Below, piece by piece: positions 1 through 64,000 of a stretch of DNA of 64,000 nt (positions within the stretch are counted from its first letter, which is position 1; each line of letters begins with the position of its first letter). The stretch comes from Actinomycetota bacterium. Lineage in GTDB: Bacteria > Actinomycetota > Actinomycetes > Propionibacteriales > Propionibacteriaceae. The stretch covers positions 1 to 64,000 of the forward strand of contig JAIUOS010000008.1 of NCBI GenBank assembly GCA_020161755.1. Reading direction: 5' to 3'. Both the position numbers and the translations under genes were made by a program. Below the pieces are notes generated by a model, which was not told the origin of the DNA, ran no database searches, and worked only from the letters and a program-made list of their open reading frames with translations.

Positions 1-55
1 CAACGACCAAGCCGGCGCGCCCGTCCGCCGCTCACTCACCGCCTACGACCACTGA

Positions 56-205
56 CCCCTTGGAATTGATCATCTAGCCGGCCTGCTCTCCGTCGCCGAC
101 TCGGGGGACTGGCTGTTGCAACCCGAAGCCGGCCGCTACCGCAGCGCGGAACTGCAGCTGCCCCGGTCGAGACCACCCGCCGCCGAGACTCTCTTCGAGG
201 AGTGA
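56..205 (+). pseudogene. 3' fragment of Wadjet subunit JetB (TIGR02678-like), broken upstream
   Basis: The frame ending in TGA at 203-205 encodes about 49 residues containing GLLSVADSGDWLLQPEAGRY and ending ETLFEE. This looks like the winged-helix C-terminus of the MukE-like JetB protein that precedes jetC in type I Wadjet operons. The same frame has a TGA at 53-55, and neither other forward frame is open across the first 75 bases, so the gene cannot be read continuously from the window edge. Either jetB is truncated, frameshifted or interrupted, or another gene ends at 55 and only a jetB tail remains. The assignment rests mainly on position beside jetC; the tail itself is short. Confidence 0.5.
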
Positions 206-207
206 GC

Positions 208-3200
208 ATGTCGTCCGCACCGCTAGCACCCGACGAGCTGGAAGCACAGCTCACCGGCTGGGTGGACGCTGCCGCGAGCGGCGGATTCCCCAACCCGTCG
301 AGGTCGGATCGTTGGCGCGTGCTGCGCGCCGGTGTGGTGAACCTGTGGGAGTTCGAGGTCACCGAGTACTGGTTCGCCAACGGCTGGGCCCAGCTCACCG
401 GGCGCAACGAGACCGGCAAGTCGTCACTGATGGCGCTGACCACCCTGATCCCGTGGCTGGCCGACACGTCCTCGGCCAACATCGACACGCTGGGTCGTTC
501 CGGCAAGCGTTTCCGCTACTACGTCGAGCCCACGAACGCCGATGGCGATCGGCGAAGTAGCGACGCGTCCACCCACCGGGGCTGGCTCTGGGTGGAGTAC
601 GGACGCCTCACCGACGCGGGGCCGAGGTACTTCACGACCCTGCTTTTCGCTGAGGCGCGCAGCGCAGCCGCCGACGTGAAACCCATCTGGTGCACTGTCG
701 AGGGGTCGGCCAGAGTGCGGGAGTCGATCGACCTGGCGCCCAACCGGGTGGTGGCGACCCCCCGGGACCTACAGATCCCGGGACTGATCGTCCACCCGAC
801 CGCCACCGCGTACCGCGACCACGTGGCCGGACGCCTGCTGGCCAGCCCCCCGGAGCGGCTGGAAGCCATCGGGAAGATGCTGCGCGTCACCCGGACGCCC
901 AAGCTGGGCGCCCAGCTCGAGATCGCGTTCGTCCAGAAGCACCTTCGTTCGGCCTTGCCAGAGCTCAGTCGGGGGGAGGTCGACGCGCTCGCCGACGGGT
1001 GGGACCAGCTCGACCAGATCCGCGCTGACCTGGCGTCCACGAAGGCCGCCGCCGAGACGATCCGCCGATTCCAGGACGCCGCCTGGCTGCCGTGGGCGCG
1101 CGCTGTGCTGCGGCAGCGTGCCGACGCCGCGGGCATGGCGCGGACCGAGTTCGACAACGTCACCAGGCGGGAGGTCGAGGCGCGCGCCGAGGTCGTCGCC
1201 TCCCAGGAGCTGCAGGAGCACAAGCTGGGCGACGCCACGACGGCGCGGCAGCAGGCCGAGGGCGCCCGCCGCGCCGCGGACGAGCTGCAGTCCTCGGTGC
1301 GCTACCAGAACGCGCAGGGCCGGGTCGCGAGGCTCGAGGGCTTCCGGAAGCAGCGGGCCGAGTTGGAGCGCCAACTGGCCGATACGGTCGCCGACCTCAC
1401 CTCGGCCGCCGGCCGCGAGGACGACGCCCGCCGCGAGGTCGACGAGCGCCAGGCCGACCACGACAATTGGGCGGTGGGGTCTGATCGGTTGCGCGACGGA
1501 CTTGCCGCGGCGGCACGGAGCGTCCTGCAGCTCCCACCGGGCGAGCTGGACCTCCCGCGCCTGCACCAGATGCTGATCGAGCGGGACGTGGCCATCGACG
1601 CCGCGCTGCAGGCCGCCGGACGGGCGGACCGCGCCGACCGCGACGCCACGAACGCCGAGGAGGTTGCCGCAGCCACCCGCGAACAGGCGGGAATCGATGC
1701 TCGCGAGGCCGAGGCCGTCTGGGCCGAGGCAGAGTCCACACGCGAGGCGCTGGCCCACGCGCTCCCGGCCTGGGCGGGCCGGCACAGCCCACGGGTGGCG
1801 GAGCCGATCCTGGACGCGTGGCTCGCCGGCCTGCCCACGACGGAGGAGGATGCGCGGCAGTCGAGCCTGTCCGATGCCGTCCGCCGGGACTGGTACGACC
1901 CTGCCCACTCGGAGGGAGCCAGGGCCCGGGAGGCCGCAGACCAGAGCCTGGCTGCCGCCGTAGCGGCGCAGCAACGGGTCGACGAGGAAATCGCCGCCTT
2001 GCTCGACACCCGCGTCCCCACCTTCCCGCACGCTGCGGGCTGGGCCCGACGCGACCGTCCCGAGGCGTCGGCGAGCGGTGCGCCCCTCTGGTCGCTGCTC
2101 GACCCGACCGACGGGGTCCCGGACGCCAGCCTGGCCCGGGTCGAGGCCGCGCTGGCCGCCGCATCCTTGCTGGACGCGTGGGTGACGCCCGACGGCGTCT
2201 TCCGGTCCGATCGTGACGGCTCGGAGCTGGTCGTCGTGGTGCCCCCGGCGGTGGACGGACCAAACCTCGGCGACGTCCTGAGGGTGGCGGACTGTGATCC
2301 TGCGCTCGGCACCACCGTGGCCGGCCTGCTGGCCGGGATCGCGCTGGACGCAGCACCGGCCGACTCCCGAGCGGCCGCCCGGGCCGCGTTGGCGATCAAT
2401 ACGGACGGGCGGTGGCGGTCCCCGGCGCTGAGCGGCCTGGCGGCGCCGCAGCACCCAGCTCCGGAGTGGGTGGGCGAGTCCGCGCGTGCGAATCGCCGTC
2501 GGCGCCGGGTCGAGGAGCTCACCGCGGAGAAGGCGGACTGGGGCCAGCGGGCGCAGACAGCGCAGGCGCGTCGTGATCGGGCCGACACGGCCCTCGCCGA
2601 CCTTGCCGAGGCGCTCCGGAGTTGCCCCGGCGACGCCGACCTGCGGACGGCGCTCGCTCGGGCGGCTGAGCGCGACCGGGTGGCGGAACGCTCAGCCGCG
2701 ACGGCGGCCCGGGAGGAGAGCAGGGCCGGCGACCTCCGGGCACGAGCGGACGACCAGCGTGCGGAGCTGACCCGCCGGTGCACCGAGCAGAGCCTGCCGC
2801 CCCGGCCCGACGAACTGCACCAGCTGCGCAGCGCCGTCCACGAGGCGACGTCCCGGCTGAGGCTGCTGGAGCAGCACCTCGGCCTCAGGTCGAGCGTGGT
2901 GGCCGCGCTCGACCGCACCCGTGATCGTCTCGGACGAGCCGGGGAGGCGCGCGTCGAAATGCAGGGTCGGCACGAGCGCATCAAGGGTGAATTGGCTGAG
3001 ACCGTCGCGACCGTGGAGACGCTCGAAGCGACGATCGACGCCGACGACCGGGAGGTCCTGGACGAGCTGGAGCGGCTGCGCTCGGCCGAGCAGCAGGCGG
3101 CGAGTGCGCACGCGGACCTCGAGGTGGAGTTGCGTGCGATCGGGGTCCGCCTGGGAAGTGCCCGGACGCAGCTGGAGAACACCGAACATGAGCGGGAGGC

Positions 3201-4410
3201 GGCCACCCGGGCAAGGGATGCGGCTTGGGCGGAGTTCCGAATCCTGCTCGATCGTGGGCTGGCCGATGAGGTGGGCCTGGCTGCCGATCCGGCGTTCGCC
3301 GCGGCCGAACGCATCCGCGACCAGGTCGCGATCGCCCGTCGGGTCGTGAGCCCGCGGGGATGGCCGGCGGGCACGGCCGAGCAGGCCGTGTTCGTCGAGA
3401 AGCTGCTGGCCGAACTGTTCCGGCTCAACGAGGAGACCCGGGTCAGGCTCGAGGCGAGTGGACGCTCGATCACGATAGCGACGGATCAGTCGGGGCTGCC
3501 GGCTGTCAGCGTGCTGGTGGATTCCACCGGCTCACCGCTCGGGCCGCGCGACGCGTCCGTTCGGCTCGGGGAGATCCACGACGAGCTGGACGCGGCCTAC
3601 AGCCTGCGCGTCCAGGAGACGCTCGACGAACTCCTGGGCTCGACCTTCCTGGAGCATCTGCGCGAACGACTGGGGGCCACCCAGGCGCTGATCAGCCGGA
3701 TCAACCACGTGCTGGCCGATCACCCGGTGGTGACCACGAAGACGTCACTGAAGATCGTGATGGAGCCGGCGTCCCCGTCCGACGCGACGATGCTGGAGGC
3801 GGTCAGCGGCTCGTCGCTGGCCAATCCGGAGGTGGCCGGACGGGTCCGCGACCGACTGCGGGAACGGGTCGAGGAGGCCAAGCGGCTGGCCGAGCGTGAG
3901 GGAGAGCAGGACTGGCGGCTCCGGCTGGCCCAACAACTGGACTACCGCGACTGGTTCGAGGTGCAGTTGAAGAAGCGGGTCGGCAGCGACGGGCGCTGGG
4001 CTCCGCTGACCACGCAGGGGTTCGCGGAGATGAGCGGCGGTGCCCGGGCGGTGATCCTGATGCTCCCGTTGGTGGCGACCCTCGCAGCCCTGTACGAGGA
4101 CTCGGACGGCTGCCCGCGTCCGCTGTGGCTGGATGAGGCATTCGACGGACTGGACAGCGCCAACCGCGAGATGGTGATGGACCTCTTCCGCAGCTTCGAC
4201 CTCGACGTGCTGCTCGCCGGTCCCGCCAGACTGGTCAACGTGCGCAGCGTCCCGGCCGCGGCCATCTACCAGGTGGTGCGGGCGCCCGCACCGTTGCCGG
4301 GCGTCGACCTCACCCTCGAGCTGTGGGCTGGTGGCGAGCTGACCGAGGTTCAGCTGCCGGCGACCCTGCCGTCGGGTCCCGATGTTCGGCCGGAGGACAC
4401 CCTGCTGTGA
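208..4410 (+). CDS. jetC: Wadjet SMC-like ATPase JetC (TIGR02680 family)
   Basis: This is the large MukB-like motor of the Wadjet defence complex, which extrudes DNA loops and presents small circular plasmids to the JetD nuclease. The 1400-residue length is normal for the family. Walker A is GRNETGKSS near residue 74, long alternating charged/Ala-rich coiled-coil stretches fill the middle, and a C-terminal head carries the signature-like MSGGARA followed by Walker B with PLWLDEAFDGLD. ATG at 208 is chosen because GAGGAG at 196-201 gives 6-nt spacing; an in-frame GTG at 202 overlaps the upstream stop and has no room for a ribosome site. jetD follows after 13 bp. The gene looks intact although its upstream partner appears broken. 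Confidence 0.93.
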   Translation: MSSAPLAPDELEAQLTGWVDAAASGGFPNPSRSDRWRVLRAGVVNLWEFEVTEYWFANGWAQLTGRNETGKSSLMALTTLIPWLADTSSANIDTLGRSGKRFRYYVEPTNADGDRRSSDASTHRGWLWVEYGRLTDAGPRYFTTLLFAEARSAAADVKPIWCTVEGSARVRESIDLAPNRVVATPRDLQIPGLIVHPTATAYRDHVAGRLLASPPERLEAIGKMLRVTRTPKLGAQLEIAFVQKHLRSALPELSRGEVDALADGWDQLDQIRADLASTKAAAETIRRFQDAAWLPWARAVLRQRADAAGMARTEFDNVTRREVEARAEVVASQELQEHKLGDATTARQQAEGARRAADELQSSVRYQNAQGRVARLEGFRKQRAELERQLADTVADLTSAAGREDDARREVDERQADHDNWAVGSDRLRDGLAAAARSVLQLPPGELDLPRLHQMLIERDVAIDAALQAAGRADRADRDATNAEEVAAATREQAGIDAREAEAVWAEAESTREALAHALPAWAGRHSPRVAEPILDAWLAGLPTTEEDARQSSLSDAVRRDWYDPAHSEGARAREAADQSLAAAVAAQQRVDEEIAALLDTRVPTFPHAAGWARRDRPEASASGAPLWSLLDPTDGVPDASLARVEAALAAASLLDAWVTPDGVFRSDRDGSELVVVVPPAVDGPNLGDVLRVADCDPALGTTVAGLLAGIALDAAPADSRAAARAALAINTDGRWRSPALSGLAAPQHPAPEWVGESARANRRRRRVEELTAEKADWGQRAQTAQARRDRADTALADLAEALRSCPGDADLRTALARAAERDRVAERSAATAAREESRAGDLRARADDQRAELTRRCTEQSLPPRPDELHQLRSAVHEATSRLRLLEQHLGLRSSVVAALDRTRDRLGRAGEARVEMQGRHERIKGELAETVATVETLEATIDADDREVLDELERLRSAEQQAASAHADLEVELRAIGVRLGSARTQLENTEHEREAATRARDAAWAEFRILLDRGLADEVGLAADPAFAAAERIRDQVAIARRVVSPRGWPAGTAEQAVFVEKLLAELFRLNEETRVRLEASGRSITIATDQSGLPAVSVLVDSTGSPLGPRDASVRLGEIHDELDAAYSLRVQETLDELLGSTFLEHLRERLGATQALISRINHVLADHPVVTTKTSLKIVMEPASPSDATMLEAVSGSSLANPEVAGRVRDRLRERVEEAKRLAEREGEQDWRLRLAQQLDYRDWFEVQLKKRVGSDGRWAPLTTQGFAEMSGGARAVILMLPLVATLAALYEDSDGCPRPLWLDEAFDGLDSANREMVMDLFRSFDLDVLLAGPARLVNVRSVPAAAIYQVVRAPAPLPGVDLTLELWAGGELTEVQLPATLPSGPDVRPEDTLL

Positions 4411-4423
4411 GGGAGGAGGGTCG

Positions 4424-5608
4424 GTGACGGGGGAGTCGGTGCCCGAGTACCTGCTGGACTGGGCGCGGCTCAGCGGGCCGGCGCGGGTGTTGCTGGCTGC
4501 GCGCGACCGGGCCGAGCGTCGGCAGCTCGGTCCGCGGTCGTCCATCGCTGTCGACCTGACCGGGCCGGAACGACGCGAGGTGGGGCGCCTCCTGACCGCA
4601 GGGTGGGCGCAGTCGGACGCGCCGGTGCCGACGAGGACGCTGCGGCAGGAGCTGGTGAAGCACGGTTGCACGCTCGAGGAACTCCTGGTCGCCTTGGGTG
4701 GTCCGTTGCAGGACCGGCCAGCCGAGACCGCAGAGCGCCGTGCGACGCTCGCGATCGAGCGGCGGGGCGCGCTCGACCTGCTCCGCGGACTGCTCGGTGC
4801 CGTGCCCGAGGAGGAGTCCCCAACGGTGGACGACGCCCTGCTCCGGTGGGTGATTCGTCGGCGCCCGCCCGGGGAGCGAGCCGAGTCGGTGGCCGCGGTG
4901 GTCGCGAAACTGCCGTCCCCGGGGGACGGGATGCTGCTCCCGGTGCTGGCCGCCGGAGTGGCGCAGGACGCACATGCCCTGGACAAGACGCGTCCGTTGG
5001 GGCGTGCGATTGCACGGTTCCTCGCCCTGCGCGCAGCGCTCGACCGCACCGCTGATCAGGGGCTTTCGGTGGCAGACGTGCTGGCTGACCTGATCGATCC
5101 GGTCAGCACGGCGGAGGGCTGGCGGGCGGCGTGGGCGGCGGGCGGTGTCGCTTGCGACACGGTCTCGTCCCAGGTGCTGGTGCTCAACCTGGCGCTGGTC
5201 GGTGATGCTGCGGCCGTCCGGCTCTGTCGGGTCGCCCACGGCGAGCCGGTGTGGCTCACGCTCCGCTCGCTCACCGGGACGCTCGGCCTGGCGGCCCCCG
5301 GTGACGTGTTCGTGTGCGAGAACCCGTCGGTCGTCGGAGCGGCGGCTGACCGGCTGGGTTCCGCCAGCGCACCGCTGGTCTGCACCTTCGGTCGCCCGGG
5401 CGTGGCCGCGCTGCGGTTGCTCGAGGCACTCGCACCTTCGGCGAAACTGCGAATCAGGGCCGACGGCGACCGTGCGGGGTGGAGCATCGTGAACGGTCTG
5501 CTCACTCGCTTCGACCGCGCCGAGCGGTGGCGCATGCCGGATGGCTTCGCCGGGTTCGAGGAGGAGGTCCTGGACGAGCTGCTGGACGACCTGTCCGGGC
5601 GGAAGTGA
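4424..5608 (+). CDS. jetD: Wadjet nuclease subunit JetD (TIGR02679 / DUF2399)
   Basis: JetD is the Toprim-fold nuclease of Wadjet, related to topoisomerase VI/Spo11 A subunits, which cuts the plasmid once the JetABC motor stalls. The 394-residue protein has the C-terminal DUF2399 pattern: VFVCENPSVVGAA (acidic Toprim residue), then VCTFGRPGVAAL, then IRADGDRAGW, which supplies the D-x-D metal-binding pair. GTG at 4424 is preferred because GGGAGGAGGG lies at 4411-4420; the in-frame ATG at 4382 lies inside the jetC end. It is the last gene of the operon, and the next recognisable gene remnant is on the other strand. Confidence 0.9.
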   Translation: MTGESVPEYLLDWARLSGPARVLLAARDRAERRQLGPRSSIAVDLTGPERREVGRLLTAGWAQSDAPVPTRTLRQELVKHGCTLEELLVALGGPLQDRPAETAERRATLAIERRGALDLLRGLLGAVPEEESPTVDDALLRWVIRRRPPGERAESVAAVVAKLPSPGDGMLLPVLAAGVAQDAHALDKTRPLGRAIARFLALRAALDRTADQGLSVADVLADLIDPVSTAEGWRAAWAAGGVACDTVSSQVLVLNLALVGDAAAVRLCRVAHGEPVWLTLRSLTGTLGLAAPGDVFVCENPSVVGAAADRLGSASAPLVCTFGRPGVAALRLLEALAPSAKLRIRADGDRAGWSIVNGLLTRFDRAERWRMPDGFAGFEEEVLDELLDDLSGRK

Positions 5609-5834
5609 GCCCTACGGTCAAGAGTCAGACAGTCGTCGCGGCAGTTGTCCCTTGACGAGTGAAGCGGTGAGCGGTCGACAAGGGTCTGCGCGGCCCGCGC
5701 CGGGGCCATGCTCGAGGTGACCTGGGTGAAGGCCAATACCTGCGTGTTGGTCGCCGAGCCGGCCAGCCTCAGTTGTGGGCCATCACCCTGTCTGTCGATG
5801 CCGGATCTGGGCATTTTTCGGGCTTGTGATTGAG
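5609..5834. other. Intergenic stretch, nothing recognised
   Basis: The sequence between jetD and the fibronectin-III remnant has no open frame with family resemblance and no clear terminator hairpin. It is less GC-rich than its surroundings around 5810-5850. Confidence 0.5.
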
Positions 5835-6425
5835 CTACTTGATCTTGACTGTGGAACTGGCGCTGGACCCGCTGCTGGAGCCGACGTCGTTGATCGCGTA
5901 GACCTTGAACGAATACCGCTTTCCCTTCTTCAGGTCGGTCCACGTGAAGCTCCGGCTGTCACCGTCGATGTACCGGCTGGACCCGGTGCTCATCCTGATG
6001 CGGTAGCTCGTGATCGGGCTGCCTCTGTTGGATGGTGCTTTTCCAAGTCACCTTGGCGTACCGCTTCCCCGCGGTCGTGCTGGCTTTCCTGGGGGTCCGG
6101 CGGGCGTGACGGCTGCGGATGCGGAGAATCCGGTGCCCTTGCTGTTGGTGGCGGCGACAGTGAACTCGTAGACGGTGCCGTTGGTGAGCCGGGTGGCCTT
6201 GTATGTGGTGGTGGCGGCGGGGAGGGCCGCAATCAGGCTGCCGTTCCGGCTGACGTTCCAGCCCGGTGATCGGCGTCCCACCGGTCGCACCGGGGATCCA
6301 GGTGAGGGTGGCGCTGCGGTCCGCCCGCCCTGAGCCGAATCGTGGCCTTGGAGGCCGGCCTCTCCACGGCGATGGAGGCGATCGCCGGCATCGCCGCTCG
6401 ACTGCGCGAGCTGGAGCGACGCACC
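5835..6425 (-). pseudogene. Decayed fibronectin type III domain protein
   Basis: Translating the minus strand gives fibronectin-III pieces in different frames. One is SATLTWIPGATGGTPITG, then comes KATRLTNGTVYEFTVAATNS, then YAKVTW followed after another frame change by SPITSYRIRMSTG, RSFTWTDLKKGKRYSFKVYA and INDVGSSSGSSA, ending at a TAG (5837-5835). At least three frame changes are needed to join them. The pieces amount to about two Fn3 domains from the C-terminus of what was probably a secreted or surface protein. No intact start or signal peptide is present. The function of the parent protein cannot be told. Confidence 0.72.
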
Positions 6426-6771
6426 GATGATCTCGGAGAACAGCAATCCCGAGCGTCAGGACCTCGCGATCGTCGGCGTAGTCAACCTTTCCTGGAGAGT
6501 GCTGACCGAAACCGTCGAAAGTGTCCAGTCTTCAAGCGTCGCCGACAGGTGGGTTCGCCGGGGTCCACGATCAGACAATGCGCACGTTGCGCGCGGCGGT
6601 GCCGAGGCGGCTCATCGCGCGTGGCCAAGGTCGTTCCGAAGGGCGGCGCCACCGTGGTCATCAGGGGGACGGCGCGTGTGGAGATGGGTGGCGACCCGGT
6701 CGAGATGGCCTTTCACGCGCCAGGACGCCAGAGTGCAGACGACGTCCACGTCTGCGTCGAACCGGACGCGA
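6426..6771. other. Intergenic stretch, nothing recognised
   Basis: Several overlapping open frames run through here, as expected at this GC content, but none shows a recognisable motif or a credible ribosome site. It separates the Fn3 remnant from the DUF389 gene. Confidence 0.4.
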
Positions 6772-7788
6772 TCAGCGGTGCCCGGGGAGGGCGGCGCTGC
6801 CGCCGAGCACCAGGGTCACGCGGACGTCGACGTTCGACAAGCCCGCCTGGTCGAGCCGCTCGCGCAGGCCGGTGCCGGTGATCGTCGGCGGCGGGCCGAG
6901 CGCGACGATGTGCAGTGTTCCCTGGCGGACGCTGATGTCGCTGACCTGCCAGCCCTGGTCGCCGGCCCAGGCGGTGGCGACCGGCGCGGCCCGGGCGACG
7001 ATCAGCTCCTGCTGGACGACGACAGCGCTGCCGATGCCCAGCGGGACGCCCAGCGCGACGACGGCGGCGATCACGCCTGCCACCGTCCCGCGCCGCAACC
7101 TGCCGACGGGCGTCCCCAGGGCGATCGCGGCATGGCGCACGCGGTAGGCGAGGAACACGACGGTCCCGGTCGCGATGATCGCGGTCACGTTCGTGCCGAA
7201 CAGCAGGAGGGCGCCGAGCGCCTGTTCGGGCGCACCCGACTCCAGGGTGAGCCCGACGACGGCGAGCGGGGGCACCAGCGAGATGGCGATCGCCACGCCC
7301 GGGAGCGTGTCGGAGACGTCCGAGCGCACCATCGCGAAGGCTCCGACCACGCCGGTGGCCAGCGCCGCCACCAGGTCGATCAGGCGGGGCGTGACCCGGG
7401 CGGCGATCTGGGAGTTCGTGTCGGCAACGAGGTGTGAGTGGTAGGTCAGCCCGAGCAGGAACGAGATCGCGACCACGCAGGCCGCACCGAGCAGGATCAT
7501 GCCGAGGTTGAGCAGGATCAGCCTGCGCCGCGACAGCACCACCGAGAGCGCGGTACCCAGGATGGGCGTCATCAGCGGCGCGACGATCATCGCCCCGATC
7601 ACCGTTGCGGTCGAGTCGGCCATGACCCCCGCGGTGGCGATCACCGTGGAGAGCACGATCAACACCCAGAACGCCGAGAGTTTGTTCGGCCGGTCGGCTC
7701 CTTCGGTGAGCAGGAGCCGGCTCATCATGCGCTCGACGTCCGCCGTCGTGGCGCGTCCGAGCGGCTGCATCGCTGCGTTGGTCACCAT
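6772..7788 (-). CDS. DUF389 (TIGR00341-type) integral membrane protein
   Basis: A 338-residue membrane protein of the DUF389 family, whose role is unknown. The cytoplasmic N-terminus (about 35 residues) is followed by about six hydrophobic segments. The hallmark DSTATVIGAMIVAPLMTPI stretch is near residue 60, and DTLPGVAIAISLVPPLAVVG and LLLFGTNVTAII lie further in. The last 100 residues form a soluble domain after the final transmembrane segment. The ATG at 7788 is the only reasonable start. It is a single gene, in the same direction as the downstream Fn3 remnant, with no functional partner nearby. Confidence 0.88.
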   Translation of the reverse strand: MVTNAAMQPLGRATTADVERMMSRLLLTEGADRPNKLSAFWVLIVLSTVIATAGVMADSTATVIGAMIVAPLMTPILGTALSVVLSRRRLILLNLGMILLGAACVVAISFLLGLTYHSHLVADTNSQIAARVTPRLIDLVAALATGVVGAFAMVRSDVSDTLPGVAIAISLVPPLAVVGLTLESGAPEQALGALLLFGTNVTAIIATGTVVFLAYRVRHAAIALGTPVGRLRRGTVAGVIAAVVALGVPLGIGSAVVVQQELIVARAAPVATAWAGDQGWQVSDISVRQGTLHIVALGPPPTITGTGLRERLDQAGLSNVDVRVTLVLGGSAALPGHR

Positions 7789-7866
7789 GGCGTCATCGTG
7801 GCAGACCGGCCGCCGTCCCGCCCGGTTCTGGTGGCCGACAGCGTGCGCGCCGCCGCGGACGTGGGC

Positions 7867-9609
7867 TCAGGCGCCCCGCGGCGGTGCCGGGTGGACGGTC
7901 CCTTCGAACACCGTTCCCCATACGCCGATGTCCTTGATCCGGTGGGGATCGCAGGTGAGCGGGTTGTCGTCGAGGACGGTGAAGTTCGCCTTCTTGCCGG
8001 GCTCGATCGACCCGAGCTCGTGCTCCTGCCGGAGAGAGTACGCCGCGTCCAGGGTGACCGCGCGCAAGGCGTCCTCCGCGCTGATGCGCAGGTCCGGACG
8101 AGCGATCCGCCCGGAGACCGTCTCGCGGTTCACCGCGCACCACATCAGGAACAGCGGCCGGCCGGGCGCCATCGGCATGTCGGAGTGCAGCGACAGCGGG
8201 ATGCCAGCCCGCCTGACCTCGCCCAGCCGGACGATCGCGTCCGAGCGCTCCGGCCCGATGCCCTGCTCGCCGTAACGGTCGGCCAGCGCGGTGAGGTAAT
8301 ACGGGTTCGCGCTGACGATCGCTCCGAGCCGGGCGATCCGGTCGACCTGGTCCTCGCGGGAGAAGCCGAAGTGGACGATCGTGGTGCGGTGGTCGGTGCG
8401 CGGGTTGCGCGCCATGCACTGCTCGAGGCAGTCGAGGACGAGGTCGAGGCCGGCGTCGCCGTTCTGGTGGATGTGGATCTGGTAGCCGGCGTCCCAATAG
8501 GCGGCGAAGGACCGGGCGAACCGGTCGGGGTCGGTCATCCAGACGCCAGCGTGGCCGTCGAGGTACCCGTCCCGCAGCTGCATGGCCTGGCTGAAGATCG
8601 CGCCGTCGGCGAACAGCTTCACCTGGCCGTCCAGGAACGGCGTCCGCTCGGTTCCCCAGTCGAGGAGCTTGCGGGTCTCGCCGATCAGGTCGCCGTCGAG
8701 GTGCAACTCGGCCATCATCTTGCCGTCGGGGATGTAGAAGAAGCGGAACGGGATCTCCGGCCTTCCCAGCACCGCGTTCTGCGCGTCCTGCAAGTGCTCC
8801 GACACCACCCCGCCGGGCTCGCAGGCGGCGGTGACCCCGGCTGCGTGCAGGTAGGACGCGAAGAACTCCAGCCCGTTCCTCATCCGGTCGGCAGAGGCGA
8901 GGTCCGGCGTGACCCGCTCGAACACCGGGAAGACGCCTTGCTCCCAGAAGTGGCCAGCCTCGAAGTCGGCCTGCTCGCGCGCGGACGCGGGCAGCGCCTC
9001 GACGAACGCGGCGTCGACGCCGAAGTGCGCCAGGGCCGCGGTGTTGAGGTACATCTCGTGCGCCGACCGGTGCCAGACCACGACGGGACGCTCAGGCGAC
9101 AGTTCGTCGAGCAGCCGGCGGCTCAGCTCGCCGTGGAAGTAGTGGTGGAAGCCCCAGGTGTAGAACACGCCGTTGCCCTCGTCGGCCGCCAGTGCCGCCC
9201 GCAGCCGGTTCCGGTACTCGTCCGGGCCGGCAGCGGCGGGCACGGTCCCGTCCGGCAGCACCCAGTCCTCCATCGAGATGATGTGCACCGAGAGAGTCAG
9301 CGAGCCCAGGAACGGGTGGACGTGCTGGTCGATCAGCCCGGGGACGAGGACGTGGTCGGCGAACGTCTCGTCGAGGTCGAACGGCGTCGAACCGAGCGCA
9401 GCCGTCACCGACTCCAGACTGCCGACGCCGACAATCCGCCCGTCCTGGACCGCCACCGCGGACGCCTCCGGGCGGGCGGCGTCCATCGTGACGATCGTGC
9501 GCGCGGTGAACACGCCGACCCGGTTTTCGCCCCTCCGGGAGCCGGCGACCGCGTCTTCGCCGCCCACGCCAGCCTGCGTGGCCTTGGCGACATCCTCAGC
9601 CTCGATCAT
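7867..9609 (-). CDS. YtcJ-like amidohydrolase (amidohydrolase 3 family)
   Basis: A metal-dependent hydrolase of about 580 residues from the amidohydrolase superfamily. It has the N-terminal beta-sandwich start (FTARTIVTMD, then AVAVQDGRIVGVG), the metal-binding LIDQHVHPFLGS (H-x-H), the IHIHQNGDAGLDL segment, the SLHSDMPMAPGRP loop, and a C-terminal SIEPGKKANFTVLDDNPL. Such proteins hydrolyse amide or related bonds, but the substrate of this branch is usually unknown. ATG at 9609 is chosen over an upstream in-frame start at 9678 because GGGAGG precedes it by 5 nt and the extra 23 residues are unlike the family. No signal peptide is seen, so it is cytoplasmic. Confidence 0.88.
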   Translation of the reverse strand: MIEAEDVAKATQAGVGGEDAVAGSRRGENRVGVFTARTIVTMDAARPEASAVAVQDGRIVGVGSLESVTAALGSTPFDLDETFADHVLVPGLIDQHVHPFLGSLTLSVHIISMEDWVLPDGTVPAAAGPDEYRNRLRAALAADEGNGVFYTWGFHHYFHGELSRRLLDELSPERPVVVWHRSAHEMYLNTAALAHFGVDAAFVEALPASAREQADFEAGHFWEQGVFPVFERVTPDLASADRMRNGLEFFASYLHAAGVTAACEPGGVVSEHLQDAQNAVLGRPEIPFRFFYIPDGKMMAELHLDGDLIGETRKLLDWGTERTPFLDGQVKLFADGAIFSQAMQLRDGYLDGHAGVWMTDPDRFARSFAAYWDAGYQIHIHQNGDAGLDLVLDCLEQCMARNPRTDHRTTIVHFGFSREDQVDRIARLGAIVSANPYYLTALADRYGEQGIGPERSDAIVRLGEVRRAGIPLSLHSDMPMAPGRPLFLMWCAVNRETVSGRIARPDLRISAEDALRAVTLDAAYSLRQEHELGSIEPGKKANFTVLDDNPLTCDPHRIKDIGVWGTVFEGTVHPAPPRGA

Positions 9610-10087
9610 GACGACCTCCCGATGACCCGACAGAAGGCCGGCGCCACGGCCCGTCCCCGTCCGTCGATTGTCGCGCACGGACGCGTCCTCGAGCCAGAGC
9701 CCGGGCTCAGTTCGGCTCCGGTTCTCTGCGGCCGGTCAGGTCCTCTGCAGCGACGCCGGAGGGAACCCCCAATCACGTACCGGAGAACAACCGGGGCATC
9801 CCGGCATGGTGCCGCGCCAGGAGTCTTCCCGGCTGGGCGGTCACTTGTCCGCGACATGCTCGGCGATCGGATAGGCCGTCACGCTGACAGGGGCGATTGC
9901 GGTGCCGAGTTCGTAGGCGACCCCGCTCATCGCAGCAGCCTCGCCGGACTGCTGGGACGTGCCGAGCTCATGTACATCGGCGCGAATCTCATCGACCAGC
10001 GGAGGGTCCGCACGCCCTCAGAGGTCCGCGAGCCAGCCATCGCCTGAATCGAGTTAGCGCCACGTGACGCACGCGGCGTCCTCGGCC
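9610..10087. other. Gene-poor 478-bp stretch
   Basis: No intact gene is supported between the amidohydrolase start and the end of the PRD regulator. The only suggestive piece is a short minus-strand frame at 9841-10017, listed separately. No clear hairpin or repeat was seen. Confidence 0.5.
9841..10017 (-). pseudogene. Possible C-terminal scrap of a DHA2-type MFS transporter
   Basis: A 58-residue stop-to-stop frame reads SQQSGEAAAMSGVAYELGTA and ends PIAEHVADK. The S-G-x-AYELG-x-A pattern resembles the conserved TAYELG segment of DHA2 drug-export permeases, but the hydrophobic continuation expected after it is missing. It may be a decayed end or a chance likeness. Confidence 0.22.
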
Positions 10088-12016
10088 TCAGCCGTCCACT
10101 AGGCCGAGCAGGCTGCGGACGAAGCTGTGGTGGTCGACGGCCTGGTCGAGCAGGGTCGTGATGCTGGCAGGGTTGTTGAGTACCTCGATGAGTTCGTCCA
10201 GCACGTCCCGGAAGACGGGACGGCCGTCCCGGCTCACCGCGAACATCAGCACGAGCCGGACCTGCGAGCCGCCCCACTCGATCGGGACGCCGCTCACCAG
10301 GGCGGAGATGCCGGTCTTGCGGGCATTCGGGTGCAGCGCGTGTGGAATGGCGAACTGGCCGCCGAACGCGGTCGGGGAGCGCTGCTCCCGGTCCAGGACT
10401 TCGGCGAGGAAGCCTTGGCTCGTGTAGCCCTCGCGCTCAAGTGTGTCACTCATCAAGGTGAGAACGTCCGTCTTCTCCATCGGCTCCTCGACCCGATGGA
10501 ACAGGTTGGGGTCCAGCAGCGACACCAGGTTGGCGCGGAGTTTGGCCCGAGCGGCCCTGGCCCGCTCCGCACGCACGGCCTCGGCGACCCTGTCGATGTC
10601 CTCCCTGGTGAGGAACGGACTGATCCGCACCACCGGAACGTCGGTCTCGGCTTCGAGCTCGATCACCGAAACGACCAGGTCGCTGACCAGCTCGTCCCAG
10701 TCGTAGGTCAGGCTGGTCACGGTGCTCTGCACGACCGCCTGTTCCTGGAGCGCCTCCGAGAGCCGGCGGCCGAGTTGTTCGTGGAGGTCGGAGTAGCGCG
10801 GGGCGACGCAGGTGATCGTCACCGGCGGACCCTGGGTCATCTGGCGCTGCACCTGGTTGCCGAGGTGGAAGGCAAGGAAGTCCACCTCGCCGCTGTGCAC
10901 CTCGATCCTGGCGTGGGTCTCGATCTCGCGGGAGAACAGCAGGGCCAGTTCGTGGATGAGCGGGTGCAGGTGGCGGAACTCCGGTCCCAGCGGGGTGTCG
11001 AGGCTCTGCCCGGCGCGGGCGCGCGCGATCAGGTTCTGGACGTGCAGCGCGAGCGCGGAGACCGTCCCCTCGTCGTAGAGGTCTATCAGGAACAGGTTCG
11101 AGACGTCGCGCAGCGCATCCCTGGTGATGCGCATCGCCTCCTCGGAGATCCCCGACGCGGTGTCGGCGAGCGCGCTGCTCCGCGTGGCGAGGATCCCGTG
11201 GAGCGTGTGCAGGTCGGCCGGGGGCAGGACGATTCCGAAAACCTCATCGACCGAACCGGCCAGCCGTAGCGTCGCCGTCCACACCGGATCGTCGCCGGGA
11301 CGAGATCCGGCCTCCGGACGGACGCCCGCCGGCAACTGGTGCCCGGCCCGGATCCGGTCGGCGGCGATCGCCAGGTGCAGGAGCAGGTCGTTCAGTGCGT
11401 ACTCGTTCACCTCCAGGCCGGTCGCAGCGAGGTCCTCGCTCGCCCGGCGGTGGAGCTGGCGCAACTGGGACCGCAGCCGCGGCGAGCCCACTGTCGACGC
11501 GCTGTCCGCCAGCGCCGCCTGGCCGGAGTTCAGCAACAGGTGGCGGACCAGCCTCCGCTGCTGGCGCTCCGTCCCCTCGATGCGGACCAGGTCGCGGGTG
11601 CGCCTGATGACCAGCTGGTGTTCGCGCAACAGTTCGCGCGCCCGGCCGAGGTCGGCCTCGATCGTGGCAGGGCTGACGCTGACTTGGTCGCCGAGCTCGA
11701 AGACGTCGACCCCGTCCGCGTGCGCGACGAGTTGCCGGACGATGAAGTAGAGACGTTGCTCAGGGCTGTCGTAGCCCTGCTGGTCTCGGGAAGGTCGTGC
11801 CCGGCGCCGCCGGTACTCGTCGCGGTCGAGCCGGTAGCCGTCCTGGTCGGAGACGACGAGTGGCTCGTCGCTGTCCGCGTTGAGCTCGCGGACGTACGCA
11901 CGGATGCTGCGCGTGCTGATGCTGAGCCGGCCCGCGAGTTCTCGCGCGGTCAGCCGACCGCCTGCGGACCGCAACTCCGCGATCAACAGGCGCTGCCGCT
12001 CGGCGCGCGCATCCAT
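10088..12016 (-). CDS. BglG/LicR-type PTS regulator with HTH, PRD and EIIA domains
   Basis: A 642-residue transcriptional activator of PTS operons. In order it has an N-terminal helix-turn-helix (LTARELAGRLSISTRSIRAYV, about residues 20-45), a second HTH_Mga-like segment (about residues 95-160), and two PRD domains with conserved histidines (LNDLLLHLAIAADR and later LIHELALLFS). An EIIB-like part follows, and a C-terminal EIIA domain with AIPHALHPNARKTG, where the His would be phosphorylated. The PTS itself is therefore expected to control it. ATG at 12016 is chosen over a longer frame that runs into the neighbouring EIIB. It is divergent from the PTS operon starting at 12230, its obvious target. 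Confidence 0.9.
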   Translation of the reverse strand: MDARAERQRLLIAELRSAGGRLTARELAGRLSISTRSIRAYVRELNADSDEPLVVSDQDGYRLDRDEYRRRRARPSRDQQGYDSPEQRLYFIVRQLVAHADGVDVFELGDQVSVSPATIEADLGRARELLREHQLVIRRTRDLVRIEGTERQQRRLVRHLLLNSGQAALADSASTVGSPRLRSQLRQLHRRASEDLAATGLEVNEYALNDLLLHLAIAADRIRAGHQLPAGVRPEAGSRPGDDPVWTATLRLAGSVDEVFGIVLPPADLHTLHGILATRSSALADTASGISEEAMRITRDALRDVSNLFLIDLYDEGTVSALALHVQNLIARARAGQSLDTPLGPEFRHLHPLIHELALLFSREIETHARIEVHSGEVDFLAFHLGNQVQRQMTQGPPVTITCVAPRYSDLHEQLGRRLSEALQEQAVVQSTVTSLTYDWDELVSDLVVSVIELEAETDVPVVRISPFLTREDIDRVAEAVRAERARAARAKLRANLVSLLDPNLFHRVEEPMEKTDVLTLMSDTLEREGYTSQGFLAEVLDREQRSPTAFGGQFAIPHALHPNARKTGISALVSGVPIEWGGSQVRLVLMFAVSRDGRPVFRDVLDELIEVLNNPASITTLLDQAVDHHSFVRSLLGLVDG

Positions 12017-12229
12017 GGCTCCTGGTCGACCCTCCGTCTGCACTGGCCCGAGGATCATCTCTCGCCGGGCCGAGGAGGGCCAACACCGGAGCTTCCGCAC
12101 CCCAGGAAGACGCGGCGCGCGGCCTTCCCAGGGCGCGGAACGGATCCTGTTGGCACCCTTGGTGCGGCCGACCGCATCCTGATGAGGGCGCTGACCGGCG
12201 CCGGAAAACCAACAAGGAGGCATCAGGCG

Positions 12230-15644
<3,415 letters not shown>

Positions 15645-15651
15645 CACCGGT

Positions 15652-16080
15652 CAGCAGGCGGCTCCGGCTGCCCCTTCGGCCCCCGGTCCGGGCGGGCGCA
15701 CGCGCAAGGTCGTCTTCCTGGACGTGGACGGCACCCTTGTCGGCAGCGACGGCCGGGTGCCGGCCAGCGCGGCCCGCGCGATCTGGGAGGCGCGGGCCGC
15801 CGGGCGTTTCCTGGGCACCGGACGCTCGCTCGTTGAGCTGTGGCCGTCGATCCTGTCGGTCGGCTTCGACGGCGTTGTCGCCGCGTCCGGCTCGTACGTC
15901 GAGGTGGGCGGGTCGCGCTGAGCCACCGGACAATCCCGGAGGCACAACTGCGCCGGGTAGCCGCCTCGTCGAGGCGCACTGCACACCGGTCTACGTCCAG
16001 GGCAACGACGAGATCCACTCCAGCCCGCCGTGCAGGACTACCTGAGGACGCTCGTCCGGAAGCCGGCGACGTCCACCGGC
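15652..16080 (+). pseudogene. Decayed Cof-type HAD phosphatase
   Basis: Pieces of a Cof-like HAD hydrolase occur in order but in different frames. They are VVFLDVDGTLVGSDGRV (motif I) through AASGSYVEVGG to a stop at 15921, then RTIPEAQLRRVA, then LVEAHCTPVYVQGNDEIHSS, then AVQDYLRTLVRK. At least three frameshifts separate them, and the C-terminal half with motifs III and IV is missing. Genes like this often follow PTS sugar operons, so this one may once have belonged to the upstream unit. Confidence 0.75.
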
Positions 16081-16081
16081 G

Positions 16082-16255
16082 TCTCCGCTGATCGCGACGA
16101 CGGGCTGCTCGCCCGGCACTGCCGCCGAGGCGATCCGGCTGGTCCGGCGCGGTGGCGTGGTCCTCGTCCTGGGCGTGGCCTCGGATCCCGAACTCATCGA
16201 CCTCAAGCCACCCGGTCATCGGATCGTCCCTGGGCTGCAGCCGCCGAATGCTTGA
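16082..16255 (+). pseudogene. Fragment of a zinc-type (MDR) alcohol dehydrogenase
   Basis: A short frame reads ATTGCSPGTAAEAIRLVRRG, then GVVLVLGVASDPELIDLK, and stops at 16253-16255. This matches the end of the Rossmann domain of sorbitol/threonine-type medium-chain dehydrogenases. The catalytic zinc region and the remaining C-terminus are missing. It abuts the HAD remnant with no gap, which suggests a deletion joined two gene bodies. Confidence 0.6.
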
Positions 16256-16271
16256 CAGTGACGTAACGTCA
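16252..16271 (+). promoter_or_regulatory. MerR-type promoter: TTGACA followed by a 13-bp palindrome
   Basis: TTGACA at 16252-16257 is followed at once by the perfect palindrome TGACGT-A-ACGTCA (16259-16271), 17 bp before the GTG of the MerR gene. A palindrome just downstream of the -35 is the arrangement used by MerR regulators, so this is likely the autoregulatory operator of the merR-monooxygenase pair. The -35 lies in the tail of the dehydrogenase fragment. Confidence 0.6.
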
Positions 16272-16288
16272 CATGGTGCTCTGGGATC

Positions 16289-17155
16289 GTGCGCGTCAAG
16301 GAATTGGCCGAGCTGGCCGACACGACGGTCCGGACCGTCCGCTACTACCACCACGTGGGGCTGCTGCCGGTGCCGCCGGCACGCGCGGGCGTCCGGGAGT
16401 ATGACGTCTTCCACCTGGCCAGGCTGTTGCGAGTGCGGTGGCTGGCCGAGTCGGGGCTGCCGCTGGCAGCGATCGGCGAGGTGCTGACCGACCCCGGGAC
16501 GCCGGCGCCCGACAACGCGGCGGAGGAACTCCGGCGGGCGCTGGCCTCGGTCGACGCCCGGATCGCGCAGCTGCAACTCCAACGGGGCGAGTTGGTCGGG
16601 CTGCTGGAGTCTGCGCAGCTGGGCCGACGACTCACGCCGCTGTCGGAGCGGGCGACCGCCCTCTACGACCGGGTCGCGGCGCTGATGCCCAGCGCGGGTG
16701 CCCGGCGGGCGGTGGAGGTCGAGCGTTCGATGATGGTGTTCCTCGCCGTCCACGGGTTCCTGCCGCGAAGCCTGGACGACCTCTTCGCCGACCTGGACGA
16801 GACGGACGATGCCGACACCGTCCGGCTCTTCGAGGGGTTCGCCGCGCTGGCCGAGGCGTCCGATCCCGAGGCGGACGCGCTGGTCCAGCGCCTGCTGGAC
16901 ACCTCCTGGTCGATGATCGACCGGCACGCCGACGCCGTGGCGCGGTTCGCCGCCGACCTGCCGCGCGGGGTGGCCGGCGCCGCGGTGTGGGCCGCCGTGC
17001 GCCGTCTGGCCCGGACGGGGTTCCCCCGCGCGTCCCAACAACGCTTCCTCGACCTGCTCGCCGAGCAGTTCCTCGCCGACCCCCGGATCGGTGCCGCGCG
17101 CGCAGCCGCGCAACCCGACCGTCCGTCGGCCCTTGTGAAAGGACGAATCACATGA
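16289..17155 (+). CDS. MerR-family transcriptional regulator
   Basis: A 288-residue regulator. The N-terminal winged HTH begins VRVKELAELADTTVRTVRYYHHVGLL, then the wing, then the coiled-coil dimer helix around residues 75-115. The rest, about 170 residues, is a helical domain unlike the small metal-binding loops of classical MerR, so an organic ligand is more likely than a metal. GTG at 16289 is the start, close to the palindromic promoter. Its stop overlaps the next gene (ATGA), which ties it to the FAD monooxygenase. Confidence 0.88.
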   Translation: MRVKELAELADTTVRTVRYYHHVGLLPVPPARAGVREYDVFHLARLLRVRWLAESGLPLAAIGEVLTDPGTPAPDNAAEELRRALASVDARIAQLQLQRGELVGLLESAQLGRRLTPLSERATALYDRVAALMPSAGARRAVEVERSMMVFLAVHGFLPRSLDDLFADLDETDDADTVRLFEGFAALAEASDPEADALVQRLLDTSWSMIDRHADAVARFAADLPRGVAGAAVWAAVRRLARTGFPRASQQRFLDLLAEQFLADPRIGAARAAAQPDRPSALVKGRIT

Positions 17156-18336
17156 AGATCCTGATTGTCGGTGCCGGCATCGCGGGCGCGACGCTCGCTT
17201 ACTGGCTGCACCAGGCCGGGCACGAGATCACCCTGGTCGAGCGGGCGCCGAAGCTCCGCGAGGGCGGCTACCTGGTCGACTTCTGGGGCGCCGGCTTCGA
17301 CGTCGCCCAGCAGATGGGAATCGTGCCGGAGCTGCGGCGCCGCGGCTACGTGTTCACCGAGGCCCGGGTCGTCGATCGTGCCGGACGGCGCGTCGCGTCC
17401 CTGACGCCGGCGGCGATCATCCAGTCGGGGGAGCGGTACGTGAGCATCACCCGATCCGATCTCGCCGCCGCGATCTACGCCGCGCTGGGCGGCGCGGCCG
17501 AACTGGTCCTGGGCGACACCGTGCAGGCGTTGGCGGAGCAGAACGACCGCGTCCGGGTGGTCTTCGAGAGCGGACGTTCCGACGACTTCCAGCTGGTCAT
17601 GGGGGCTGACGGGCTGCACTCCGTGGTGCGCAGGTTGGCCTTCGGGCCGGACGAGAGGTTCGAGCGGAACCTCGGGATCGTCGTCGCGGCGTTCGAGGTG
17701 GACGGCTACCGTCCCCGCAACGAGCTCGTCGCGATGATGCACGCCGAGGTCGGGTTCCAGGTGCTGCGCGTCTCGCTCCGCGACGACCGGACGCTGGTCC
17801 TGTTCTCCGTCCGGCACGGCGGGGCGGTGCCGCACGATCGTGAGGGCCAGCAGGAGCTGCTGCGGTCGAAGCTGGCCGGCAGCGGCTGGGAGACGCCGGC
17901 GATCCTGGACGCAATGCCCGCGGCGGCGTCCTTCTACTTCGACACGGTCAGCCAGATCCGCATGCCGTCCTGGACGCGGGGACGGGTGGCGCTGGTGGGC
18001 GATGCGGGGGCGTGCCCGTCCTTCCTCGCCGGTCAGGGATCAGCGCTGGCGATGGTAGAGGCGTACACGCTGGCGGCGGAGCTCGCCCGCTGCGCAGACC
18101 ACCGGCAGGCGTTCGACGCCTACCAACAGCGCCTGTCGCGCCTGGTGCTGTCCAAGCAGGACGCCGCGGTGGGGCTGGGCGCCGCGTTCGCGCCCGCCAA
18201 CAGGCTCCAGTTGTTGGTCAGGAACACCGCCATGCGGCTGATGGGACTGCCGGGGATGGCGAACCTCGTGATGGGCAAGAGCTTCCACGATGCCGTCGAG
18301 CTGCCTCCGTTCACGACGGATCGTCACGCGGCCTGA
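17152..18336 (+). CDS. FAD-dependent monooxygenase (PHBH/TetX-like group A)
   Basis: A 394-residue flavoprotein. The N-terminal dinucleotide-binding motif is ILIVGAGIAGATLAYWLHQAG, followed by VERAP. The DG motif is MGADGLHSVVR around residues 146-156, and the second FAD motif is GRVALVGDAGACPSFLAGQG, where family members have GDAA. Such enzymes hydroxylate aromatic or polycyclic compounds, including some antibiotics. The substrate is not evident. Co-transcription with a MerR regulator suggests an inducible detoxification unit. No signal peptide; cytoplasmic. Confidence 0.88.
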   Translation: MKILIVGAGIAGATLAYWLHQAGHEITLVERAPKLREGGYLVDFWGAGFDVAQQMGIVPELRRRGYVFTEARVVDRAGRRVASLTPAAIIQSGERYVSITRSDLAAAIYAALGGAAELVLGDTVQALAEQNDRVRVVFESGRSDDFQLVMGADGLHSVVRRLAFGPDERFERNLGIVVAAFEVDGYRPRNELVAMMHAEVGFQVLRVSLRDDRTLVLFSVRHGGAVPHDREGQQELLRSKLAGSGWETPAILDAMPAAASFYFDTVSQIRMPSWTRGRVALVGDAGACPSFLAGQGSALAMVEAYTLAAELARCADHRQAFDAYQQRLSRLVLSKQDAAVGLGAAFAPANRLQLLVRNTAMRLMGLPGMANLVMGKSFHDAVELPPFTTDRHAA

Positions 18337-18512
18337 GCCCGCCAAACCGGTCGACGCGGCTGGCCCCTTGGGAGGATCCGCGCTGGATTCGGCTCAAACA
18401 CGAGGGCGGCTCAGGCTTCGGCCATCCAGAGCGGAAATGCTCCCGCTCTTCGCCACCGCGCTGCCGGCCGCCCCCGCCTGAGGCCTCTGCTGGCCGCTCT
18501 CGGAGGGCAGTT

Positions 18513-18629
18513 GGTGTCGACACCCTCTCCAAGATCGACCAGGCCCAGCTCGAGGCCGTGCAGATCGACGGCGCCGGGACGTGGCGGATGCTCCGCCACG
18601 TGATCGTGCCGCAGCTGCGTGAGCAAGGA
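18513..18629 (+). pseudogene. Fragment of a MalF-type ABC sugar permease (EAA region)
   Basis: The plus-strand frame reads GVDTLSKIDQAQLEAVQIDG and then AGTWRMLRHVIVPQLRE. This is the cytoplasmic EAA loop (EA-x3-G-x9-I-x-LP type) that contacts the ATPase in MalF-like permeases. Nothing before or after it belongs to a permease. Together with the MalG-type tail at 24869-24952 on the same strand it frames the rhamnoside cluster. The surrounding 18337-18668 holds nothing else recognisable. Confidence 0.7.
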
Positions 18630-18668
18630 TGGGTTGAGCCGTTCAACAGGTCGTCCCGGGGCTATCGC

Positions 18669-19229
18669 TCATGTGCCGGTAACAGCAGTCTCCGAGAGAG
18701 GCGTTCTCCTGCACCTCGCCTTGGCGATGTAGTCGGCCGGCAGGTTCTCCGGGCCGGTCGCGATCACGGCCTCGTTGCCGACGCCCATGTTCTCCGCGAG
18801 GTGGATGAGCGCAAACTCGGGGACCACCGTGATTGGGTAGGTCGGGCCGGCGTCGCGGTGGGCGCGCATCTCGTCGAGGTGCTCGTTCTGGAAGCAGACC
18901 GTCTTCGAGCCGTCCTCGGCGATCCAGGCCGGGAAGAAGATCGTCCCGTGGATCCGGCGCCGGCCGGGCAGGACGTTGACCACCACGCTGGTGCCGGTGG
19001 GCTCGGTCCAGGAGATCTTGAACACGTCGTCGGCCAGTTGCACCAGGTCGACGGTCTGGTCGCGCACCCAGCGTCCGCCGACGTGCCCGGTGTGGATGCG
19101 GTAGTCGATCGTGGTGGCGTTCTTGACGTACAGCTCGTAGATCCAGCCGTTCGCGTAGGTGTAGAGGAACCGCCACCCGAGGATCCCGGTCAGGTCCTGG
19201 GCGGGAGTGATGGTGTCGCTCTCCGTCAC
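18669..19229 (-). CDS. padC: Phenolic acid decarboxylase
   Basis: A 186-residue cofactor-free lipocalin-like enzyme that decarboxylates p-coumaric, ferulic or caffeic acid to the vinylphenol. The family core is clear: [17 protein letters not shown], then [48 protein letters not shown] and VVPEFA. The catalytic set appears as Y23, Y25, R53 and E76, each shifted by five from the residues known in the Lactobacillus plantarum enzyme (Y18, Y20, R48, E71). Its start overlaps the esterase stop. It is the last gene of the rhamnoside operon and would handle the acid released by the esterase. Confidence 0.93.
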
Positions 19230-20194
19230 CGGGTGGGTCCGTTCTGGAGCCGCGCGGCGAAGCGGTCGTAGGCCTCGGCCAGCATCGGTGAGCCGACGGC
19301 GTTGAGGTGGCCGTGGGGGACGCCCTTGGCGGTGACCTGTTCGACGTCGACTCCGGCACTGATAAGGAGGTCGGCGAACGCTTCTCCGGAGGCGCGGAGT
19401 TCGTCGAACTCGGAGTTCTCGATGTAGGCGGGCGGGAACCGGCTGGGGTCGTGGGCGAGCGCGGGAAAGTCATAGGGAGTCGCCGCGCCGATCGGCTTGC
19501 CCATGACGTGTTCGTTGATGTCGACGCTGCTCTCGGGCGTGAACCGCATCGCGTCCGGTGTCTGCGCGAGCGCCGCGCGCAGCTCGGCGCTGGCCGGCGG
19601 CAGCTCGGCGTGCAGAACCGGGTAGGCGAGCAGCATCTGCCAGGGCCGCTGGCCGACCTCGGACGCGTGCAGCGCGACGGACGCGGCGAGGTTGCCGCCG
19701 GCGCTGCCGCCACCGATGGCGAGTCGCGCAGGGTCGATGCCGAGTTCGTCGGCGTGCTGCACGGTCCAGGTGTAGGCGGCGTAGCAGTCGTCGTGGGGGA
19801 CGGGGAAGTGGACGGTGCCGTCGCAGAGCCGGTAGGCGACGGACACGACGACCGTGCCCGTGCGGTGGGCCACGTGGCGGGCGAAGTGGTCGGCTTCGGG
19901 GACGTCCAGGTCGTTGTACATGAAGGCTCCGCCATGGATCCAGACCAGGCCGGGCGCTGGTTCGTCCGTCGCCGTTCGCGCGCGGTAGATCCTGATCCGG
20001 ACAGGCCCGTTGGGACCGGGGACGTCGCGTTCTTCGGTGCGGACCCGGGGCAGCTCGGGGGCCCCGAACGGGGCGTCGAACGCCCGGCGCCGGCGGAGGG
20101 TCTCCGGCGTGTCCGCCGCGCCCGGGCCCGGAACTCCCTCAAGGAGGTGGAGCCGGGCCTGGTAGAGCGGATGGAATCCAGTGCTGTCAGTCAT
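19226..20194 (-). CDS. HSL-family alpha/beta-hydrolase esterase
   Basis: A 322-residue carboxylesterase of the hormone-sensitive-lipase type. It has the oxyanion-hole motif [11 protein letters not shown], the nucleophile elbow IGGGSAGGN (usually GDSAGG in this family), and the catalytic His in GVPHGHLN; an acidic residue is available in [12 protein letters not shown]. No signal peptide. The gene overlaps padC by 4 bp and lies downstream of an alpha-L-rhamnosidase. The likely job is removal of an acyl group, for example a hydroxycinnamoyl ester, from an imported plant glycoside. The exact substrate is inferred from context only. Confidence 0.88.
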
Positions 20195-20218
20195 GGCTGC
20201 TTTCGGGCTCGGGTGGTC

Positions 20219-22459
20219 TCACCGGCGGAAGGTGTGGCGTCCGGCGGGCACGCGCTGGAGCGTGCCGTCGGGGAACTGGAGCGTGGCCGGGACACCGTCC
20301 GGCACGGTGACCTCGACGACCAGCGACTCGCCGTCCCGCCGCCAGCCGGACTCGATGCGTCCGTGCGGGCTCTCCAGCGACGCGCGGGCCCAGTCCAGTC
20401 CCGGTCCGGGTGTCGGGGCGAGGCGGACGGCCGCGTACCCGGGCTCGGCGGGCTGGATCCCGGCGACGACCTGGTGCAGCCAGTCGGTCACCGCGCCCAG
20501 CGCGTAGTGGTTGAAGCTGGTCATGTGGCCGGTGTTGAGGCTCCCGTCCGGCTTCATCGAGTCCCAGCGTTCCCAGATCGTGGTGGCCCCCATGCTCAGC
20601 GGGTACAGCCAGGACGGGCATTCGGTCTGGAGGAGCAGGGCGTAGGCGTCGTCGACGTGGCCGGTCGCGGCCAGCGCCCAGGTGACGTAGGGCGTACCGG
20701 CGAACCCGGTGGAGATGCGGTGCCCGGCTGCGCGGACCACCTCGGCGAGCCGTTCCCCGGCGCGCGCCCGGCGGTCGGGGTCGAGCAGCCCGAAGTGAAG
20801 GGCCAGCGCGTAGACGGTCGCGCAGTCGGACCGGATGCGGCCGTCGTCGGTGACGTAGTGCTCGGTGAAGGCGGCCCGGACGGTGTCGGCCAGCGCGCCG
20901 TACCGAGCTGCGTCGAGCGGCCTGGAGAGGACGGTGGCCGCCTCGGCGGCGAAGTGGGCCGAGCGGTACAGGCACGCGGTGGCGATCACGGCCGGGTCGG
21001 CCTTGGCGGCGCCGGGGTTCTCGGCGGGGGCGTCCGGGTCGAGCCAGTCACCGAGCTGGTCCCCGGTGTCCCACAACCCGGTGGGGGAGAGCTTGGCGAT
21101 CACCCCGTCGACGTGCATCGCAATCGCGGGGTAGTGCGCGGCCAGCCGGTCACGGTCGCCGTAGGCGCGCCACAAGGCCTCGGGCACCCAGACGGCCGCG
21201 TCCCCCCAGATCGCGAACGGGCCGGTGAAGGAGACGTCGAGGTCGTCGGGGAGGTGGCCGTGCTTGAGCACGTCCGGGATGACGAGCGGCACGACGCCGT
21301 ACGCGGCCCGGGTCTCGGCGTCGAGGTCGAGGAGCCAGCGGTCGAGGAAGCCGGCGACGTCGTAGGTGAAGCACGCGCTGGGGGCGAAGACGGCGATGTC
21401 GCCGGTCCAGCCGAGCCGTTCGTCGCGTTGCGGGCAGTCGGTGGGGACGTCGAGGAAGTTGCCGCGCTGGCCCCAGACCGCGTTGCTCACCAGCTGGTTC
21501 ACCCGGTCGTCCGAGCACTCGAACCAGCCGGTGCGCCGCAGGTCGGAGTGCACCACCACAGCGACCACGTCGTCCGCGGTGACGGTTCCGGGCCACCCCG
21601 TGATCTCGGCGTAGCGGAAACCGTGGAACGTGAGCGTCGGTTCGAAGGTGTCGACGCCGCCGGACAGCACGAGCGTGTCGGTCGCCTTCGCCTCGCGGAG
21701 CGGCTCGGTGGCGAGTTCGCCGTCCACCAGCACCTCGGCGTGGCGGATCGTGATCGTCGTGCCGCGCTCGCCCTCGACAGTGAAGCGCAGCCAGCCGACC
21801 AGGTTCTGGCCGAAGTCGACCAGCGTCGCTCCCGACGGTGACGACCAGGTGCGTTGGGGCCGCAGTGACTCCTGCCGGGTGACGGTGGGGCCGGTGGCCG
21901 GCACGAGGACGGACGTGTCGAACGGCACCTCCTCGACCGCCAGGGGTTCGGCTGGGAGCGTGCGGTCGATGGCCTGGCCGTTGTACAGACTGTTGGAGAC
22001 GATGTCGGACGCCTGCGCGGTCCAGTCGGTGCCGGTGGGGACGCGCTGGAGGTGGCCGTCGGCGTAACGGATCTCGACAGCGGCGAGCAGCGCGAGCCGG
22101 TCGCCGTAGTTGGCGTTGGCCCCGGCGAAGCCGAGGTTGCCGCGCCACCAGCCGTTGCCGAGCAGCACGTCCATCCGGTTGTCCTGCTCGAGCAGCGGGG
22201 TGAGGTCGTAGCTGTGCGCCTGGAGTCGCCACTCGTAGGCGGTCCAGCCGGGGGTGAAGAGGGCGGGACTGACCCGGTGGCCGTTGAGGCTGGCCTCGTA
22301 GATGCCGTGAGCGGTGGCGACGAGGGTCGCGCGGACCGGGTCGCCGTGGCCGGTTTCCAGCCGGAACCGGGTGCTCAGGAGCGGCGCCCGTCCGGTGTCC
22401 GGGGCGACGCTGATGGCCGTCGCCCCGGACAGCACGGTCAGCGGGTCAGTCGTCGTCAT
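20219..22459 (-). CDS. GH78 alpha-L-rhamnosidase
   Basis: A 746-residue inverting glycosidase that removes terminal alpha-L-rhamnose. The N-terminal beta domain has ASLNGHRVSPALFTPGWTAY, LLGNGWWRGNLGF and a following NSLYNGQAIDRTL typical of GH78. The (alpha/alpha)6 catalytic domain carries NFLDVPTDCPQRDERLGWTG, the signature that holds the general-acid carboxylate, and later YPLSMGATTIWERWDS. No signal peptide is present, so rhamnosides are cleaved inside the cell after import by the MFS protein encoded just upstream (13-bp gap). The small C-terminal beta-sandwich domain is present, so the gene looks complete. Confidence 0.94.
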   Translation of the reverse strand: MTTTDPLTVLSGATAISVAPDTGRAPLLSTRFRLETGHGDPVRATLVATAHGIYEASLNGHRVSPALFTPGWTAYEWRLQAHSYDLTPLLEQDNRMDVLLGNGWWRGNLGFAGANANYGDRLALLAAVEIRYADGHLQRVPTGTDWTAQASDIVSNSLYNGQAIDRTLPAEPLAVEEVPFDTSVLVPATGPTVTRQESLRPQRTWSSPSGATLVDFGQNLVGWLRFTVEGERGTTITIRHAEVLVDGELATEPLREAKATDTLVLSGGVDTFEPTLTFHGFRYAEITGWPGTVTADDVVAVVVHSDLRRTGWFECSDDRVNQLVSNAVWGQRGNFLDVPTDCPQRDERLGWTGDIAVFAPSACFTYDVAGFLDRWLLDLDAETRAAYGVVPLVIPDVLKHGHLPDDLDVSFTGPFAIWGDAAVWVPEALWRAYGDRDRLAAHYPAIAMHVDGVIAKLSPTGLWDTGDQLGDWLDPDAPAENPGAAKADPAVIATACLYRSAHFAAEAATVLSRPLDAARYGALADTVRAAFTEHYVTDDGRIRSDCATVYALALHFGLLDPDRRARAGERLAEVVRAAGHRISTGFAGTPYVTWALAATGHVDDAYALLLQTECPSWLYPLSMGATTIWERWDSMKPDGSLNTGHMTSFNHYALGAVTDWLHQVVAGIQPAEPGYAAVRLAPTPGPGLDWARASLESPHGRIESGWRRDGESLVVEVTVPDGVPATLQFPDGTLQRVPAGRHTFRR

Positions 22460-22472
22460 CGTGGGTTCCCTG

Positions 22473-23759
22473 TCAGGCCTCGGCGAGCGGGGAGGATCCG
22501 GCGAGGACCTCGATGGGGGCGGCGGTGTCGGTGAACTGGTTGCGCGGGGCGTTGTGGAACACCGCCCACGCGATGGCCACGCCGGCGGTCACGACCACTC
22601 CGAGGCCGGCGAACAGCGCCTGCGGCCCGCTGTTGAGCATCAGCGGGGTGACGGTGGCCAGCAGGGCGGCGGCGAACCGGGCCACAGCGAGGATCGTGCC
22701 CTGCGCGGTGGCGCGCACCATGGTCGGGAACGACTCCTGCGTCCAGACCTTCATGATGCCCTCGAAGGCGAACGCACCGCCGATGCCGTTCAGTGCGGTG
22801 TAGACGATCATCGTGGCGAAGCTGAACCCGAAGAGTGCCGGGATGAAGAAGGACGCGGCGTAGGCGATCGCGCCGGCCGTGAAGTAGACGAAGCGATGCC
22901 TGGTGTCGACGACCCGCATGAACCACAGGCCGAACAGCAGGAACACCGGCAGCGACACCAGCCCGATCAGGGAGGCGAGCTGCACGTCGACGCCGACGAC
23001 GTTGACCCAGATGTAGGTGGTGAACTGGCCCATGGTGTTGGCGGCGAGGTTCGTCAGCCCGTAGAAACCGAGCAGCGCCCAGAACGGACGGGCGTACGGC
23101 CCGGTGAACAGGTCGCGGACGCGGACCTTCGGCGCCGAGGTGTTGCCGCCGCGGTTCGCCTCAAGCCACGTGCGGGTCTCGGGGATCGTGAAGCGCGCGA
23201 TCAGTACCAGCAGGGCGACGAGGGCCACCTGGCCGAAGAGCAGCTGCCCGCCCAGCCGTCCGAGGCCGCCGAAGAAGGTCGCGATGCCCACGGCGGAGAT
23301 GATGCCGACCAGCCACAGCATGTTGGAGAAGCCGATGATCTTGCCGCGGTTGGCGTCCGTGCTCGACTCGGCGATGGTCGCCAGGGACACGGGCAGGTCA
23401 GCACCGGTGCCCAGGCCGATCAGCGCCACGCCGATGAGCAGCGGGGTGAAGCTGTCGGCAAAGGTGGCGAGCCCCCCTCCGAGGACGATCAGGGCCATGG
23501 TCACCATGAACACCGAGCGGCGGCCGAAGTTGTCGCCGAGCTTGCCGCCCACGAGCGCGCCGATGGCGATGAAGAAGGTGAGGGCGCCGGAGAGCCAGCC
23601 GATCTGGCCGGCGTCGAGGCCGATGGTGTGCTGGTAGATGACGAGCGCGATGCCGGTGCCGACGATGGCTGCGGCGTCGATGTAGGAGGCCATTCCACAG
23701 ACCAGGCCGACCCACCAGGGGTTCGGGGCCTTGCGGATGCCCGCGGCTTCAGTAGCCAT
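22473..23759 (-). CDS. MFS transporter, sugar-porter-like
   Basis: A 428-residue permease with twelve predicted hydrophobic segments. The loop between segments 2 and 3 is GALVGGKLGDNFGRRSVFM, the MFS signature, and FTIPETRTWLEAN resembles the PET motif at the end of the first half of sugar porters. It is the first gene of the minus-strand rhamnoside operon and is divergent from a LacI regulator, so uptake of the rhamnoside, or of an acylated form, is the probable role. A role in export of vinylphenol is possible but less likely given the order. Confidence 0.87.
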   Translation of the reverse strand: MATEAAGIRKAPNPWWVGLVCGMASYIDAAAIVGTGIALVIYQHTIGLDAGQIGWLSGALTFFIAIGALVGGKLGDNFGRRSVFMVTMALIVLGGGLATFADSFTPLLIGVALIGLGTGADLPVSLATIAESSTDANRGKIIGFSNMLWLVGIISAVGIATFFGGLGRLGGQLLFGQVALVALLVLIARFTIPETRTWLEANRGGNTSAPKVRVRDLFTGPYARPFWALLGFYGLTNLAANTMGQFTTYIWVNVVGVDVQLASLIGLVSLPVFLLFGLWFMRVVDTRHRFVYFTAGAIAYAASFFIPALFGFSFATMIVYTALNGIGGAFAFEGIMKVWTQESFPTMVRATAQGTILAVARFAAALLATVTPLMLNSGPQALFAGLGVVVTAGVAIAWAVFHNAPRNQFTDTAAPIEVLAGSSPLAEA

Positions 23760-23790
23760 TTGTCTGCTCCTTCGCAGAAGATTCTAGATC

Positions 23791-23819
23791 ACTTACGCGC
23801 TTCAGTTGCGCGCGTAAGT
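23791..23819. promoter_or_regulatory. Inverted repeat between divergent MFS and lacI genes
   Basis: ACTTACGCGC (23791-23800) and GCGCGTAAGT (23810-23819) are perfect inverted copies, centres separated by a 9-bp gap. The pair lies 32 bp upstream of the MFS start and 45 bp upstream of lacI. It is the best candidate operator for the LacI regulator encoded at 23864, acting on both genes. Confidence 0.6.
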
Positions 23820-23863
23820 AGGTTAGGACACAGTTACGGTGTTGGCAAGACCGGAGGTGGGAC

Positions 23864-24853
23864 GTGGCGCGTGGCAGGGTGACCGCGGAGGACGTGGCGC
23901 GGGTGGCCGGGGTGTCCCGGGCGACCGTGAGCTACGTGCTGAACAACCACCCGCACCAGACGATCCCCGAAGCCACCCGGCAGAAGGTGCTCGCTGCGGC
24001 CGCCGAACTCGAGTACACGCCGTTGGCCTCGGCCCGCATCCTCAGCCGGGGACGCAGCGACGTGGTCGTGATGCTGATCCCGGACTGGCCGCTCGGCGCC
24101 GTCCTGCCCCAGGTGATGGACGCGGTGGCGTCCGGACTCGCGCCCCACGGCTTCGAACTCTTCCTGCACCGGTGCACCGCCGGCCGACCGGTGAAGAACC
24201 TGTGGGCGGCGATCACGCCAGCCGCCGTGATCCGCGTCGGCAGTCTGGGCGAAGAGGAGGACGAGAGCCTCCGTCGCTCCCAGATCGGGTACCTGCTGGA
24301 GCTCGCGAACACCGAGCTCGAGAAGGGCCTGGTGCTGTTCCCCGGCGTCCAGACCGGCCGGTTGCAGGCCGAGCACCTTGCCGGACGCGGACACCGGCGG
24401 ATCGGCTACGCCTGGCCGGCCGATCCCCGCATCGAAGGTTTCGCGACCGCGCGGCTCGCCGGCGTCCGGCAGGCGTGCGTGGACCTCGGGCTCGAGCCCC
24501 CCGTCGTCCAGCCGGTCTCCTTCGAGGCCGCCGAGGCCACGGATGCGATCCGGGAGTGGAAGGGGCGCGGCGTCACCGGCGTGTGCGCCTTCAACGACGA
24601 ACTGGCAATCGGCATGATCCAGGCCGCCCGCACCCTGGGGTTCGTGGTGCCGGACGACCTCGCGATCGTCGGCGTCGACAACCTCCCGTGGAGCGCGCTG
24701 ACCGAACCGGCCCTGACCACGGTTGCGCCCAACCCCGACCGCATCGGCGAGGTGATCACCGAGCGCGTGCTCGCCGGTCTCGGCGGCAGCGCCGACGAGC
24801 GTGGCCCGGCGGGCAGTTCGTTCATCTGCCTGATCGTCCGCGACTCGGCCTGA
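23864..24853 (+). CDS. LacI-family repressor of the rhamnoside operon
   Basis: A 329-residue regulator. The HTH and hinge read VTAEDVARVAGVSRATVSYV and then NNHPHQTIPEATRQKVLAAA. A periplasmic-binding-like effector domain follows, with GHRRIGYAWP, CAFNDELAIGM and DDLAIVGVDNLPWSALTEP. It starts with GTG after GGAGGTGGG. The effector domain is slightly short before residue 100. It is divergent from the MFS-GH78-esterase-padC operon, which it most likely represses until rhamnose or a rhamnoside is present. Confidence 0.92.
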   Translation: MARGRVTAEDVARVAGVSRATVSYVLNNHPHQTIPEATRQKVLAAAAELEYTPLASARILSRGRSDVVVMLIPDWPLGAVLPQVMDAVASGLAPHGFELFLHRCTAGRPVKNLWAAITPAAVIRVGSLGEEEDESLRRSQIGYLLELANTELEKGLVLFPGVQTGRLQAEHLAGRGHRRIGYAWPADPRIEGFATARLAGVRQACVDLGLEPPVVQPVSFEAAEATDAIREWKGRGVTGVCAFNDELAIGMIQAARTLGFVVPDDLAIVGVDNLPWSALTEPALTTVAPNPDRIGEVITERVLAGLGGSADERGPAGSSFICLIVRDSA

Positions 24854-24868
24854 CTCCTGTCGGCGCCA

Positions 24869-24952
24869 GTGCCGCACGAGCTCATCGTGGCCTTCCTGTT
24901 CCTCCAGAAGTACTGGCAGAGCGGACTATCCACGGGCAGCGTGAAGGAGTAG
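24869..24952 (+). pseudogene. C-terminal scrap of a MalG-type ABC sugar permease
   Basis: A 27-residue frame reads VPHELIVAFLFLQKYWQSGL and then STGSVKE before TAG. The FLFLQ-x-Y-x3-GL-x3-SVK ending is the usual C-terminus of MalG/LacG-like carbohydrate permeases. The rest of the gene is missing. It lies on the same strand as the MalF-type fragment at 18513-18629, 6.2 kb away. Confidence 0.7.
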
Positions 24953-25033
24953 CGGCGAGCTCGGCCCGAGTCCCTGGACGGCAACCCCGGCGAGCGGTGG
25001 TGTACTAGTGCCCGCAGCCGAAGGGAGTTGAGC

Positions 25034-26554
25034 ATGGCGAGCGGTCGAGCGACACCGGCGGTCCCACCGACGGCGAAGAAGCGGCCGACCAAGGACGTGA
25101 TCCTGGACGCGGCGAAGGAACTGATGACCGCCCAGGGCGTCAGTGCGACCTCGGTCGAGGAGATCGCGCGCGCCGCGGGCTGCCAGCGCGTCACCGTCTA
25201 CACCCACTTCGGCTCGAAGGAGGGCCTCGCGCTCGCCGTCCTCGAGGACCTGATCGCCCACTGGGCGCACCACTCCGCGGTCGACCAACCCACCTCGAGT
25301 GGGGGTGGCGACCGCTGGGAGCGCCTCCTCGTCGAGGTGTGGAGCGACGTCCGCGGCGACCAGGCCGGCAGCCAGCGCGTCCAGGCCATGATCGAGCAGG
25401 TGCGCCGGACGCTGGACGGCATCCCGGCTGCGCAGCGTCCCGAACGCATCGAGGCCGTCCTCGACCTGATCACGGCGTTCGACGAGTCGGCCCCGGCGGC
25501 CGTCGGCGACACCACCGTCACCCCCGAACCGGCGGCGGCGGACCCCGGTCCCTCCGGGCGCGTCTCGCCCACCATCAAGGAGGTCGCCGGACGCGCCGGC
25601 GTCTCCTTCAAGAGCGTGTCCCGCGTCATCAACGACCACCCCCACGTCACCGCCGAGCTGCGCGCGAAGGTCCAGTCCGCCATGCAGGAGCTCGGCTACT
25701 CCCCGAACGCGGTCGCCCGCACCCTGCGGTCGGCGACCTCGCCGACGGTCGGGCTCGTCATCGACGACAGCGAGGCCTTCCCCTACGCCTCCGACATCAT
25801 CCGCGGCGCGCAGGACGCGGCCGGCGACCTCGGCAAGGTCCTGCTGATCACCTACATCGACGGACGCGAGAGCTCGCGCGCCCAGGTGCTCGAACACCTC
25901 CGCCAGTGGCAGGTCGAGGGCGTCGCCTACACCTCCCCGCACCACCGGGTCATCCGCACCAGCGAGCTGCTGCCCTTCTCCCCCCTGGTGCTGGTCAACT
26001 GCACGCCCGCCGAACCCGGGCCGGCCTTCGCCGTCCCCGCCGAGTTCGACGGCGGCTACGTCGCCACCCGGGCCCTGATCGAGGCCGGGCACCGCCGGAT
26101 CGGCTTCATCAGCGGCCCGGCGGCCTTCCCGGCGTCCCGGCTGCGTCGCGAGGGCTACCTCGCTGCGCTCGCGGACGCCGGCCTGACGGCCGACCCGGCG
26201 CTGGAGTTCGTCGGCGACTGGTGGCAGGAGAGCGGCGCCACCGCGGCCCGCGCCCTGATGGCGCTGGGGGACCGCCCCACCGCCGTCTTCGCCTCCAACG
26301 ACTGGATGGCGATGGGCGTCTACGACGAGCTCCGCACCCTCGGCCTCTCGGTGCCGCGCGACGTCTCGATCGTCGGCTTCGACAACCGCGAGGTGATCGC
26401 CGCACACATGCGGCCGCCGCTCACCACCGTCGCCCTGCCCTACTACGAGATGGGACGGTGGGCCATCGAGGCCCTCCAGCACCGCAACACCGCCGGCGGC
26501 CAGTTCGCCTGCACGCTCGTCCGTCGCGATTCCGTCGCGGAGGTCACGAGTTGA
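25034..26554 (+). CDS. TetR-LacI fusion regulator with two DNA-binding domains
   Basis: A single 506-residue frame joins two regulator families. Residues about 20-66 are a TetR HTH (VILDAAKELMTAQGVSATSV, then RVTVYTHFGSKEGL). A shortened helical segment and a Pro/Ala-rich linker run to about 175. Residues about 178-231 are a complete LacI HTH with hinge (TIKEVAGRAGVSFKSVSRVI), and 237-506 are the sugar-binding domain with GHRRIGFISGP, FASNDWMAMGVY and DVSIVGFDN. ATG at 25034 follows AAGGGAG. The next operon, starting at 26653, has a LacI-type operator over its -35. The TetR half lacks most of the normal ligand domain, so it may only add DNA contacts. Confidence 0.92.
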   Translation: MASGRATPAVPPTAKKRPTKDVILDAAKELMTAQGVSATSVEEIARAAGCQRVTVYTHFGSKEGLALAVLEDLIAHWAHHSAVDQPTSSGGGDRWERLLVEVWSDVRGDQAGSQRVQAMIEQVRRTLDGIPAAQRPERIEAVLDLITAFDESAPAAVGDTTVTPEPAAADPGPSGRVSPTIKEVAGRAGVSFKSVSRVINDHPHVTAELRAKVQSAMQELGYSPNAVARTLRSATSPTVGLVIDDSEAFPYASDIIRGAQDAAGDLGKVLLITYIDGRESSRAQVLEHLRQWQVEGVAYTSPHHRVIRTSELLPFSPLVLVNCTPAEPGPAFAVPAEFDGGYVATRALIEAGHRRIGFISGPAAFPASRLRREGYLAALADAGLTADPALEFVGDWWQESGATAARALMALGDRPTAVFASNDWMAMGVYDELRTLGLSVPRDVSIVGFDNREVIAAHMRPPLTTVALPYYEMGRWAIEALQHRNTAGGQFACTLVRRDSVAEVTS

Positions 26555-26566
26555 TAACGCTCCATC

Positions 26567-26604
26567 TGACAACGTTGACAGACATGTGTCAGGTCATCTA
26601 CCGT
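26567..26604 (+). promoter_or_regulatory. Promoter with LacI-type operator, GH91/GH32 operon
   Basis: TGACAACGTTGACA at 26567-26580 has the 8-bp palindrome CAACGTTG at its core, as in LacI-family operators with a central CG. Its right half is also a consensus -35 (TTGACA, 26575-26580), with TACCGT 18 bp later at 26599-26604 as a TAnnnT -10. A bound repressor would block this promoter. A further TGACA...TGTCA pair follows at 26576-26591. The ABC importer starts 48 bp after the -10. Confidence 0.6.
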
Positions 26605-26652
26605 TCTGATATCCCGCCAACGGTGGCCGGGACTACCTAGAAAGGGGAGAGC

Positions 26653-27945
26653 GTGCGACTCAAGATCGGTACGGCAGTCCTTGCCGCCTCGCTCGCACTG
26701 GCCGGATGCTCGGCCTCAGCTACCGCATCCGCACCAGCATCGTCGGGCAGCGCCGCTGCCGGGCAGACCATCCGGATCCTCGCCGAGGGCGGCGGCGTCG
26801 GCCTCCAGAAGGGCATCGCCGAGCAGTTCACGAAGGACACCGGCATCAAGGTCGAGTTCGTCGAGGTCCCGTACGCGGATGTCCACGACAAGCTCGCCGC
26901 CGACATCTCGACCGGCGCCGGCTCCTACGACCTGGCCACGATCGACGTCATCTGGATGACCGAGTTCGGCCCGACCCTGGCGAACCTCGACGACGTGATG
27001 ACGCCCGAGGTGACCGCGGACCTGCCGGCCGCGCTGGTGGCGGACGCGAAGTTCGAGGACCACTTCATCGGCATGCCGCAGTGGGCGAACGCCGAGATCC
27101 TGTTCTACCGCACCGACCTGTTCTCCGACGCCAAGGAGCAGAAGGCGTTCAAGGCCGAGTTCGGCTACGACCTCGTCCCGCCGACCAACTGGCAGCAGTA
27201 CCGGGACGTGGCGAAGTTCTTCAACCGCCCCAAGGACAAGCTCTACGGCACCGCGGTCAAGGGTGCGGTCGAGACCGAGTGGCTCGCCTACGTGCTCCAG
27301 GCCGGCTCGCCGTCGGTCGTGCTCGACAGCTCCGGCGGGGTGATCATCGACGATGCCAACCACGTGAAGGCGCTCGAGGAGTACATCGCGCCGTACTGCA
27401 CCGACAAGGTCGGGCCCGATCCCGCCACCACCGACTGGGCCGCAGCGCAGAACCTCTTCTACCAGGGCCAGTCCGCGATGATGCTGTTCTGGGCGCACGC
27501 GTACCGCATGACGCCGGACGACAGCAAGGTCAACGGCAAGGTCGGCGTCGCCCCGATGATCGCCGGTCCCGGCGGCATCGCCGCGATCCCGGGCCCGTGG
27601 TACAACGTCGTCCCGAACGACTCGCCACACCCCGACCTGGCCAAGCAGTACATCACGTACGCCTACGACCACAACGTCATGGGCATCGATGCGCCGCTCG
27701 GCCTCGCCGCCCGCACCTCGGCCTACGAGCAGTTCCAGGACAAGGCCGGCTACGAGGCGTTCAAGCCGCTGCTGACCACGCTGAACGCGCCGGCGACCAC
27801 CGGGCGTCCGATGAACGTGCACTGGCAGCAGATCACGGACGAGGTGCTCACACCGAGCGTCCAGAAGGCCCTCACCTGCAAGGTGTCGCCCCAGGACGTC
27901 CTCACCGAGGCCAAGTCCAAGATCGAGGCGATCCTCAAGCAGTGA
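26653..27945 (+). CDS. ABC sugar-binding lipoprotein (GH91/GH32 operon)
   Basis: A 430-residue extracellular solute-binding protein of family 1. The signal peptide ends in the lipobox LALAGC with Cys19 for lipid anchoring, followed by a Ser/Ala-rich spacer. The mature domain has the usual pattern, with VEVPYADVHDKLAADISTGA near the start and a Gly/Trp-rich binding region (GGIAAIPGPWYN). GTG at 26653 is preceded by AAAGGGGAG. It is the first gene of the operon under the operator at 26567. The likely ligand is a fructose oligomer or difructose anhydride, judged from the enzymes downstream. Confidence 0.92.
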   Translation: MRLKIGTAVLAASLALAGCSASATASAPASSGSAAAGQTIRILAEGGGVGLQKGIAEQFTKDTGIKVEFVEVPYADVHDKLAADISTGAGSYDLATIDVIWMTEFGPTLANLDDVMTPEVTADLPAALVADAKFEDHFIGMPQWANAEILFYRTDLFSDAKEQKAFKAEFGYDLVPPTNWQQYRDVAKFFNRPKDKLYGTAVKGAVETEWLAYVLQAGSPSVVLDSSGGVIIDDANHVKALEEYIAPYCTDKVGPDPATTDWAAAQNLFYQGQSAMMLFWAHAYRMTPDDSKVNGKVGVAPMIAGPGGIAAIPGPWYNVVPNDSPHPDLAKQYITYAYDHNVMGIDAPLGLAARTSAYEQFQDKAGYEAFKPLLTTLNAPATTGRPMNVHWQQITDEVLTPSVQKALTCKVSPQDVLTEAKSKIEAILKQ

Positions 27946-28019
27946 CCTCCGCGGTGGGCGCGCCGCCACGCGCCCACCGTCCCACCCCATTCGCTCCCAG
28001 TGGAAAGGACGTCCGCACG

Positions 28020-28898
28020 ATGGCCCGTCGCCGCTTCGCAGCGCTGCTGATGCTCCCGGCAATCATCTTCCTGGTCGCCACCGTGGCCTACCCGCTGGGC
28101 ACGTTGCTGTTCAACTCGTTCTTCAACGTCAAGCTGCTCACGCCCAACCGGCGCACGTGGGTGGGGTTCGACGACTTCGTCAACACCCTCACCTCGCCGG
28201 AGGTCGGCACGGCCGCCCTCAAGACCCTCCAGTACTCGGCGTTCGCCATGACGCTCGAGCTGGTCCTCGGCTTCGGCGCCGCGCTGCTGTTCTACGCGAT
28301 GCGTGACCGCTCGGCGTGGGCCCGGACGATCTTCATCTTCCCGCTGCTCGTGCCGCCGATCGTTGCCGGCCTGCTCTGGAAGTTCCTGCTGTCGCTCGAC
28401 ACGGGCATGGTCAACCGGGTCATCGACCTCCTCGGCCTCACCCCGGCCGGCGGCCAGATCAACTGGCTCGGCAACGTCGACACCGTGATCTTCACCGTCT
28501 CCTTCGCCGACATCTGGCTCACCACCAGCTTCGTCGCGCTCGTCGCCTACGCCGGCCTGCAGGGGCTGCCGGCGGACGTGCTGGAGGCGGCGGAGGTCGA
28601 CGGCGCCGGCTACTGGCAACGCGTGTGGCACGTGATCCTGCCGCTGCTGCGCCCGGTGATCGCGGTCATCGTGATCATCCGTGGTGTGGACGTGGCCAAG
28701 ACCTTCGACCTGATCTTCATCCAGACCGAGGGCGGGCCGCAGGGGGCGTCCGAAGTGCTCAGCATGGAGATCTACCGCACCATGATCCGTTACGGCAACG
28801 TCGGCAGCGCGTCGGCGACGGCCGCCGTCTTCCTGCTGGTCATGGCCTTCTTCGCCGCCCTCGCCTACCGAGTGATCTGGAAGCCCGCCAATGACTGA
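28020..28898 (+). CDS. ABC sugar permease, MalF-like (GH91/GH32 operon)
   Basis: A 292-residue inner-membrane permease with six hydrophobic segments. The EAA loop is DVLEAAEVDGAGYWQRVWHV followed by ILPLLRP, which docks the ATPase. ATG at 28020 follows GGAAAGGACG. The C-terminal end overlaps the second permease by 8 bp. No ATPase is encoded in the operon, so a shared MsiK-type ATPase elsewhere in the genome is expected, as is common in actinobacteria. Confidence 0.93.
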   Translation: MARRRFAALLMLPAIIFLVATVAYPLGTLLFNSFFNVKLLTPNRRTWVGFDDFVNTLTSPEVGTAALKTLQYSAFAMTLELVLGFGAALLFYAMRDRSAWARTIFIFPLLVPPIVAGLLWKFLLSLDTGMVNRVIDLLGLTPAGGQINWLGNVDTVIFTVSFADIWLTTSFVALVAYAGLQGLPADVLEAAEVDGAGYWQRVWHVILPLLRPVIAVIVIIRGVDVAKTFDLIFIQTEGGPQGASEVLSMEIYRTMIRYGNVGSASATAAVFLLVMAFFAALAYRVIWKPAND

Positions 28899-29730
28899 CA
28901 CCCGCCGTCCCCGCCTCGCGAAGACCGTCTCGGCCCAGCTCGGCATGCTCCTGGTCGTGGGCGCGTTCGTTCTGCCGTACGCCCACCTGCTCCTGACCTC
29001 GTTCAAGGCGCCCACCGAGGTGCTCGCGATCCCGCCGACGTTCCTGCCCAGCCACTTCGAGCTCACCAACTACCAGACCGCGCTCAACGACCCCGGCATC
29101 GGACGGTCGTTCATCAACAGCCTGGTGGTCGCCGTCGGTGGCACCGCGCTCACCCTGTTCCTCGCCATTCCGGCCGCCTACGCCGCGGCCTTCTACGGCA
29201 CCAGGCTGGGACGCGTCTTCCTGATGGTCGCGCTGATCGTGCGCATGCTGCCGCCGGTCGCCCTCGCCATCCCGATCTTCCAGGCGTTCCGCCAGCTCCG
29301 GCTGATCGACACCCAGCTCGGCCTGATGCTCGCGCAGACCATCATCAGTCTGCCGCTGGTCATCTGGCTGCTCGCGGCCTTCTTCGAGGCCATCCCCCAG
29401 GCCTTGGAGGAGGCCGCTCTGATCGACGGCTGCAACCGGCTCACCGCGATGATCCGCGTCACGCTGCCGGTCGCCGGCGGCGGCATCGCGGTCGCCGCGA
29501 TCTTCGCGTTCCTGTCGTCGTGGAACGAGTTCCTCTTCGCCCTCATGCTCACCTCGGTGAACGCGGTCACGGTCCCGCTGGCGATCGCCAACTTCAAGTC
29601 CCAGTTCGGCCTCGACTGGGGTTCGATGACCGCGCTCGCGGTCATGTACTCGCTCCCGGTGATCGCGGTCACCCTCGCCCTCCAGCGGCGGATCGTCTCC
29701 GGCATGACCTTCGGAGCCGTCAAGGGCTGA
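28891..29730 (+). CDS. ABC sugar permease, MalG-like (GH91/GH32 operon)
   Basis: A 279-residue partner permease with six hydrophobic segments. Its EAA loop is ALEEAALIDGCNRLTAMIRV followed by TLPVAG. The C-terminus RRIVSGMTFGAVKG is the usual MalG ending. It overlaps the preceding permease and is followed 40 bp later by the GH91 gene. Confidence 0.93.
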   Translation: MTDTRRPRLAKTVSAQLGMLLVVGAFVLPYAHLLLTSFKAPTEVLAIPPTFLPSHFELTNYQTALNDPGIGRSFINSLVVAVGGTALTLFLAIPAAYAAAFYGTRLGRVFLMVALIVRMLPPVALAIPIFQAFRQLRLIDTQLGLMLAQTIISLPLVIWLLAAFFEAIPQALEEAALIDGCNRLTAMIRVTLPVAGGGIAVAAIFAFLSSWNEFLFALMLTSVNAVTVPLAIANFKSQFGLDWGSMTALAVMYSLPVIAVTLALQRRIVSGMTFGAVKG

Positions 29731-29770
29731 CCGCACCCACCCCCTTCCCACCCGAGACCGAGAGAGCCCC

Positions 29771-31105
29771 ATGCCCAGTCCCAACTGCTACGACGTCACC
29801 GCCTGGCCGGTCGGTGACCCGGTCGACGACGTCGGCGCGGTGATCAACAGCATCATCGCCGACATCAAGGCCCGGCAGACCGTCGCCGACGACGACGGAC
29901 GCGGCAAGCCCGGCGCGGTGATCTACCTCCCGCCCGGCGACTACCGGCTGCGGACGCAGGTGCGGATCGACGTCAGCTTCCTGCGCATCGAGGGCTCGGG
30001 GCACGGGTTCACGTCCTCGAGCATCCGGTTCAACGTGCCCGTGGACGAGCGTCCCGGCCTGCACGAGCTGTGGCCCGGCGGCAGCCGCGTCCTGGTCGAC
30101 CTGCCGGTGGCCGAGGACGAGGCCGGCGGCGCCGCCTTCCTGGTCGAGCGCGACGGCAGCCCGCGGATCAGCTCGGTCGAGTTCTCCTCGTTCTGCATCG
30201 ACGGGCTGCACTTCACGTCGGACGGCTCGGGGCTCGACCCGGAGAACACCTATGCCAACGGCAAGACCGGCATCCACGTCGCGGGGGCGAACGACTCGTT
30301 CCGCATCAACGGGATGGGCTTCGTGTACCTCGAGCACGCGGTCACAGTCCACCACGCCGACGCGTTGTCCGTCCACGACAACTTCATCGCCGAGTGCGGG
30401 AACTGCATCGAGCTGCGCGGCTGGGGGCAGGCGTCCAAGATCACCGACAACCTGATCGGCGCCGGTTTCAAGGGCCACTCGATCTACGCTGAGAACCACG
30501 GGGGCCTCCTGGTCACCGCGAACAACGTGTTCCCGCGTGGCGCGAGCAGCGTGCGTTTCGAGGGCGTGACCCGGTCGAGCCTGACGAACAACCGGCTGCA
30601 CTCGTTCTACCCGGGCATGGTCGTTCTCGCCCGGGACAGTTCGGAGAACCTCATCGCCGCCAACCACTTCCTGCGTGACCGCGAGCCGTGGACGCCGTTC
30701 GACGGCGTGGACAACGGCCTCGACGACCTGTTCGGGCTGGTCAGCATCAGCGGACGCAACAACTCCGTGATCGGCAACCACTTCTCCGAGGTGCTCGATC
30801 GGGCGGACGTCCGGCCGGCCGGTGCGCGCCCGGTGATCGTGCGGGTGGCGGACGGCGGCGGCAACTACCTGGCCAACAACCACGTGGTCGCGCTCGACGT
30901 GCGCAGCGCGTCCGGCGATTCGGCGTACGCCGCCCAGGTGGACGCCCTGCTGGCGACGACGGCTCCGGGGTGCCTGCCCGTGACGACCGTCCTGGTCGCT
31001 CCCGGGTCGGTACAGAACACGATCCTGGACTCCGGCGCCGACGCCGAGGTGGACGCCGACCGCGCGGCGAACGCCGTCCGGGCGACGCCGGGGGTGGGGT
31101 TCTGA
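29771..31105 (+). CDS. GH91 difructose-anhydride enzyme, cytoplasmic (likely DFA hydrolase)
   Basis: A 444-residue right-handed beta-helix protein. Family 91 features include GAVIYLPPGDYRLRTQVRID, LRIEGSGHGFTSSSIRFNVP and LHELWPGGSRVLVDLP. The catalytic acids appear as D203 (VHDNF) and E214 (CIELRGWG). Their 11-residue spacing is the same as D233/E244 of the Bacillus inulin fructotransferase. Secreted fructotransferases carry a signal peptide, whereas this protein starts MPSPNCYDVTAW without one. Sitting between an importer and a cytoplasmic GH32, it is more likely a difructose-anhydride hydrolase working on the imported cyclic disaccharide than an inulin-degrading transferase. DFA I versus DFA III cannot be decided. 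Confidence 0.85.
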   Translation: MPSPNCYDVTAWPVGDPVDDVGAVINSIIADIKARQTVADDDGRGKPGAVIYLPPGDYRLRTQVRIDVSFLRIEGSGHGFTSSSIRFNVPVDERPGLHELWPGGSRVLVDLPVAEDEAGGAAFLVERDGSPRISSVEFSSFCIDGLHFTSDGSGLDPENTYANGKTGIHVAGANDSFRINGMGFVYLEHAVTVHHADALSVHDNFIAECGNCIELRGWGQASKITDNLIGAGFKGHSIYAENHGGLLVTANNVFPRGASSVRFEGVTRSSLTNNRLHSFYPGMVVLARDSSENLIAANHFLRDREPWTPFDGVDNGLDDLFGLVSISGRNNSVIGNHFSEVLDRADVRPAGARPVIVRVADGGGNYLANNHVVALDVRSASGDSAYAAQVDALLATTAPGCLPVTTVLVAPGSVQNTILDSGADAEVDADRAANAVRATPGVGF

Positions 31106-32379
31106 TGGGCGCCGGCTCGCTGCGTCCGGGGTTTCATTTCACGGCGGGGTCGGGGTGGATCAATGATCCGCATGGGATCACGTGGCGTGATGGTGGGTAT
31201 GACGTGTTCTTCCAGTTCGTGCCGGGGTCGTTGGTGTGGCAGCCGGATTGTCATTGGGGCCATGCCCGGGGTGAGGACTTGCTGTCGTTGCGGGAGTTGC
31301 CGGTGGCGATTGCGCCGGGGGAGGGCGATGACGGGATGTGGACGGGTTCGTTGGTGCGCGACGCCGGTGGTGGGGCGTTGGTGTTCTACACGGCGACGTC
31401 GGTGCCGGAGTTCGGGATCGGTCGTGTCCGGACGGCGACCCCGGTTGATGAGGGCTGGATCGGTTGGGTGAAGGGCCCGGTGGTGGTGGAGGCGCCGGCG
31501 GGTCTGGACCTGGTGGCGTTTCGGGATCCGTTCGTGCGTCGTGAGGGTGCCGGCTGGCGGATGTTCGTGGGCGGGGCGGGTCGGGACGGGACGGCGATGG
31601 CGCTGACCTGGGTGTCGGAGGACCTGGGGTCGTGGCGGTATGACGGGGTGGCGTTGGCCCGGTCGGGCAGGGAGACGGTGCCGGTGTGGACGGGGGCGTT
31701 GTGGGAGTGCCCGCAGGTGTTCCCGTTGGGGGACCGGTGGGTGATGGTGTCCTCGGTGTGGGATGCCGACACCTTGCACTATGTGGCCTACGCGCTGGGG
31801 TCGTACGCCGGCGGGCGGTTCACCGCCGAGACGTGGGGCCGGTTGACCTATGGGTCGAGCTATTACGCCCCGTCGCTGTTCGTGGATGGCCGGGGGCGGG
31901 CGTGTATGTCGTTCTGGATGCGGGGGGTGTCGGATCCGGTGGCGGGTTGGGTGGGGGCGCACAGCCTTCCGCACGTGTTGAGCCTTCAGGGGGATCGGCT
32001 GGTCGCCTGGCCGCACCCGGACGTGGAGCGGTACCACCACGAACACGAGGCCACGGTCCTGGATGCGGTCGATGTCGACGCGGTCGATGTGTGCTGGGAC
32101 CCGGCACCCGGCGACCTGCTGCGGGTGTGGCGCGGCCAGCAGGTGGTCGCCACCATCGAACGCACCCTGACGGGGTTGAGGGTGGGTGTCGGCGGTGAGG
32201 TCGAGAGCATGCCGGCCGAGGGCCAGGTACGGATCGTCGTCGACGGGCCGGTCCTCGAACTGGCCACCACCGGCGCGAACTTCGGCGCCGCCGTCGGAGT
32301 CGGCGAGGGCGGGCTCACCGTCACCACCGAAGGGACGCCCGCCCACGTCCGCGACCTCGTCCGGACCGAGTCGCTCTGA
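31105..32379 (+). CDS. GH32 beta-fructosidase (cytoplasmic)
   Basis: A 424-residue five-bladed beta-propeller glycosidase. The nucleophile is in SGWINDPHGITW, the transition-state Asp in VAFRDPFV, and the acid/base Glu in LWECPQVFPL. It starts at ATG 31105 within the GH91 stop (TGATG), so the two are translated together. No signal peptide. It should split inulobiose, sucrose-like or short fructo-oligosaccharides into fructose after the GH91 step. Codon use in the first 900 bp (many TTG, GGG, GCG, CGT and GAT) differs from its neighbours and from its own last 350 bp, which suggests a separate origin or recombination. Confidence 0.9.
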   Translation: MGAGSLRPGFHFTAGSGWINDPHGITWRDGGYDVFFQFVPGSLVWQPDCHWGHARGEDLLSLRELPVAIAPGEGDDGMWTGSLVRDAGGGALVFYTATSVPEFGIGRVRTATPVDEGWIGWVKGPVVVEAPAGLDLVAFRDPFVRREGAGWRMFVGGAGRDGTAMALTWVSEDLGSWRYDGVALARSGRETVPVWTGALWECPQVFPLGDRWVMVSSVWDADTLHYVAYALGSYAGGRFTAETWGRLTYGSSYYAPSLFVDGRGRACMSFWMRGVSDPVAGWVGAHSLPHVLSLQGDRLVAWPHPDVERYHHEHEATVLDAVDVDAVDVCWDPAPGDLLRVWRGQQVVATIERTLTGLRVGVGGEVESMPAEGQVRIVVDGPVLELATTGANFGAAVGVGEGGLTVTTEGTPAHVRDLVRTESL

Positions 32380-32391
32380 GGCAACTCACGT

Positions 32392-32413
32392 TCACTCACG
32401 AGAGTGATAAAAT
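32392..32413 (+). promoter_or_regulatory. Toxin-antitoxin promoter: TCACTC-ACGA-GAGTGA and -10 TAAAAT
   Basis: A 6-bp perfect inverted repeat with 4-bp spacer (32392-32407) directly precedes TAAAAT (32408-32413). A start 6-7 nt after this -10 would place the transcript start at the ATG at 32420, giving a leaderless mRNA. The repeat fits an autoregulatory operator for the antitoxin. Confidence 0.55.
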
Positions 32414-32419
32414 ATGAGC

Positions 32420-33007
32420 ATGAGTGTGGAGGTGACCCTCGAGGACGTCCTCGCCCGGCACCACGTCGGCATCAGCGGGGCGGAGTTCCTGGCTGAGCTG
32501 GACGCCGACCTGTCCCGGGTCACCGACCCGTCCGCGGCACCGTTGAGCGCTGCGGAGGCGGCGTTCCTGCGGGCGAACGCGGGCCCGGTCGCGAGCGAGG
32601 TCCTCGACACCGACCCCGCGGCGCTCGTCCAGGACGCGCGCCGGGCCGAGGTGGCCCGGATGGCCGACCTGGTGGCCGGCAGCGTGGGGATCGCCGAGGC
32701 CGCGCTGCTGCTCGGGGTGGACCGCAGCCGGGTGTCGCAGCGCTTGTCGGCCGGCAGCCTGTGGAGTTTCCGGCTCGGCCGGGGCCGGCGGCTGCCCCGT
32801 TGGCAGTTCACCGCGGACGGCCGCAGCCTGCCCGGTCTGGAGGTGGTGGTGGCGGCGATCCCGTCCGAACTCTCGCCCGAATCGGTGGCCGGGTTCATGG
32901 GCACCGAGCAGCCGGAACTCGAGGGTCGTACCCCGGCCGCGCACCTGGCCGGCGGGGGTGATCCGGCGCCGGTCGCCGAGCTGGTGGCCGGTCTCGGCCG
33001 GTGGTGA
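32420..33007 (+). CDS. Xre/MbcA-type antitoxin, partner of RES toxin
   Basis: A 195-residue protein with an HTH-like core, VGIAEAALLLGVDRSRVSQR, and a following segment that reads a helical recognition element (LWSFRLGRGRRLPRWQF, then PGLEVVVAAIP). This layout is common to antitoxins placed before RES-domain toxins in actinobacteria. Two in-frame ATGs occur at 32414 and 32420. The second is chosen because the -10 abuts the first, and no ribosome site is present. The C-terminal 60 residues (ELEGRTPAAHLAGGGDPAPV) would bind the toxin. The RES gene starts 13 bp after the stop. Confidence 0.75.
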   Translation: MSVEVTLEDVLARHHVGISGAEFLAELDADLSRVTDPSAAPLSAAEAAFLRANAGPVASEVLDTDPAALVQDARRAEVARMADLVAGSVGIAEAALLLGVDRSRVSQRLSAGSLWSFRLGRGRRLPRWQFTADGRSLPGLEVVVAAIPSELSPESVAGFMGTEQPELEGRTPAAHLAGGGDPAPVAELVAGLGRW

Positions 33008-33020
33008 ACCGAGCCCGGCG

Positions 33021-33644
33021 GTGAACCGGCCCAAGGTGCCGCGGACGCCGCCCGCGTCCCTGGTGCACGACGCCGACGACATCCTCACTGTCCGTCCGCT
33101 GCTGTGGCGGATCCACCGCACCCGGGGCGACCACGTGCTCGCGTGGAACCAGCTGCGCAGCTTCGGCCCGCTCCCGACGATGCGGTACGACCCGCAGCCC
33201 GAGCCCGCCGCGCCCTCGACCGAGGGGGTGCTGTACGCGGCGACGAGCCTGGCGATCGCGCTGGCCGAGACGTTCCAGGCCACCCGGGTGGTCGACACGC
33301 GTAGCTTCGGGCCCCAGGTGACGGCATGGACGCCGACCCGCGAGCTGCGGCTGCTGGACCTGTCGGGGAGCTGGGCGCTGCGCAACGGGGCCGCGTTCGC
33401 GCTCGCCACCGCGCCGAAGAGCACCTGCCGGGCGTGGGCCAGACGGATCCGCTCCACCTGGCCCGATCTTGACGGGCTGTCCGCGCCGTCCACCATGACC
33501 GGCGGCACGAACGTGGTCCTGTGGAACCCCGCCCGGAGCAGCCTGCCGGCCGCGCCCGAGTTCTCCCGTCCGTTCGCCGAACCCACCGTCCGAGCGATCG
33601 CCGCCCGGCTCGCGCGCCAGGCGCTCGGCTACCGGCTCGTCTGA
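33021..33644 (+). CDS. RES-domain toxin (NAD+-depleting type)
   Basis: A 207-residue protein with the RES fold. The named residues are visible: R in PLLWRIHRTRGD, E in GVLYAATSLAIALAETFQ, and S in DLSGSWALRNGA. RES toxins degrade NAD+ and arrest growth unless bound by the Xre antitoxin encoded just before. The start is taken as GTG at 33021, 13 bp after the antitoxin stop; an earlier in-frame ATG at 32958 lies inside the antitoxin gene. The pair stands between the GH32 gene and a TetR gene and belongs to neither operon. Confidence 0.85.
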   Translation: MNRPKVPRTPPASLVHDADDILTVRPLLWRIHRTRGDHVLAWNQLRSFGPLPTMRYDPQPEPAAPSTEGVLYAATSLAIALAETFQATRVVDTRSFGPQVTAWTPTRELRLLDLSGSWALRNGAAFALATAPKSTCRAWARRIRSTWPDLDGLSAPSTMTGGTNVVLWNPARSSLPAAPEFSRPFAEPTVRAIAARLARQALGYRLV

Positions 33645-33668
33645 GGTCGCCGTCCCACACCCGCCCAT

Positions 33669-33690
33669 GGTTCCCTGAGGAGCGAGCGCC
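33669..33690 (+). repeat. Short interspersed repeat GGT(T)CCCTGAGGAGCGAGCGCC
   Basis: This 22-bp sequence after the RES gene recurs, inverted and with one base fewer, at 47429-47449. A related GAGGAACGAGCGC motif occurs before the palindromes at 45802 and 47611. It appears to be a dispersed intergenic repeat of this genome. Confidence 0.55.
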
Positions 33691-33714
33691 ACTTGCCAAG
33701 CTCTATTTTACGAG

Positions 33715-33728
33715 TGTAATGTTTTACA
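33715..33728. promoter_or_regulatory. TGTAA-TGTT-TTACA inverted repeat upstream of tetR
   Basis: A 5-bp perfect inverted repeat in an AT-rich island ends one base before the ATG of the TetR gene at 33730. The related sequence TTTTACGAGTGTAA just upstream (33706-33719) gives a second overlapping half-site pair. This is a likely TetR operator with autorepression of the tetR-yhgE unit. Confidence 0.6.
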
Positions 33729-33729
33729 C

Positions 33730-34347
33730 ATGGCAAAGAGTGTGGATGAGGCCCGACCCGACCCGCGTGCCGCGCGGTCCCGGGACGCCCTGTTGGGCGC
33801 CGGTCAGGAGCTCATGGACGAGCGCGAGCTCGCCGAGATCAGCGTCCGGGAGATCGTGGACCGCGCCGGCGTCACCCGGCCGACGTTCTACGCCCACTTC
33901 GGCGATCTCGACGGCTTCTTCGCCGCCGTCGCCCTGGAGCGGCTCCGTCAGGCGTTCGACCTCGTCGACGTGCCCACCGGCCCGGTCCCCAGCGCGGTCG
34001 TGGGGAGCGTGCTGGAGCCGGTGCTCGGCCGCCTCCAGGAGCACGGCGCGTTCTACGCCAAGGTCGTGCGCGGGCCCGGTGGCTTCCAGACGCAGGCCCA
34101 CACGATCGGCTTCCTGGTCGACAGGCTGCTGCGGGTCTCGCCGCTCGGTCCGGTGCTCCGCAGTGGGCCCGACCCGGAGGGCACGGCCGAGTTCCTCGCC
34201 GCCGCCGCCTTCTGGTTGATCATCGGGTGGCTCGACGCCGCGCCCGACGGGCGTCCGTCCGCCGCAGCCATGGCGAGCCGGGTCGCGTCCCTCCTCGTCG
34301 GGGCGGCCCAGGGTCTGCCCGGGGCCTCACGGCCGGACGACAAGTGA
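33730..34347 (+). CDS. TetR-family regulator of the YhgE/Pip gene
   Basis: A 205-residue regulator with an N-terminal HTH (RDALLGAGQELMDERELAEI, then SVREIVDRAGVTRPTFYAHF) and a helical ligand domain (RQAFDLVDV through LIIGWLDAAPDGR). It overlaps the YhgE/Pip gene (GTGA). TetR-YhgE pairs are common in Gram-positives, so this protein probably represses its own operon in response to a membrane-active or hydrophobic compound. Confidence 0.9.
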   Translation: MAKSVDEARPDPRAARSRDALLGAGQELMDERELAEISVREIVDRAGVTRPTFYAHFGDLDGFFAAVALERLRQAFDLVDVPTGPVPSAVVGSVLEPVLGRLQEHGAFYAKVVRGPGGFQTQAHTIGFLVDRLLRVSPLGPVLRSGPDPEGTAEFLAAAAFWLIIGWLDAAPDGRPSAAAMASRVASLLVGAAQGLPGASRPDDK

Positions 34348-36566
34348 GCCGGCTGCGGGCGAAGGTCACGCCCAGGCTCGTCGTCATGGTGCTGGCCGTC
34401 CTGACCATCCCGGCGCTCTACGGCGGCATGCTGATCTGGTCCAACCAGGACCCCGTGCACCGGCTCAACCAGGTGCCGGCGGCCGTCGTGAACGAGGACC
34501 AGCCCGTGACCCGTGACGACGACGAGCCGCTGAACCTCGGGACCGACCTGGTCGACGAACTGCTCGGCAACACCGACACCAACAACTTCGCCTGGCGCCA
34601 GCTGACCCGCGCCGAGGCGTCCGCCGCCCTGAAGGACGGGACCGTCCTCGTGGTGCTCGAGATCCCCCAGTCCTTCTCCGCGGACGTGAACTCCCTGGGC
34701 GCGGACGACCCGGCGGACGCCGCCACGGCCGAACTGAGCCTGACCACCAACGACAGCGCGAACATGATCATCGGCAACGTGGCGGCCACGGTGGGCGCGC
34801 AGATCCACGAGACCCTCGCCGACAAGATCCGCGCCGAGTACCTGAACCAGGTCTACGTCGGGTTCACCGACCTCCACGACAAGATCTCCGACGCGGCGGA
34901 CGGGGCGGGCGACCTCGCCGACGGTGCGGACGCGGCCGCGGACGGCTCCGAGGAGCTCCGGGTGGGCCTGGGCGCCCTCGCCGACGGCACCCTGTCCCTG
35001 GCCGACGGCGCCAGCAGCCTCAACACCGGCGCGCACGACCTCGCCACCGGCGCCGGCACCCTCGACGACGGACTCGCCCAGCTCAGGACCCAGACCAAGA
35101 CGCTGCCCGCCGCGACCAGCAAGCTCGCCGCCGGGGCGGACACTGCGGCCGCCGGGGCCGCCAGGCTCGCCGACGGCGCCAGCGCTGTCTCCACGGCCGG
35201 AACCGCCCTCGAGAAGGGGGCCGACAAGGCCCTCGACGGCGCCACCCGGCTCAAGGCGGGGCTCAGCGACCTCGGCGCCGGCACCGGCAAGCTCGCCGGC
35301 TCGGCCGACTCCCTGGCCACCGCCGCGGCCACCCTCGGCGACAACTACGACAGCCTCACCGATGCCCAGCGCAAGGCGCTCATCGCCCAGCTCGCCGCCG
35401 GCAGCCGCCAGCTCAGCGGAGGCCTCGCCACAGCGGCCCAGAGCACGACCACGCTCGAAGCGGGCGCCGGCAGCCTGGTCGGCGACGCCTCCGACGGCAC
35501 CGGCCTGGCCGCGCTCGCGTCCGGTGCCTCGAAGCTCTCCGACGCCTCCACCAGCCTGGCGAAGGGGGCAGCGTCCCTGACCGATGGCCTGGACGACCTC
35601 AGCGCCGGGCTGACGACCCTGGACGGTCGGACGCCCGCGCTGGCGGCGGCCGTCGACAAGCTCGCCGACGGCGCCGACGACCTGCGCGACGGCGCCACCA
35701 CCCTCGCCAACGGGACGCGCACGGTCGCGTCCGCGACCCGCAAGGTTGCCGACGGCGCGAGCAGCGCGCTGACGGGTGCCGACTCGCTGACCACCGGCCT
35801 GGGCGACCTCGCCGGCGGCGCCGACAAGCTCGCCGACGGCCTGTCCGACGGCGCGGACGCGATCCCCCGCTACACCGACAGCGAGGCCGACCACCTCAGC
35901 GACACGGCCGCCGCCCCGGTGACGCTCACCGACACCCGACTCAACGAGGTCCCCAGCTACGGGTACGGGCTCACCGGCTACTTCGGCGGCATCGCCCTGT
36001 GGGTGGGCGCGGTCGCGTTCTACCTCGCCTTCGACCCGCTCTCGAAGAGGCGCATCGCAGCCGGCCAGCCGGCCTGGCGCGTGGCCGGCGCCGCCGTGGT
36101 GCCCGGCATGCTGGCCGGGCTCGTGCAGGGCGGCCTCCTGGCGTGGGTGGTCTACGAGTGGCTCGGCATCGCGCCTGCCCAGACCACCGGGTTCGTGTGG
36201 GTGATCGCCCTCAGCAGTGTGGCGTTCTTCGCCATCAACCAGGCGCTGATCGCGCTGCTCGGCCTTCCCGGCCGATTCCTGTCGCTGATCCTGCTCGTGG
36301 CCCAGGTCGCGTCGGCCGCCGGCATGTACCCGGTCCAGACGCTGCCCGCCTTCCTCCAGGCCGCGCACCAGTGGCTGCCGCTCAGCTACACGGTCAGCGC
36401 ACTGCGCTCGATGGTGGCCGGCGGCACCATCGGGCTGGACGAGGTCGCGCCCGCGCTCCTCGCCTGGACGCTCGTGGCCGTCGCGGCCACCTGGCTCGCC
36501 GCCCGCATGGCGACGCCGCGCCATCGCCGGGAGCTCGCGAGCGTGTCGATAGGGGACCAGGCATGA
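34344..36566 (+). CDS. YhgE/Pip (phage infection protein-like) membrane protein
   Basis: A 740-residue ABC-2-type membrane protein. One N-terminal transmembrane segment (LVVMVLAVLTIPALYGGMLI) leads into a large extracellular region. This is built of repeated ADGA/LADGA-type heptad-like units (about residues 190-530), typical of YhgE/Pip stalks. About five C-terminal transmembrane segments begin at GYFGGIALWVGAVAFYLAF. Homologues include phage receptors and parts of type VII-like secretion or drug-efflux machinery. The start is GTG at 34344 inside the tetR stop. Its own stop overlaps a small zinc-ribbon gene. Confidence 0.9.
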   Translation: MSRLRAKVTPRLVVMVLAVLTIPALYGGMLIWSNQDPVHRLNQVPAAVVNEDQPVTRDDDEPLNLGTDLVDELLGNTDTNNFAWRQLTRAEASAALKDGTVLVVLEIPQSFSADVNSLGADDPADAATAELSLTTNDSANMIIGNVAATVGAQIHETLADKIRAEYLNQVYVGFTDLHDKISDAADGAGDLADGADAAADGSEELRVGLGALADGTLSLADGASSLNTGAHDLATGAGTLDDGLAQLRTQTKTLPAATSKLAAGADTAAAGAARLADGASAVSTAGTALEKGADKALDGATRLKAGLSDLGAGTGKLAGSADSLATAAATLGDNYDSLTDAQRKALIAQLAAGSRQLSGGLATAAQSTTTLEAGAGSLVGDASDGTGLAALASGASKLSDASTSLAKGAASLTDGLDDLSAGLTTLDGRTPALAAAVDKLADGADDLRDGATTLANGTRTVASATRKVADGASSALTGADSLTTGLGDLAGGADKLADGLSDGADAIPRYTDSEADHLSDTAAAPVTLTDTRLNEVPSYGYGLTGYFGGIALWVGAVAFYLAFDPLSKRRIAAGQPAWRVAGAAVVPGMLAGLVQGGLLAWVVYEWLGIAPAQTTGFVWVIALSSVAFFAINQALIALLGLPGRFLSLILLVAQVASAAGMYPVQTLPAFLQAAHQWLPLSYTVSALRSMVAGGTIGLDEVAPALLAWTLVAVAATWLAARMATPRHRRELASVSIGDQA

Positions 36567-36724
36567 CCTGCCCACTGTGTGGGGGCCGGAACCACGTGGA
36601 AGTCGCGCCCACCTTCTACGAATGCACCTCGCTCCGCGGGGATGCCACCAGGTGTGGCGAGCGGTTCATGCACACGCCGCGGGAGGCGCGTCGCGTCTGG
36701 GCCGTCCTCGGGCTGCGCCTGTAG
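36563..36724 (+). CDS. 53-residue zinc-ribbon protein
   Basis: The small frame begins MTCPLCGG, overlaps the YhgE stop (ATGA) and ends at TAG 36722-36724. Cysteines at positions 3 and 6, then 21 (YECTS) and 31 (TRCGERF), could bind one zinc ion. The basic C-terminus (REARRVWAVLGLRL) is helical. The tight coupling argues that it is real. No function can be assigned. Confidence 0.65.
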   Translation: MTCPLCGGRNHVEVAPTFYECTSLRGDATRCGERFMHTPREARRVWAVLGLRL

Positions 36725-36808
36725 GGCTGGCCGGGAGCGCCAGCATTCGCCGCCGCAGGCGTGCGTCCGTCCTTCCAGGCCATGCCGGTGCGCGCCGTGA
36801 GTTCGGGT

Positions 36809-36892
36809 GGCGATACGCGATTCGCCCTGGATCGGTGCGGTTCTTCGCCGTTCGGGCTCGAAGCGACCCGATCCAGTGCGAATCGGTTACCC
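36809..36892. repeat. 84-bp imperfect inverted-repeat element, copy 1
   Basis: CGATTCGCCCTGGATCGG and its near-exact inverse CCGATCCAGTGCGAATCG (one mismatch) are separated by about 38 bp. A second copy lies at 47313-47398 in the opposite orientation: its right arm, inverted, matches this left arm (GCGATTCGCCCT), and its left arm matches the inverted right arm (AACCGATTCG). It looks like a small mobile hairpin repeat between genes. Confidence 0.65.
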
Positions 36893-36953
36893 GAGGGACG
36901 GTTCACCGGGGGGATGCTGCGCTCACGGGCTCCTCAGGGGCCGTTCGGACGCC

Positions 36954-37223
36954 TCAGTGGTTGCGCAGGGCGTCGATCAACTCCGCCTTCGACATCTTCG
37001 AGCGGCCCGAGATGCCCAGCTCGCGGGCGCGGGTGAGCAGATCGCCCTTGGAGCGTTCGTCGTAGTCCTTCGCGGTGGCGCCGCGGCGTCCGACCGTTGA
37101 CCGGGACGAGGCGGCTGCCGCGTTCGAGATCCGGGCGGCCTTCTCCTTGCTGGCGCCGTCGTCGCGAAGCGCCTCGTACAGCTCGGGATCCTTCACCGAA
37201 GGACCGGGTTTGCGTGTCGGCAT
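36954..37223 (-). CDS. DUF7218 / Rho N-terminal-domain-like small protein
   Basis: An 89-residue basic protein. The N-terminal half PTRKPGPSVKDPELYEALRD and then DGASKEKAARISNAAA is followed by a SAP/Rho-N-like helix pair (KGDLLTRARELGISGRSKMS, KAELIDALRNH). Such modules often bind nucleic acid, but the family has no defined role. ATG at 37223 is chosen because GGAGGTAACACC precedes it, dropping 41 residues of an open upstream frame. It is divergent from the AraF-like operon. Confidence 0.85.
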   Translation of the reverse strand: MPTRKPGPSVKDPELYEALRDDGASKEKAARISNAAAASSRSTVGRRGATAKDYDERSKGDLLTRARELGISGRSKMSKAELIDALRNH

Positions 37224-37639
37224 GGTGTTACCTCCTGGCCCTCGCAGTACCCGCTCTCCGGGGCCCGCGACGGCCTCTGCGCACTTGAGCCACCCCGGCA
37301 ACCGGCGTCTCACATGCTGGTTTGACAGCGACTCCCATCCCGGCATTAGTCTGATTATCAGATGAAAACTGCAACGATCTCACCGAAGAATGGAACGCCT
37401 GGATGAGCACCCCCTCGGGCCGCCGGGCCAGCCTCGGCTGGCAGAGCCCGGAATCGTTGCTTTGTCCAAGTTCTTCGCAAAGAAGCAACAGGTCACGGCT
37501 CACAGCGAGTCGTACAGTTCCGGTGGAGTCGAGGCTATGTCCAAAAGCAACGAGGCAGTCGAGGGCGGGGCGCGGCTCCACGGTGCGGACGAACGCAGCA
37601 CAAACACACGCCTCCACACACTTTCCGAAGGGATTTGAC
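37224..37639. other. 416-bp intergenic region upstream of the AraFGH-like operon
   Basis: It holds a probable promoter and operator (37322-37362) and then about 280 bp of leader before the binding-protein gene. The leader has no gene supported by a ribosome site and no riboswitch class that could be recognised by eye. Long leaders of this kind could carry an sRNA or attenuator, but none is evident. Confidence 0.5.
37322..37362 (+). promoter_or_regulatory. Promoter with 13-bp palindrome TCTGATTATCAGA
   Basis: TTGACA (37322-37327) is followed 19 bp later by TAGTCT (37347-37352). The perfect palindrome TCTGAT-T-ATCAGA (37350-37362) covers the -10 edge. It is the only AT-rich palindrome ahead of the transporter. 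It is the likely control site of the operon. Confidence 0.5.
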
Positions 37640-38665
37640 ATGAGGACCGTTACCAAACGGATCTTGGCCGCCGGGCTCTCCGTCGCGGCGATCGCTCTCG
37701 CTACCGGGTGTAGCACCGGGCAGGAGGCTGCGCCCACCGCCGCCTCCTCGTCGTCCGGCGCCACCGGGACCGTCGAGATCTCCTACCTCCAGAAGCAGGG
37801 CGACCAGCAGTACTTCGTCGACCAGGCCAACGGCGCCAAGGAGATGGCCAAGGAACTGGGCGGGGTCAACGTGACCGTCGTCAACCTCGGCACGGACGCC
37901 AACAAGGCCATCAGCGAGGTCGACGCGGCCATCGCCCGCAAGACCCAGGGCATCATCATCGTTGCTCCCGACCAGGCGATCGGCCCCCAGGTCGTCGACC
38001 GCGCCAACAGCGCGGGCGTCCCGATCATGGCCTCCGACGACACCCTGAAGGACAGCACCGGCGCCGAGATCCCGTTCGCCGGGTTCGACGGCACCGCGAT
38101 GGGCACCGAGGTCGGCAAGAAGGCCGCCGAGCTCTACCAGGCCGCGGGCTGGACGAAGGCCGACACCAAGATCATGGCCGTCACCAAGCTCGACCTGTCG
38201 GTCTGCCAGCAGCGCATCGACGGCGCCGCCGCCGCGTTCAAGGCTGCGGTCTCCGACACTCCTGACATCGTCACCGTCGGCACCGACATCAGCGTCACCG
38301 GCGCCCTCGACAAGGCCGCCGCGACCCTCACCGCCAACCAGGGCGTGAAGAACTGGGTGGTCTGGGGCTGCAACGACGAGTCCGTCACCGGCGCGGTCAC
38401 CGCCGTCGCCAACGCGGGCATCAAGCCGGCCAACACGATCGGTGTCGGCCTGGGCGCCTACCTCGCCTGCAAGGACTGGAAGGCGGGACAGGAAACCGGT
38501 ATGAAGGCAGCGTTGTTCATCTCCGGCGCCGAGGTCGGCAAGGCCGCGGTGAAGTCGATGGTCGACAAGATCCGCAACAACGTCGCGCTCCCGGCCAAGT
38601 CGATCGCCAAGACCGAGATCGTGGACGCGTCCAACTGGGAGTCCGCGGGCGTCGTCTGCACGTAG
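37640..38665 (+). CDS. AraF-like ABC monosaccharide-binding lipoprotein
   Basis: A 341-residue periplasmic-binding protein of the ribose/arabinose class. A signal peptide ends with lipobox ALATGC. The pattern most resembles L-arabinose-binding AraF: AGWTKADTKIMAVTKLDLSV, then NWVVWGCNDESVTGAV and IGVGLGAYLACKDW. The start ATG follows GAAGGG with a 6-nt gap. It is the first gene of a complete three-part transporter with its own ATPase and permease, and the AraC gene lies at the far end of the operon. Arabinose is the best guess. Confidence 0.88.
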   Translation: MRTVTKRILAAGLSVAAIALATGCSTGQEAAPTAASSSSGATGTVEISYLQKQGDQQYFVDQANGAKEMAKELGGVNVTVVNLGTDANKAISEVDAAIARKTQGIIIVAPDQAIGPQVVDRANSAGVPIMASDDTLKDSTGAEIPFAGFDGTAMGTEVGKKAAELYQAAGWTKADTKIMAVTKLDLSVCQQRIDGAAAAFKAAVSDTPDIVTVGTDISVTGALDKAAATLTANQGVKNWVVWGCNDESVTGAVTAVANAGIKPANTIGVGLGAYLACKDWKAGQETGMKAALFISGAEVGKAAVKSMVDKIRNNVALPAKSIAKTEIVDASNWESAGVVCT

Positions 38666-38751
38666 TCGCCACCCCCGAACCCCGGTGGTGGCCGGGCCCT
38701 GCCCCGGCCACCACCGGAACTCCCTGCCAAGACCTGAACCTGGAGACGAAG

Positions 38752-40281
38752 GTGTCCACAACCACTGACCACGGCCGCGGCCTTGAGGCCACCGGCCTGT
38801 CGAAGGCCTTCGCCGGCGTCCAGGCGCTCGACGGGGTGGACGTCACGTTCCCCGCCGGGCAGGTCACGGCGCTCATGGGTGAGAACGGGGCCGGCAAGTC
38901 GACCCTGCTCAAGATCCTCGACGGTGACTACCAGCCCGACAGCGGGCAGATCCGCATCGACGGCGAGACGGTGGCCTTCGCCAGCCCGGTCGAGGCCCGC
39001 CACGGCGGCCTCCGGGTGGTCGCCCAGGAGCCCGAGATCGTCCCCTTCGTCAGCGTGGCCGAGAACCTGTTCCTCGGCGCCCTCCCGGGCAAGGTCGTGG
39101 TGCGCCGCGACGAACTCCGCCAGCAGGCCGTGGACGCGATCGAACGCTTCGGCTTCGAGCGCATGCTGGACGCCGACACCATCGGTATCCGGCTCTCGCC
39201 GGCCCAACGCCAGCTCGTCGAGATCCTCCGCTGCCTGATCGACGACCCCCGCATCCTGCTCTTCGACGAGCCCACCTCGTCGCTGTCCGACTCCGAGACC
39301 GACGTCCTGTTCGAGCTGATCGACCGGCTCCGGGCCGAAGGGAAGGCGATCGGGTACGTCTCCCACCTCATGAAGGAGATCTTCCGCATCGCCGACCGCG
39401 TCACGGTGCTGCGGGACGGCAAGCTGATCGGCACCCGCGCGGTCGCCGAGAGCTCGACCGACGAGATCGTGCGGATGATGGTCGGCCGCGACCTCACCAA
39501 CATGTACGCCCGCAACCGTTCCGAGCTCGGCGAGACCGTCCTCGAACTGCGCCACGTGACCACCGACGACGTCCGCGACATCAGCTTCTCCGTCCGCTCC
39601 GGCGAGGTGCTCGCCATCGCGGGTCTGGTCGGCGCCGGACGCAGCGAGCTCGCCATGACGATCTCCGGCGACGTCCCGGTGCACTCCGGCGAGATCGTCG
39701 TCGGCGGCCAGGTCGCCACCCTGCGTTCGCCGCGGGACGCGATCGCGCGCGGCGTGGGGCTCGCCCCCGAGGAGCGCAAGGCGGACGCGCTGGTGATGAT
39801 CCGCAGCGTCAAGGAGAACCTGAGCCTCGCCGTCCTCGACCAGCTGACCCGGTTCGGCTTCGTCAAGCGCCAGGCCGAGTCCGACCTCGTCGCCGAGTAC
39901 ATCCAGCGCATGCGTATCCGCACCCCGCACGCCGAGCAGCGGGTCGAGAACCTGTCCGGCGGCAACCAGCAGAAGGTCGTCCTCGCCCGCTGGCTGGCCA
40001 AGAAGACCCGGATCCTGATCCTCGACGAGCCCACCCGTGGCGTGGACGTCGGCGCGAAGGCCGAGATCTACCAGATCATCGACCAGCTCGCCGCCGCCGG
40101 CGTCGCGATCGTCGTGGTCTCCTCCGAATTGCCCGAGGTGCTCGGGCTGGCCGACCGGATCCTGGTGATGCAGGGCGGCGCCATCACCGGCGAACTCAGC
40201 CACGACGAAGCCACCGAAGAACGAATTCTCGCCCTGGCCATGGCCAGCGAGCTCGAAGCCATGGAAGGAAGCTCCCGATGA
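38752..40281 (+). CDS. AraG/RbsA-type tandem ABC ATPase
   Basis: A 509-residue cytoplasmic ATPase with two fused nucleotide-binding domains. The first has Walker A GENGAGKST and Walker B ILLFDEPTSSL, but its signature loop is LSPAQRQLVEI, not LSGGQ. The second has the degenerate Walker A region GLVGAGRSEL, the clear signature LSGGNQQKVVLARWL and ILILDEPTRGVDVGAK. This arrangement is normal for monosaccharide importers. GTG at 38752 follows GGAGACGAAG. It overlaps the permease gene by 4 bp. Confidence 0.93.
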   Translation: MSTTTDHGRGLEATGLSKAFAGVQALDGVDVTFPAGQVTALMGENGAGKSTLLKILDGDYQPDSGQIRIDGETVAFASPVEARHGGLRVVAQEPEIVPFVSVAENLFLGALPGKVVVRRDELRQQAVDAIERFGFERMLDADTIGIRLSPAQRQLVEILRCLIDDPRILLFDEPTSSLSDSETDVLFELIDRLRAEGKAIGYVSHLMKEIFRIADRVTVLRDGKLIGTRAVAESSTDEIVRMMVGRDLTNMYARNRSELGETVLELRHVTTDDVRDISFSVRSGEVLAIAGLVGAGRSELAMTISGDVPVHSGEIVVGGQVATLRSPRDAIARGVGLAPEERKADALVMIRSVKENLSLAVLDQLTRFGFVKRQAESDLVAEYIQRMRIRTPHAEQRVENLSGGNQQKVVLARWLAKKTRILILDEPTRGVDVGAKAEIYQIIDQLAAAGVAIVVVSSELPEVLGLADRILVMQGGAITGELSHDEATEERILALAMASELEAMEGSSR

Positions 40282-41309
40282 GCGAAGTGAAGGCGACCGA
40301 GGTCGCCGCGACCCGGAACCCCAAGGGTGGCTCCGGGCTGGCGCACAGCCTGCTGCGCAACGTCGGGGGCGTCCAGAACCTCATCCTGGCCGGCGCGATC
40401 CTGCTGCTCGCCGCGCTCCTCGCCGCCCTGAACCCGAGCTTCCTGCTGCCGTCCAACCTGATCTCGATCGGCACCGCCGTCACGATCTCGGGGCTGCTGG
40501 CCGTCGTCCAGACCGCGGTGATGATCATGGGCGGCATCGACCTGACGGTCGGCTCGGTGGCAGGCCTGTCGTCGGTGGTGTCGGCGATGGTGTTCACGGC
40601 CACCAACGCCTACCTCGGCATCCTCACGGCGCTGCTGGTCGGCGGCCTGTGCGGGCTGATCAACGCGATCATCATCGTCGCCGGCCGGGTGCCCCCGATG
40701 ATCGCCACCCTCGCCGGCCTGACCGCGTTCAAGGGCATCGCGCAGCTGATCTCCGACGGCCGCGCGCAGGGCTACACCGGCGCCGACCCGCTGTTCAAGG
40801 CGCTCGCGCGGGGCTCGCTGATCGGCATCCCCACCCTGATGTGGGTGCTGATCGTGGTGGCGATCCTGCTGCACGTGCTGCTCCAGTACACGAAGGTCGG
40901 ACGCAACATCTACGCGGTCGGCGGCAACGACCGGGCGGCCCGGCTCTCCGGCATCGACATCAACCGCTATATCGTCGCGGTGTTCGTCGCGTCCGGTGTC
41001 ATCGCGGCGCTCGCCGGCATCCTGATCACCGCGCGAACGGGCTCCGGCCAGCCGGTCTCGGGCTCGGAGGGCCTGGAGTTCCAGTCGATCACCGCCGCCG
41101 CGCTCGGTGGCGTCGCCCTGCGGGGCGGCAAGGGCTCGATCGGCGGCACGATCCTGGCCGTGATCCTGCTCGGCATCCTCCTCAACGGCATGACGTTGCT
41201 CGGGATCAACCCGTTCTGGCAGAACCTCGCCCAGGGCGCCCTGCTCGTCATCGCGGTCGTCGTGCAGCAGTCCCGCTCCGGGGAGCGACGGGTCGGGTTG
41301 CCGAAGTAG
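40278..41309 (+). CDS. AraH/RbsC-type ABC monosaccharide permease
   Basis: A 343-residue permease with eight to ten hydrophobic segments. Conserved features are VMIMGGIDLTVGSVAGLSS, GRVPPMIATLAGL, GRNIYAVGGNDRAARLSGI and ALGGVALRGGKGSIGGT. It begins with ATGA overlap to the ATPase. It ends the operon just before a bidirectional hairpin. Confidence 0.94.
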   Translation: MSEVKATEVAATRNPKGGSGLAHSLLRNVGGVQNLILAGAILLLAALLAALNPSFLLPSNLISIGTAVTISGLLAVVQTAVMIMGGIDLTVGSVAGLSSVVSAMVFTATNAYLGILTALLVGGLCGLINAIIIVAGRVPPMIATLAGLTAFKGIAQLISDGRAQGYTGADPLFKALARGSLIGIPTLMWVLIVVAILLHVLLQYTKVGRNIYAVGGNDRAARLSGIDINRYIVAVFVASGVIAALAGILITARTGSGQPVSGSEGLEFQSITAAALGGVALRGGKGSIGGTILAVILLGILLNGMTLLGINPFWQNLAQGALLVIAVVVQQSRSGERRVGLPK

Positions 41310-41320
41310 CGACGAACCTG

Positions 41321-41356
41321 AAAGGGCTGGCCGGTCTCCTTCCCGGTCAGCCCTTT
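41321..41356. terminator. Bidirectional hairpin between araH-like and araC-like genes
   Basis: AAAGGGCTG-G-CCGG pairs with CCGG-T-CAGCCCTTT around an 8-nt loop, 14 positions per arm with one mismatch. Flanking A and T runs make it a terminator in both directions. Its right arm includes the last codons of the convergent AraC gene. Confidence 0.8.
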
Positions 41357-42222
41357 CCGGTCTTCCGGTAGGCCCGCGGGCTCAGCTCGTGCAACTCGCT
41401 GAACCGCCGCGAGAAGTAGGCGACGTCCTCGTAGCCCACCTCGCGGGCGATCACCGCGATCGGACGGTCGGAGGTGTCCAGCAGCACCCGGGCCCGCTGC
41501 ATCCGCAGCAGCGTCCGGTATTGCATGGGGGAGTGGCCGGTGCTGCCCTTGAACACCGCGGTCAGGTGGGACGCCGACAGGCTGATCCGCGCGGCCAGGT
41601 CGTCCACCGACATCGGCTGCTCGAGATCCTCGGCGAGGCACTCCTTGATGCGTTCGACGGTGGCGTCCTTCGCGCTGCCCCGGGAGTCGGCGAGGGTCGT
41701 CATCAGGTGCCACGCCGCCCCGGACGCCGCGCGCAGGCTGGGCAGGGTCTCGTCCCGTTCGAGGTGGTCGATGGTCTCGCCGACCAGCGAGATGCACAGG
41801 GTCGGCGCGTGCACCGGCACCACCGGACGCTGCGCGGTCGCGCCGCACGCCTGTGCCAGGTTCGGCAGCTGCTCGCCCTCCAGATGCAGCCACCAGATCG
41901 TCCACGGGTCGTCGGCGTCCGCGCCGTACGCGTGCGGGGCGCGCCGCGGGATGACCAGCGCCTGGCGCGGGCCGACCGTGTGCCGGACGCCGCCGACCTC
42001 GGCCCACCCGCGGCCCTTCTCGCAGATGATGACCACGGTCTGCCCGGCGCCGTTCGGGCGGACGCGGCCGTGCGAGGTCGCGTGCGGGAAGTAGCCGCAG
42101 TCGGTGACGACGAGCTGGGACGTGACCGGCTGTTCGAGCGCGGCCCGGATGATGCTGCGGGGCACGACGCGCAGCTTCTGGCCGGCGAAACCTTCGCGCT
42201 TGTAGCGGACGGGAGCGGTCAT
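41347..42222 (-). CDS. AraC-family transcriptional regulator
   Basis: A 291-residue AraC protein. An N-terminal cupin sugar-binding domain (GWAEVGGVRHTVGPRQALVI, then RRAPHAYGADADDPWTIWWL) is followed by two HTH motifs at the C-terminus (SVDDLAARISLSASHLTAVF and PIAVIAREVGYEDVAYFSRR). ATG at 42222 (TAPVRYKREGFAGQ) is preferred because family members begin near there; an in-frame ATG at 42258 is possible, and neither has a clear ribosome site. It is convergent with the AraFGH-like operon and divergent from the DUF5107 gene, and may control both. Confidence 0.87.
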   Translation of the reverse strand: MTAPVRYKREGFAGQKLRVVPRSIIRAALEQPVTSQLVVTDCGYFPHATSHGRVRPNGAGQTVVIICEKGRGWAEVGGVRHTVGPRQALVIPRRAPHAYGADADDPWTIWWLHLEGEQLPNLAQACGATAQRPVVPVHAPTLCISLVGETIDHLERDETLPSLRAASGAAWHLMTTLADSRGSAKDATVERIKECLAEDLEQPMSVDDLAARISLSASHLTAVFKGSTGHSPMQYRTLLRMQRARVLLDTSDRPIAVIAREVGYEDVAYFSRRFSELHELSPRAYRKTGKG

Positions 42223-42362
42223 GGTCAGAGTATCGTCCAAGTGGACCTCGCCGTCCATCGCGCTCACCGGGGGATGCGTGGGGGGAGGTTCGCCGTCGGA
42301 ATCTCCAACTGCTTGGCAGTTTCGCCCACCCTCCGTCCCGTGGCCCGCCCTATCGTCGAGCC

Positions 42363-45300
42363 ATGCCCACCGATGAGTCCACCCTCGTGCTCCCGGACGC
42401 CCCACCCGAGCTCGCCGGCCTGCCGGTCGCGGCCTGGGCGGAGCCGGTCGTGATGGACACCTACGACGTCCAGGACCCCGACCCCTACCCGGCCTACCTC
42501 GACCGGCGGGTGTACCAGGGCTCGTCCGGACGCGTGTACCCGCTGCCGTTCTTCGAGCGCGTCGCCAGCGCCAAGGTGCCGAGGCAGTGGCAGGCCGTCC
42601 ACCTCGAGAACGCCTACGTCCGGCTGATGGTGCTGCCCGAACTGGGCGGCCGGATCCACTTCGGGCTCGACAAGACCCGCGGCTACGACTTCTTCTACCG
42701 CAACACCGTGATCAAGCCGGCGCTGGTCGGCGTGACCGGCCCGTGGCTGTCCGGCGGGGTCGAGTTCAACTGGCCGCAGCACCACCGTCCGGCCACCTAC
42801 CTGCCGGTGTCGTGGACCATCGAGGAGGAGGCGGACGGCAGCCGCACCGTCTGGTGCGCGGACCTCGACCCGTTCGCCCGCATGAAGGGCATGCACGGCG
42901 TCCGGCTGCGGCCCGACTCGTCCCTGGTCGAGCTGCGGGTGCGGCTGTTCAACCGCACCGAGGACGTCCAGAACTTCCTGTGGTGGGCGAACGTCGCGGC
43001 CCGGGTGGGCGACGACTACCAGTCGTTCTTCCCCACCGACGTGCACTGGGTGGCCGACCACGCCAAGCGCGCGATCGCCAGCTTCCCCGAGGTGCGGGGC
43101 AGCTACTACGGCGTCGACTACCCCGGCCGGGTCACCGCCGAGAACCCGGACGCCGACCGGCTCGACTGGTACCGCAACATCCCGGTGCCCACGTCCTACA
43201 TGTGCCTGGGCAGCGCGGACGACTTCTTCGGCGGCTACGACCACGGCCGGCAGGCGGGGTTCGTGCACTGGGCCGACCACCGGATCGCGCCCGGCAAGAA
43301 GCAGTGGACGTGGGGCAACGCGCCCTTCGGCTGGGCCTGGGACCGCAACCTGACCGACGGCGACGGCCCGTACGTGGAACTGATGGCCGGCGTGTTCACC
43401 GACAACCAGCCCGACTTCACCTTCCTCGCGCCGGGGGAGACCAAGACGTTCAGCCAGTACTGGTACCCGATCCAGGACGTCGGCACCGTCCAGCAGGCCA
43501 CCCGCGACGGGGCCGTGCACCTGGAGGTGACCGAGGCGGCGGTCGATGTGCGGTTCGTCCCGACGCGGCCGATGGACGCCGAGCTGAGCGTTCGGGTGGG
43601 GGACGCCGAGGTGTGGCGGGAGCACGTGCGGTGCGCGCCGGGCGAGCCCGTCCTGCACACGGTCGAGCTGGACGCACCGGTCGACCCGACCACGGTCACG
43701 TTCGAGGCCCGCACCGAGGGTGCGGTGGTGCTGGCGTGGACGCCGCGTCCGGTGCCCACGGAGGTGGAGCTGCCCGACCCGGCCGACGAGCCGCCCGCGC
43801 CGGCCGAGGTGGCCACTGTGGAGGAGCTGTACCTGACCGGCCTGCACCTCGCGCAGTACCGCCACGCGACCCGCTCGCCCGAGCCGTACTGGCAGGAGGC
43901 GCTGCGCCGCGACCCGGCGAACTCACGGGTGTCGGTGGCGCTGGCCGCGCGGCGGTACGCCGACGGGTTGCTGGCGGAGGCGGAGACGCTGTTGCAGACC
44001 GCCGTCGCCCGGCTCACCCGGCGCAACCCCAACCCGTACGACGGCGAGGCGCACTACCGGCTCGGGCTGGTGCTGCTCGCGCAGGGACGTTGGGCGGAGG
44101 CCGACGACGCGTTCGCCAAGGCCACCTGGAACGCGGCCTGGAAGGTGCCTGGGGAGGTGGCCCTCGCGCGGCTGGCGGCGCGGCGGGGCGACTGGGCCGC
44201 GGTCGTCGAGCGGGCCACAGGCGTCCTCGAGGGCGACCGGCGGCAGAACCAGGCCTGCGCGCTGGCGGTGATCGGGCTGCGGCAGCTCGGACGGGCCGGC
44301 GAGGCGCAGGCGCTGCTCGACCGGAGCCGGGCGGCGGACCGCCTCGACTGGTGGCTGGCCGACCTGGACGGTGCGCGTGTCGACACCACGGCGGGGACAC
44401 TGGTGGACGTGGCGCTGGAGTACGCGTCCTGCGGCTTGGTGGACGACGCACTGCGGCTGTTGGAGGAGGCGGAGCGGGTCGAGGGGGCGGCGCCGGTGAT
44501 CGGCGCGGGTAACCCGCGTCCGCTGATCGCCCTGCACCGGGCGGACCTGGTCGCGAGCCGGGGGGACGTCGCGGGCGCCCGCGCGCTGATCGCGTCCGTG
44601 GATCGGGAGGATCGCGCGCGCTGCTTCCCGGGCCGGCTGGCCGATGCGCTGATGCTGGAGCGACTCCGCGTCCTGGCGCCGGCGAGTCCCGCGGTGGCCG
44701 CGCTGCACGGCCACTGGCTGTACTCGCGCGGCCGGGCTGCCGATGCTGTTGACGCGTGGACCGTCGCCGGCGATGACCCGGTGAGCCTGCGCAACCGGGG
44801 GGTGGCGGCGTACAACCACGCGCACGACCCGGCCGAAGCGGTCGCCTGCTACGAGGCGGCGCTGCGGCTGGCGCCCGGCGACGCGCGGCTGTGGTTCGAG
44901 CGCGACCAGCTGGGCCGGCGGGTCGGCGAGTCGCTGGCCGACCGGCTCACCCGGCTCGAGCAGCACCGCGACCTGGTGGACGCCCGCGACGACCTGTCCG
45001 TGGAGTACGTGGCGCTCCTGATCGGGTTGGGCCGTGCGGCGGAGGCGCTGGACGTGGTGACGTCCCGGACGTTCCAGCCGTGGGAGGGCGGCGAGGGCCA
45101 GGCCCTGGCCGTGTGGGAGCGTGCGAACGAGGCGCTCGCGCGGGCGGCGATCGACGCCGGCGACGGCGCGGCGGCGGTGGGATACGCGCAGGCGGCGTTC
45201 GTGCCGCCGGTCTCGCTCGGTGAGGACCGGCACCTGCTCGCCAACGTCGCGCACCTGAACCTCCTGCTGGGCGACGCGCTCGAGGCGGCGGGCGACACGG

Positions 45301-45698
45301 ACGGGGCCCGCCAGGCGTGGGAGACGGCGTCCGTGGCCGGAGGCGACTTCGTGGCCATGTCGACGACGGCGCACAGCGAGCGTTCGGCGGCGTCGGTTTT
45401 GGCGCTGCAACGGCTCGGGCGCGCGGAGGAGGCACGGCGGCTGGCGCTCGACCTGGCGGCCTGGGCCGAGGCCGAGCGGGAGCGTCCGGCGGTCATCGAC
45501 TACTTCGCCACCTCGCTGCCGACCCTGCTGCTGTTCCACGAGGACCTCCAGGTGCGCCTCCAGCTCACCTGCGATGTGATCCGGGCCCAGGCCAAGCTGG
45601 CGTTGGGCGACCGGGACGGCGCCGAGCGCCTGCTCGACGCGGTCCTCGCCGTCGACCCCGGCGAGCCCTTCGCCCTGGAGGCCCGCCGCTCGCTCTGA
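42363..45698 (+). CDS. DUF5107 and TPR-repeat protein
   Basis: A 1111-residue cytoplasmic protein. Residues about 30-400 form the DUF5107 domain, a galactose-mutarotase-like beta-sandwich (VLPELGGRIHFGLDKTRGYD, then SGGVEFNWPQHHRPATYLPV). Residues about 480-1110 are tetratricopeptide-like helical repeats rich in Ala/Leu/Arg (YRLGLVLLAQGRWAEADDAF). Proteins with this architecture cluster with sugar-transport genes in actinobacteria, and the fold suggests carbohydrate binding or hydrolysis, but no activity can be claimed from the sequence. It is divergent from araC and 1 kb from the AraFGH-like operon. Confidence 0.85.
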   Translation: MPTDESTLVLPDAPPELAGLPVAAWAEPVVMDTYDVQDPDPYPAYLDRRVYQGSSGRVYPLPFFERVASAKVPRQWQAVHLENAYVRLMVLPELGGRIHFGLDKTRGYDFFYRNTVIKPALVGVTGPWLSGGVEFNWPQHHRPATYLPVSWTIEEEADGSRTVWCADLDPFARMKGMHGVRLRPDSSLVELRVRLFNRTEDVQNFLWWANVAARVGDDYQSFFPTDVHWVADHAKRAIASFPEVRGSYYGVDYPGRVTAENPDADRLDWYRNIPVPTSYMCLGSADDFFGGYDHGRQAGFVHWADHRIAPGKKQWTWGNAPFGWAWDRNLTDGDGPYVELMAGVFTDNQPDFTFLAPGETKTFSQYWYPIQDVGTVQQATRDGAVHLEVTEAAVDVRFVPTRPMDAELSVRVGDAEVWREHVRCAPGEPVLHTVELDAPVDPTTVTFEARTEGAVVLAWTPRPVPTEVELPDPADEPPAPAEVATVEELYLTGLHLAQYRHATRSPEPYWQEALRRDPANSRVSVALAARRYADGLLAEAETLLQTAVARLTRRNPNPYDGEAHYRLGLVLLAQGRWAEADDAFAKATWNAAWKVPGEVALARLAARRGDWAAVVERATGVLEGDRRQNQACALAVIGLRQLGRAGEAQALLDRSRAADRLDWWLADLDGARVDTTAGTLVDVALEYASCGLVDDALRLLEEAERVEGAAPVIGAGNPRPLIALHRADLVASRGDVAGARALIASVDREDRARCFPGRLADALMLERLRVLAPASPAVAALHGHWLYSRGRAADAVDAWTVAGDDPVSLRNRGVAAYNHAHDPAEAVACYEAALRLAPGDARLWFERDQLGRRVGESLADRLTRLEQHRDLVDARDDLSVEYVALLIGLGRAAEALDVVTSRTFQPWEGGEGQALAVWERANEALARAAIDAGDGAAAVGYAQAAFVPPVSLGEDRHLLANVAHLNLLLGDALEAAGDTDGARQAWETASVAGGDFVAMSTTAHSERSAASVLALQRLGRAEEARRLALDLAAWAEAERERPAVIDYFATSLPTLLLFHEDLQVRLQLTCDVIRAQAKLALGDRDGAERLLDAVLAVDPGEPFALEARRSL

Positions 45699-46797
45699 CG
45701 GCGCCGGACGGCGGTGGATCGGGTGGGTGTGACCGGCCCTGGGGAGGTGCGTGAGGAACGAGCGCCCTGTCCCGAAGAGCCCAGCTCGCAGGCGCCGCCC
45801 ACAAACGCCCCCGATACTGACAAACGCCCCCGAAATTTCGGGGGCGTTTGTCAGTATCGGGGGCGTGAGGTTGACCCCGGATTCCGGACAGGTGGTTGTT
45901 TGGCCAGGCGGCCCGGAGGGCGGTCTGGTCGGCCTGTCGGGCCTGGTGGTGTTCGTACTGTAGTGGGCTGAGGTAGCCGATGGCTGAGTGGCGTCGGCGG
46001 GCGTTGTACCAGCCGTCGATCCAGGCATAGACGCCGCGGCGGGCCTCAGCGATCGTGGCGAACACGTGCCGGTGGTAGTACTCGTTCTTCAGGGTGGACC
46101 AGAACGACTCGGCGGCCGCGTTGTCCCAGCACACCCCGGTGCGGCCCATCGAGCGGAGCAGGTCGAGTTCGACGGCCAGGTCGGCCAGCTGCTGGCTGGT
46201 GTATTGGCAGCCGCGGTCGGCGTGGAAGATGACCTTGCCCGGCAACTCACCGCGTAGCGCGACGGCCTGACGCAGTGCGTCCTCGACGAGATCGGCCCTC
46301 AGGTGATCGGCGACGGTGCGGCCGAGGACCCGGCGGGTGCGGCCGTCTCGGACGGTGCACAGGTAGGCCCAGCCCTGCCCGGTGGCCAGGTAGGTGATGT
46401 CGGAGAACCAGGCGACATCGCGGCGGCCCTGGTCGAAGACGCGTTTGACCAGATCGGGTGCCGGGTCGGGGTTCGGCCCGGGAACGGTGGTCGGTGGATG
46501 CCAGGTGCGGGGACTGATGCCAGCTATCTGGGCTTGTCGCATCGCTTTCGCGACGGTCTTGCGGGACACGGTCTCGCCCGCCTCGCGCAGGTCGTGCAGG
46601 ATCCGAGGGGCGCCGTAGGTGCCATCAGAGGCCTCGTGATGGGCCCGGATCTTCTCGGCCAGCTCGGCCAGCCGCTGCCCGAGTGCCGTGGGGCCGGCCA
46701 GCTTGCGCGCCCGCCACTCGTAGTAGCGGCGCCGGTCCAGCTTGAGTAGCCGGCACATCCGGCTGATCGTGTAGTTCGCCTTCTCCGCGTCGATCAC
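45565..46797 (-). CDS. IS3-family transposase OrfB (reads out of the element)
   Basis: This is the catalytic half of the transposase with an rve integrase core. The acidic triad is in VAWFSDITYLAT, VIFHADRGCQYTSQQ and NAAAESFWSTLKNEYYH. An N-terminal HTH_21 segment (EKIRAHHEASDGTYGAPRIL) precedes it. It starts at GTG 46797, overlapping the orfA stop, and is open in the -1 frame back to a slippery GGGAAAA. The IS-encoded part ends at 45866 without a stop, so the frame runs about 100 residues into host repeat and the antisense of the DUF5107 gene end before stopping at 45565. Confidence 0.88.
   Translation of the reverse strand: MIDAEKANYTISRMCRLLKLDRRRYYEWRARKLAGPTALGQRLAELAEKIRAHHEASDGTYGAPRILHDLREAGETVSRKTVAKAMRQAQIAGISPRTWHPPTTVPGPNPDPAPDLVKRVFDQGRRDVAWFSDITYLATGQGWAYLCTVRDGRTRRVLGRTVADHLRADLVEDALRQAVALRGELPGKVIFHADRGCQYTSQQLADLAVELDLLRSMGRTGVCWDNAAAESFWSTLKNEYYHRHVFATIAEARRGVYAWIDGWYNARRRHSAIGYLSPLQYEHHQARQADQTALRAAWPNNHLSGIRGQPHAPDTDKRPRNFGGVCQYRGRLWAAPASWALRDRALVPHAPPQGRSHPPDPPPSGAVRASGGPPGRRARRGRRRGPRRAGARRRPGRPTPAWPGPGSHRR
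45802..45865. repeat. Long palindromic repeat, copy 1 (split by the IS element)
   Basis: The centre is CGAAATTTCG at 45831-45840. Arms of 30 bp match perfectly up to the IS boundary. If the IS and one copy of its GGCG target duplication are removed, TTTG follows and the palindrome becomes 68 bp with 34-bp perfect arms. Each arm contains ACGCCCCCGA twice. It lies 104 bp after the DUF5107 stop. About 55 bp of upstream sequence (GAGGAACGAGCGC...GGCGCCGCC) is also shared with copy 2. Confidence 0.92.
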
Positions 46798-47188
46798 CTC
46801 GAAGCACTCCTGCCGGGAGTGTTCTTCGCCGCGAAGAAGGCTGCGGCTTTTCCCAGGAACTCGTTATCCAACCGCAGCTCGGTGTTCTCGGTCCGTAGCC
46901 GTTCCAGCTCGGCCCGCTCGCTTGCGTCCAACGGTGTGTCCGGCGGCGCACCGATCCGGTCACGTTCGGCCTGGACCCAACGGCCCAGCAGCTGCGCGCC
47001 CACCCTGATCTCGGCCGCGACCGCCGCGATCGTCCGGCCGGTGTCGATCACCAGGTGCGCAGCCTCACGCCGATACTCCGGTGTGTAGCTCTTCCGCTTC
47101 TTCGTAGATCCCATCAAGGACATCCTCTCCGGCGGTCCCTGACAAGGGAACCCGCCAAGACGGTGTCCGGGTTACGGGGTCAACCTCA
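45866..47188 (-). mobile_element. IS3-family insertion sequence, 1323 bp
   Basis: Terminal inverted repeats begin TGAGGTTGACCCCG at the left and the same sequence inverted at the right end, with CCGGACA matching again after a 4-bp difference. A 4-bp direct repeat GGCG flanks it (45862-45865 and 47189-47192). It carries orfA and orfB of the IS3 type in overlapping frames. It is inserted into the right arm of a long palindromic repeat. It looks recent, since ends, target duplication and both frames are intact. Confidence 0.93.
46794..47123 (-). CDS. IS3-family transposase OrfA
   Basis: A 109-residue HTH_Tnp_1 protein that binds the IS ends. The HTH is YTPEYRREAAHLVIDTGRTI, then AAVAAEIRVGAQLLGRWVQA, followed by a leucine-zipper-like helix (ASERAELERLRTENTELRLD). 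The heptamer G-GGA-AAA (46848-46854, minus strand) near its end fits the X-XXY-YYZ rule for programmed -1 frameshifting. The -1 frame stays open into orfB, so an OrfAB fusion transposase can form. Confidence 0.92.
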   Translation of the reverse strand: MSLMGSTKKRKSYTPEYRREAAHLVIDTGRTIAAVAAEIRVGAQLLGRWVQAERDRIGAPPDTPLDASERAELERLRTENTELRLDNEFLGKAAAFFAAKNTPGRSASR

Positions 47189-47312
47189 GGCGTTTGGGTG
47201 GGGGAGGCCGGGGAGGGGGCGGAGGTCCCGGGTTTCGCCGGATGACGGGGAACCCACCCCGCTTGCGTCCTCCCGGCGCCGGCCGGCATCTCCGTCCCGC
47301 AACCGTTGGCGT

Positions 47313-47398
47313 TGAGGCGAACCGATTCGCCCTGGATCGGGTCGTTCTGGCCAGATCTGCCCATCCGCAGGCTGATCGAGGGCGAATCGCGTACCGCC
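47313..47398. repeat. 84-bp imperfect inverted-repeat element, copy 2
   Basis: Left arm ACCGATTCGCCCTGGATCGG and right arm GATCGAGGGCGAATCGCG are inverted relatives, about 30 bp apart. It is the inverted counterpart of the element at 36809-36892, with arm sequences exchanged. The loop sequences differ between copies, so the arms rather than the loop are conserved. Confidence 0.65.
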
Positions 47399-47610
47399 CG
47401 CCGCCACCGGCCCTTCGTGACGCTCGCTGGCGCTCGCTCCTCAGGGACCGTGGGGAGGCGCGCGAGTCGCTTGGGGACCGTGGGGACTGCTCGAGTCGCT
47501 TGGGGAGTGGTGGGAGGAGCGCGAGCGGCTCGCTCTGACGCGAACGGCACCTGAGGAGGTGCGTGAGGAACGAGCGCACCGTCACGAAGGGCCTGCTCGC
47601 CGGCGCCGCC

Positions 47611-47682
47611 CCCAAACGCCCCCGAAACTGACAAACGCCCCTGAAATTTCGGGGGCGTTTGTGAACTTCGGGGGCGTTTGGG
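47611..47682. repeat. Long palindromic repeat, copy 2
   Basis: The centre is TGAAATTTC at 47642-47650. Arms carry CCCAAACGCCCCCGAA and its inverse, plus the inner ACAAACGCCCC pair. The arms extend 36 bp with a few mismatches and one G-T wobble. It lies 34 bp after the stop of the minus-strand LacI gene and could act as its terminator. Confidence 0.88.
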
Positions 47683-47716
47683 CGGGAGCGCGGCGGTTGG
47701 GCGGGCGGGTGCTGGG

Positions 47717-48751
47717 CTAGCGGTTCGGCGGGGGCGCGGTGGTGCCGCGGACGATCAGCTCGGTGGGGACGACCACGCGCACCTGGGGGCGGCGCTCCTT
47801 GGAGCGGAGCTGTTCGACCACCAGACGCACCAGCTCGCTCCCGATCCGGTGGAAGTCCTGCTTGACGGTGGTCAGGGGCGGGAACGAGAACTCGCTCAGC
47901 GCGATGCCGTCGAAGCCGACGACCGACACGTCGTCGGGAACCCGCCGTCCCTGTTCGTACAGCGCGCGGATCAGCCCGAACGCGGTCTCGTCGTTCGCGC
48001 AGTACACGGCCGTGACCGAGGGGTCCTGGGCGATCTCGAGCCCGGCCCGGTAGCCGGACTCCGCCGTCCAGTCGCCGCGCCACAGCCTGGGCGGACGGAT
48101 GCCCGCCTCCTCCAGGCAGCGCTGCCAGGTGCCCGAGCGGACGGCGGCGGGCTCGGAGTCGTCCGGGCCGGCGATGTGGTGGACGGTGCGGTGGCCGAGG
48201 TCGAGGAGGTGGCGGGTCGCGTCCATGCTGCCCTGCACCTGGTCGGCGACCACGGACGGGTAGTGCCCGAGCAGCCGGGAGTCCGACACCGCGACCGCCA
48301 TGCCGCTGGGCAGCGCGAGCGACTCCGGGGTCGCCTGTTCGGCCCGGATGATCACCAGCGCGTCGATCGCCTGGTGGGAGAGCCGGTGCGCGGCGTGCTC
48401 CCACTGGTCGGGCACCGGCTGACGTACCCCGAGCAGGGTGACCGAGTAGTCCTCCGCCTCCGCGGCCTGGACGACCGCCTCGGTGGTCAGCGCCTCGCCG
48501 GTGCGCTCGAACCGGTAGGCGAGCAGCCCGATCGTGCCGAACGAGCCGTTCCGCAACGCGCGGGCGGCCCGGTTGGGCGAGTAGCCGAGCTGGTCCATCG
48601 CGGCGAGCACCTTCACCCGGGTGGCCTCGCGGACGGGGTTCGCGCCGGTCGAGACCCGGGACACCGTCTGGGCCGAGACGCCGGCCAGGCGCGCGACGTC
48701 CTCGATGGAGGGCCCGGTCTTCTTTCGGCCGCGACCAGTCGTGGTGGGCAT
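47717..48751 (-). CDS. LacI-family regulator of the beta-galactosidase operon
   Basis: A 344-residue repressor. The N-terminus is PTTTGRGRKKTGPSIEDVAR, then LAGVSAQTVSRVSTGANPVR, with hinge helix YSPNRAARAL. The effector domain includes TVHHIAGPDDSEPAAVR, VYCANDETAFGLI and DVSVVGFDGIALSEFSFPPL. ATG at 48751 is chosen over an upstream in-frame start (48850) that would add 33 non-family residues. It is divergent from the ABC-lacZ operon, and two LacI-type palindromes lie between them. Confidence 0.92.
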   Translation of the reverse strand: MPTTTGRGRKKTGPSIEDVARLAGVSAQTVSRVSTGANPVREATRVKVLAAMDQLGYSPNRAARALRNGSFGTIGLLAYRFERTGEALTTEAVVQAAEAEDYSVTLLGVRQPVPDQWEHAAHRLSHQAIDALVIIRAEQATPESLALPSGMAVAVSDSRLLGHYPSVVADQVQGSMDATRHLLDLGHRTVHHIAGPDDSEPAAVRSGTWQRCLEEAGIRPPRLWRGDWTAESGYRAGLEIAQDPSVTAVYCANDETAFGLIRALYEQGRRVPDDVSVVGFDGIALSEFSFPPLTTVKQDFHRIGSELVRLVVEQLRSKERRPQVRVVVPTELIVRGTTAPPPNR

Positions 48752-48760
48752 GAGAGTGAT

Positions 48761-48772
48761 GGTAGCGCTTCC
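48761..48772. promoter_or_regulatory. LacI-type half-palindrome GGTAGCGCTTCC
   Basis: This 12-bp site, one mismatch from a perfect palindrome with central GC, lies 10 bp upstream of the lacI ATG. It fits an autoregulatory LacI-family operator. Confidence 0.45.
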
Positions 48773-48848
48773 GTCCAGCAAGATGGCGACGTCAACACTC
48801 GAACGACGTTTGGAACCCCTCGTTACACGATTGTGACCGTGAGATTGC

Positions 48849-48886
48849 ATGACAACTCCCGATCGTCCTGCTACGTTTACGTAAAC
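48849..48886 (+). promoter_or_regulatory. Promoter of the beta-galactoside operon with GTTTACGTAAAC operator
   Basis: ATGACA (48849-48854), a 17-bp spacer and TACGTT (48872-48877) form a plausible promoter. The 12-bp perfect palindrome GTTTACGTAAAC (48875-48886) overlaps the -10. It matches the LacI-family style with central CG. Binding by the divergent LacI would block transcription of the binding-protein gene at 48981. Confidence 0.65.
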
Positions 48887-48980
48887 ATTCTGATGTTGAC
48901 AGCAGACGGAAACGAGGGCGAGGAGGCCCTCCGGGACGCACCGACCCGCACCTCGGTGCAGTACACGAGAAAGTCACTCG

Positions 48981-50300
48981 ATGAACAAGCTACGTAAGTT
49001 CGCTGCGCTGGCACTGGTCGTGCCGCTGAGCATCGCGCTGGCCGCCTGCGGCGGCAACGGCACCGCCTCCGCCCCGGCGTCGACGTCCGCCGCGGCCAGC
49101 GGGCCGAAGAGCGGCACGCTGACGGTCTGGTGCTGGGACCCGACCTTCAACATCTACGCGATGAACGAGGCCGCCAAGATCTACCAGAAGGACAACCCCG
49201 ACGTGAAGATCAACGTCGTGGAGACCCCCTGGGATGACCTGCAGACCAAGCTGACCACCCTGGCGCAGTCCCAGGAGACCAAGCAGCTCCCCGACATCTT
49301 CCTGATGCAGAACAACGCGTTCCAGAAGAACGTCATCAACTACCCCGACCTGTTCAAGGACTACTCGCAGTCCTCGGTCGACTTCAGCCAGTTCCCGCAG
49401 GGTGTCACGGCGTACTCCACCGTCGACGGCAAGAACTACGGCCTGCCGTTCGACAACGGCACCGCCATCACCGCGCTGCGCACCGACGTGCTGAAGGAAG
49501 CCGGCTTCACCATCGACGACTTCACCGACATCACCTGGAGCGACTTCCTCGCCAAGGGCAAGGTCGTCAAGGAGAAGACCGGCAAGCCGTTGCTGTCCGG
49601 TCAGGCCGGCTCCGCCGACATGATCATGATGATGCTCCAGAGCGCGGGCGCCAGCCTGTTCGACGCCGAGGGCAAGCCGACGATCAGCAACAACGCGGCG
49701 CTGCTCAAGGCGATCGACACCTACCAGCAGCTGGTCAAGGCCGGCGTCTTCGCCGAGGTCAACTCCTGGGACGAGTACGTGGGCTCCTTCGTGAACTCCA
49801 ACGTCGCCGGCACCATCAACGGCGTGTGGATCATGGGCTCGATCCAGAGCGCCAAGGACCAGTCGGGCAAGTGGGCGATCACCAACCTGCCCAAGCTGGA
49901 CGGCGTGGACGGCGCCACGAACTACTCCGCCAACGGTGGCTCGTCCTGGGCGATCAGCTCGAACGCGAACTACGAACTGGCCTCCGACTTCCTGGCCAAG
50001 ACCTTCGCCGGCTCCAAGGAGCTGTACGAGACGATCCTGCCGTCCTCCGGTGCGCTGGCGAACTGGCTGCCGATGGCCGAGAGCTCGGTCTACGCCGCTC
50101 CGCAGAAGTTCTTCGGTGACCAGGCCGTGTTCAAGAAGGTGATCGAGTTCTCCCAGCAGGTGCCGAAGAACAACACCGGTGCCTACTACTACGAGGGCCG
50201 GGACGCGGTCAGCGCCGCCATCACCAAGATCGTCAACGGCACCGACCCGTCCGCCGCACTCGACGAGGCCCAGAAGGCCGTCGAGTTCGCCATGAAGTGA
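48981..50300 (+). CDS. ABC sugar-binding lipoprotein (beta-galactoside operon)
   Basis: A 439-residue family 1 solute-binding protein. The signal peptide MNKLRKFAALALVVPLSIAL ends in the lipobox ALAAC, with a Ser/Ala spacer. The mature domain begins GTLTVWCWDPTFNIYAMNEA. It contains the usual aromatic-rich sugar site (NGVWIMGS, GGSSWAIS). It opens the operon. A strong hairpin follows its stop before the permease genes, which would allow higher expression of the binding protein than of the permeases. Confidence 0.93.
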   Translation: MNKLRKFAALALVVPLSIALAACGGNGTASAPASTSAAASGPKSGTLTVWCWDPTFNIYAMNEAAKIYQKDNPDVKINVVETPWDDLQTKLTTLAQSQETKQLPDIFLMQNNAFQKNVINYPDLFKDYSQSSVDFSQFPQGVTAYSTVDGKNYGLPFDNGTAITALRTDVLKEAGFTIDDFTDITWSDFLAKGKVVKEKTGKPLLSGQAGSADMIMMMLQSAGASLFDAEGKPTISNNAALLKAIDTYQQLVKAGVFAEVNSWDEYVGSFVNSNVAGTINGVWIMGSIQSAKDQSGKWAITNLPKLDGVDGATNYSANGGSSWAISSNANYELASDFLAKTFAGSKELYETILPSSGALANWLPMAESSVYAAPQKFFGDQAVFKKVIEFSQQVPKNNTGAYYYEGRDAVSAAITKIVNGTDPSAALDEAQKAVEFAMK

Positions 50301-50320
50301 CGCTTCGTCCCTGCTAGCCG

Positions 50321-50348
50321 GGTGGGGGCCGCACCTGCGGCCCCCACC
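50321..50348 (+). terminator. Intra-operon hairpin after the binding-protein gene
   Basis: GGTGGGGGCCGC-ACCT-GCGGCCCCCACC forms a perfect 12-bp stem with a 4-nt loop. No T-run follows, so it is more likely a 3' stabiliser or partial terminator than a full stop. It lies 20 bp after the binding-protein stop and 46 bp before the permease start. Confidence 0.75.
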
Positions 50349-50394
50349 CTGGTGACCACCCCATCACCAACCGACCTGGAAAGGGAGTGCCCTG

Positions 50395-51363
50395 GTGTCA
50401 CTCTTGGCAAGCGCATCGGCGTCCGGACAGGTGTCCGGGACAGCGCCGGGCAGCGGCGACGTCACCCCGTCCCGCAAGCGGCGGTTCGGGATCGAACAGC
50501 GCCGCAACGTGACCGGCTGGGTCTTCCTGCTCCCCGCAGCCGCGTTGATCCTGCTGATGAACTTCTACCCGATGGCGCAGGCCTTCATCCTGTCGCTGAA
50601 GACCGGACGCGGCACCCGGCTTAACTTCGCCGACCCGCTCTGGTACAACTACCAGCGCCTGATGCAGGACGAGACCTTCAAGCTGACCGTCCAGAACACC
50701 TTCATCTACCTGATCGTCCAGGTGCCGATCATGCTGGTGCTGGCCCTGATCCTGGCCAACCTGCTGAACGACAAGAACCTGCGCTTCAAGGGCTTGTGGC
50801 GCACCGCGATCTTCCTGCCATGCGCGGTGTCGCTGGTGTCCTACTCGCTGGTCTTCCGGACGATGTTCTCCACCGACGGCCTGGTCAACGACATGCTGAT
50901 GGGCCTGCACTTCATCGACTCCCCGATCAACTGGCTGGGCCAGACCGGCACCGCCCGGCTGGTGATCATCCTCGGCCTGCTGTGGCGCTGGACCGGCTAC
51001 AACATGGTCTTCTACCTCGCCGCGCTCCAGAACCTCGACTACTCCACGCTCGAGGCCGCGCGCATCGACGGGGCCGGCTCGTGGCGGACGTTCTGGCACG
51101 TGACGGTGCCGCAGCTGCGTCCGATGATCCTGTTGACCGCGATCATGTCCACCAACGGCACGATCCAGCTGTTCGACGAGTCGTGGAACCTGACCCAGGG
51201 CGGTCCGGCGTACACGTCCATGACGATGTCGCACTACCTGTTCGAACTGTCGTTCCAGAAGAACCCGAACTTCGGCTACGGCGCCGCGCTGTCCTACGTG
51301 ATCCTGATCATGGTGGCGCTCCTGGCCGCGATCCAGATGAAGGTGGGTGACAAGCGTGACTAG
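50395..51363 (+). CDS. ABC sugar permease, MalF-like (beta-galactoside operon)
   Basis: A 322-residue permease with a 40-residue cytoplasmic N-terminus rich in Ser/Gly and then six hydrophobic segments. The EAA loop is TLEAARIDGAGSWRTFWHVT, then VPQLRP. GTG at 50395 follows GGAAAGGGAG. It overlaps the next permease by 8 bp. As in the other carbohydrate ABC operons here, no ATPase gene is present. Confidence 0.92.
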   Translation: MSLLASASASGQVSGTAPGSGDVTPSRKRRFGIEQRRNVTGWVFLLPAAALILLMNFYPMAQAFILSLKTGRGTRLNFADPLWYNYQRLMQDETFKLTVQNTFIYLIVQVPIMLVLALILANLLNDKNLRFKGLWRTAIFLPCAVSLVSYSLVFRTMFSTDGLVNDMLMGLHFIDSPINWLGQTGTARLVIILGLLWRWTGYNMVFYLAALQNLDYSTLEAARIDGAGSWRTFWHVTVPQLRPMILLTAIMSTNGTIQLFDESWNLTQGGPAYTSMTMSHYLFELSFQKNPNFGYGAALSYVILIMVALLAAIQMKVGDKRD

Positions 51364-52165
51364 GGCGCTGCGTCGCGCGCCCGGCTACCTCTTCCTCGGG
51401 GTCTCGGCGCTGCTCTCGGTCCTGCCGCTGTACTTCATGGCGGTGTCGGCGACGAACACCAGCCAGGACGTGCTCGCGTCCCGGATGCTGCCCGGCGGCG
51501 CCCTGGTGGAGAACTTCCTGGCCCTCGTCGCCTCGCAGGACGTGGCCTCGGCGATGTGGTACTCGACGCTGAACGCGGTCGTCACCACGGTGCTGGCCCT
51601 GGTGGTCTGCTCGATCGCCGGCTACGGCTTTGAGGTGTACCACAGCCGGGGCAAGGACCGGCTGATGAGCTTCCTGCTGCTAGCGATGATGATCCCGTTC
51701 GCCGCGACGATGATCCCGCTGTTCCAGATGTTCGCCAGCTTCGGCATGGTGAACTCCACGGCCGCGGTCATCCTGCCGGCGATCGCCACCCCGTTCCTGG
51801 TGCTGCTGTTCCGGCAGTCGGCGCGGACGTTCCCGCACGAGATCCTGGAGGCGGCCCGGATCGACGGGCTGCGCGAGCTGAACATCTTCTTCCGGATCTT
51901 CCTGCCGACGATGCGCTCGACCTACGCGGCGGCCGCGGTGATCACCTTCATGACGGCCTGGAACAACTTCCTGTGGCCGAAGGTCATCCTCGTCAACAAC
52001 ACCTACCAGACCATGCCGATGCTGATCTCGAACCTCCGCGCGGGGTACGTGACCGACTACGGCGTGCTGATGCTGGCCGTGCTGCTGGCATCGCTCCCGA
52101 CCATGATCCTTTTCCTCGTCCTCCAGCGAAGCTTCGCCGAGGGCATCACCGGAGCCATCAAGTGA
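51356..52165 (+). CDS. ABC sugar permease, MalG-like (beta-galactoside operon)
   Basis: A 269-residue permease with six hydrophobic segments and EAA loop EILEAARIDGLRELNIFFRI. The C-terminus QRSFAEGITGAIK is the usual MalG-type ending. GTG at 51356 is preferred over GTG at 51347 because AAGGTGG lies directly against the latter; the two differ by three residues. It overlaps lacZ (GTGA). Confidence 0.92.
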   Translation: MTRALRRAPGYLFLGVSALLSVLPLYFMAVSATNTSQDVLASRMLPGGALVENFLALVASQDVASAMWYSTLNAVVTTVLALVVCSIAGYGFEVYHSRGKDRLMSFLLLAMMIPFAATMIPLFQMFASFGMVNSTAAVILPAIATPFLVLLFRQSARTFPHEILEAARIDGLRELNIFFRIFLPTMRSTYAAAAVITFMTAWNNFLWPKVILVNNTYQTMPMLISNLRAGYVTDYGVLMLAVLLASLPTMILFLVLQRSFAEGITGAIK

Positions 52166-55100
52166 CCGACCTCACCGACATCGAAACCGACCTCGAATCC
52201 GTCCCGCTCGCGCGGAGCTTCCGCGCCGAACGGATCGCCGACCCGACCTGGGTCCAGGAGAACCGCCTGGCCGCCCACTCCGACCATCGCTGGTTCGCCG
52301 ACGCCGCCGAGGCAGCCACCGGCGAGAGCTCGTTCGAGCAGTGCCTGAACGGGGTGTGGAAGTTCCGGTACGCGACCAGTCCCGGCGAGGCGCCGGTGGG
52401 GTTCGGCGAGGTCGACCTCGACACCACCGGGTGGGACGACATCGTCGTCCCCGGCCACCTCCAGTTCCAGGGCTACGGCCGGCCGCAGTACACCAACGTC
52501 CAGTACCCGTGGGACGGCACCGAGCCGGTCGTGCCCGGCCTGGTGCCGACCCGGTTCAACCCGGTCGGCAGCTACGTGCGGACGTTCACCCTGGCGCGGC
52601 CACTGGCGGCGGGCGAGCGGCTGAGCGTGACCTTCCACGGCGCCGAGAGCGCGATCTCGGTGTGGCTCAACGGCACCTGGATCGGCTACGCGACCGACTC
52701 GTTCACCCCGTCGGAGTTCGACCTCACCGACGCCCTCGTCGAGGGCGAGAACACCCTCGCCGCGCAGGTGTTCCGGTTCAGCGCCGGCTCCTGGATCGAG
52801 GACCAGGACTTCTACCGGTTCTCCGGGCTGTTCCGCGACGTGGTGCTGTACCGGCGCCCCGCCGTCCACGCCGAGGACCTGAGGATCGTGACCGAGGTGT
52901 CGGCCGACCTCGCCGAGGCGGTCGTGTCGCTGCAGGTCGCGCTCGCCGGACGCGGCCGCGTCCGGGCCACGCTGGCGGGTGTGGGTGAGCTGGCCGACGC
53001 CGGGGACGGGACGCTGTCCGTCCGCCTCGCCGAACCGCGGCTGTGGAGCCCGGAGGACCCGCACCGCTACACGTTGGCGATCGAGGTGCTCGACGAGGCC
53101 GGGGCTCTCGTCGAGTTCATCCCGCAGCAGGTCGGCGTCCGCCGGTTCGGCATCGAGGACGGGCTGCTGAAGCTCAACGGTCAGCGGGTCGTGTTCAACG
53201 GGGTGAACCGCCACGAGTTCGGGCTCCAGGGCCGGGTCATCACCCGGGAACAGACCGAGGCCGACGTGAAGCTGATCAAGGCCGCGAACATGAACGCGGT
53301 GCGCACCAGCCACTACCCGAACAACACGTTCTTCTACGACCTGTGCGACGAGTACGGGCTGCTCGTCATCGACGAGATGAACCTGGAGTCGCACGGCAGC
53401 TGGGACGACCAGCGGCGCGGGCGGGCGTCCATCGAGGACATCGTGCCCGGCGACCTGCCGGAGTGGCGGGCGATGCTGATCGACCGGGCCGCGAGCGTGC
53501 TCGAGCGCGACAAGAACCATCCGAGCGTGGTGATGTGGTCGTGCGGCAACGAGTCGTTCGGCGGCACGAACATCCTCGCCGCCGGGGACTGGTTCCGCGC
53601 CCACGACACCACCCGTCCGGTGCACTACGAGGGGGTGGCCTGGGACGGGCGGTACCCGCAGACCACGGACGTGGCCAGCCAGATGTACACCCCGGCCGCC
53701 GAGGTCGAGGCGTACCTGGCCACCCACCGCGACAAGCCGTTCATCCTGTGCGAGTTCGGCCACGCGATGGGCAACTCGTTCGGCGCCGTCGACAAGTACC
53801 TCGACCTGGCCTACCGGGAGCCGCTGTTCCAGGGGGGCTTCATCTGGGACTTCGCCGACCAGGCCGTCGCGCTGGTCGACCGGTACGGGACCCCGTTCTT
53901 CGGCTACGGCGGCGACTGCGACGACCGTCCGGCCGACTATGAGTTCAGCGCGAACGGGATCTTCTTCGCCGACCGCACCCCGACGCCCAAGCTGGTCGAG
54001 GCGAGGTACCTCTACCAGCCGTTCCGGATCGTCATCGGCTCTGACGCCGTCGAGGTGCAGAACCGGCTGCTGTTCACGCGGTCGGCGGCCTACGAGTGCC
54101 GCGTCCGGTTGTCGCGGGAGGGCTCGGTGCTCGCGGAGGCGGTTCTCGAGACCGACGTCGCGCCGGGGGCGTCCGTGGCGTACCCGTTGCCGTTCGCGGT
54201 GCCCGGGGCTCCCGGCGAGTACGCGGTGGACGTCAGCGTCGTGCTCCGCGCGGCGACCCCGTGGGCGCCGGCCGGGTACGAGGTGGCGTGGGAGCAGTCG
54301 GTGGTGACGGTGCCGGCGTCCGTCGGTTCGGGGGTGGCGAGCGCCGGGATGCCCGAGGTGATCGAGGCCATCCACAACGTCGGCGTGCGCGGGGAGAAGT
54401 TCCGCGCGCTGTTCTCCCGGCTGCACGGCGGGCTGGTGTCCTACCGGTACGGCGGCGGGCCGGACGGCGGACGCGAGTTGCTGCGCGCGATCCCGCAGCC
54501 GAACTTCTGGCACGCCCCGACCTCCAACGAGCGGGGCTGGGGCGCGCCGTTCGCCGACGGCCAGTGGCTGCTGGCCAGCCGCTACGCGCGGGTGCGCTTC
54601 GAGGACCCGACCGTGCGCGAGGAGGACGGTGCGGTGGTGGTGTCCTACCGTTACACGCTGCCGACGGTGCCGGCCGGCGAGTGCGACGTCGACTACCGGG
54701 TGGACGCCGAGGGGCGTATCGGGGTGACGATGACCGTCCGTCCAGGCGTTGGGCTGGGGGACATGCCGGAGTTCGGGATGCTGTTCACCGCGGACGCCGA
54801 CCTGGGCCACCTGCGCTGGTACGGAGACGGCCCGCAGGAGAGCTATGTCGACCGGCGGCGCGCAACCCGGGTAGGTGTGTACGACAGTGAAGTTCGCAAC
54901 GAGCTCACGCCGTATGTGCGTCCGCAGGAGGCGGGGAGCCACACCGGGGTGCGCTGGGCGGAGGTGACGGACGCCGACGGCGCCGGGCTGCGGTTCGAGT
55001 GTGCGGAGGGCATGGAGTTCTCGGCGTTGCCGTGGACGCCGTTCGAGATCGAGAACGCCCGGCACCCCAACGAGCTGCCGCCGATCCACCGGACGGTGCT

Positions 55101-55260
55101 GCGCCCGGCCCTGATGCGGCGCGGCGTGGGCGGCGACGACTCCTGGGGGGCGCAGACCCACCCCGAGTACCGCCTGCCGACCGACCAGGAGCTGACCTTC
55201 CGGTTCGGCTTCCAGGGCCTCGCCCAGCGCTCACCGGACCAAGTCGGGGACGGTTCCTAA
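52162..55260 (+). CDS. lacZ: GH2 beta-galactosidase
   Basis: A 1032-residue LacZ-type enzyme. In order it has a jelly-roll sugar-binding domain (FNPVGSYVRTFTLARPLAAG), immunoglobulin-like domains, the TIM barrel with FNGVNRHEFG and AVRTSHYPNN, the acid/base Glu in VVMWSCGNESFGG, and the nucleophile Glu in FILCEFGHAMGNS. A beta-sandwich C-terminal domain (MPEFGMLFTADADLGHLRWY) follows. No signal peptide, so lactose or another beta-galactoside is cleaved inside after ABC import. The last five codons and the TAA lie within a 34-bp repeat, so the C-terminal tail QVGDGS may be repeat-derived. Confidence 0.95.
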   Translation: MTDLTDIETDLESVPLARSFRAERIADPTWVQENRLAAHSDHRWFADAAEAATGESSFEQCLNGVWKFRYATSPGEAPVGFGEVDLDTTGWDDIVVPGHLQFQGYGRPQYTNVQYPWDGTEPVVPGLVPTRFNPVGSYVRTFTLARPLAAGERLSVTFHGAESAISVWLNGTWIGYATDSFTPSEFDLTDALVEGENTLAAQVFRFSAGSWIEDQDFYRFSGLFRDVVLYRRPAVHAEDLRIVTEVSADLAEAVVSLQVALAGRGRVRATLAGVGELADAGDGTLSVRLAEPRLWSPEDPHRYTLAIEVLDEAGALVEFIPQQVGVRRFGIEDGLLKLNGQRVVFNGVNRHEFGLQGRVITREQTEADVKLIKAANMNAVRTSHYPNNTFFYDLCDEYGLLVIDEMNLESHGSWDDQRRGRASIEDIVPGDLPEWRAMLIDRAASVLERDKNHPSVVMWSCGNESFGGTNILAAGDWFRAHDTTRPVHYEGVAWDGRYPQTTDVASQMYTPAAEVEAYLATHRDKPFILCEFGHAMGNSFGAVDKYLDLAYREPLFQGGFIWDFADQAVALVDRYGTPFFGYGGDCDDRPADYEFSANGIFFADRTPTPKLVEARYLYQPFRIVIGSDAVEVQNRLLFTRSAAYECRVRLSREGSVLAEAVLETDVAPGASVAYPLPFAVPGAPGEYAVDVSVVLRAATPWAPAGYEVAWEQSVVTVPASVGSGVASAGMPEVIEAIHNVGVRGEKFRALFSRLHGGLVSYRYGGGPDGGRELLRAIPQPNFWHAPTSNERGWGAPFADGQWLLASRYARVRFEDPTVREEDGAVVVSYRYTLPTVPAGECDVDYRVDAEGRIGVTMTVRPGVGLGDMPEFGMLFTADADLGHLRWYGDGPQESYVDRRRATRVGVYDSEVRNELTPYVRPQEAGSHTGVRWAEVTDADGAGLRFECAEGMEFSALPWTPFEIENARHPNELPPIHRTVLRPALMRRGVGGDDSWGAQTHPEYRLPTDQELTFRFGFQGLAQRSPDQVGDGS

Positions 55261-55337
55261 TTCGGTCCGGGTCCGGATTGGGGACGGTTCCTGATTCGGT
55301 CCGGGACCGAATTGGGGACGGTTCCTGACTCTGTCTG
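55246..55337 (+). repeat. 34-bp tandem repeat array A (about 2.7 units)
   Basis: Units read GGGGACGGTTCCTGATTCGG and continue TCCGGGACCGAATT, 34 bp each, with small differences. The first unit overlaps the lacZ stop codon. The array is inverted relative to array B at 55601-55768. Between them (55338-55600) lie no gene, some imperfect inverted sequence, and a REP-like hairpin CCCGGCG-AA-CGCCGGG at 55580-55595. Confidence 0.88.
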
Positions 55338-55600
55338 ACGGGCCGGTCCGGGGCGATTACCGCGCTTCTCGGCATACCAAGCCGGCCTCTGGCGGCTCGG
55401 CAAGCGTTTCCCGGGAAACTCAGGTTATGGGCCCGGAATTCGCCTTGATAAGCCAAGGAACGCGGGAAGCACTGTCGCCCCAGCCCTCGACGGCCGCGAT
55501 AAGCCGAGAATCCCGGGAACGGGTGGCGGTCCGGTAGCCAGCGCATCGGCGACACGACGGGCGGGGCCTCCCTCGTCATCCCGGCGAACGCCGGGAGCTT

Positions 55601-55768
55601 CGGACCGAGACAGGATCCGTCCCCGTTTCGGTCCGGGACCGAGTTAGGATCCGTCCCCGTTTCGGTCCGGGACCGAGTTAGGAACCGTCCCCGTTTCGGT
55701 CCGGGACCGAGATAGGAACCGTCCCCGTTTCGGTCCGGGACCGAGATAGGAACCGTCCCCGGTTCGGT
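55601..55768 (-). repeat. 34-bp tandem repeat array B (about 5 units)
   Basis: Units read GAGTTAGGAACCGTCCCCGT and continue TTCGGTCCGGGACC. Variation falls at fixed places (GACAGGAT, GTTAGGAT, GTTAGGAA, GATAGGAA). It is the inverse of array A. It ends at the stop codon of the SMR exporter gene. Arrays A and B could pair as a large stem. Confidence 0.88.
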
Positions 55769-56085
55769 CAGTGCTCGGCGGCCTTGAGGCCGATCACGCC
55801 GCCGATGATCATGGCGAGGAACAGGACTCGCCAGCCCGAGGCGGACTCGGCGCCGGTGACCATGCCGTACCCGACGGTGAGTGCGGCCCCGATGCCGACC
55901 CAGACCGCGTAGGCGGTGCCGGTCGGCAGAGTGCGCATCGCGTAGGCGAGGCCGGCCATGCTGAGCACGAGCGCGACCACGAAGACGACGCTCGGCCAGA
56001 GGCGGGTGAAGCCCTCGGTGCGAGCGAGGGCGAGAGCCCACACGGCTTCGGCGATACCGGCGAGGACGAGGATCAGCCAGGACAT
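55768..56085 (-). CDS. gdx: SMR-family guanidinium exporter (Gdx/SugE-like)
   Basis: A 105-residue small multidrug resistance protein with four hydrophobic helices. The conserved Glu14 is in LVLAGIAEAVWALAL; W at helix 3 is in GTAYAVWVGIGAALTVGYG. SMR proteins divide into drug exporters and guanidinium exporters. The guanidine-III riboswitch directly upstream places this one with the guanidinium group. AAGG before the ATG forms the end of the riboswitch. The last codons abut repeat array B. Confidence 0.92.
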   Translation of the reverse strand: MSWLILVLAGIAEAVWALALARTEGFTRLWPSVVFVVALVLSMAGLAYAMRTLPTGTAYAVWVGIGAALTVGYGMVTGAESASGWRVLFLAMIIGGVIGLKAAEH

Positions 56086-56096
56086 GGGAACCTTCC

Positions 56097-56137
56097 AGGC
56101 CGTCTTGTCGCGTTCCGGGTACGGCTCCCTCGTCCGG
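56097..56137 (-). promoter_or_regulatory. Guanidine-III riboswitch (mini class, ykkC-III)
   Basis: On the minus strand the leader reads CCGGACGAGGGAGCCGTACC, then CGGAACGCGACAAGACGGCC. This keeps the class core: CCGGACGAGG, the GCCGTACCCGG segment that pairs with CCGG, and ACAAGACGGC, whose ACGGC pairs back to GCCGT to form the pseudoknot. It ends 11 nt before the ATG of the SMR exporter and next to its AAGG ribosome site. Ligand binding should expose or hide that site. I recognise the class by motif; no covariance search was possible. Confidence 0.9.
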
Positions 56138-56200
56138 GGTCCTCACGGAGGACCTGCCTCCACTGTCCCACAGGGGCAGCGGGCGGCCAAGCCGGCCCGG

Positions 56201-57019
56201 TCAGGGGGTGCGCTGCCGACCCTCGTGCGCGAGGTGGTCGAGCTGGGCTCTCACCGAGACCGTGGCGGCGTCCATCAGAGCGGCCGGGATGTCGGTGTAG
56301 ACGCCGGCCGCGACCGCGCGCGGATCGGCGCCGGCGGCGTCCAGACCGTGGGCGGCGAGGTGCTCGCGCACCTGGTCGAGGCGTGCGAGGCGATGGCGTC
56401 GGTAGGCATCGACGACGGGAGCCAGGGACGGGTGGTCGGGGCCGTGGCCGGGCAGCAGGCGGGCGTCGCCGAGGGCGACGAGCCGGTCGAGCGAGGCGAG
56501 GTAGTCGGCGAGGGCGCCCGGACGGTCGTCCAGCACCGAGGTGCCGGCGCCGAGCACGGTGTCGCCGGTGAGGGCCGCACGCTCGCGGCCGTCGTCGACC
56601 AGGAGGCTGATCGAGTCGGCGGTGTGGCCGGGGGTGTGCAGGACGGTGATCCGGAGCCCGGCGATGCCGATGGCCTCGCCGTCGGCCAGCGGTGCGGCGT
56701 CACGGCAGTGCGTGGGGGAGAAGGCCCGGACGGGCGCCCCAGCGAGGGCGGCGAACGCGTCCAGTCCGCCGACGTGGTCGAGGTGCCCGTGGGTGACCAG
56801 AACCAGTGCAACCGGGGCGGGGGCGGCCGCGACGACCGTCCGGAGGTGGTCGGGGTGGCCGTCCGGGCCGGGATCGACGACCACGCATCCGGACGCGCCC
56901 GTGCCGGCGAGGAGCCAGGTGTTGGTGCCGTCGAGCTCCATCACGCCGGGGTTGTCGCAGCGCACGAGCGTGACGAACGGGCCGACGCTTCGTGCCCCGG
57001 GTGCTGCGCCGACGTCCAT
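56201..57019 (-). CDS. Metallo-beta-lactamase-fold hydrolase
   Basis: A 272-residue MBL-fold protein. The zinc ligands are in LVTHGHLDHVGGL (H-x-H-x-DH), TPGHTADS, ALTGDTVLG and LLPGHGPDH. The long helical C-terminus (VVDAYRRHRLARLDQVREHL) with the order above resembles the LACTB2 or hydroxyacylglutathione-hydrolase-like group, so a thioester or nuclease role is possible. ATG at 57019 is supported by the family start. It stands alone, divergent from the Imm5-like gene. Confidence 0.9.
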   Translation of the reverse strand: MDVGAAPGARSVGPFVTLVRCDNPGVMELDGTNTWLLAGTGASGCVVVDPGPDGHPDHLRTVVAAAPAPVALVLVTHGHLDHVGGLDAFAALAGAPVRAFSPTHCRDAAPLADGEAIGIAGLRITVLHTPGHTADSISLLVDDGRERAALTGDTVLGAGTSVLDDRPGALADYLASLDRLVALGDARLLPGHGPDHPSLAPVVDAYRRHRLARLDQVREHLAAHGLDAAGADPRAVAAGVYTDIPAALMDAATVSVRAQLDHLAHEGRQRTP

Positions 57020-57079
57020 TCCCCCACCCTACGGCCGAGCCGCTCGACAGCCGCGGCGTCGTGGTGACACGGTGGCCGG

Positions 57080-57598
57080 GTGCCCATCATTCCGAAGGAG
57101 CGTGACCCGCGGCTGATCACCGTCCGTCGTGGCGGCAGCCTCACCGACGCGCACCACCGGCTGCTGGCGGTGTGGGCGCTGGAGTGCGCCGAGCACGTCC
57201 TGCCCCTCTTCGAGGAGGCGAGCCCGGGCGACCGGCGTCCGCACGACGCCCTGGCGGTCGGTCACCACTGGGTGCGGGGGGAGGCGCGCATGACCGAGGC
57301 GCACAACAGCGCGTTCGTCGCCAACGCGGCCGGCCGCGACCTGTCGGACGCCGCGCGGTTCGCGGCGCTGTCGGTGGGGCAGGCAGTGGCGGTGGCCCAC
57401 GTCGCCGCACACGACCTGGGCGCGGCCGCGTACGCGATCCGGGCCGTTCGGGCGGCTTCACCGGCGGACGGGGCCGAGGACGTCCGCCGGCGGGAGCGGG
57501 ACTGGCAGCGGGAGCGGATCCCGGCCGAGTTGCGCGACCTCGTGCTGGACGACCAGCGCGCCCGCAACGATCTCTGCTGGCAGGTGTTCAGCGACTGA
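57080..57598 (+). CDS. Imm5-like putative immunity protein
   Basis: A 172-residue helical protein. The core LTDAHHRLLAVWALECAEHV followed by LPLFEEA, HHWVRGEARMTEAHNSAFVA and AAHDLGAAAYAIRAV matches the Imm5-like family described in polymorphic-toxin systems. No toxin gene is near. Homologues are often found alone, so the immunity role is only a family label. GTG at 57080 follows an uncertain ribosome site (CACGGTGGCCGG). Confidence 0.78.
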   Translation: MPIIPKERDPRLITVRRGGSLTDAHHRLLAVWALECAEHVLPLFEEASPGDRRPHDALAVGHHWVRGEARMTEAHNSAFVANAAGRDLSDAARFAALSVGQAVAVAHVAAHDLGAAAYAIRAVRAASPADGAEDVRRRERDWQRERIPAELRDLVLDDQRARNDLCWQVFSD

Positions 57599-57610
57599 CA
57601 TCCAGCCCCC

Positions 57611-57684
57611 GCGCAAACGCCCCCGAAGTTGACAAACGCCCCCGAAATTTCAGGGGCGTTTGTGAGTTTCGGGGGCGTTTGTGC
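57611..57684. repeat. Long palindromic repeat, copy 3
   Basis: The centre is GAAATTTCA at 57644-57652. Arms hold GCAAACGCCCCCGAA and inner ACAAACGCCCCCGAA with their inverses, about 37 bp each with few mismatches. It begins 13 bp after the Imm5-like stop, again in terminator position. Confidence 0.88.
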
Positions 57685-57825
57685 GGGAGGGACGGCGGAC
57701 GGCGGCGGGAGAGGCGGCGCGGCGGAGAGGCTCGGAGGGCGGGGCCGGAGACAGGAGGGGCAGGGCCGGCGACAGGAGCGACGGGGGCGGGGCCTGGGGG
57801 GCTCCGTCCGCTCTAGGGTGGGGGT

Positions 57826-58875
57826 GTGAGGAGCCTCCGCAGCGTCGGCGTGCAGGCCGCATTGGCCGCGGCCGCGCTGTTCGGCGCGGGGACGCCGGTG
57901 GCGAAGCTCCTGCTCGGCTCGGTCAGCCCCTGGATGCTGGCCGGCCTGCTCTACACCGGCTCCGGGGTCGGCCTGGGCCTGTACCGGCTGGTCACCCGAG
58001 CGAAGCCGGTGAGGCTCGAGCGCGGCGCGCTGCGTCCCCTCGCCGGGGCGGTGTTCTTCGGCGGGCTGCTCGCCCCCGTCCTGCTGCTCGTCGGCCTCGC
58101 GAACCTGCCGGCCTCGGGCGCGTCCCTGCTGCTGAACGCCGAGGGCGTCCTGACCGCGGTGCTGGCCTGGGTCGTGTTCGCCGAGAACGTCGACCGGCGC
58201 GTCCTTCTCGGCATGGTCGCCATCACCGCGGGCGCGGTGATCCTCAGCGTCCCCGGTGGCGCCGCGCTGGGCAGCCCGTGGCCGTCGCTGGCGATCGTCG
58301 GCGCCTGCCTGTGCTGGGCGCTCGACAACAACCTCACCCGCATCGTCGCCCTCAACGACGCCTCCTGGCTGGCCGCCGTGAAGGGCGCGGTGGCCGGCCC
58401 GGTCAACCTCGTGCTCGCCTTCGCGCTGGGCGCCCGGCTGCCGGCACCCGGCAACATCGCCGCGGCGCTGGTCGTCGGCTTCTTCGCCTACGGCGTCAGC
58501 CTGGTGCTGTTCATCGTCGCGCTCCGCCACCTCGGCACCGCGCGGGCGGGCGCCTACTTCTCCGTCGCCCCGTTCTTCGGCGCCGGACTCGCCGTCGCGA
58601 TGGGGGACGCGGTCACGCTGCCACTCGTCCTGGCCGCGCTGCTGATGGCACTCGGCGTCTGGCTCCACCTGACCGAGCGCCACCAGCACGCGCACACGCA
58701 CCCCGCCCTCACCCACGACCACTGGCACACCCACGACGACGGCCACCACGCCCATGAGCACGCCGGCGCCGACGCGGTGTCCGCGGGCACCCGGCACCGC
58801 CACCCGCACACCCATGCCGCGCTCACCCACGCGCACGATCACTACCCGGACGCCCACCACCGCCACGACCACTGA
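57826..58875 (+). CDS. EamA-family permease with histidine-rich C-terminal tail
   Basis: A 349-residue drug/metabolite-type transporter with ten hydrophobic helices in two EamA halves (LAAAALFGAGTPVAKLLLGS and later LVLFIVALRHLGTARAGAYF). A 75-residue tail rich in H-x-H and H-x3-H motifs (HAHTHPALTHDHWHTHDDG) would bind divalent metal. It ends 18 bp from a convergent CopB-type ATPase, which also has a His-rich segment. This suggests a metal link, although EamA substrates are usually organic. GTG at 57826 is the start; no strong ribosome site precedes it. Confidence 0.87.
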   Translation: MRSLRSVGVQAALAAAALFGAGTPVAKLLLGSVSPWMLAGLLYTGSGVGLGLYRLVTRAKPVRLERGALRPLAGAVFFGGLLAPVLLLVGLANLPASGASLLLNAEGVLTAVLAWVVFAENVDRRVLLGMVAITAGAVILSVPGGAALGSPWPSLAIVGACLCWALDNNLTRIVALNDASWLAAVKGAVAGPVNLVLAFALGARLPAPGNIAAALVVGFFAYGVSLVLFIVALRHLGTARAGAYFSVAPFFGAGLAVAMGDAVTLPLVLAALLMALGVWLHLTERHQHAHTHPALTHDHWHTHDDGHHAHEHAGADAVSAGTRHRHPHTHAALTHAHDHYPDAHHRHDH

Positions 58876-58892
58876 GCGCCGGCGGGCTCCGA

Positions 58893-61073
58893 CTACGCGG
58901 CCCCGGTGGCGTGCTCGCGTCCGGACGGTTCAGCCACCAGCCCGGGGCGCAGGTCGAGGCGGCGCAGCCACTGCGCGTTGGCGGCGACCACGATCGTGGA
59001 CGCCGACATCAGCAGGGCGCCGACCTCCATCGGCAGGCTCACCCCGATCGGTGCCAGCACCCCGGCAGCCAGTGGCACGGCGACCAGGTTGTAGCCGGCC
59101 GCCCACCACAGGTTCTGGACCATCTTGCGGTAGCTGGCCTTCGACAGCGTGATCACCCCGAGCACTGCCCGCGGGTCGTTGCCGGCCAGGATCACCCCGG
59201 CGGAGGCGATCGCCACGTCCGTCCCTGCCCCGATCGCGAGGCCCACGTCGGCCTGGGCGAGCGCGGGGGCGTCGTTGACGCCGTCGCCCACCATCGCCAC
59301 CCGTTCGCCGGCGGCCTGGAGCTCGGCGATCCGGGACGCCTTCTCCTCCGGGCGCACCTCGGCCAGCACGGTGTCGACGCCGAGCCTGGTGCCGACCTCC
59401 TCGGCCACCGTCCGCGCGTCGCCGGTGATCATCGCCACCTTGAGGCCCAGCCGATGCAACCCGTCCACCGCCTCGGTGGACTCCGGACGGAGCTCGTCCG
59501 CGAGGGTCAGCGCACCCATCACCCGCCCGTCGACCACGACGTGCAGGCGCGTCCCGGCCACGGACGCGGGCTGGTCCGCAAGACCACGCTCGGCCAGCAG
59601 GCGTGGGCCACCGACCCGGACCTCTGCGCCGTCCACGTCAGCGACGACGCCCAGCGCCGGCTCGGAGCGGAACGAGGTCGCCCGCACCGTCCGCAGCCCA
59701 CGCTCCTCGGCGGCCCGGACGATCGCCCGGGCCAGCGGGTGCTCGCTGTCGGCCTCGGCGGACGCGGCGAGCGCCAGCACGTCGTCGGCGGACGCGGACG
59801 ACCCCGGCACCGGGTCGACGGCGACCAGGGCCGGCTGGCCCTTGGTCAGGGTTCCGGTCTTGTCGAACACGACGACGGTCACCGTCCGCATGCGCTCGAG
59901 GGCCAGCCGGTCCTTCACCAGGACGCCGGCCCGGGCGGCCCGCTCGGTGGCGATCGCGACCACCAACGGGATGGCCAGGCCGAGGGCGTGCGGGCAGGCG
60001 ATCACCAGCACCGTCACGGCGCGGGTGACGGCCTGGTCGGGCTGGCCGAGCGCCGTCCAGACGATCGCGGTCAGCGCGGCCGAGGCGAGGGCGAACCAGA
60101 ACAGCAGCGCGGCCGCGCGATCGGCCAGCCGCTGGGCGTGCGAGGTCGAGCTCTGGGCCTCGGCGACCATGCGCCGGATGCCGGCCAGCGCGGTGTCCTC
60201 GCCGGTCGCGGTCACCTCGACCCGGAGGCCGGAGTCGGTCGACACGGTGCCCGCGGTCACCGTGTCGCCCGGTGCACGACGGACGGTGCGCGACTCGCCG
60301 GTGATCATCGACTCGTCCAGTTCGGCCTCGCCGTCGACGATCCGTCCGTCCGCCGGGACGCTGCCACCCGGGCGCACCAGCACGACGTCACCCACGACGA
60401 GGTCGGCGACGTCCACGGTCTCCACCCCGTCGCCGCGCACCACCTCGGCACGGTCGGGCAGCAGCGCGGCGAGGGAGTCCAGGGCGCTGGTCGTCTGGGC
60501 GAGCGACCGCATCTCCAGCCAGTGGCCGAGCAGCATGATCACGATCAGCAGCGCGAGCTCCCACCAGAACTCCAGCGTGTGGCCGACCAGTCCGAGCGTC
60601 GCAGCCCAGCTCGCCACGAACGCGACCGTGATGGCCAGCCCGATCAGGAGCATCATCCCCGGACGGCGCGCGCGGATCTCGCCGACCGCCCCGGTCAGGA
60701 ACGGCGCGCCGCCCCACGCGTAGAGGACGGTGCCGAGCACCGGCGGCACCCAGGCGAGCGGCCCGGACGTCGGCACCTCGTACCCCACCAGCATCGCGAA
60801 CGCGGGGGACAGGGCGACCACCGGGACGGCGAGCAGCAGCATCCACCAGAACAGGTCGCGGAAGTGCCGGGCGTGGTCGCCGTGGCCGCCGTGCGCGTGA
60901 TCGGCATGCGCGGTGTGGCCGGCATGGGGGCTGGCGGCAGTGCCGGTGTGCGCGCCGTGGCCGCCGTGCGCGGTGTGGCCCACCTGCTCTGTGCGCCCGC
61001 CGTGGTCGGCGTGATGGTGCTCCATGGCGTCGTGGTTCGGGTGGTCGTGCGTCTCGTGGTTGGGCATGGTCAC
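58893..61073 (-). CDS. CopB-type (P1B-3) heavy-metal P-type ATPase
   Basis: A 726-residue copper/silver-type exporter. The cytoplasmic N-terminus is a His-rich segment of about 65 residues in place of CxxC domains. The transmembrane metal site is VIACPHALGLAIP (CPH). ATPase signatures are MITGESRTV, FDKTGTLTKG, DSEHPLARAIV and MVGDGVNDAPALAQ. CPH with a His-rich N-terminus marks CopB rather than CopA. GTG at 61073 is preferred because GGAG lies six bases before it; ATG at 61067 is the alternative. A CsoR-like operator lies upstream, so copper induction is likely. Confidence 0.94.
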   Translation of the reverse strand: MTMPNHETHDHPNHDAMEHHHADHGGRTEQVGHTAHGGHGAHTGTAASPHAGHTAHADHAHGGHGDHARHFRDLFWWMLLLAVPVVALSPAFAMLVGYEVPTSGPLAWVPPVLGTVLYAWGGAPFLTGAVGEIRARRPGMMLLIGLAITVAFVASWAATLGLVGHTLEFWWELALLIVIMLLGHWLEMRSLAQTTSALDSLAALLPDRAEVVRGDGVETVDVADLVVGDVVLVRPGGSVPADGRIVDGEAELDESMITGESRTVRRAPGDTVTAGTVSTDSGLRVEVTATGEDTALAGIRRMVAEAQSSTSHAQRLADRAAALLFWFALASAALTAIVWTALGQPDQAVTRAVTVLVIACPHALGLAIPLVVAIATERAARAGVLVKDRLALERMRTVTVVVFDKTGTLTKGQPALVAVDPVPGSSASADDVLALAASAEADSEHPLARAIVRAAEERGLRTVRATSFRSEPALGVVADVDGAEVRVGGPRLLAERGLADQPASVAGTRLHVVVDGRVMGALTLADELRPESTEAVDGLHRLGLKVAMITGDARTVAEEVGTRLGVDTVLAEVRPEEKASRIAELQAAGERVAMVGDGVNDAPALAQADVGLAIGAGTDVAIASAGVILAGNDPRAVLGVITLSKASYRKMVQNLWWAAGYNLVAVPLAAGVLAPIGVSLPMEVGALLMSASTIVVAANAQWLRRLDLRPGLVAEPSGREHATGAA

Positions 61074-61094
61074 TGGTTGCTCCTTCCCTCCCTT

Positions 61095-61111
61095 ATACCC
61101 TTGGGGGGTAT
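61095..61111. promoter_or_regulatory. CsoR-like copper operator ATACCC-TTGGG-GGGTAT
   Basis: Perfect 6-bp arms ATACCC/GGGTAT with a GC-rich centre match the ATACCCC...GGGGTAT style of CsoR/RcnR sites. It lies 21 bp upstream of the CopB-type ATPase start and 149 bp from the divergent DUF6803 gene, and may control both. No csoR gene is in the window. Confidence 0.75.
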
Positions 61112-61260
61112 TCAACACAACCCGCCGAGGACGCTGCGCAATCCCGTATCGCGCCCAAGACGTCCACAATTGCACCGCGAGCTTGCTCCCAGCGGTTCCG
61201 CCGTCGGCCCCCGCACGCGGCCCCGGTGGGACCGGCCCCGACCACGAGCCCAGGACCACG

Positions 61261-61905
61261 ATGACTCCCGACACCACCCTCCGTCCGGCCGATCCGACCG
61301 GTCGCCGCGCCGTCTCCCAACCGGTCGCGACGCTCAGCGCCCTGGCTCTGACCGGCGTCCTGGCGTTGGCTGCGCTGCTGGCGCCCGACCTGACCGCGAG
61401 CCCCATGGCCATGACGATGAGCATGGACATGACCCACTACATGGAGCTGCTGGCGACCAACCAGCCGCGCAACCTCCTGCTGTTCATGGCGCTGCCGGTG
61501 GTCCTCGCCGAGACGCTCGCCATCACCGAGTTGGCGATCCTGTTCCGGCGCGAGGAAACGCCGCGGTGGGTGCGCGCCACCAGTCGAGTGGCAGGACTGC
61601 TGGCCGGACCGGTGATGGTCGCGATCGTCCTGCACCTCCTCCTCAACGCCGTCGTCCCGCTCACCCTCACCGGCGGCTGGCGGGGCCCGGCGGACGTGAT
61701 CGCGGTGGGCTGCTACCTGCTGGGCGTCGTGCCCCTGGGCGGCATCACCCTGGTCGAACTCGGTCTGTGGGGACGCGGCGGACGCGACTCCCTGAAGTGG
61801 CACGCGATCTTCATCGCGCTGTTCCTGGTGGTCGCCCACATCGCCATGATCGTCGGCATGCTCGACCCGTCCGTGCTGGGCTACCGGATGGCGCACCAGC
61901 ACTGA
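61261..61905 (+). CDS. DUF6803 integral membrane protein
   Basis: A 214-residue membrane protein with five or six hydrophobic segments. A Met-rich stretch, SPMAMTMSMDMTHYMELL, follows the first segment, and Met-rich motifs of that kind bind Cu(I) in other copper proteins. Later segments are LLLFMALPVVLAETLAITEL, VMVAIVLHLLLNAVVPLTL and WHAIFIALFLVVAHIAMIV. ATG at 61261 opens the chain; no strong ribosome site is seen. It is divergent from the CopB-type ATPase across a CsoR-like site, so a copper-related role is plausible. Confidence 0.75.
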   Translation: MTPDTTLRPADPTGRRAVSQPVATLSALALTGVLALAALLAPDLTASPMAMTMSMDMTHYMELLATNQPRNLLLFMALPVVLAETLAITELAILFRREETPRWVRATSRVAGLLAGPVMVAIVLHLLLNAVVPLTLTGGWRGPADVIAVGCYLLGVVPLGGITLVELGLWGRGGRDSLKWHAIFIALFLVVAHIAMIVGMLDPSVLGYRMAHQH

Positions 61906-61907
61906 GC

Positions 61908-62732
61908 TCACGACTCCGAGTCGGGCACCCCGTAGGGCAGCGTGGTGATCGCGGCGAGTTGCGCCTCCAGGCGCGGACGCGTCCGGTCCAGGGCACGCTG
62001 GTCGCGGGCACGGCGCTCGTGCAGCACCGCGGCGACGAACCGCTCGTGGTGGGTGCCGAAGGGCGCCGCGGGCGAGACGTAGAGCTCCAGTTGGGCGGCC
62101 AGTCGCAGGCCGAGCCGGTGCCGGACGGGTGGCGGGAATTGGTTGGCCCGGGCGAGGAACTGCCGGGCGCGCAGCGCCAGTGCGTCCGGCAGCGGGCGAA
62201 TGTCGGTCACCTGCACCCAGCCGGACAGCTCCACCGGCAGGTGGAGCGGCACGTTGGTCGGACGGACGCCGCGGACGCGCGCCACGTAGGTGCCGGCCAG
62301 GTAGTCGCCGACCCGCTTGCCACGGTCGTTGAGCATGGAGACGAGGAACGCGAGGCCGCCGAACAGCAGCCACAACTCGAAGAAGCCGACCAGGGCACGC
62401 ACCGTGGCGTGCCGCAGGCGGACGGGTCCGCCGTCGTCACGGATCACCTGCAGCCCGAACGCCAGCTTGCCCAGGGACCGTCCGCGGGTGACGGTCTCCA
62501 CGGTGGCCGGGATCACCAGGAACAGCAGCGCGGCCAAGGCGTAGATGGCGGCGGTGCCCGCGGCGCTGTCGAGGCGGTCGCTGGCGAACGAGAGCAGCAG
62601 GACGACGCCGGCGACCGCGGCGATGCCGGTGACCACCGCGTCGATCAGCCAGGCGCCGGCGCGCGCGATCACCGAAGCGGCGCTCACCTGGAGCGCGACG
62701 CCTTCACCGGTGAGGATCTCGTCGCCGATCAC
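61908..62732 (-). CDS. RDD-family membrane protein
   Basis: A 274-residue protein. The RDD domain (about residues 15-150) has RAGAWLIDAVVTGIAAVAGV near its start, and then GRSLGKLAFGLQVIRDDGGP with the Arg/Asp residues that name the family, in three hydrophobic segments. A soluble C-terminus (LARANQFPPPVRHRLGLRLA, coil-rich) follows. It is divergent, by 34 bp, from a SpoIIM gene, a pairing often seen in actinobacteria. Function unknown; some RDD proteins act in ion transport. Confidence 0.9.
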   Translation of the reverse strand: MIGDEILTGEGVALQVSAASVIARAGAWLIDAVVTGIAAVAGVVLLLSFASDRLDSAAGTAAIYALAALLFLVIPATVETVTRGRSLGKLAFGLQVIRDDGGPVRLRHATVRALVGFFELWLLFGGLAFLVSMLNDRGKRVGDYLAGTYVARVRGVRPTNVPLHLPVELSGWVQVTDIRPLPDALALRARQFLARANQFPPPVRHRLGLRLAAQLELYVSPAAPFGTHHERFVAAVLHERRARDQRALDRTRPRLEAQLAAITTLPYGVPDSES

Positions 62733-62766
62733 GGGAAGAGGCTACCGGCCTCGCTAGGCTGAGCGG

Positions 62767-63762
62767 GTGGACGTCGACGTGTTCGCCACCGCGCACGCGG
62801 CGGAATGGGCCCGACTGGACCAGCTCGCCGCGAAACGTCGCCTCACCGGCGCCGAGGCCGACCAGCTCGTCCAGCTCTACCGGCGCGGGGCCACCCACCT
62901 GTCCGTCCTGCGGGCGTCGGCCCCCGACCCGGCCCTGGTGGCCAACCTGTCGGTGACCCTGGTGAAGGCGCGCGCCCGGATCGCCAGCCCGCACGACGTG
63001 ACGTGGCGACAAGCCGTCCGCTTCCTCACCCACGTGATCCCGGCCGCGCTGTACCGGGTGCGCTGGTGGTCGGTCGTGGTCACCGCTGTGTGCCTGTTGA
63101 TCGCGGTGGTCGGCGGGTACTGGACGTCGACGCACCCGGACGTGCTCGCCACCTTCGTCTCGCCCGCGGACCAGAAGCGGATCGCGGAGGAGGCGTTCGC
63201 GTCCTACTACTCGGAGTACCCGAACGCGAGCTTCGCCGCCCAGGTGTGGACCAACAACGCCTTCATCGCCGCGCTCTGCATCGCGACCGGGATCACCGGG
63301 ATCTACCCGGCGCAGATCTTGTTCGAGAACTCGCTGTACGTCGGTCTGATGGGGGCCCTGATGCACAACCAGGGCGCCGACTGGATCTTCTGGTCGCTGA
63401 TCCTGCCGCACGGGCTGCTCGAGCTGAGTTGCGTCTTCGTCGCCGGTGCCGCCGGGATGCGGCTGTGTTGGTCGTGGCTCGTCCCCGGCGATCGGACCCG
63501 TGCGCAGTCGCTGGCGGAGGAGGGGCGCACCACGATCGTCGTCGTGATCGCCCTGGTGATCGGGCTGGGCGTCAGTGGCCTCCTGGAGGGGTTCATCACC
63601 CCGTCGGAGCTCAATCCGTGGGTGAAGATCGCGATCGGCGCCGTGGTGGCCGCCGCATTCTGGGTGGTCATGTTCGTGCAGGGACGCCGCGCCGTCGAGG
63701 AGGGCACCGACCCCGGGCTCACCGAGGAGGAGGCCGCCAGCATGGTGGCCGTCGCGGGATAG
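62767..63762 (+). CDS. SpoIIM-family (stage II sporulation protein M) membrane protein
   Basis: A 331-residue membrane protein. Residues about 1-95 are a cytoplasmic helical region (WARLDQLAAKRRLTGAEADQ, then LVQLYRRGATHLSVLRA). Five hydrophobic segments follow, with NNAFIAALCIATGITGIYPA, IFWSLILPHGLLELSCVFVA and GLLEGFITPS, which are the SpoIIM hallmarks. Such proteins occur widely in non-sporulating actinobacteria, so no sporulation role is implied. The start is GTG at 62767. Confidence 0.92.
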   Translation: MDVDVFATAHAAEWARLDQLAAKRRLTGAEADQLVQLYRRGATHLSVLRASAPDPALVANLSVTLVKARARIASPHDVTWRQAVRFLTHVIPAALYRVRWWSVVVTAVCLLIAVVGGYWTSTHPDVLATFVSPADQKRIAEEAFASYYSEYPNASFAAQVWTNNAFIAALCIATGITGIYPAQILFENSLYVGLMGALMHNQGADWIFWSLILPHGLLELSCVFVAGAAGMRLCWSWLVPGDRTRAQSLAEEGRTTIVVVIALVIGLGVSGLLEGFITPSELNPWVKIAIGAVVAAAFWVVMFVQGRRAVEEGTDPGLTEEEAASMVAVAG

Positions 63763-63783
63763 CCGGCGGTCGCGTCCGACCGG

Positions 63784-64000
63784 CTAGAAGCCGGTCAGGA
63801 TGACGGGGCTGGCCGTGTCGGCGCCGTCGAGGAGCTCCCGCAGGAGCCGCGGCATCGCGCGCGGGGCGAAGGTGGCGTCACTTGCGAAGACCTCGTAGGT
63901 GGGCCACCATCGCATTTCGTGGACGTGCTCGGCGGCGAGCTCGGCGGGGGACAGGGCCGGCTCGGGCTCGAAGTGGGGCGTCCGGACGAGGTGGACGTGG
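63784..64000 (-). CDS. NUDIX-type hydrolase, C-terminal part (runs off the window)
   Basis: The minus-strand frame is open from the window edge to TAG at 63786-63784. It reads VHLVRTPHFEPEPALSPAEL, then AAEHVHEMRWWPTYEVF, and ends TASPVILTGF. The E-x-V-x-x-MRWW step and LSPAELAAE match the C-terminal half of NUDIX proteins in actinobacteria. The NUDIX box itself (GX5EX7REUXEEXGU) would lie beyond the edge, so the call depends on this tail alone. Confidence 0.7.
   Translation of the reverse strand, partial: HVHLVRTPHFEPEPALSPAELAAEHVHEMRWWPTYEVFASDATFAPRAMPRLLRELLDGADTASPVILTGF

Follow-up and report, generated by a model that had tools for sequence, protein, structure and literature searches.

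A conserved TetR-LacI fusion regulator ahead of a probable difructose anhydride III operon in Propionibacteriaceae

The regulator encoded at 25034-26554 of the window (the whole analyzed stretch of 64,000 nucleotides, positions 1 to 64,000 of contig JAIUOS010000008.1, assembly GCA_020161755.1, from a member of the Propionibacteriaceae) is a real, conserved, and rare fusion of a TetR-type and a LacI-type protein. Its single chain carries two helix-turn-helix (HTH) domains of different families; bacterial one-component regulators normally have a single HTH. A homologue with 68% identity from end to end is encoded at L028:7989-9521 (DJWE01000092.1) in Propionibacteriaceae bacterium UBA6238, a metagenome assembly, so that the pairing of TetR_N with LacI proposed as a search in an earlier note on this DNA is conserved, and the lack of any such homologue, named there as grounds for dropping the idea, did not materialize. 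Our main reading, to which we assign a probability of roughly 0.45, is a sugar-inducible LacI repressor with a TetR head as a second DNA contact, likely at a conserved promoter element termed block 2.

The fusion gene starts with ATG, preceded by GAAGGGAG, and runs on the plus strand without an internal stop for 506 residues, confirming the uninterrupted frame of a TetR HTH and a complete LacI protein that the earlier note had described. The TetR_N DNA-binding domain (residues 23-69; 25100-25240) matches the whole Pfam PF00440 profile with 62.4 bits against a cut-off of 24 bits. An AlphaFold2 model of the N half (177 aa, 10 alignment rows; mean pLDDT 74.6, pTM 0.51) places HTH helices at residues 19-34, 41-48, and 52-59, followed by four predicted helices at 62-84, 94-108, 110-128, and 137-151 that compose a shortened TetR C-terminal part (residues 62-151; 25217-25486, plus strand). 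In the model, the TetR part is more than the HTH and "shortened connector" named in the earlier note. The TetR part matches TetR open frames 189-222 aa long (four of them were aligned with it), 58 PDB sequences show similarity to the TetR side of the N half, and a Foldseek search with the N-half model returns 27 matches at E ≤ 0.001; the 50 matches listed are mostly annotated as TetR family and resemble the model loosely, their TM-scores (by query length) being 0.30-0.46. Pfam detects no TetR-type C-terminal ligand domain in the fusion protein. Judged from the model, the TetR part resembles a TetR protein in shortened form, whose final helices seem absent or changed. The last helices of TetR proteins form the dimer interface.

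A Pro/Ala-rich segment (residues 152-177; 25487-25564, plus strand) joins the two halves, and residues 149-176, with pLDDT below 50, are modeled as a flexible linker. Beyond it, on the same strand, lie the LacI HTH (residues 180-225; 25571-25708; whole PF00356 profile, 65.4 bits, cut-off 27 bits), the hinge helix (residues 226-233; 25709-25732), helical in the model and carrying ARTLRS in both homologues, and the sugar-binding and dimerisation core (residues 236-486; 25739-26491), which comprises PF13377 (Peripla_BP_3; 346-486, 124.8 bits) and PF00532 (237-480). The full-chain AlphaFold2 model (506 aa, 26 rows; mean pLDDT 79.0) is confident for the LacI part, with a pLDDT of 67-75 in the hinge helix block and mostly at least 80 in the alpha/beta core; a MAFFT alignment that placed TetR-only rows on the LacI HTH was left out of folding. 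No in-frame ATG, GTG, or TTG occurs in residues 124-194, so separate translation of the LacI half from within the frame is unlikely. Altogether, 103 PDB sequences match the whole fusion protein; the best 60 of these 103 all fall on the LacI half, with RbsR, CcpA, and PurR as its best solved matches.

The chain shares features with both families and departs from each. Like the LacI/GalR repressors RbsR, CcpA, and PurR, it possesses a complete LacI HTH, a hinge helix, and a periplasmic-binding-type, sugar-binding core, and it is encoded beside a sugar operon with a CG-centered operator candidate. Unlike in those repressors, its LacI HTH is not at the very N end, as ~177 residues bearing a TetR-type HTH precede it. 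With the TetR family it shares the complete TetR_N HTH, helix 4, and further C-terminal helices, but the C-terminal part is shortened, lacks a Pfam ligand domain, and is joined to LacI.

The operon downstream begins with the gene of an ABC transporter solute-binding protein (26653-27945; Pfam SBP_bac_1), 98 bp past the fusion stop, and continues on the plus strand with two ABC permease genes (28065-28898 and 28891-29730; both Pfam BPD_transp_1), the gene of a 444-aa relative of difructose anhydride III hydrolase (DFA-IIIase; 29771-31105), and a GH32 enzyme gene (31120-32379; Glyco_hydro_32N, E 3.8e-50); for the first permease and the GH32 enzyme, coordinates give the searched stretch plus the stop, and the start codon is unsettled. 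In phmmer searches, the 444-aa protein matches the DFA-IIIase structures 5zl5 (E 1e-228) and 5zks (E 3e-228) over residues 1-444, and inulin fructotransferases match it far worse (E 2e-114 and weaker); by these matches, its Pfam label, inulin fructotransferase, is less exact than DFA-IIIase. In Blautia, an ABC transporter, a GH91 DFA-IIIase, and a GH32 enzyme have been proposed, in the available text of PMC11538131, to import difructose anhydride III (DFA-III) and convert it via inulobiose to fructose. The same gene set here points to DFA-III use, and 26653-32379 is probably an operon for DFA-III uptake and breakdown. No ATPase is present among its five identified genes, and one may be shared from elsewhere.

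The fusion gene adjoins such an operon in both species in which it was found, as the earlier note had asked to be checked, and in L028 it precedes the same transporter gene as in the window. Among 30 genomes of the genus, a DFA-IIIase gene is present in four at E 1e-40: the window's own genome, G005, G015, and G020. Two of these four, the own genome and G005, carry the fusion; G005:C86 must be the same place as L028, and the solute-binding protein of the window is 91% identical to that of G005 over residues 2-378. The fusion was not found in G020, where the contig (3293 bp) ends ahead of the binding-protein gene and the genome is 80% complete. In UBA6238, the genes for the binding protein and the DFA-IIIase form one continuous frame (L028:9573-12029, 818 aa) that lacks the two intervening permease genes, explained either by a deletion that the organism itself carries or by a join made during assembly.

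Comparison of the fusion-operon intergenic region with L028 revealed two fully conserved blocks on the plus strand. Block 1, a candidate LacI-type operator (CTGACAACGTTGACA; 26566-26580), is identical at 15/15 positions and contains an even, CG-centered dyad (TGACAACGTTGACA; 26567-26580) with arms TGACAAC and GTTGACA, which overlaps a TTGACA at 26575-26580. These properties agree with the claim that a LacI-type operator lies on the promoter of a closely spaced operon; in the available part of PMC4052901, LacI motifs are even in 1251/1303 cases and CG-centered in 1173/1303. Block 2, a candidate second operator (TATCCCGCCAACGGTGGCCGGGA; 26610-26632), is identical at 23/23 positions, and its best dyad is odd, 21 bp long, and arranged about the single base 26622, with 8/10 arm pairs. 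The blocks lie 48 bp apart, center to center. Identity falls to 12/29 positions in the 29 bp that separate them and to 5/11 in the 11 bp immediately ahead of block 1. Identity need not mean an operator, since further stretches match throughout, namely 18 bp spanning the end of the fusion gene (26542-26559) and 13 bp of ribosome-site sequence (26640-26652), where the match continues into the next gene. Dyads as good arise in shuffled sequence (82/2000 for the odd and 208/2000 for the even type), so symmetry alone proves nothing and conservation alone speaks for the blocks. Neither block has a second exact copy in the window's own genome; for block 2, the query comprised 20 of its 23 bases. By eye, TTGACA is followed in both species by an 18-bp spacer and a TANNNT hexamer (TACCGT and TAGCCT); a scan with a strict consensus found no promoter. 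As an RNA hairpin, block 2 can fold, yet no better than shuffles (z -0.27), and we rejected this candidate.

In a third species, G015, the regulator that accompanies the homologous operon is a plain LacI with 40% identity, encoded directly after the DFA-IIIase gene and followed by a GH32 domain gene. Before this operon lies a promoter dyad (CCAAGACGTTTTGGCAAAACGTCTTGG; L068:14362-14388) of 27 nt, formed by two complementary 13-nt arms about one base and possessing two CG centers 13 bp apart. Since preferred spacings of LacI site pairs are given as about 13, 22, and 32 bp (PMC4052901, available part), the dyad would fit an overlapping LacI double site. Block 2 is absent from the G015 locus at up to 3 mismatches, and block 1 is absent from L065-L068 (G015 included) and L083 at up to 2 mismatches, indicating that LacI-only relatives do without this exact operator. 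The pattern suggests that fusion carriers may have a single LacI site plus a further contact in place of the double site of the plain LacI. Other LacI-only relatives include those of G001 (44%), with two GH32 neighbors, and of Streptomyces NZ_CP130719 (42.5%), with an annotated GH32 gene adjoining. Together, the G015 plain LacI with its possible double site and the two fusions with a LacI site and a new dyad make a gain of operator specificity or affinity through fusion directly testable.

We propose that the fusion protein would act as a sugar-responsive repressor of the probable DFA-III operon. The LacI half would dimerise and cover the -35 region by binding its operator (26567-26580), and its core would bind a DFA-III-derived sugar (DFA-III, inulobiose, or fructose), upon which the repressor would release. 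A TetR head on each N end, held by the flexible linker, would supply a second, TetR-type DNA contact, for which the likeliest site would be the dyad of block 2 (26610-26632), close to where transcription is expected to begin, and one chain would thereby cover a bipartite operator. Control of 26653-32379 by the LacI half is very probable, and we infer that this half binds block 1 and is sugar-induced. DNA binding by the TetR head is predicted at somewhat better than even odds, and its placement on block 2 is a guess, and a doubtful one. The compound operator imagined in the earlier note gains a suggestive second dyad, for which TetR binding is only a candidate, and nothing found speaks for the DNA looping that it also raised. 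A further form of the proposal, in which two heads of unrelated families and one sugar sensor would read a hybrid LacI and TetR operator, the TetR head having replaced a second LacI dimer, appears somewhat unlikely; the notion of a second LacI dimer derives from the double site that the plain LacI of the relative may use.

Divergence between the window fusion gene and its L028 homologue, two sequences on which all fusion comparisons rest, was partitioned by NG86. Fourfold sites are identical at 82/214 (20/59 in the TetR part and 62/155 in the LacI part). The dN/dS ratio is 0.30 (dS 0.69) for the TetR HTH (residues 15-72), 0.42 (dS 1.09) for residues 73-153, 0.06 (dS 1.09) for the LacI HTH and hinge (residues 178-236), and 0.16 (dS 1.05) for the LacI core; for the linker, NG86 leaves dS undefined. 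Identical residues number 40/58 in the TetR HTH and 52/59 in the LacI HTH and hinge. These ratios indicate that selection acts on the TetR part, more loosely than on the LacI part; the TetR half is under constraint, with a DNA target that is only a candidate. They bear on a quite unlikely alternative, regulation by the LacI half alone, with the TetR part as a passenger, either accreted or in decay, that makes no DNA contact or, in a variant, serves only as a solubility, dimer, or partner module. The weaker conservation of the TetR part (89/176 identical residues versus 255/329 in the LacI part), its shortening, its attachment through a flexible linker, and the operation of the homologous G015 operon with a plain LacI would all agree with a passenger; the complete TetR HTH in both species, at a dN/dS of 0.30, speaks against one, as does a frame that stayed open while so few fourfold sites remained identical.

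Likewise improbable is a second alternative, in which DNA is contacted by each of the two HTHs but block 2 serves as another LacI site or as a 5' UTR element. The TetR head would then have its site somewhere else, for example at the regulator's own promoter or a distant operator. Blocks 1 and 2 share CAACGNTG, so that block 2 could be a weak LacI site, and it lies, by our reading, about where the transcript should start. Autoregulation, moreover, is common among TetR regulators. Between the two species, sequence upstream of the fusion gene is nevertheless little conserved except for the ribosome site, and a 48-bp spacing is not among the LacI pair peaks of 13, 22, and 32 bp (PMC4052901, available part).

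The distribution of the fusion is narrow. In a scan of genome contigs, one of 6 loci, L028, matches it over residues 5-506; that chain has the same Pfam domains with both HTHs whole (TetR_N 57 bits). The same junction, spacing, and frame in this second species argue against a missing stop, a read error, or a chimera, and a sequencing or assembly error joining two genes is thus vanishingly improbable, even with both genomes in many contigs and the second a metagenome assembly. Within the genus, 2/30 genomes, own included, give a full-length match. A model of residues 1-245 is passed at E 1e-17 by 17/198 genomes of the family, of which only the same two cover both HTHs; the other 15 matches begin at model position 145 or later, on the LacI HTH side. 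Samples of the order (391), class (394), and phylum (396), in which G005 was not drawn, yielded no cover of both HTHs except the window's own; candidates scored per genome numbered 13 for the family and 6 for the three wider samples, a depth at which unrelated fusions could escape. By eye, no TetR half precedes the LacI half in the LacI matches L070, L071, L068, and L055, and no TetR-then-LacI chain appears in the TetR matches L099-L102 read from stop to stop; L072 was left out of this reading, the frame read there being a binding-protein gene and not the LacI match. Among plasmids, 2 records have one place covering at least 80% of the query, and no record reaches 80% coverage for a query of residues 1-249. 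On viral contigs, 42 stretches fit the pattern, none of which encodes a relative.

The nearest mechanistic precedent appears to be Mce3R, a chain of two TetR units whose two unlike HTHs act on a non-palindromic site (PMC11667970, available text); its chain 9b7y matches the TetR HTH of the fusion at E 5e-7. Both proteins have two different HTHs per chain; Mce3R has a pair of sites on a single promoter with a distance of 53 bp, and the promoter next to the fusion gene has two blocks separated by 48 bp, center to center. Both Mce3R halves are TetR, whereas the fusion combines two families, with a LacI HTH as its second and a LacI-type ligand domain. The claim that no described regulator has this layout can be checked only in part: no other example was found in the genome samples, where unrelated fusions could be missed, and no natural TetR-LacI chain in the accessible portion of 5.39 million open papers; a survey whose counts of companion domains are 70 (TetR) and 25 (LacI) (PMC5882156, available part) may hold the fusion unnamed. 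The Blautia DFA-III clusters likewise comprise an ABC transporter, a GH91 DFA-IIIase, and a GH32 enzyme, and the main text of PMC11538131 contains neither "LacI" nor "transcriptional regulator" (0 occurrences), so that neither term is used there for a regulator of the clusters. The fusion is a likely regulator of a DFA-III operon, and its conserved two-family HTH chain illustrates a single-step route by which operator specificity or affinity might be gained.

The window's own genome (G000) is rich in LacI genes, and most of its 56 places matching the fusion are on the LacI side. Within the window, a second, ordinary LacI gene (23864-24853) lies on the same strand just upstream of the fusion, beside genes for an MFS transporter and an alpha-L-rhamnosidase, both on the other strand.
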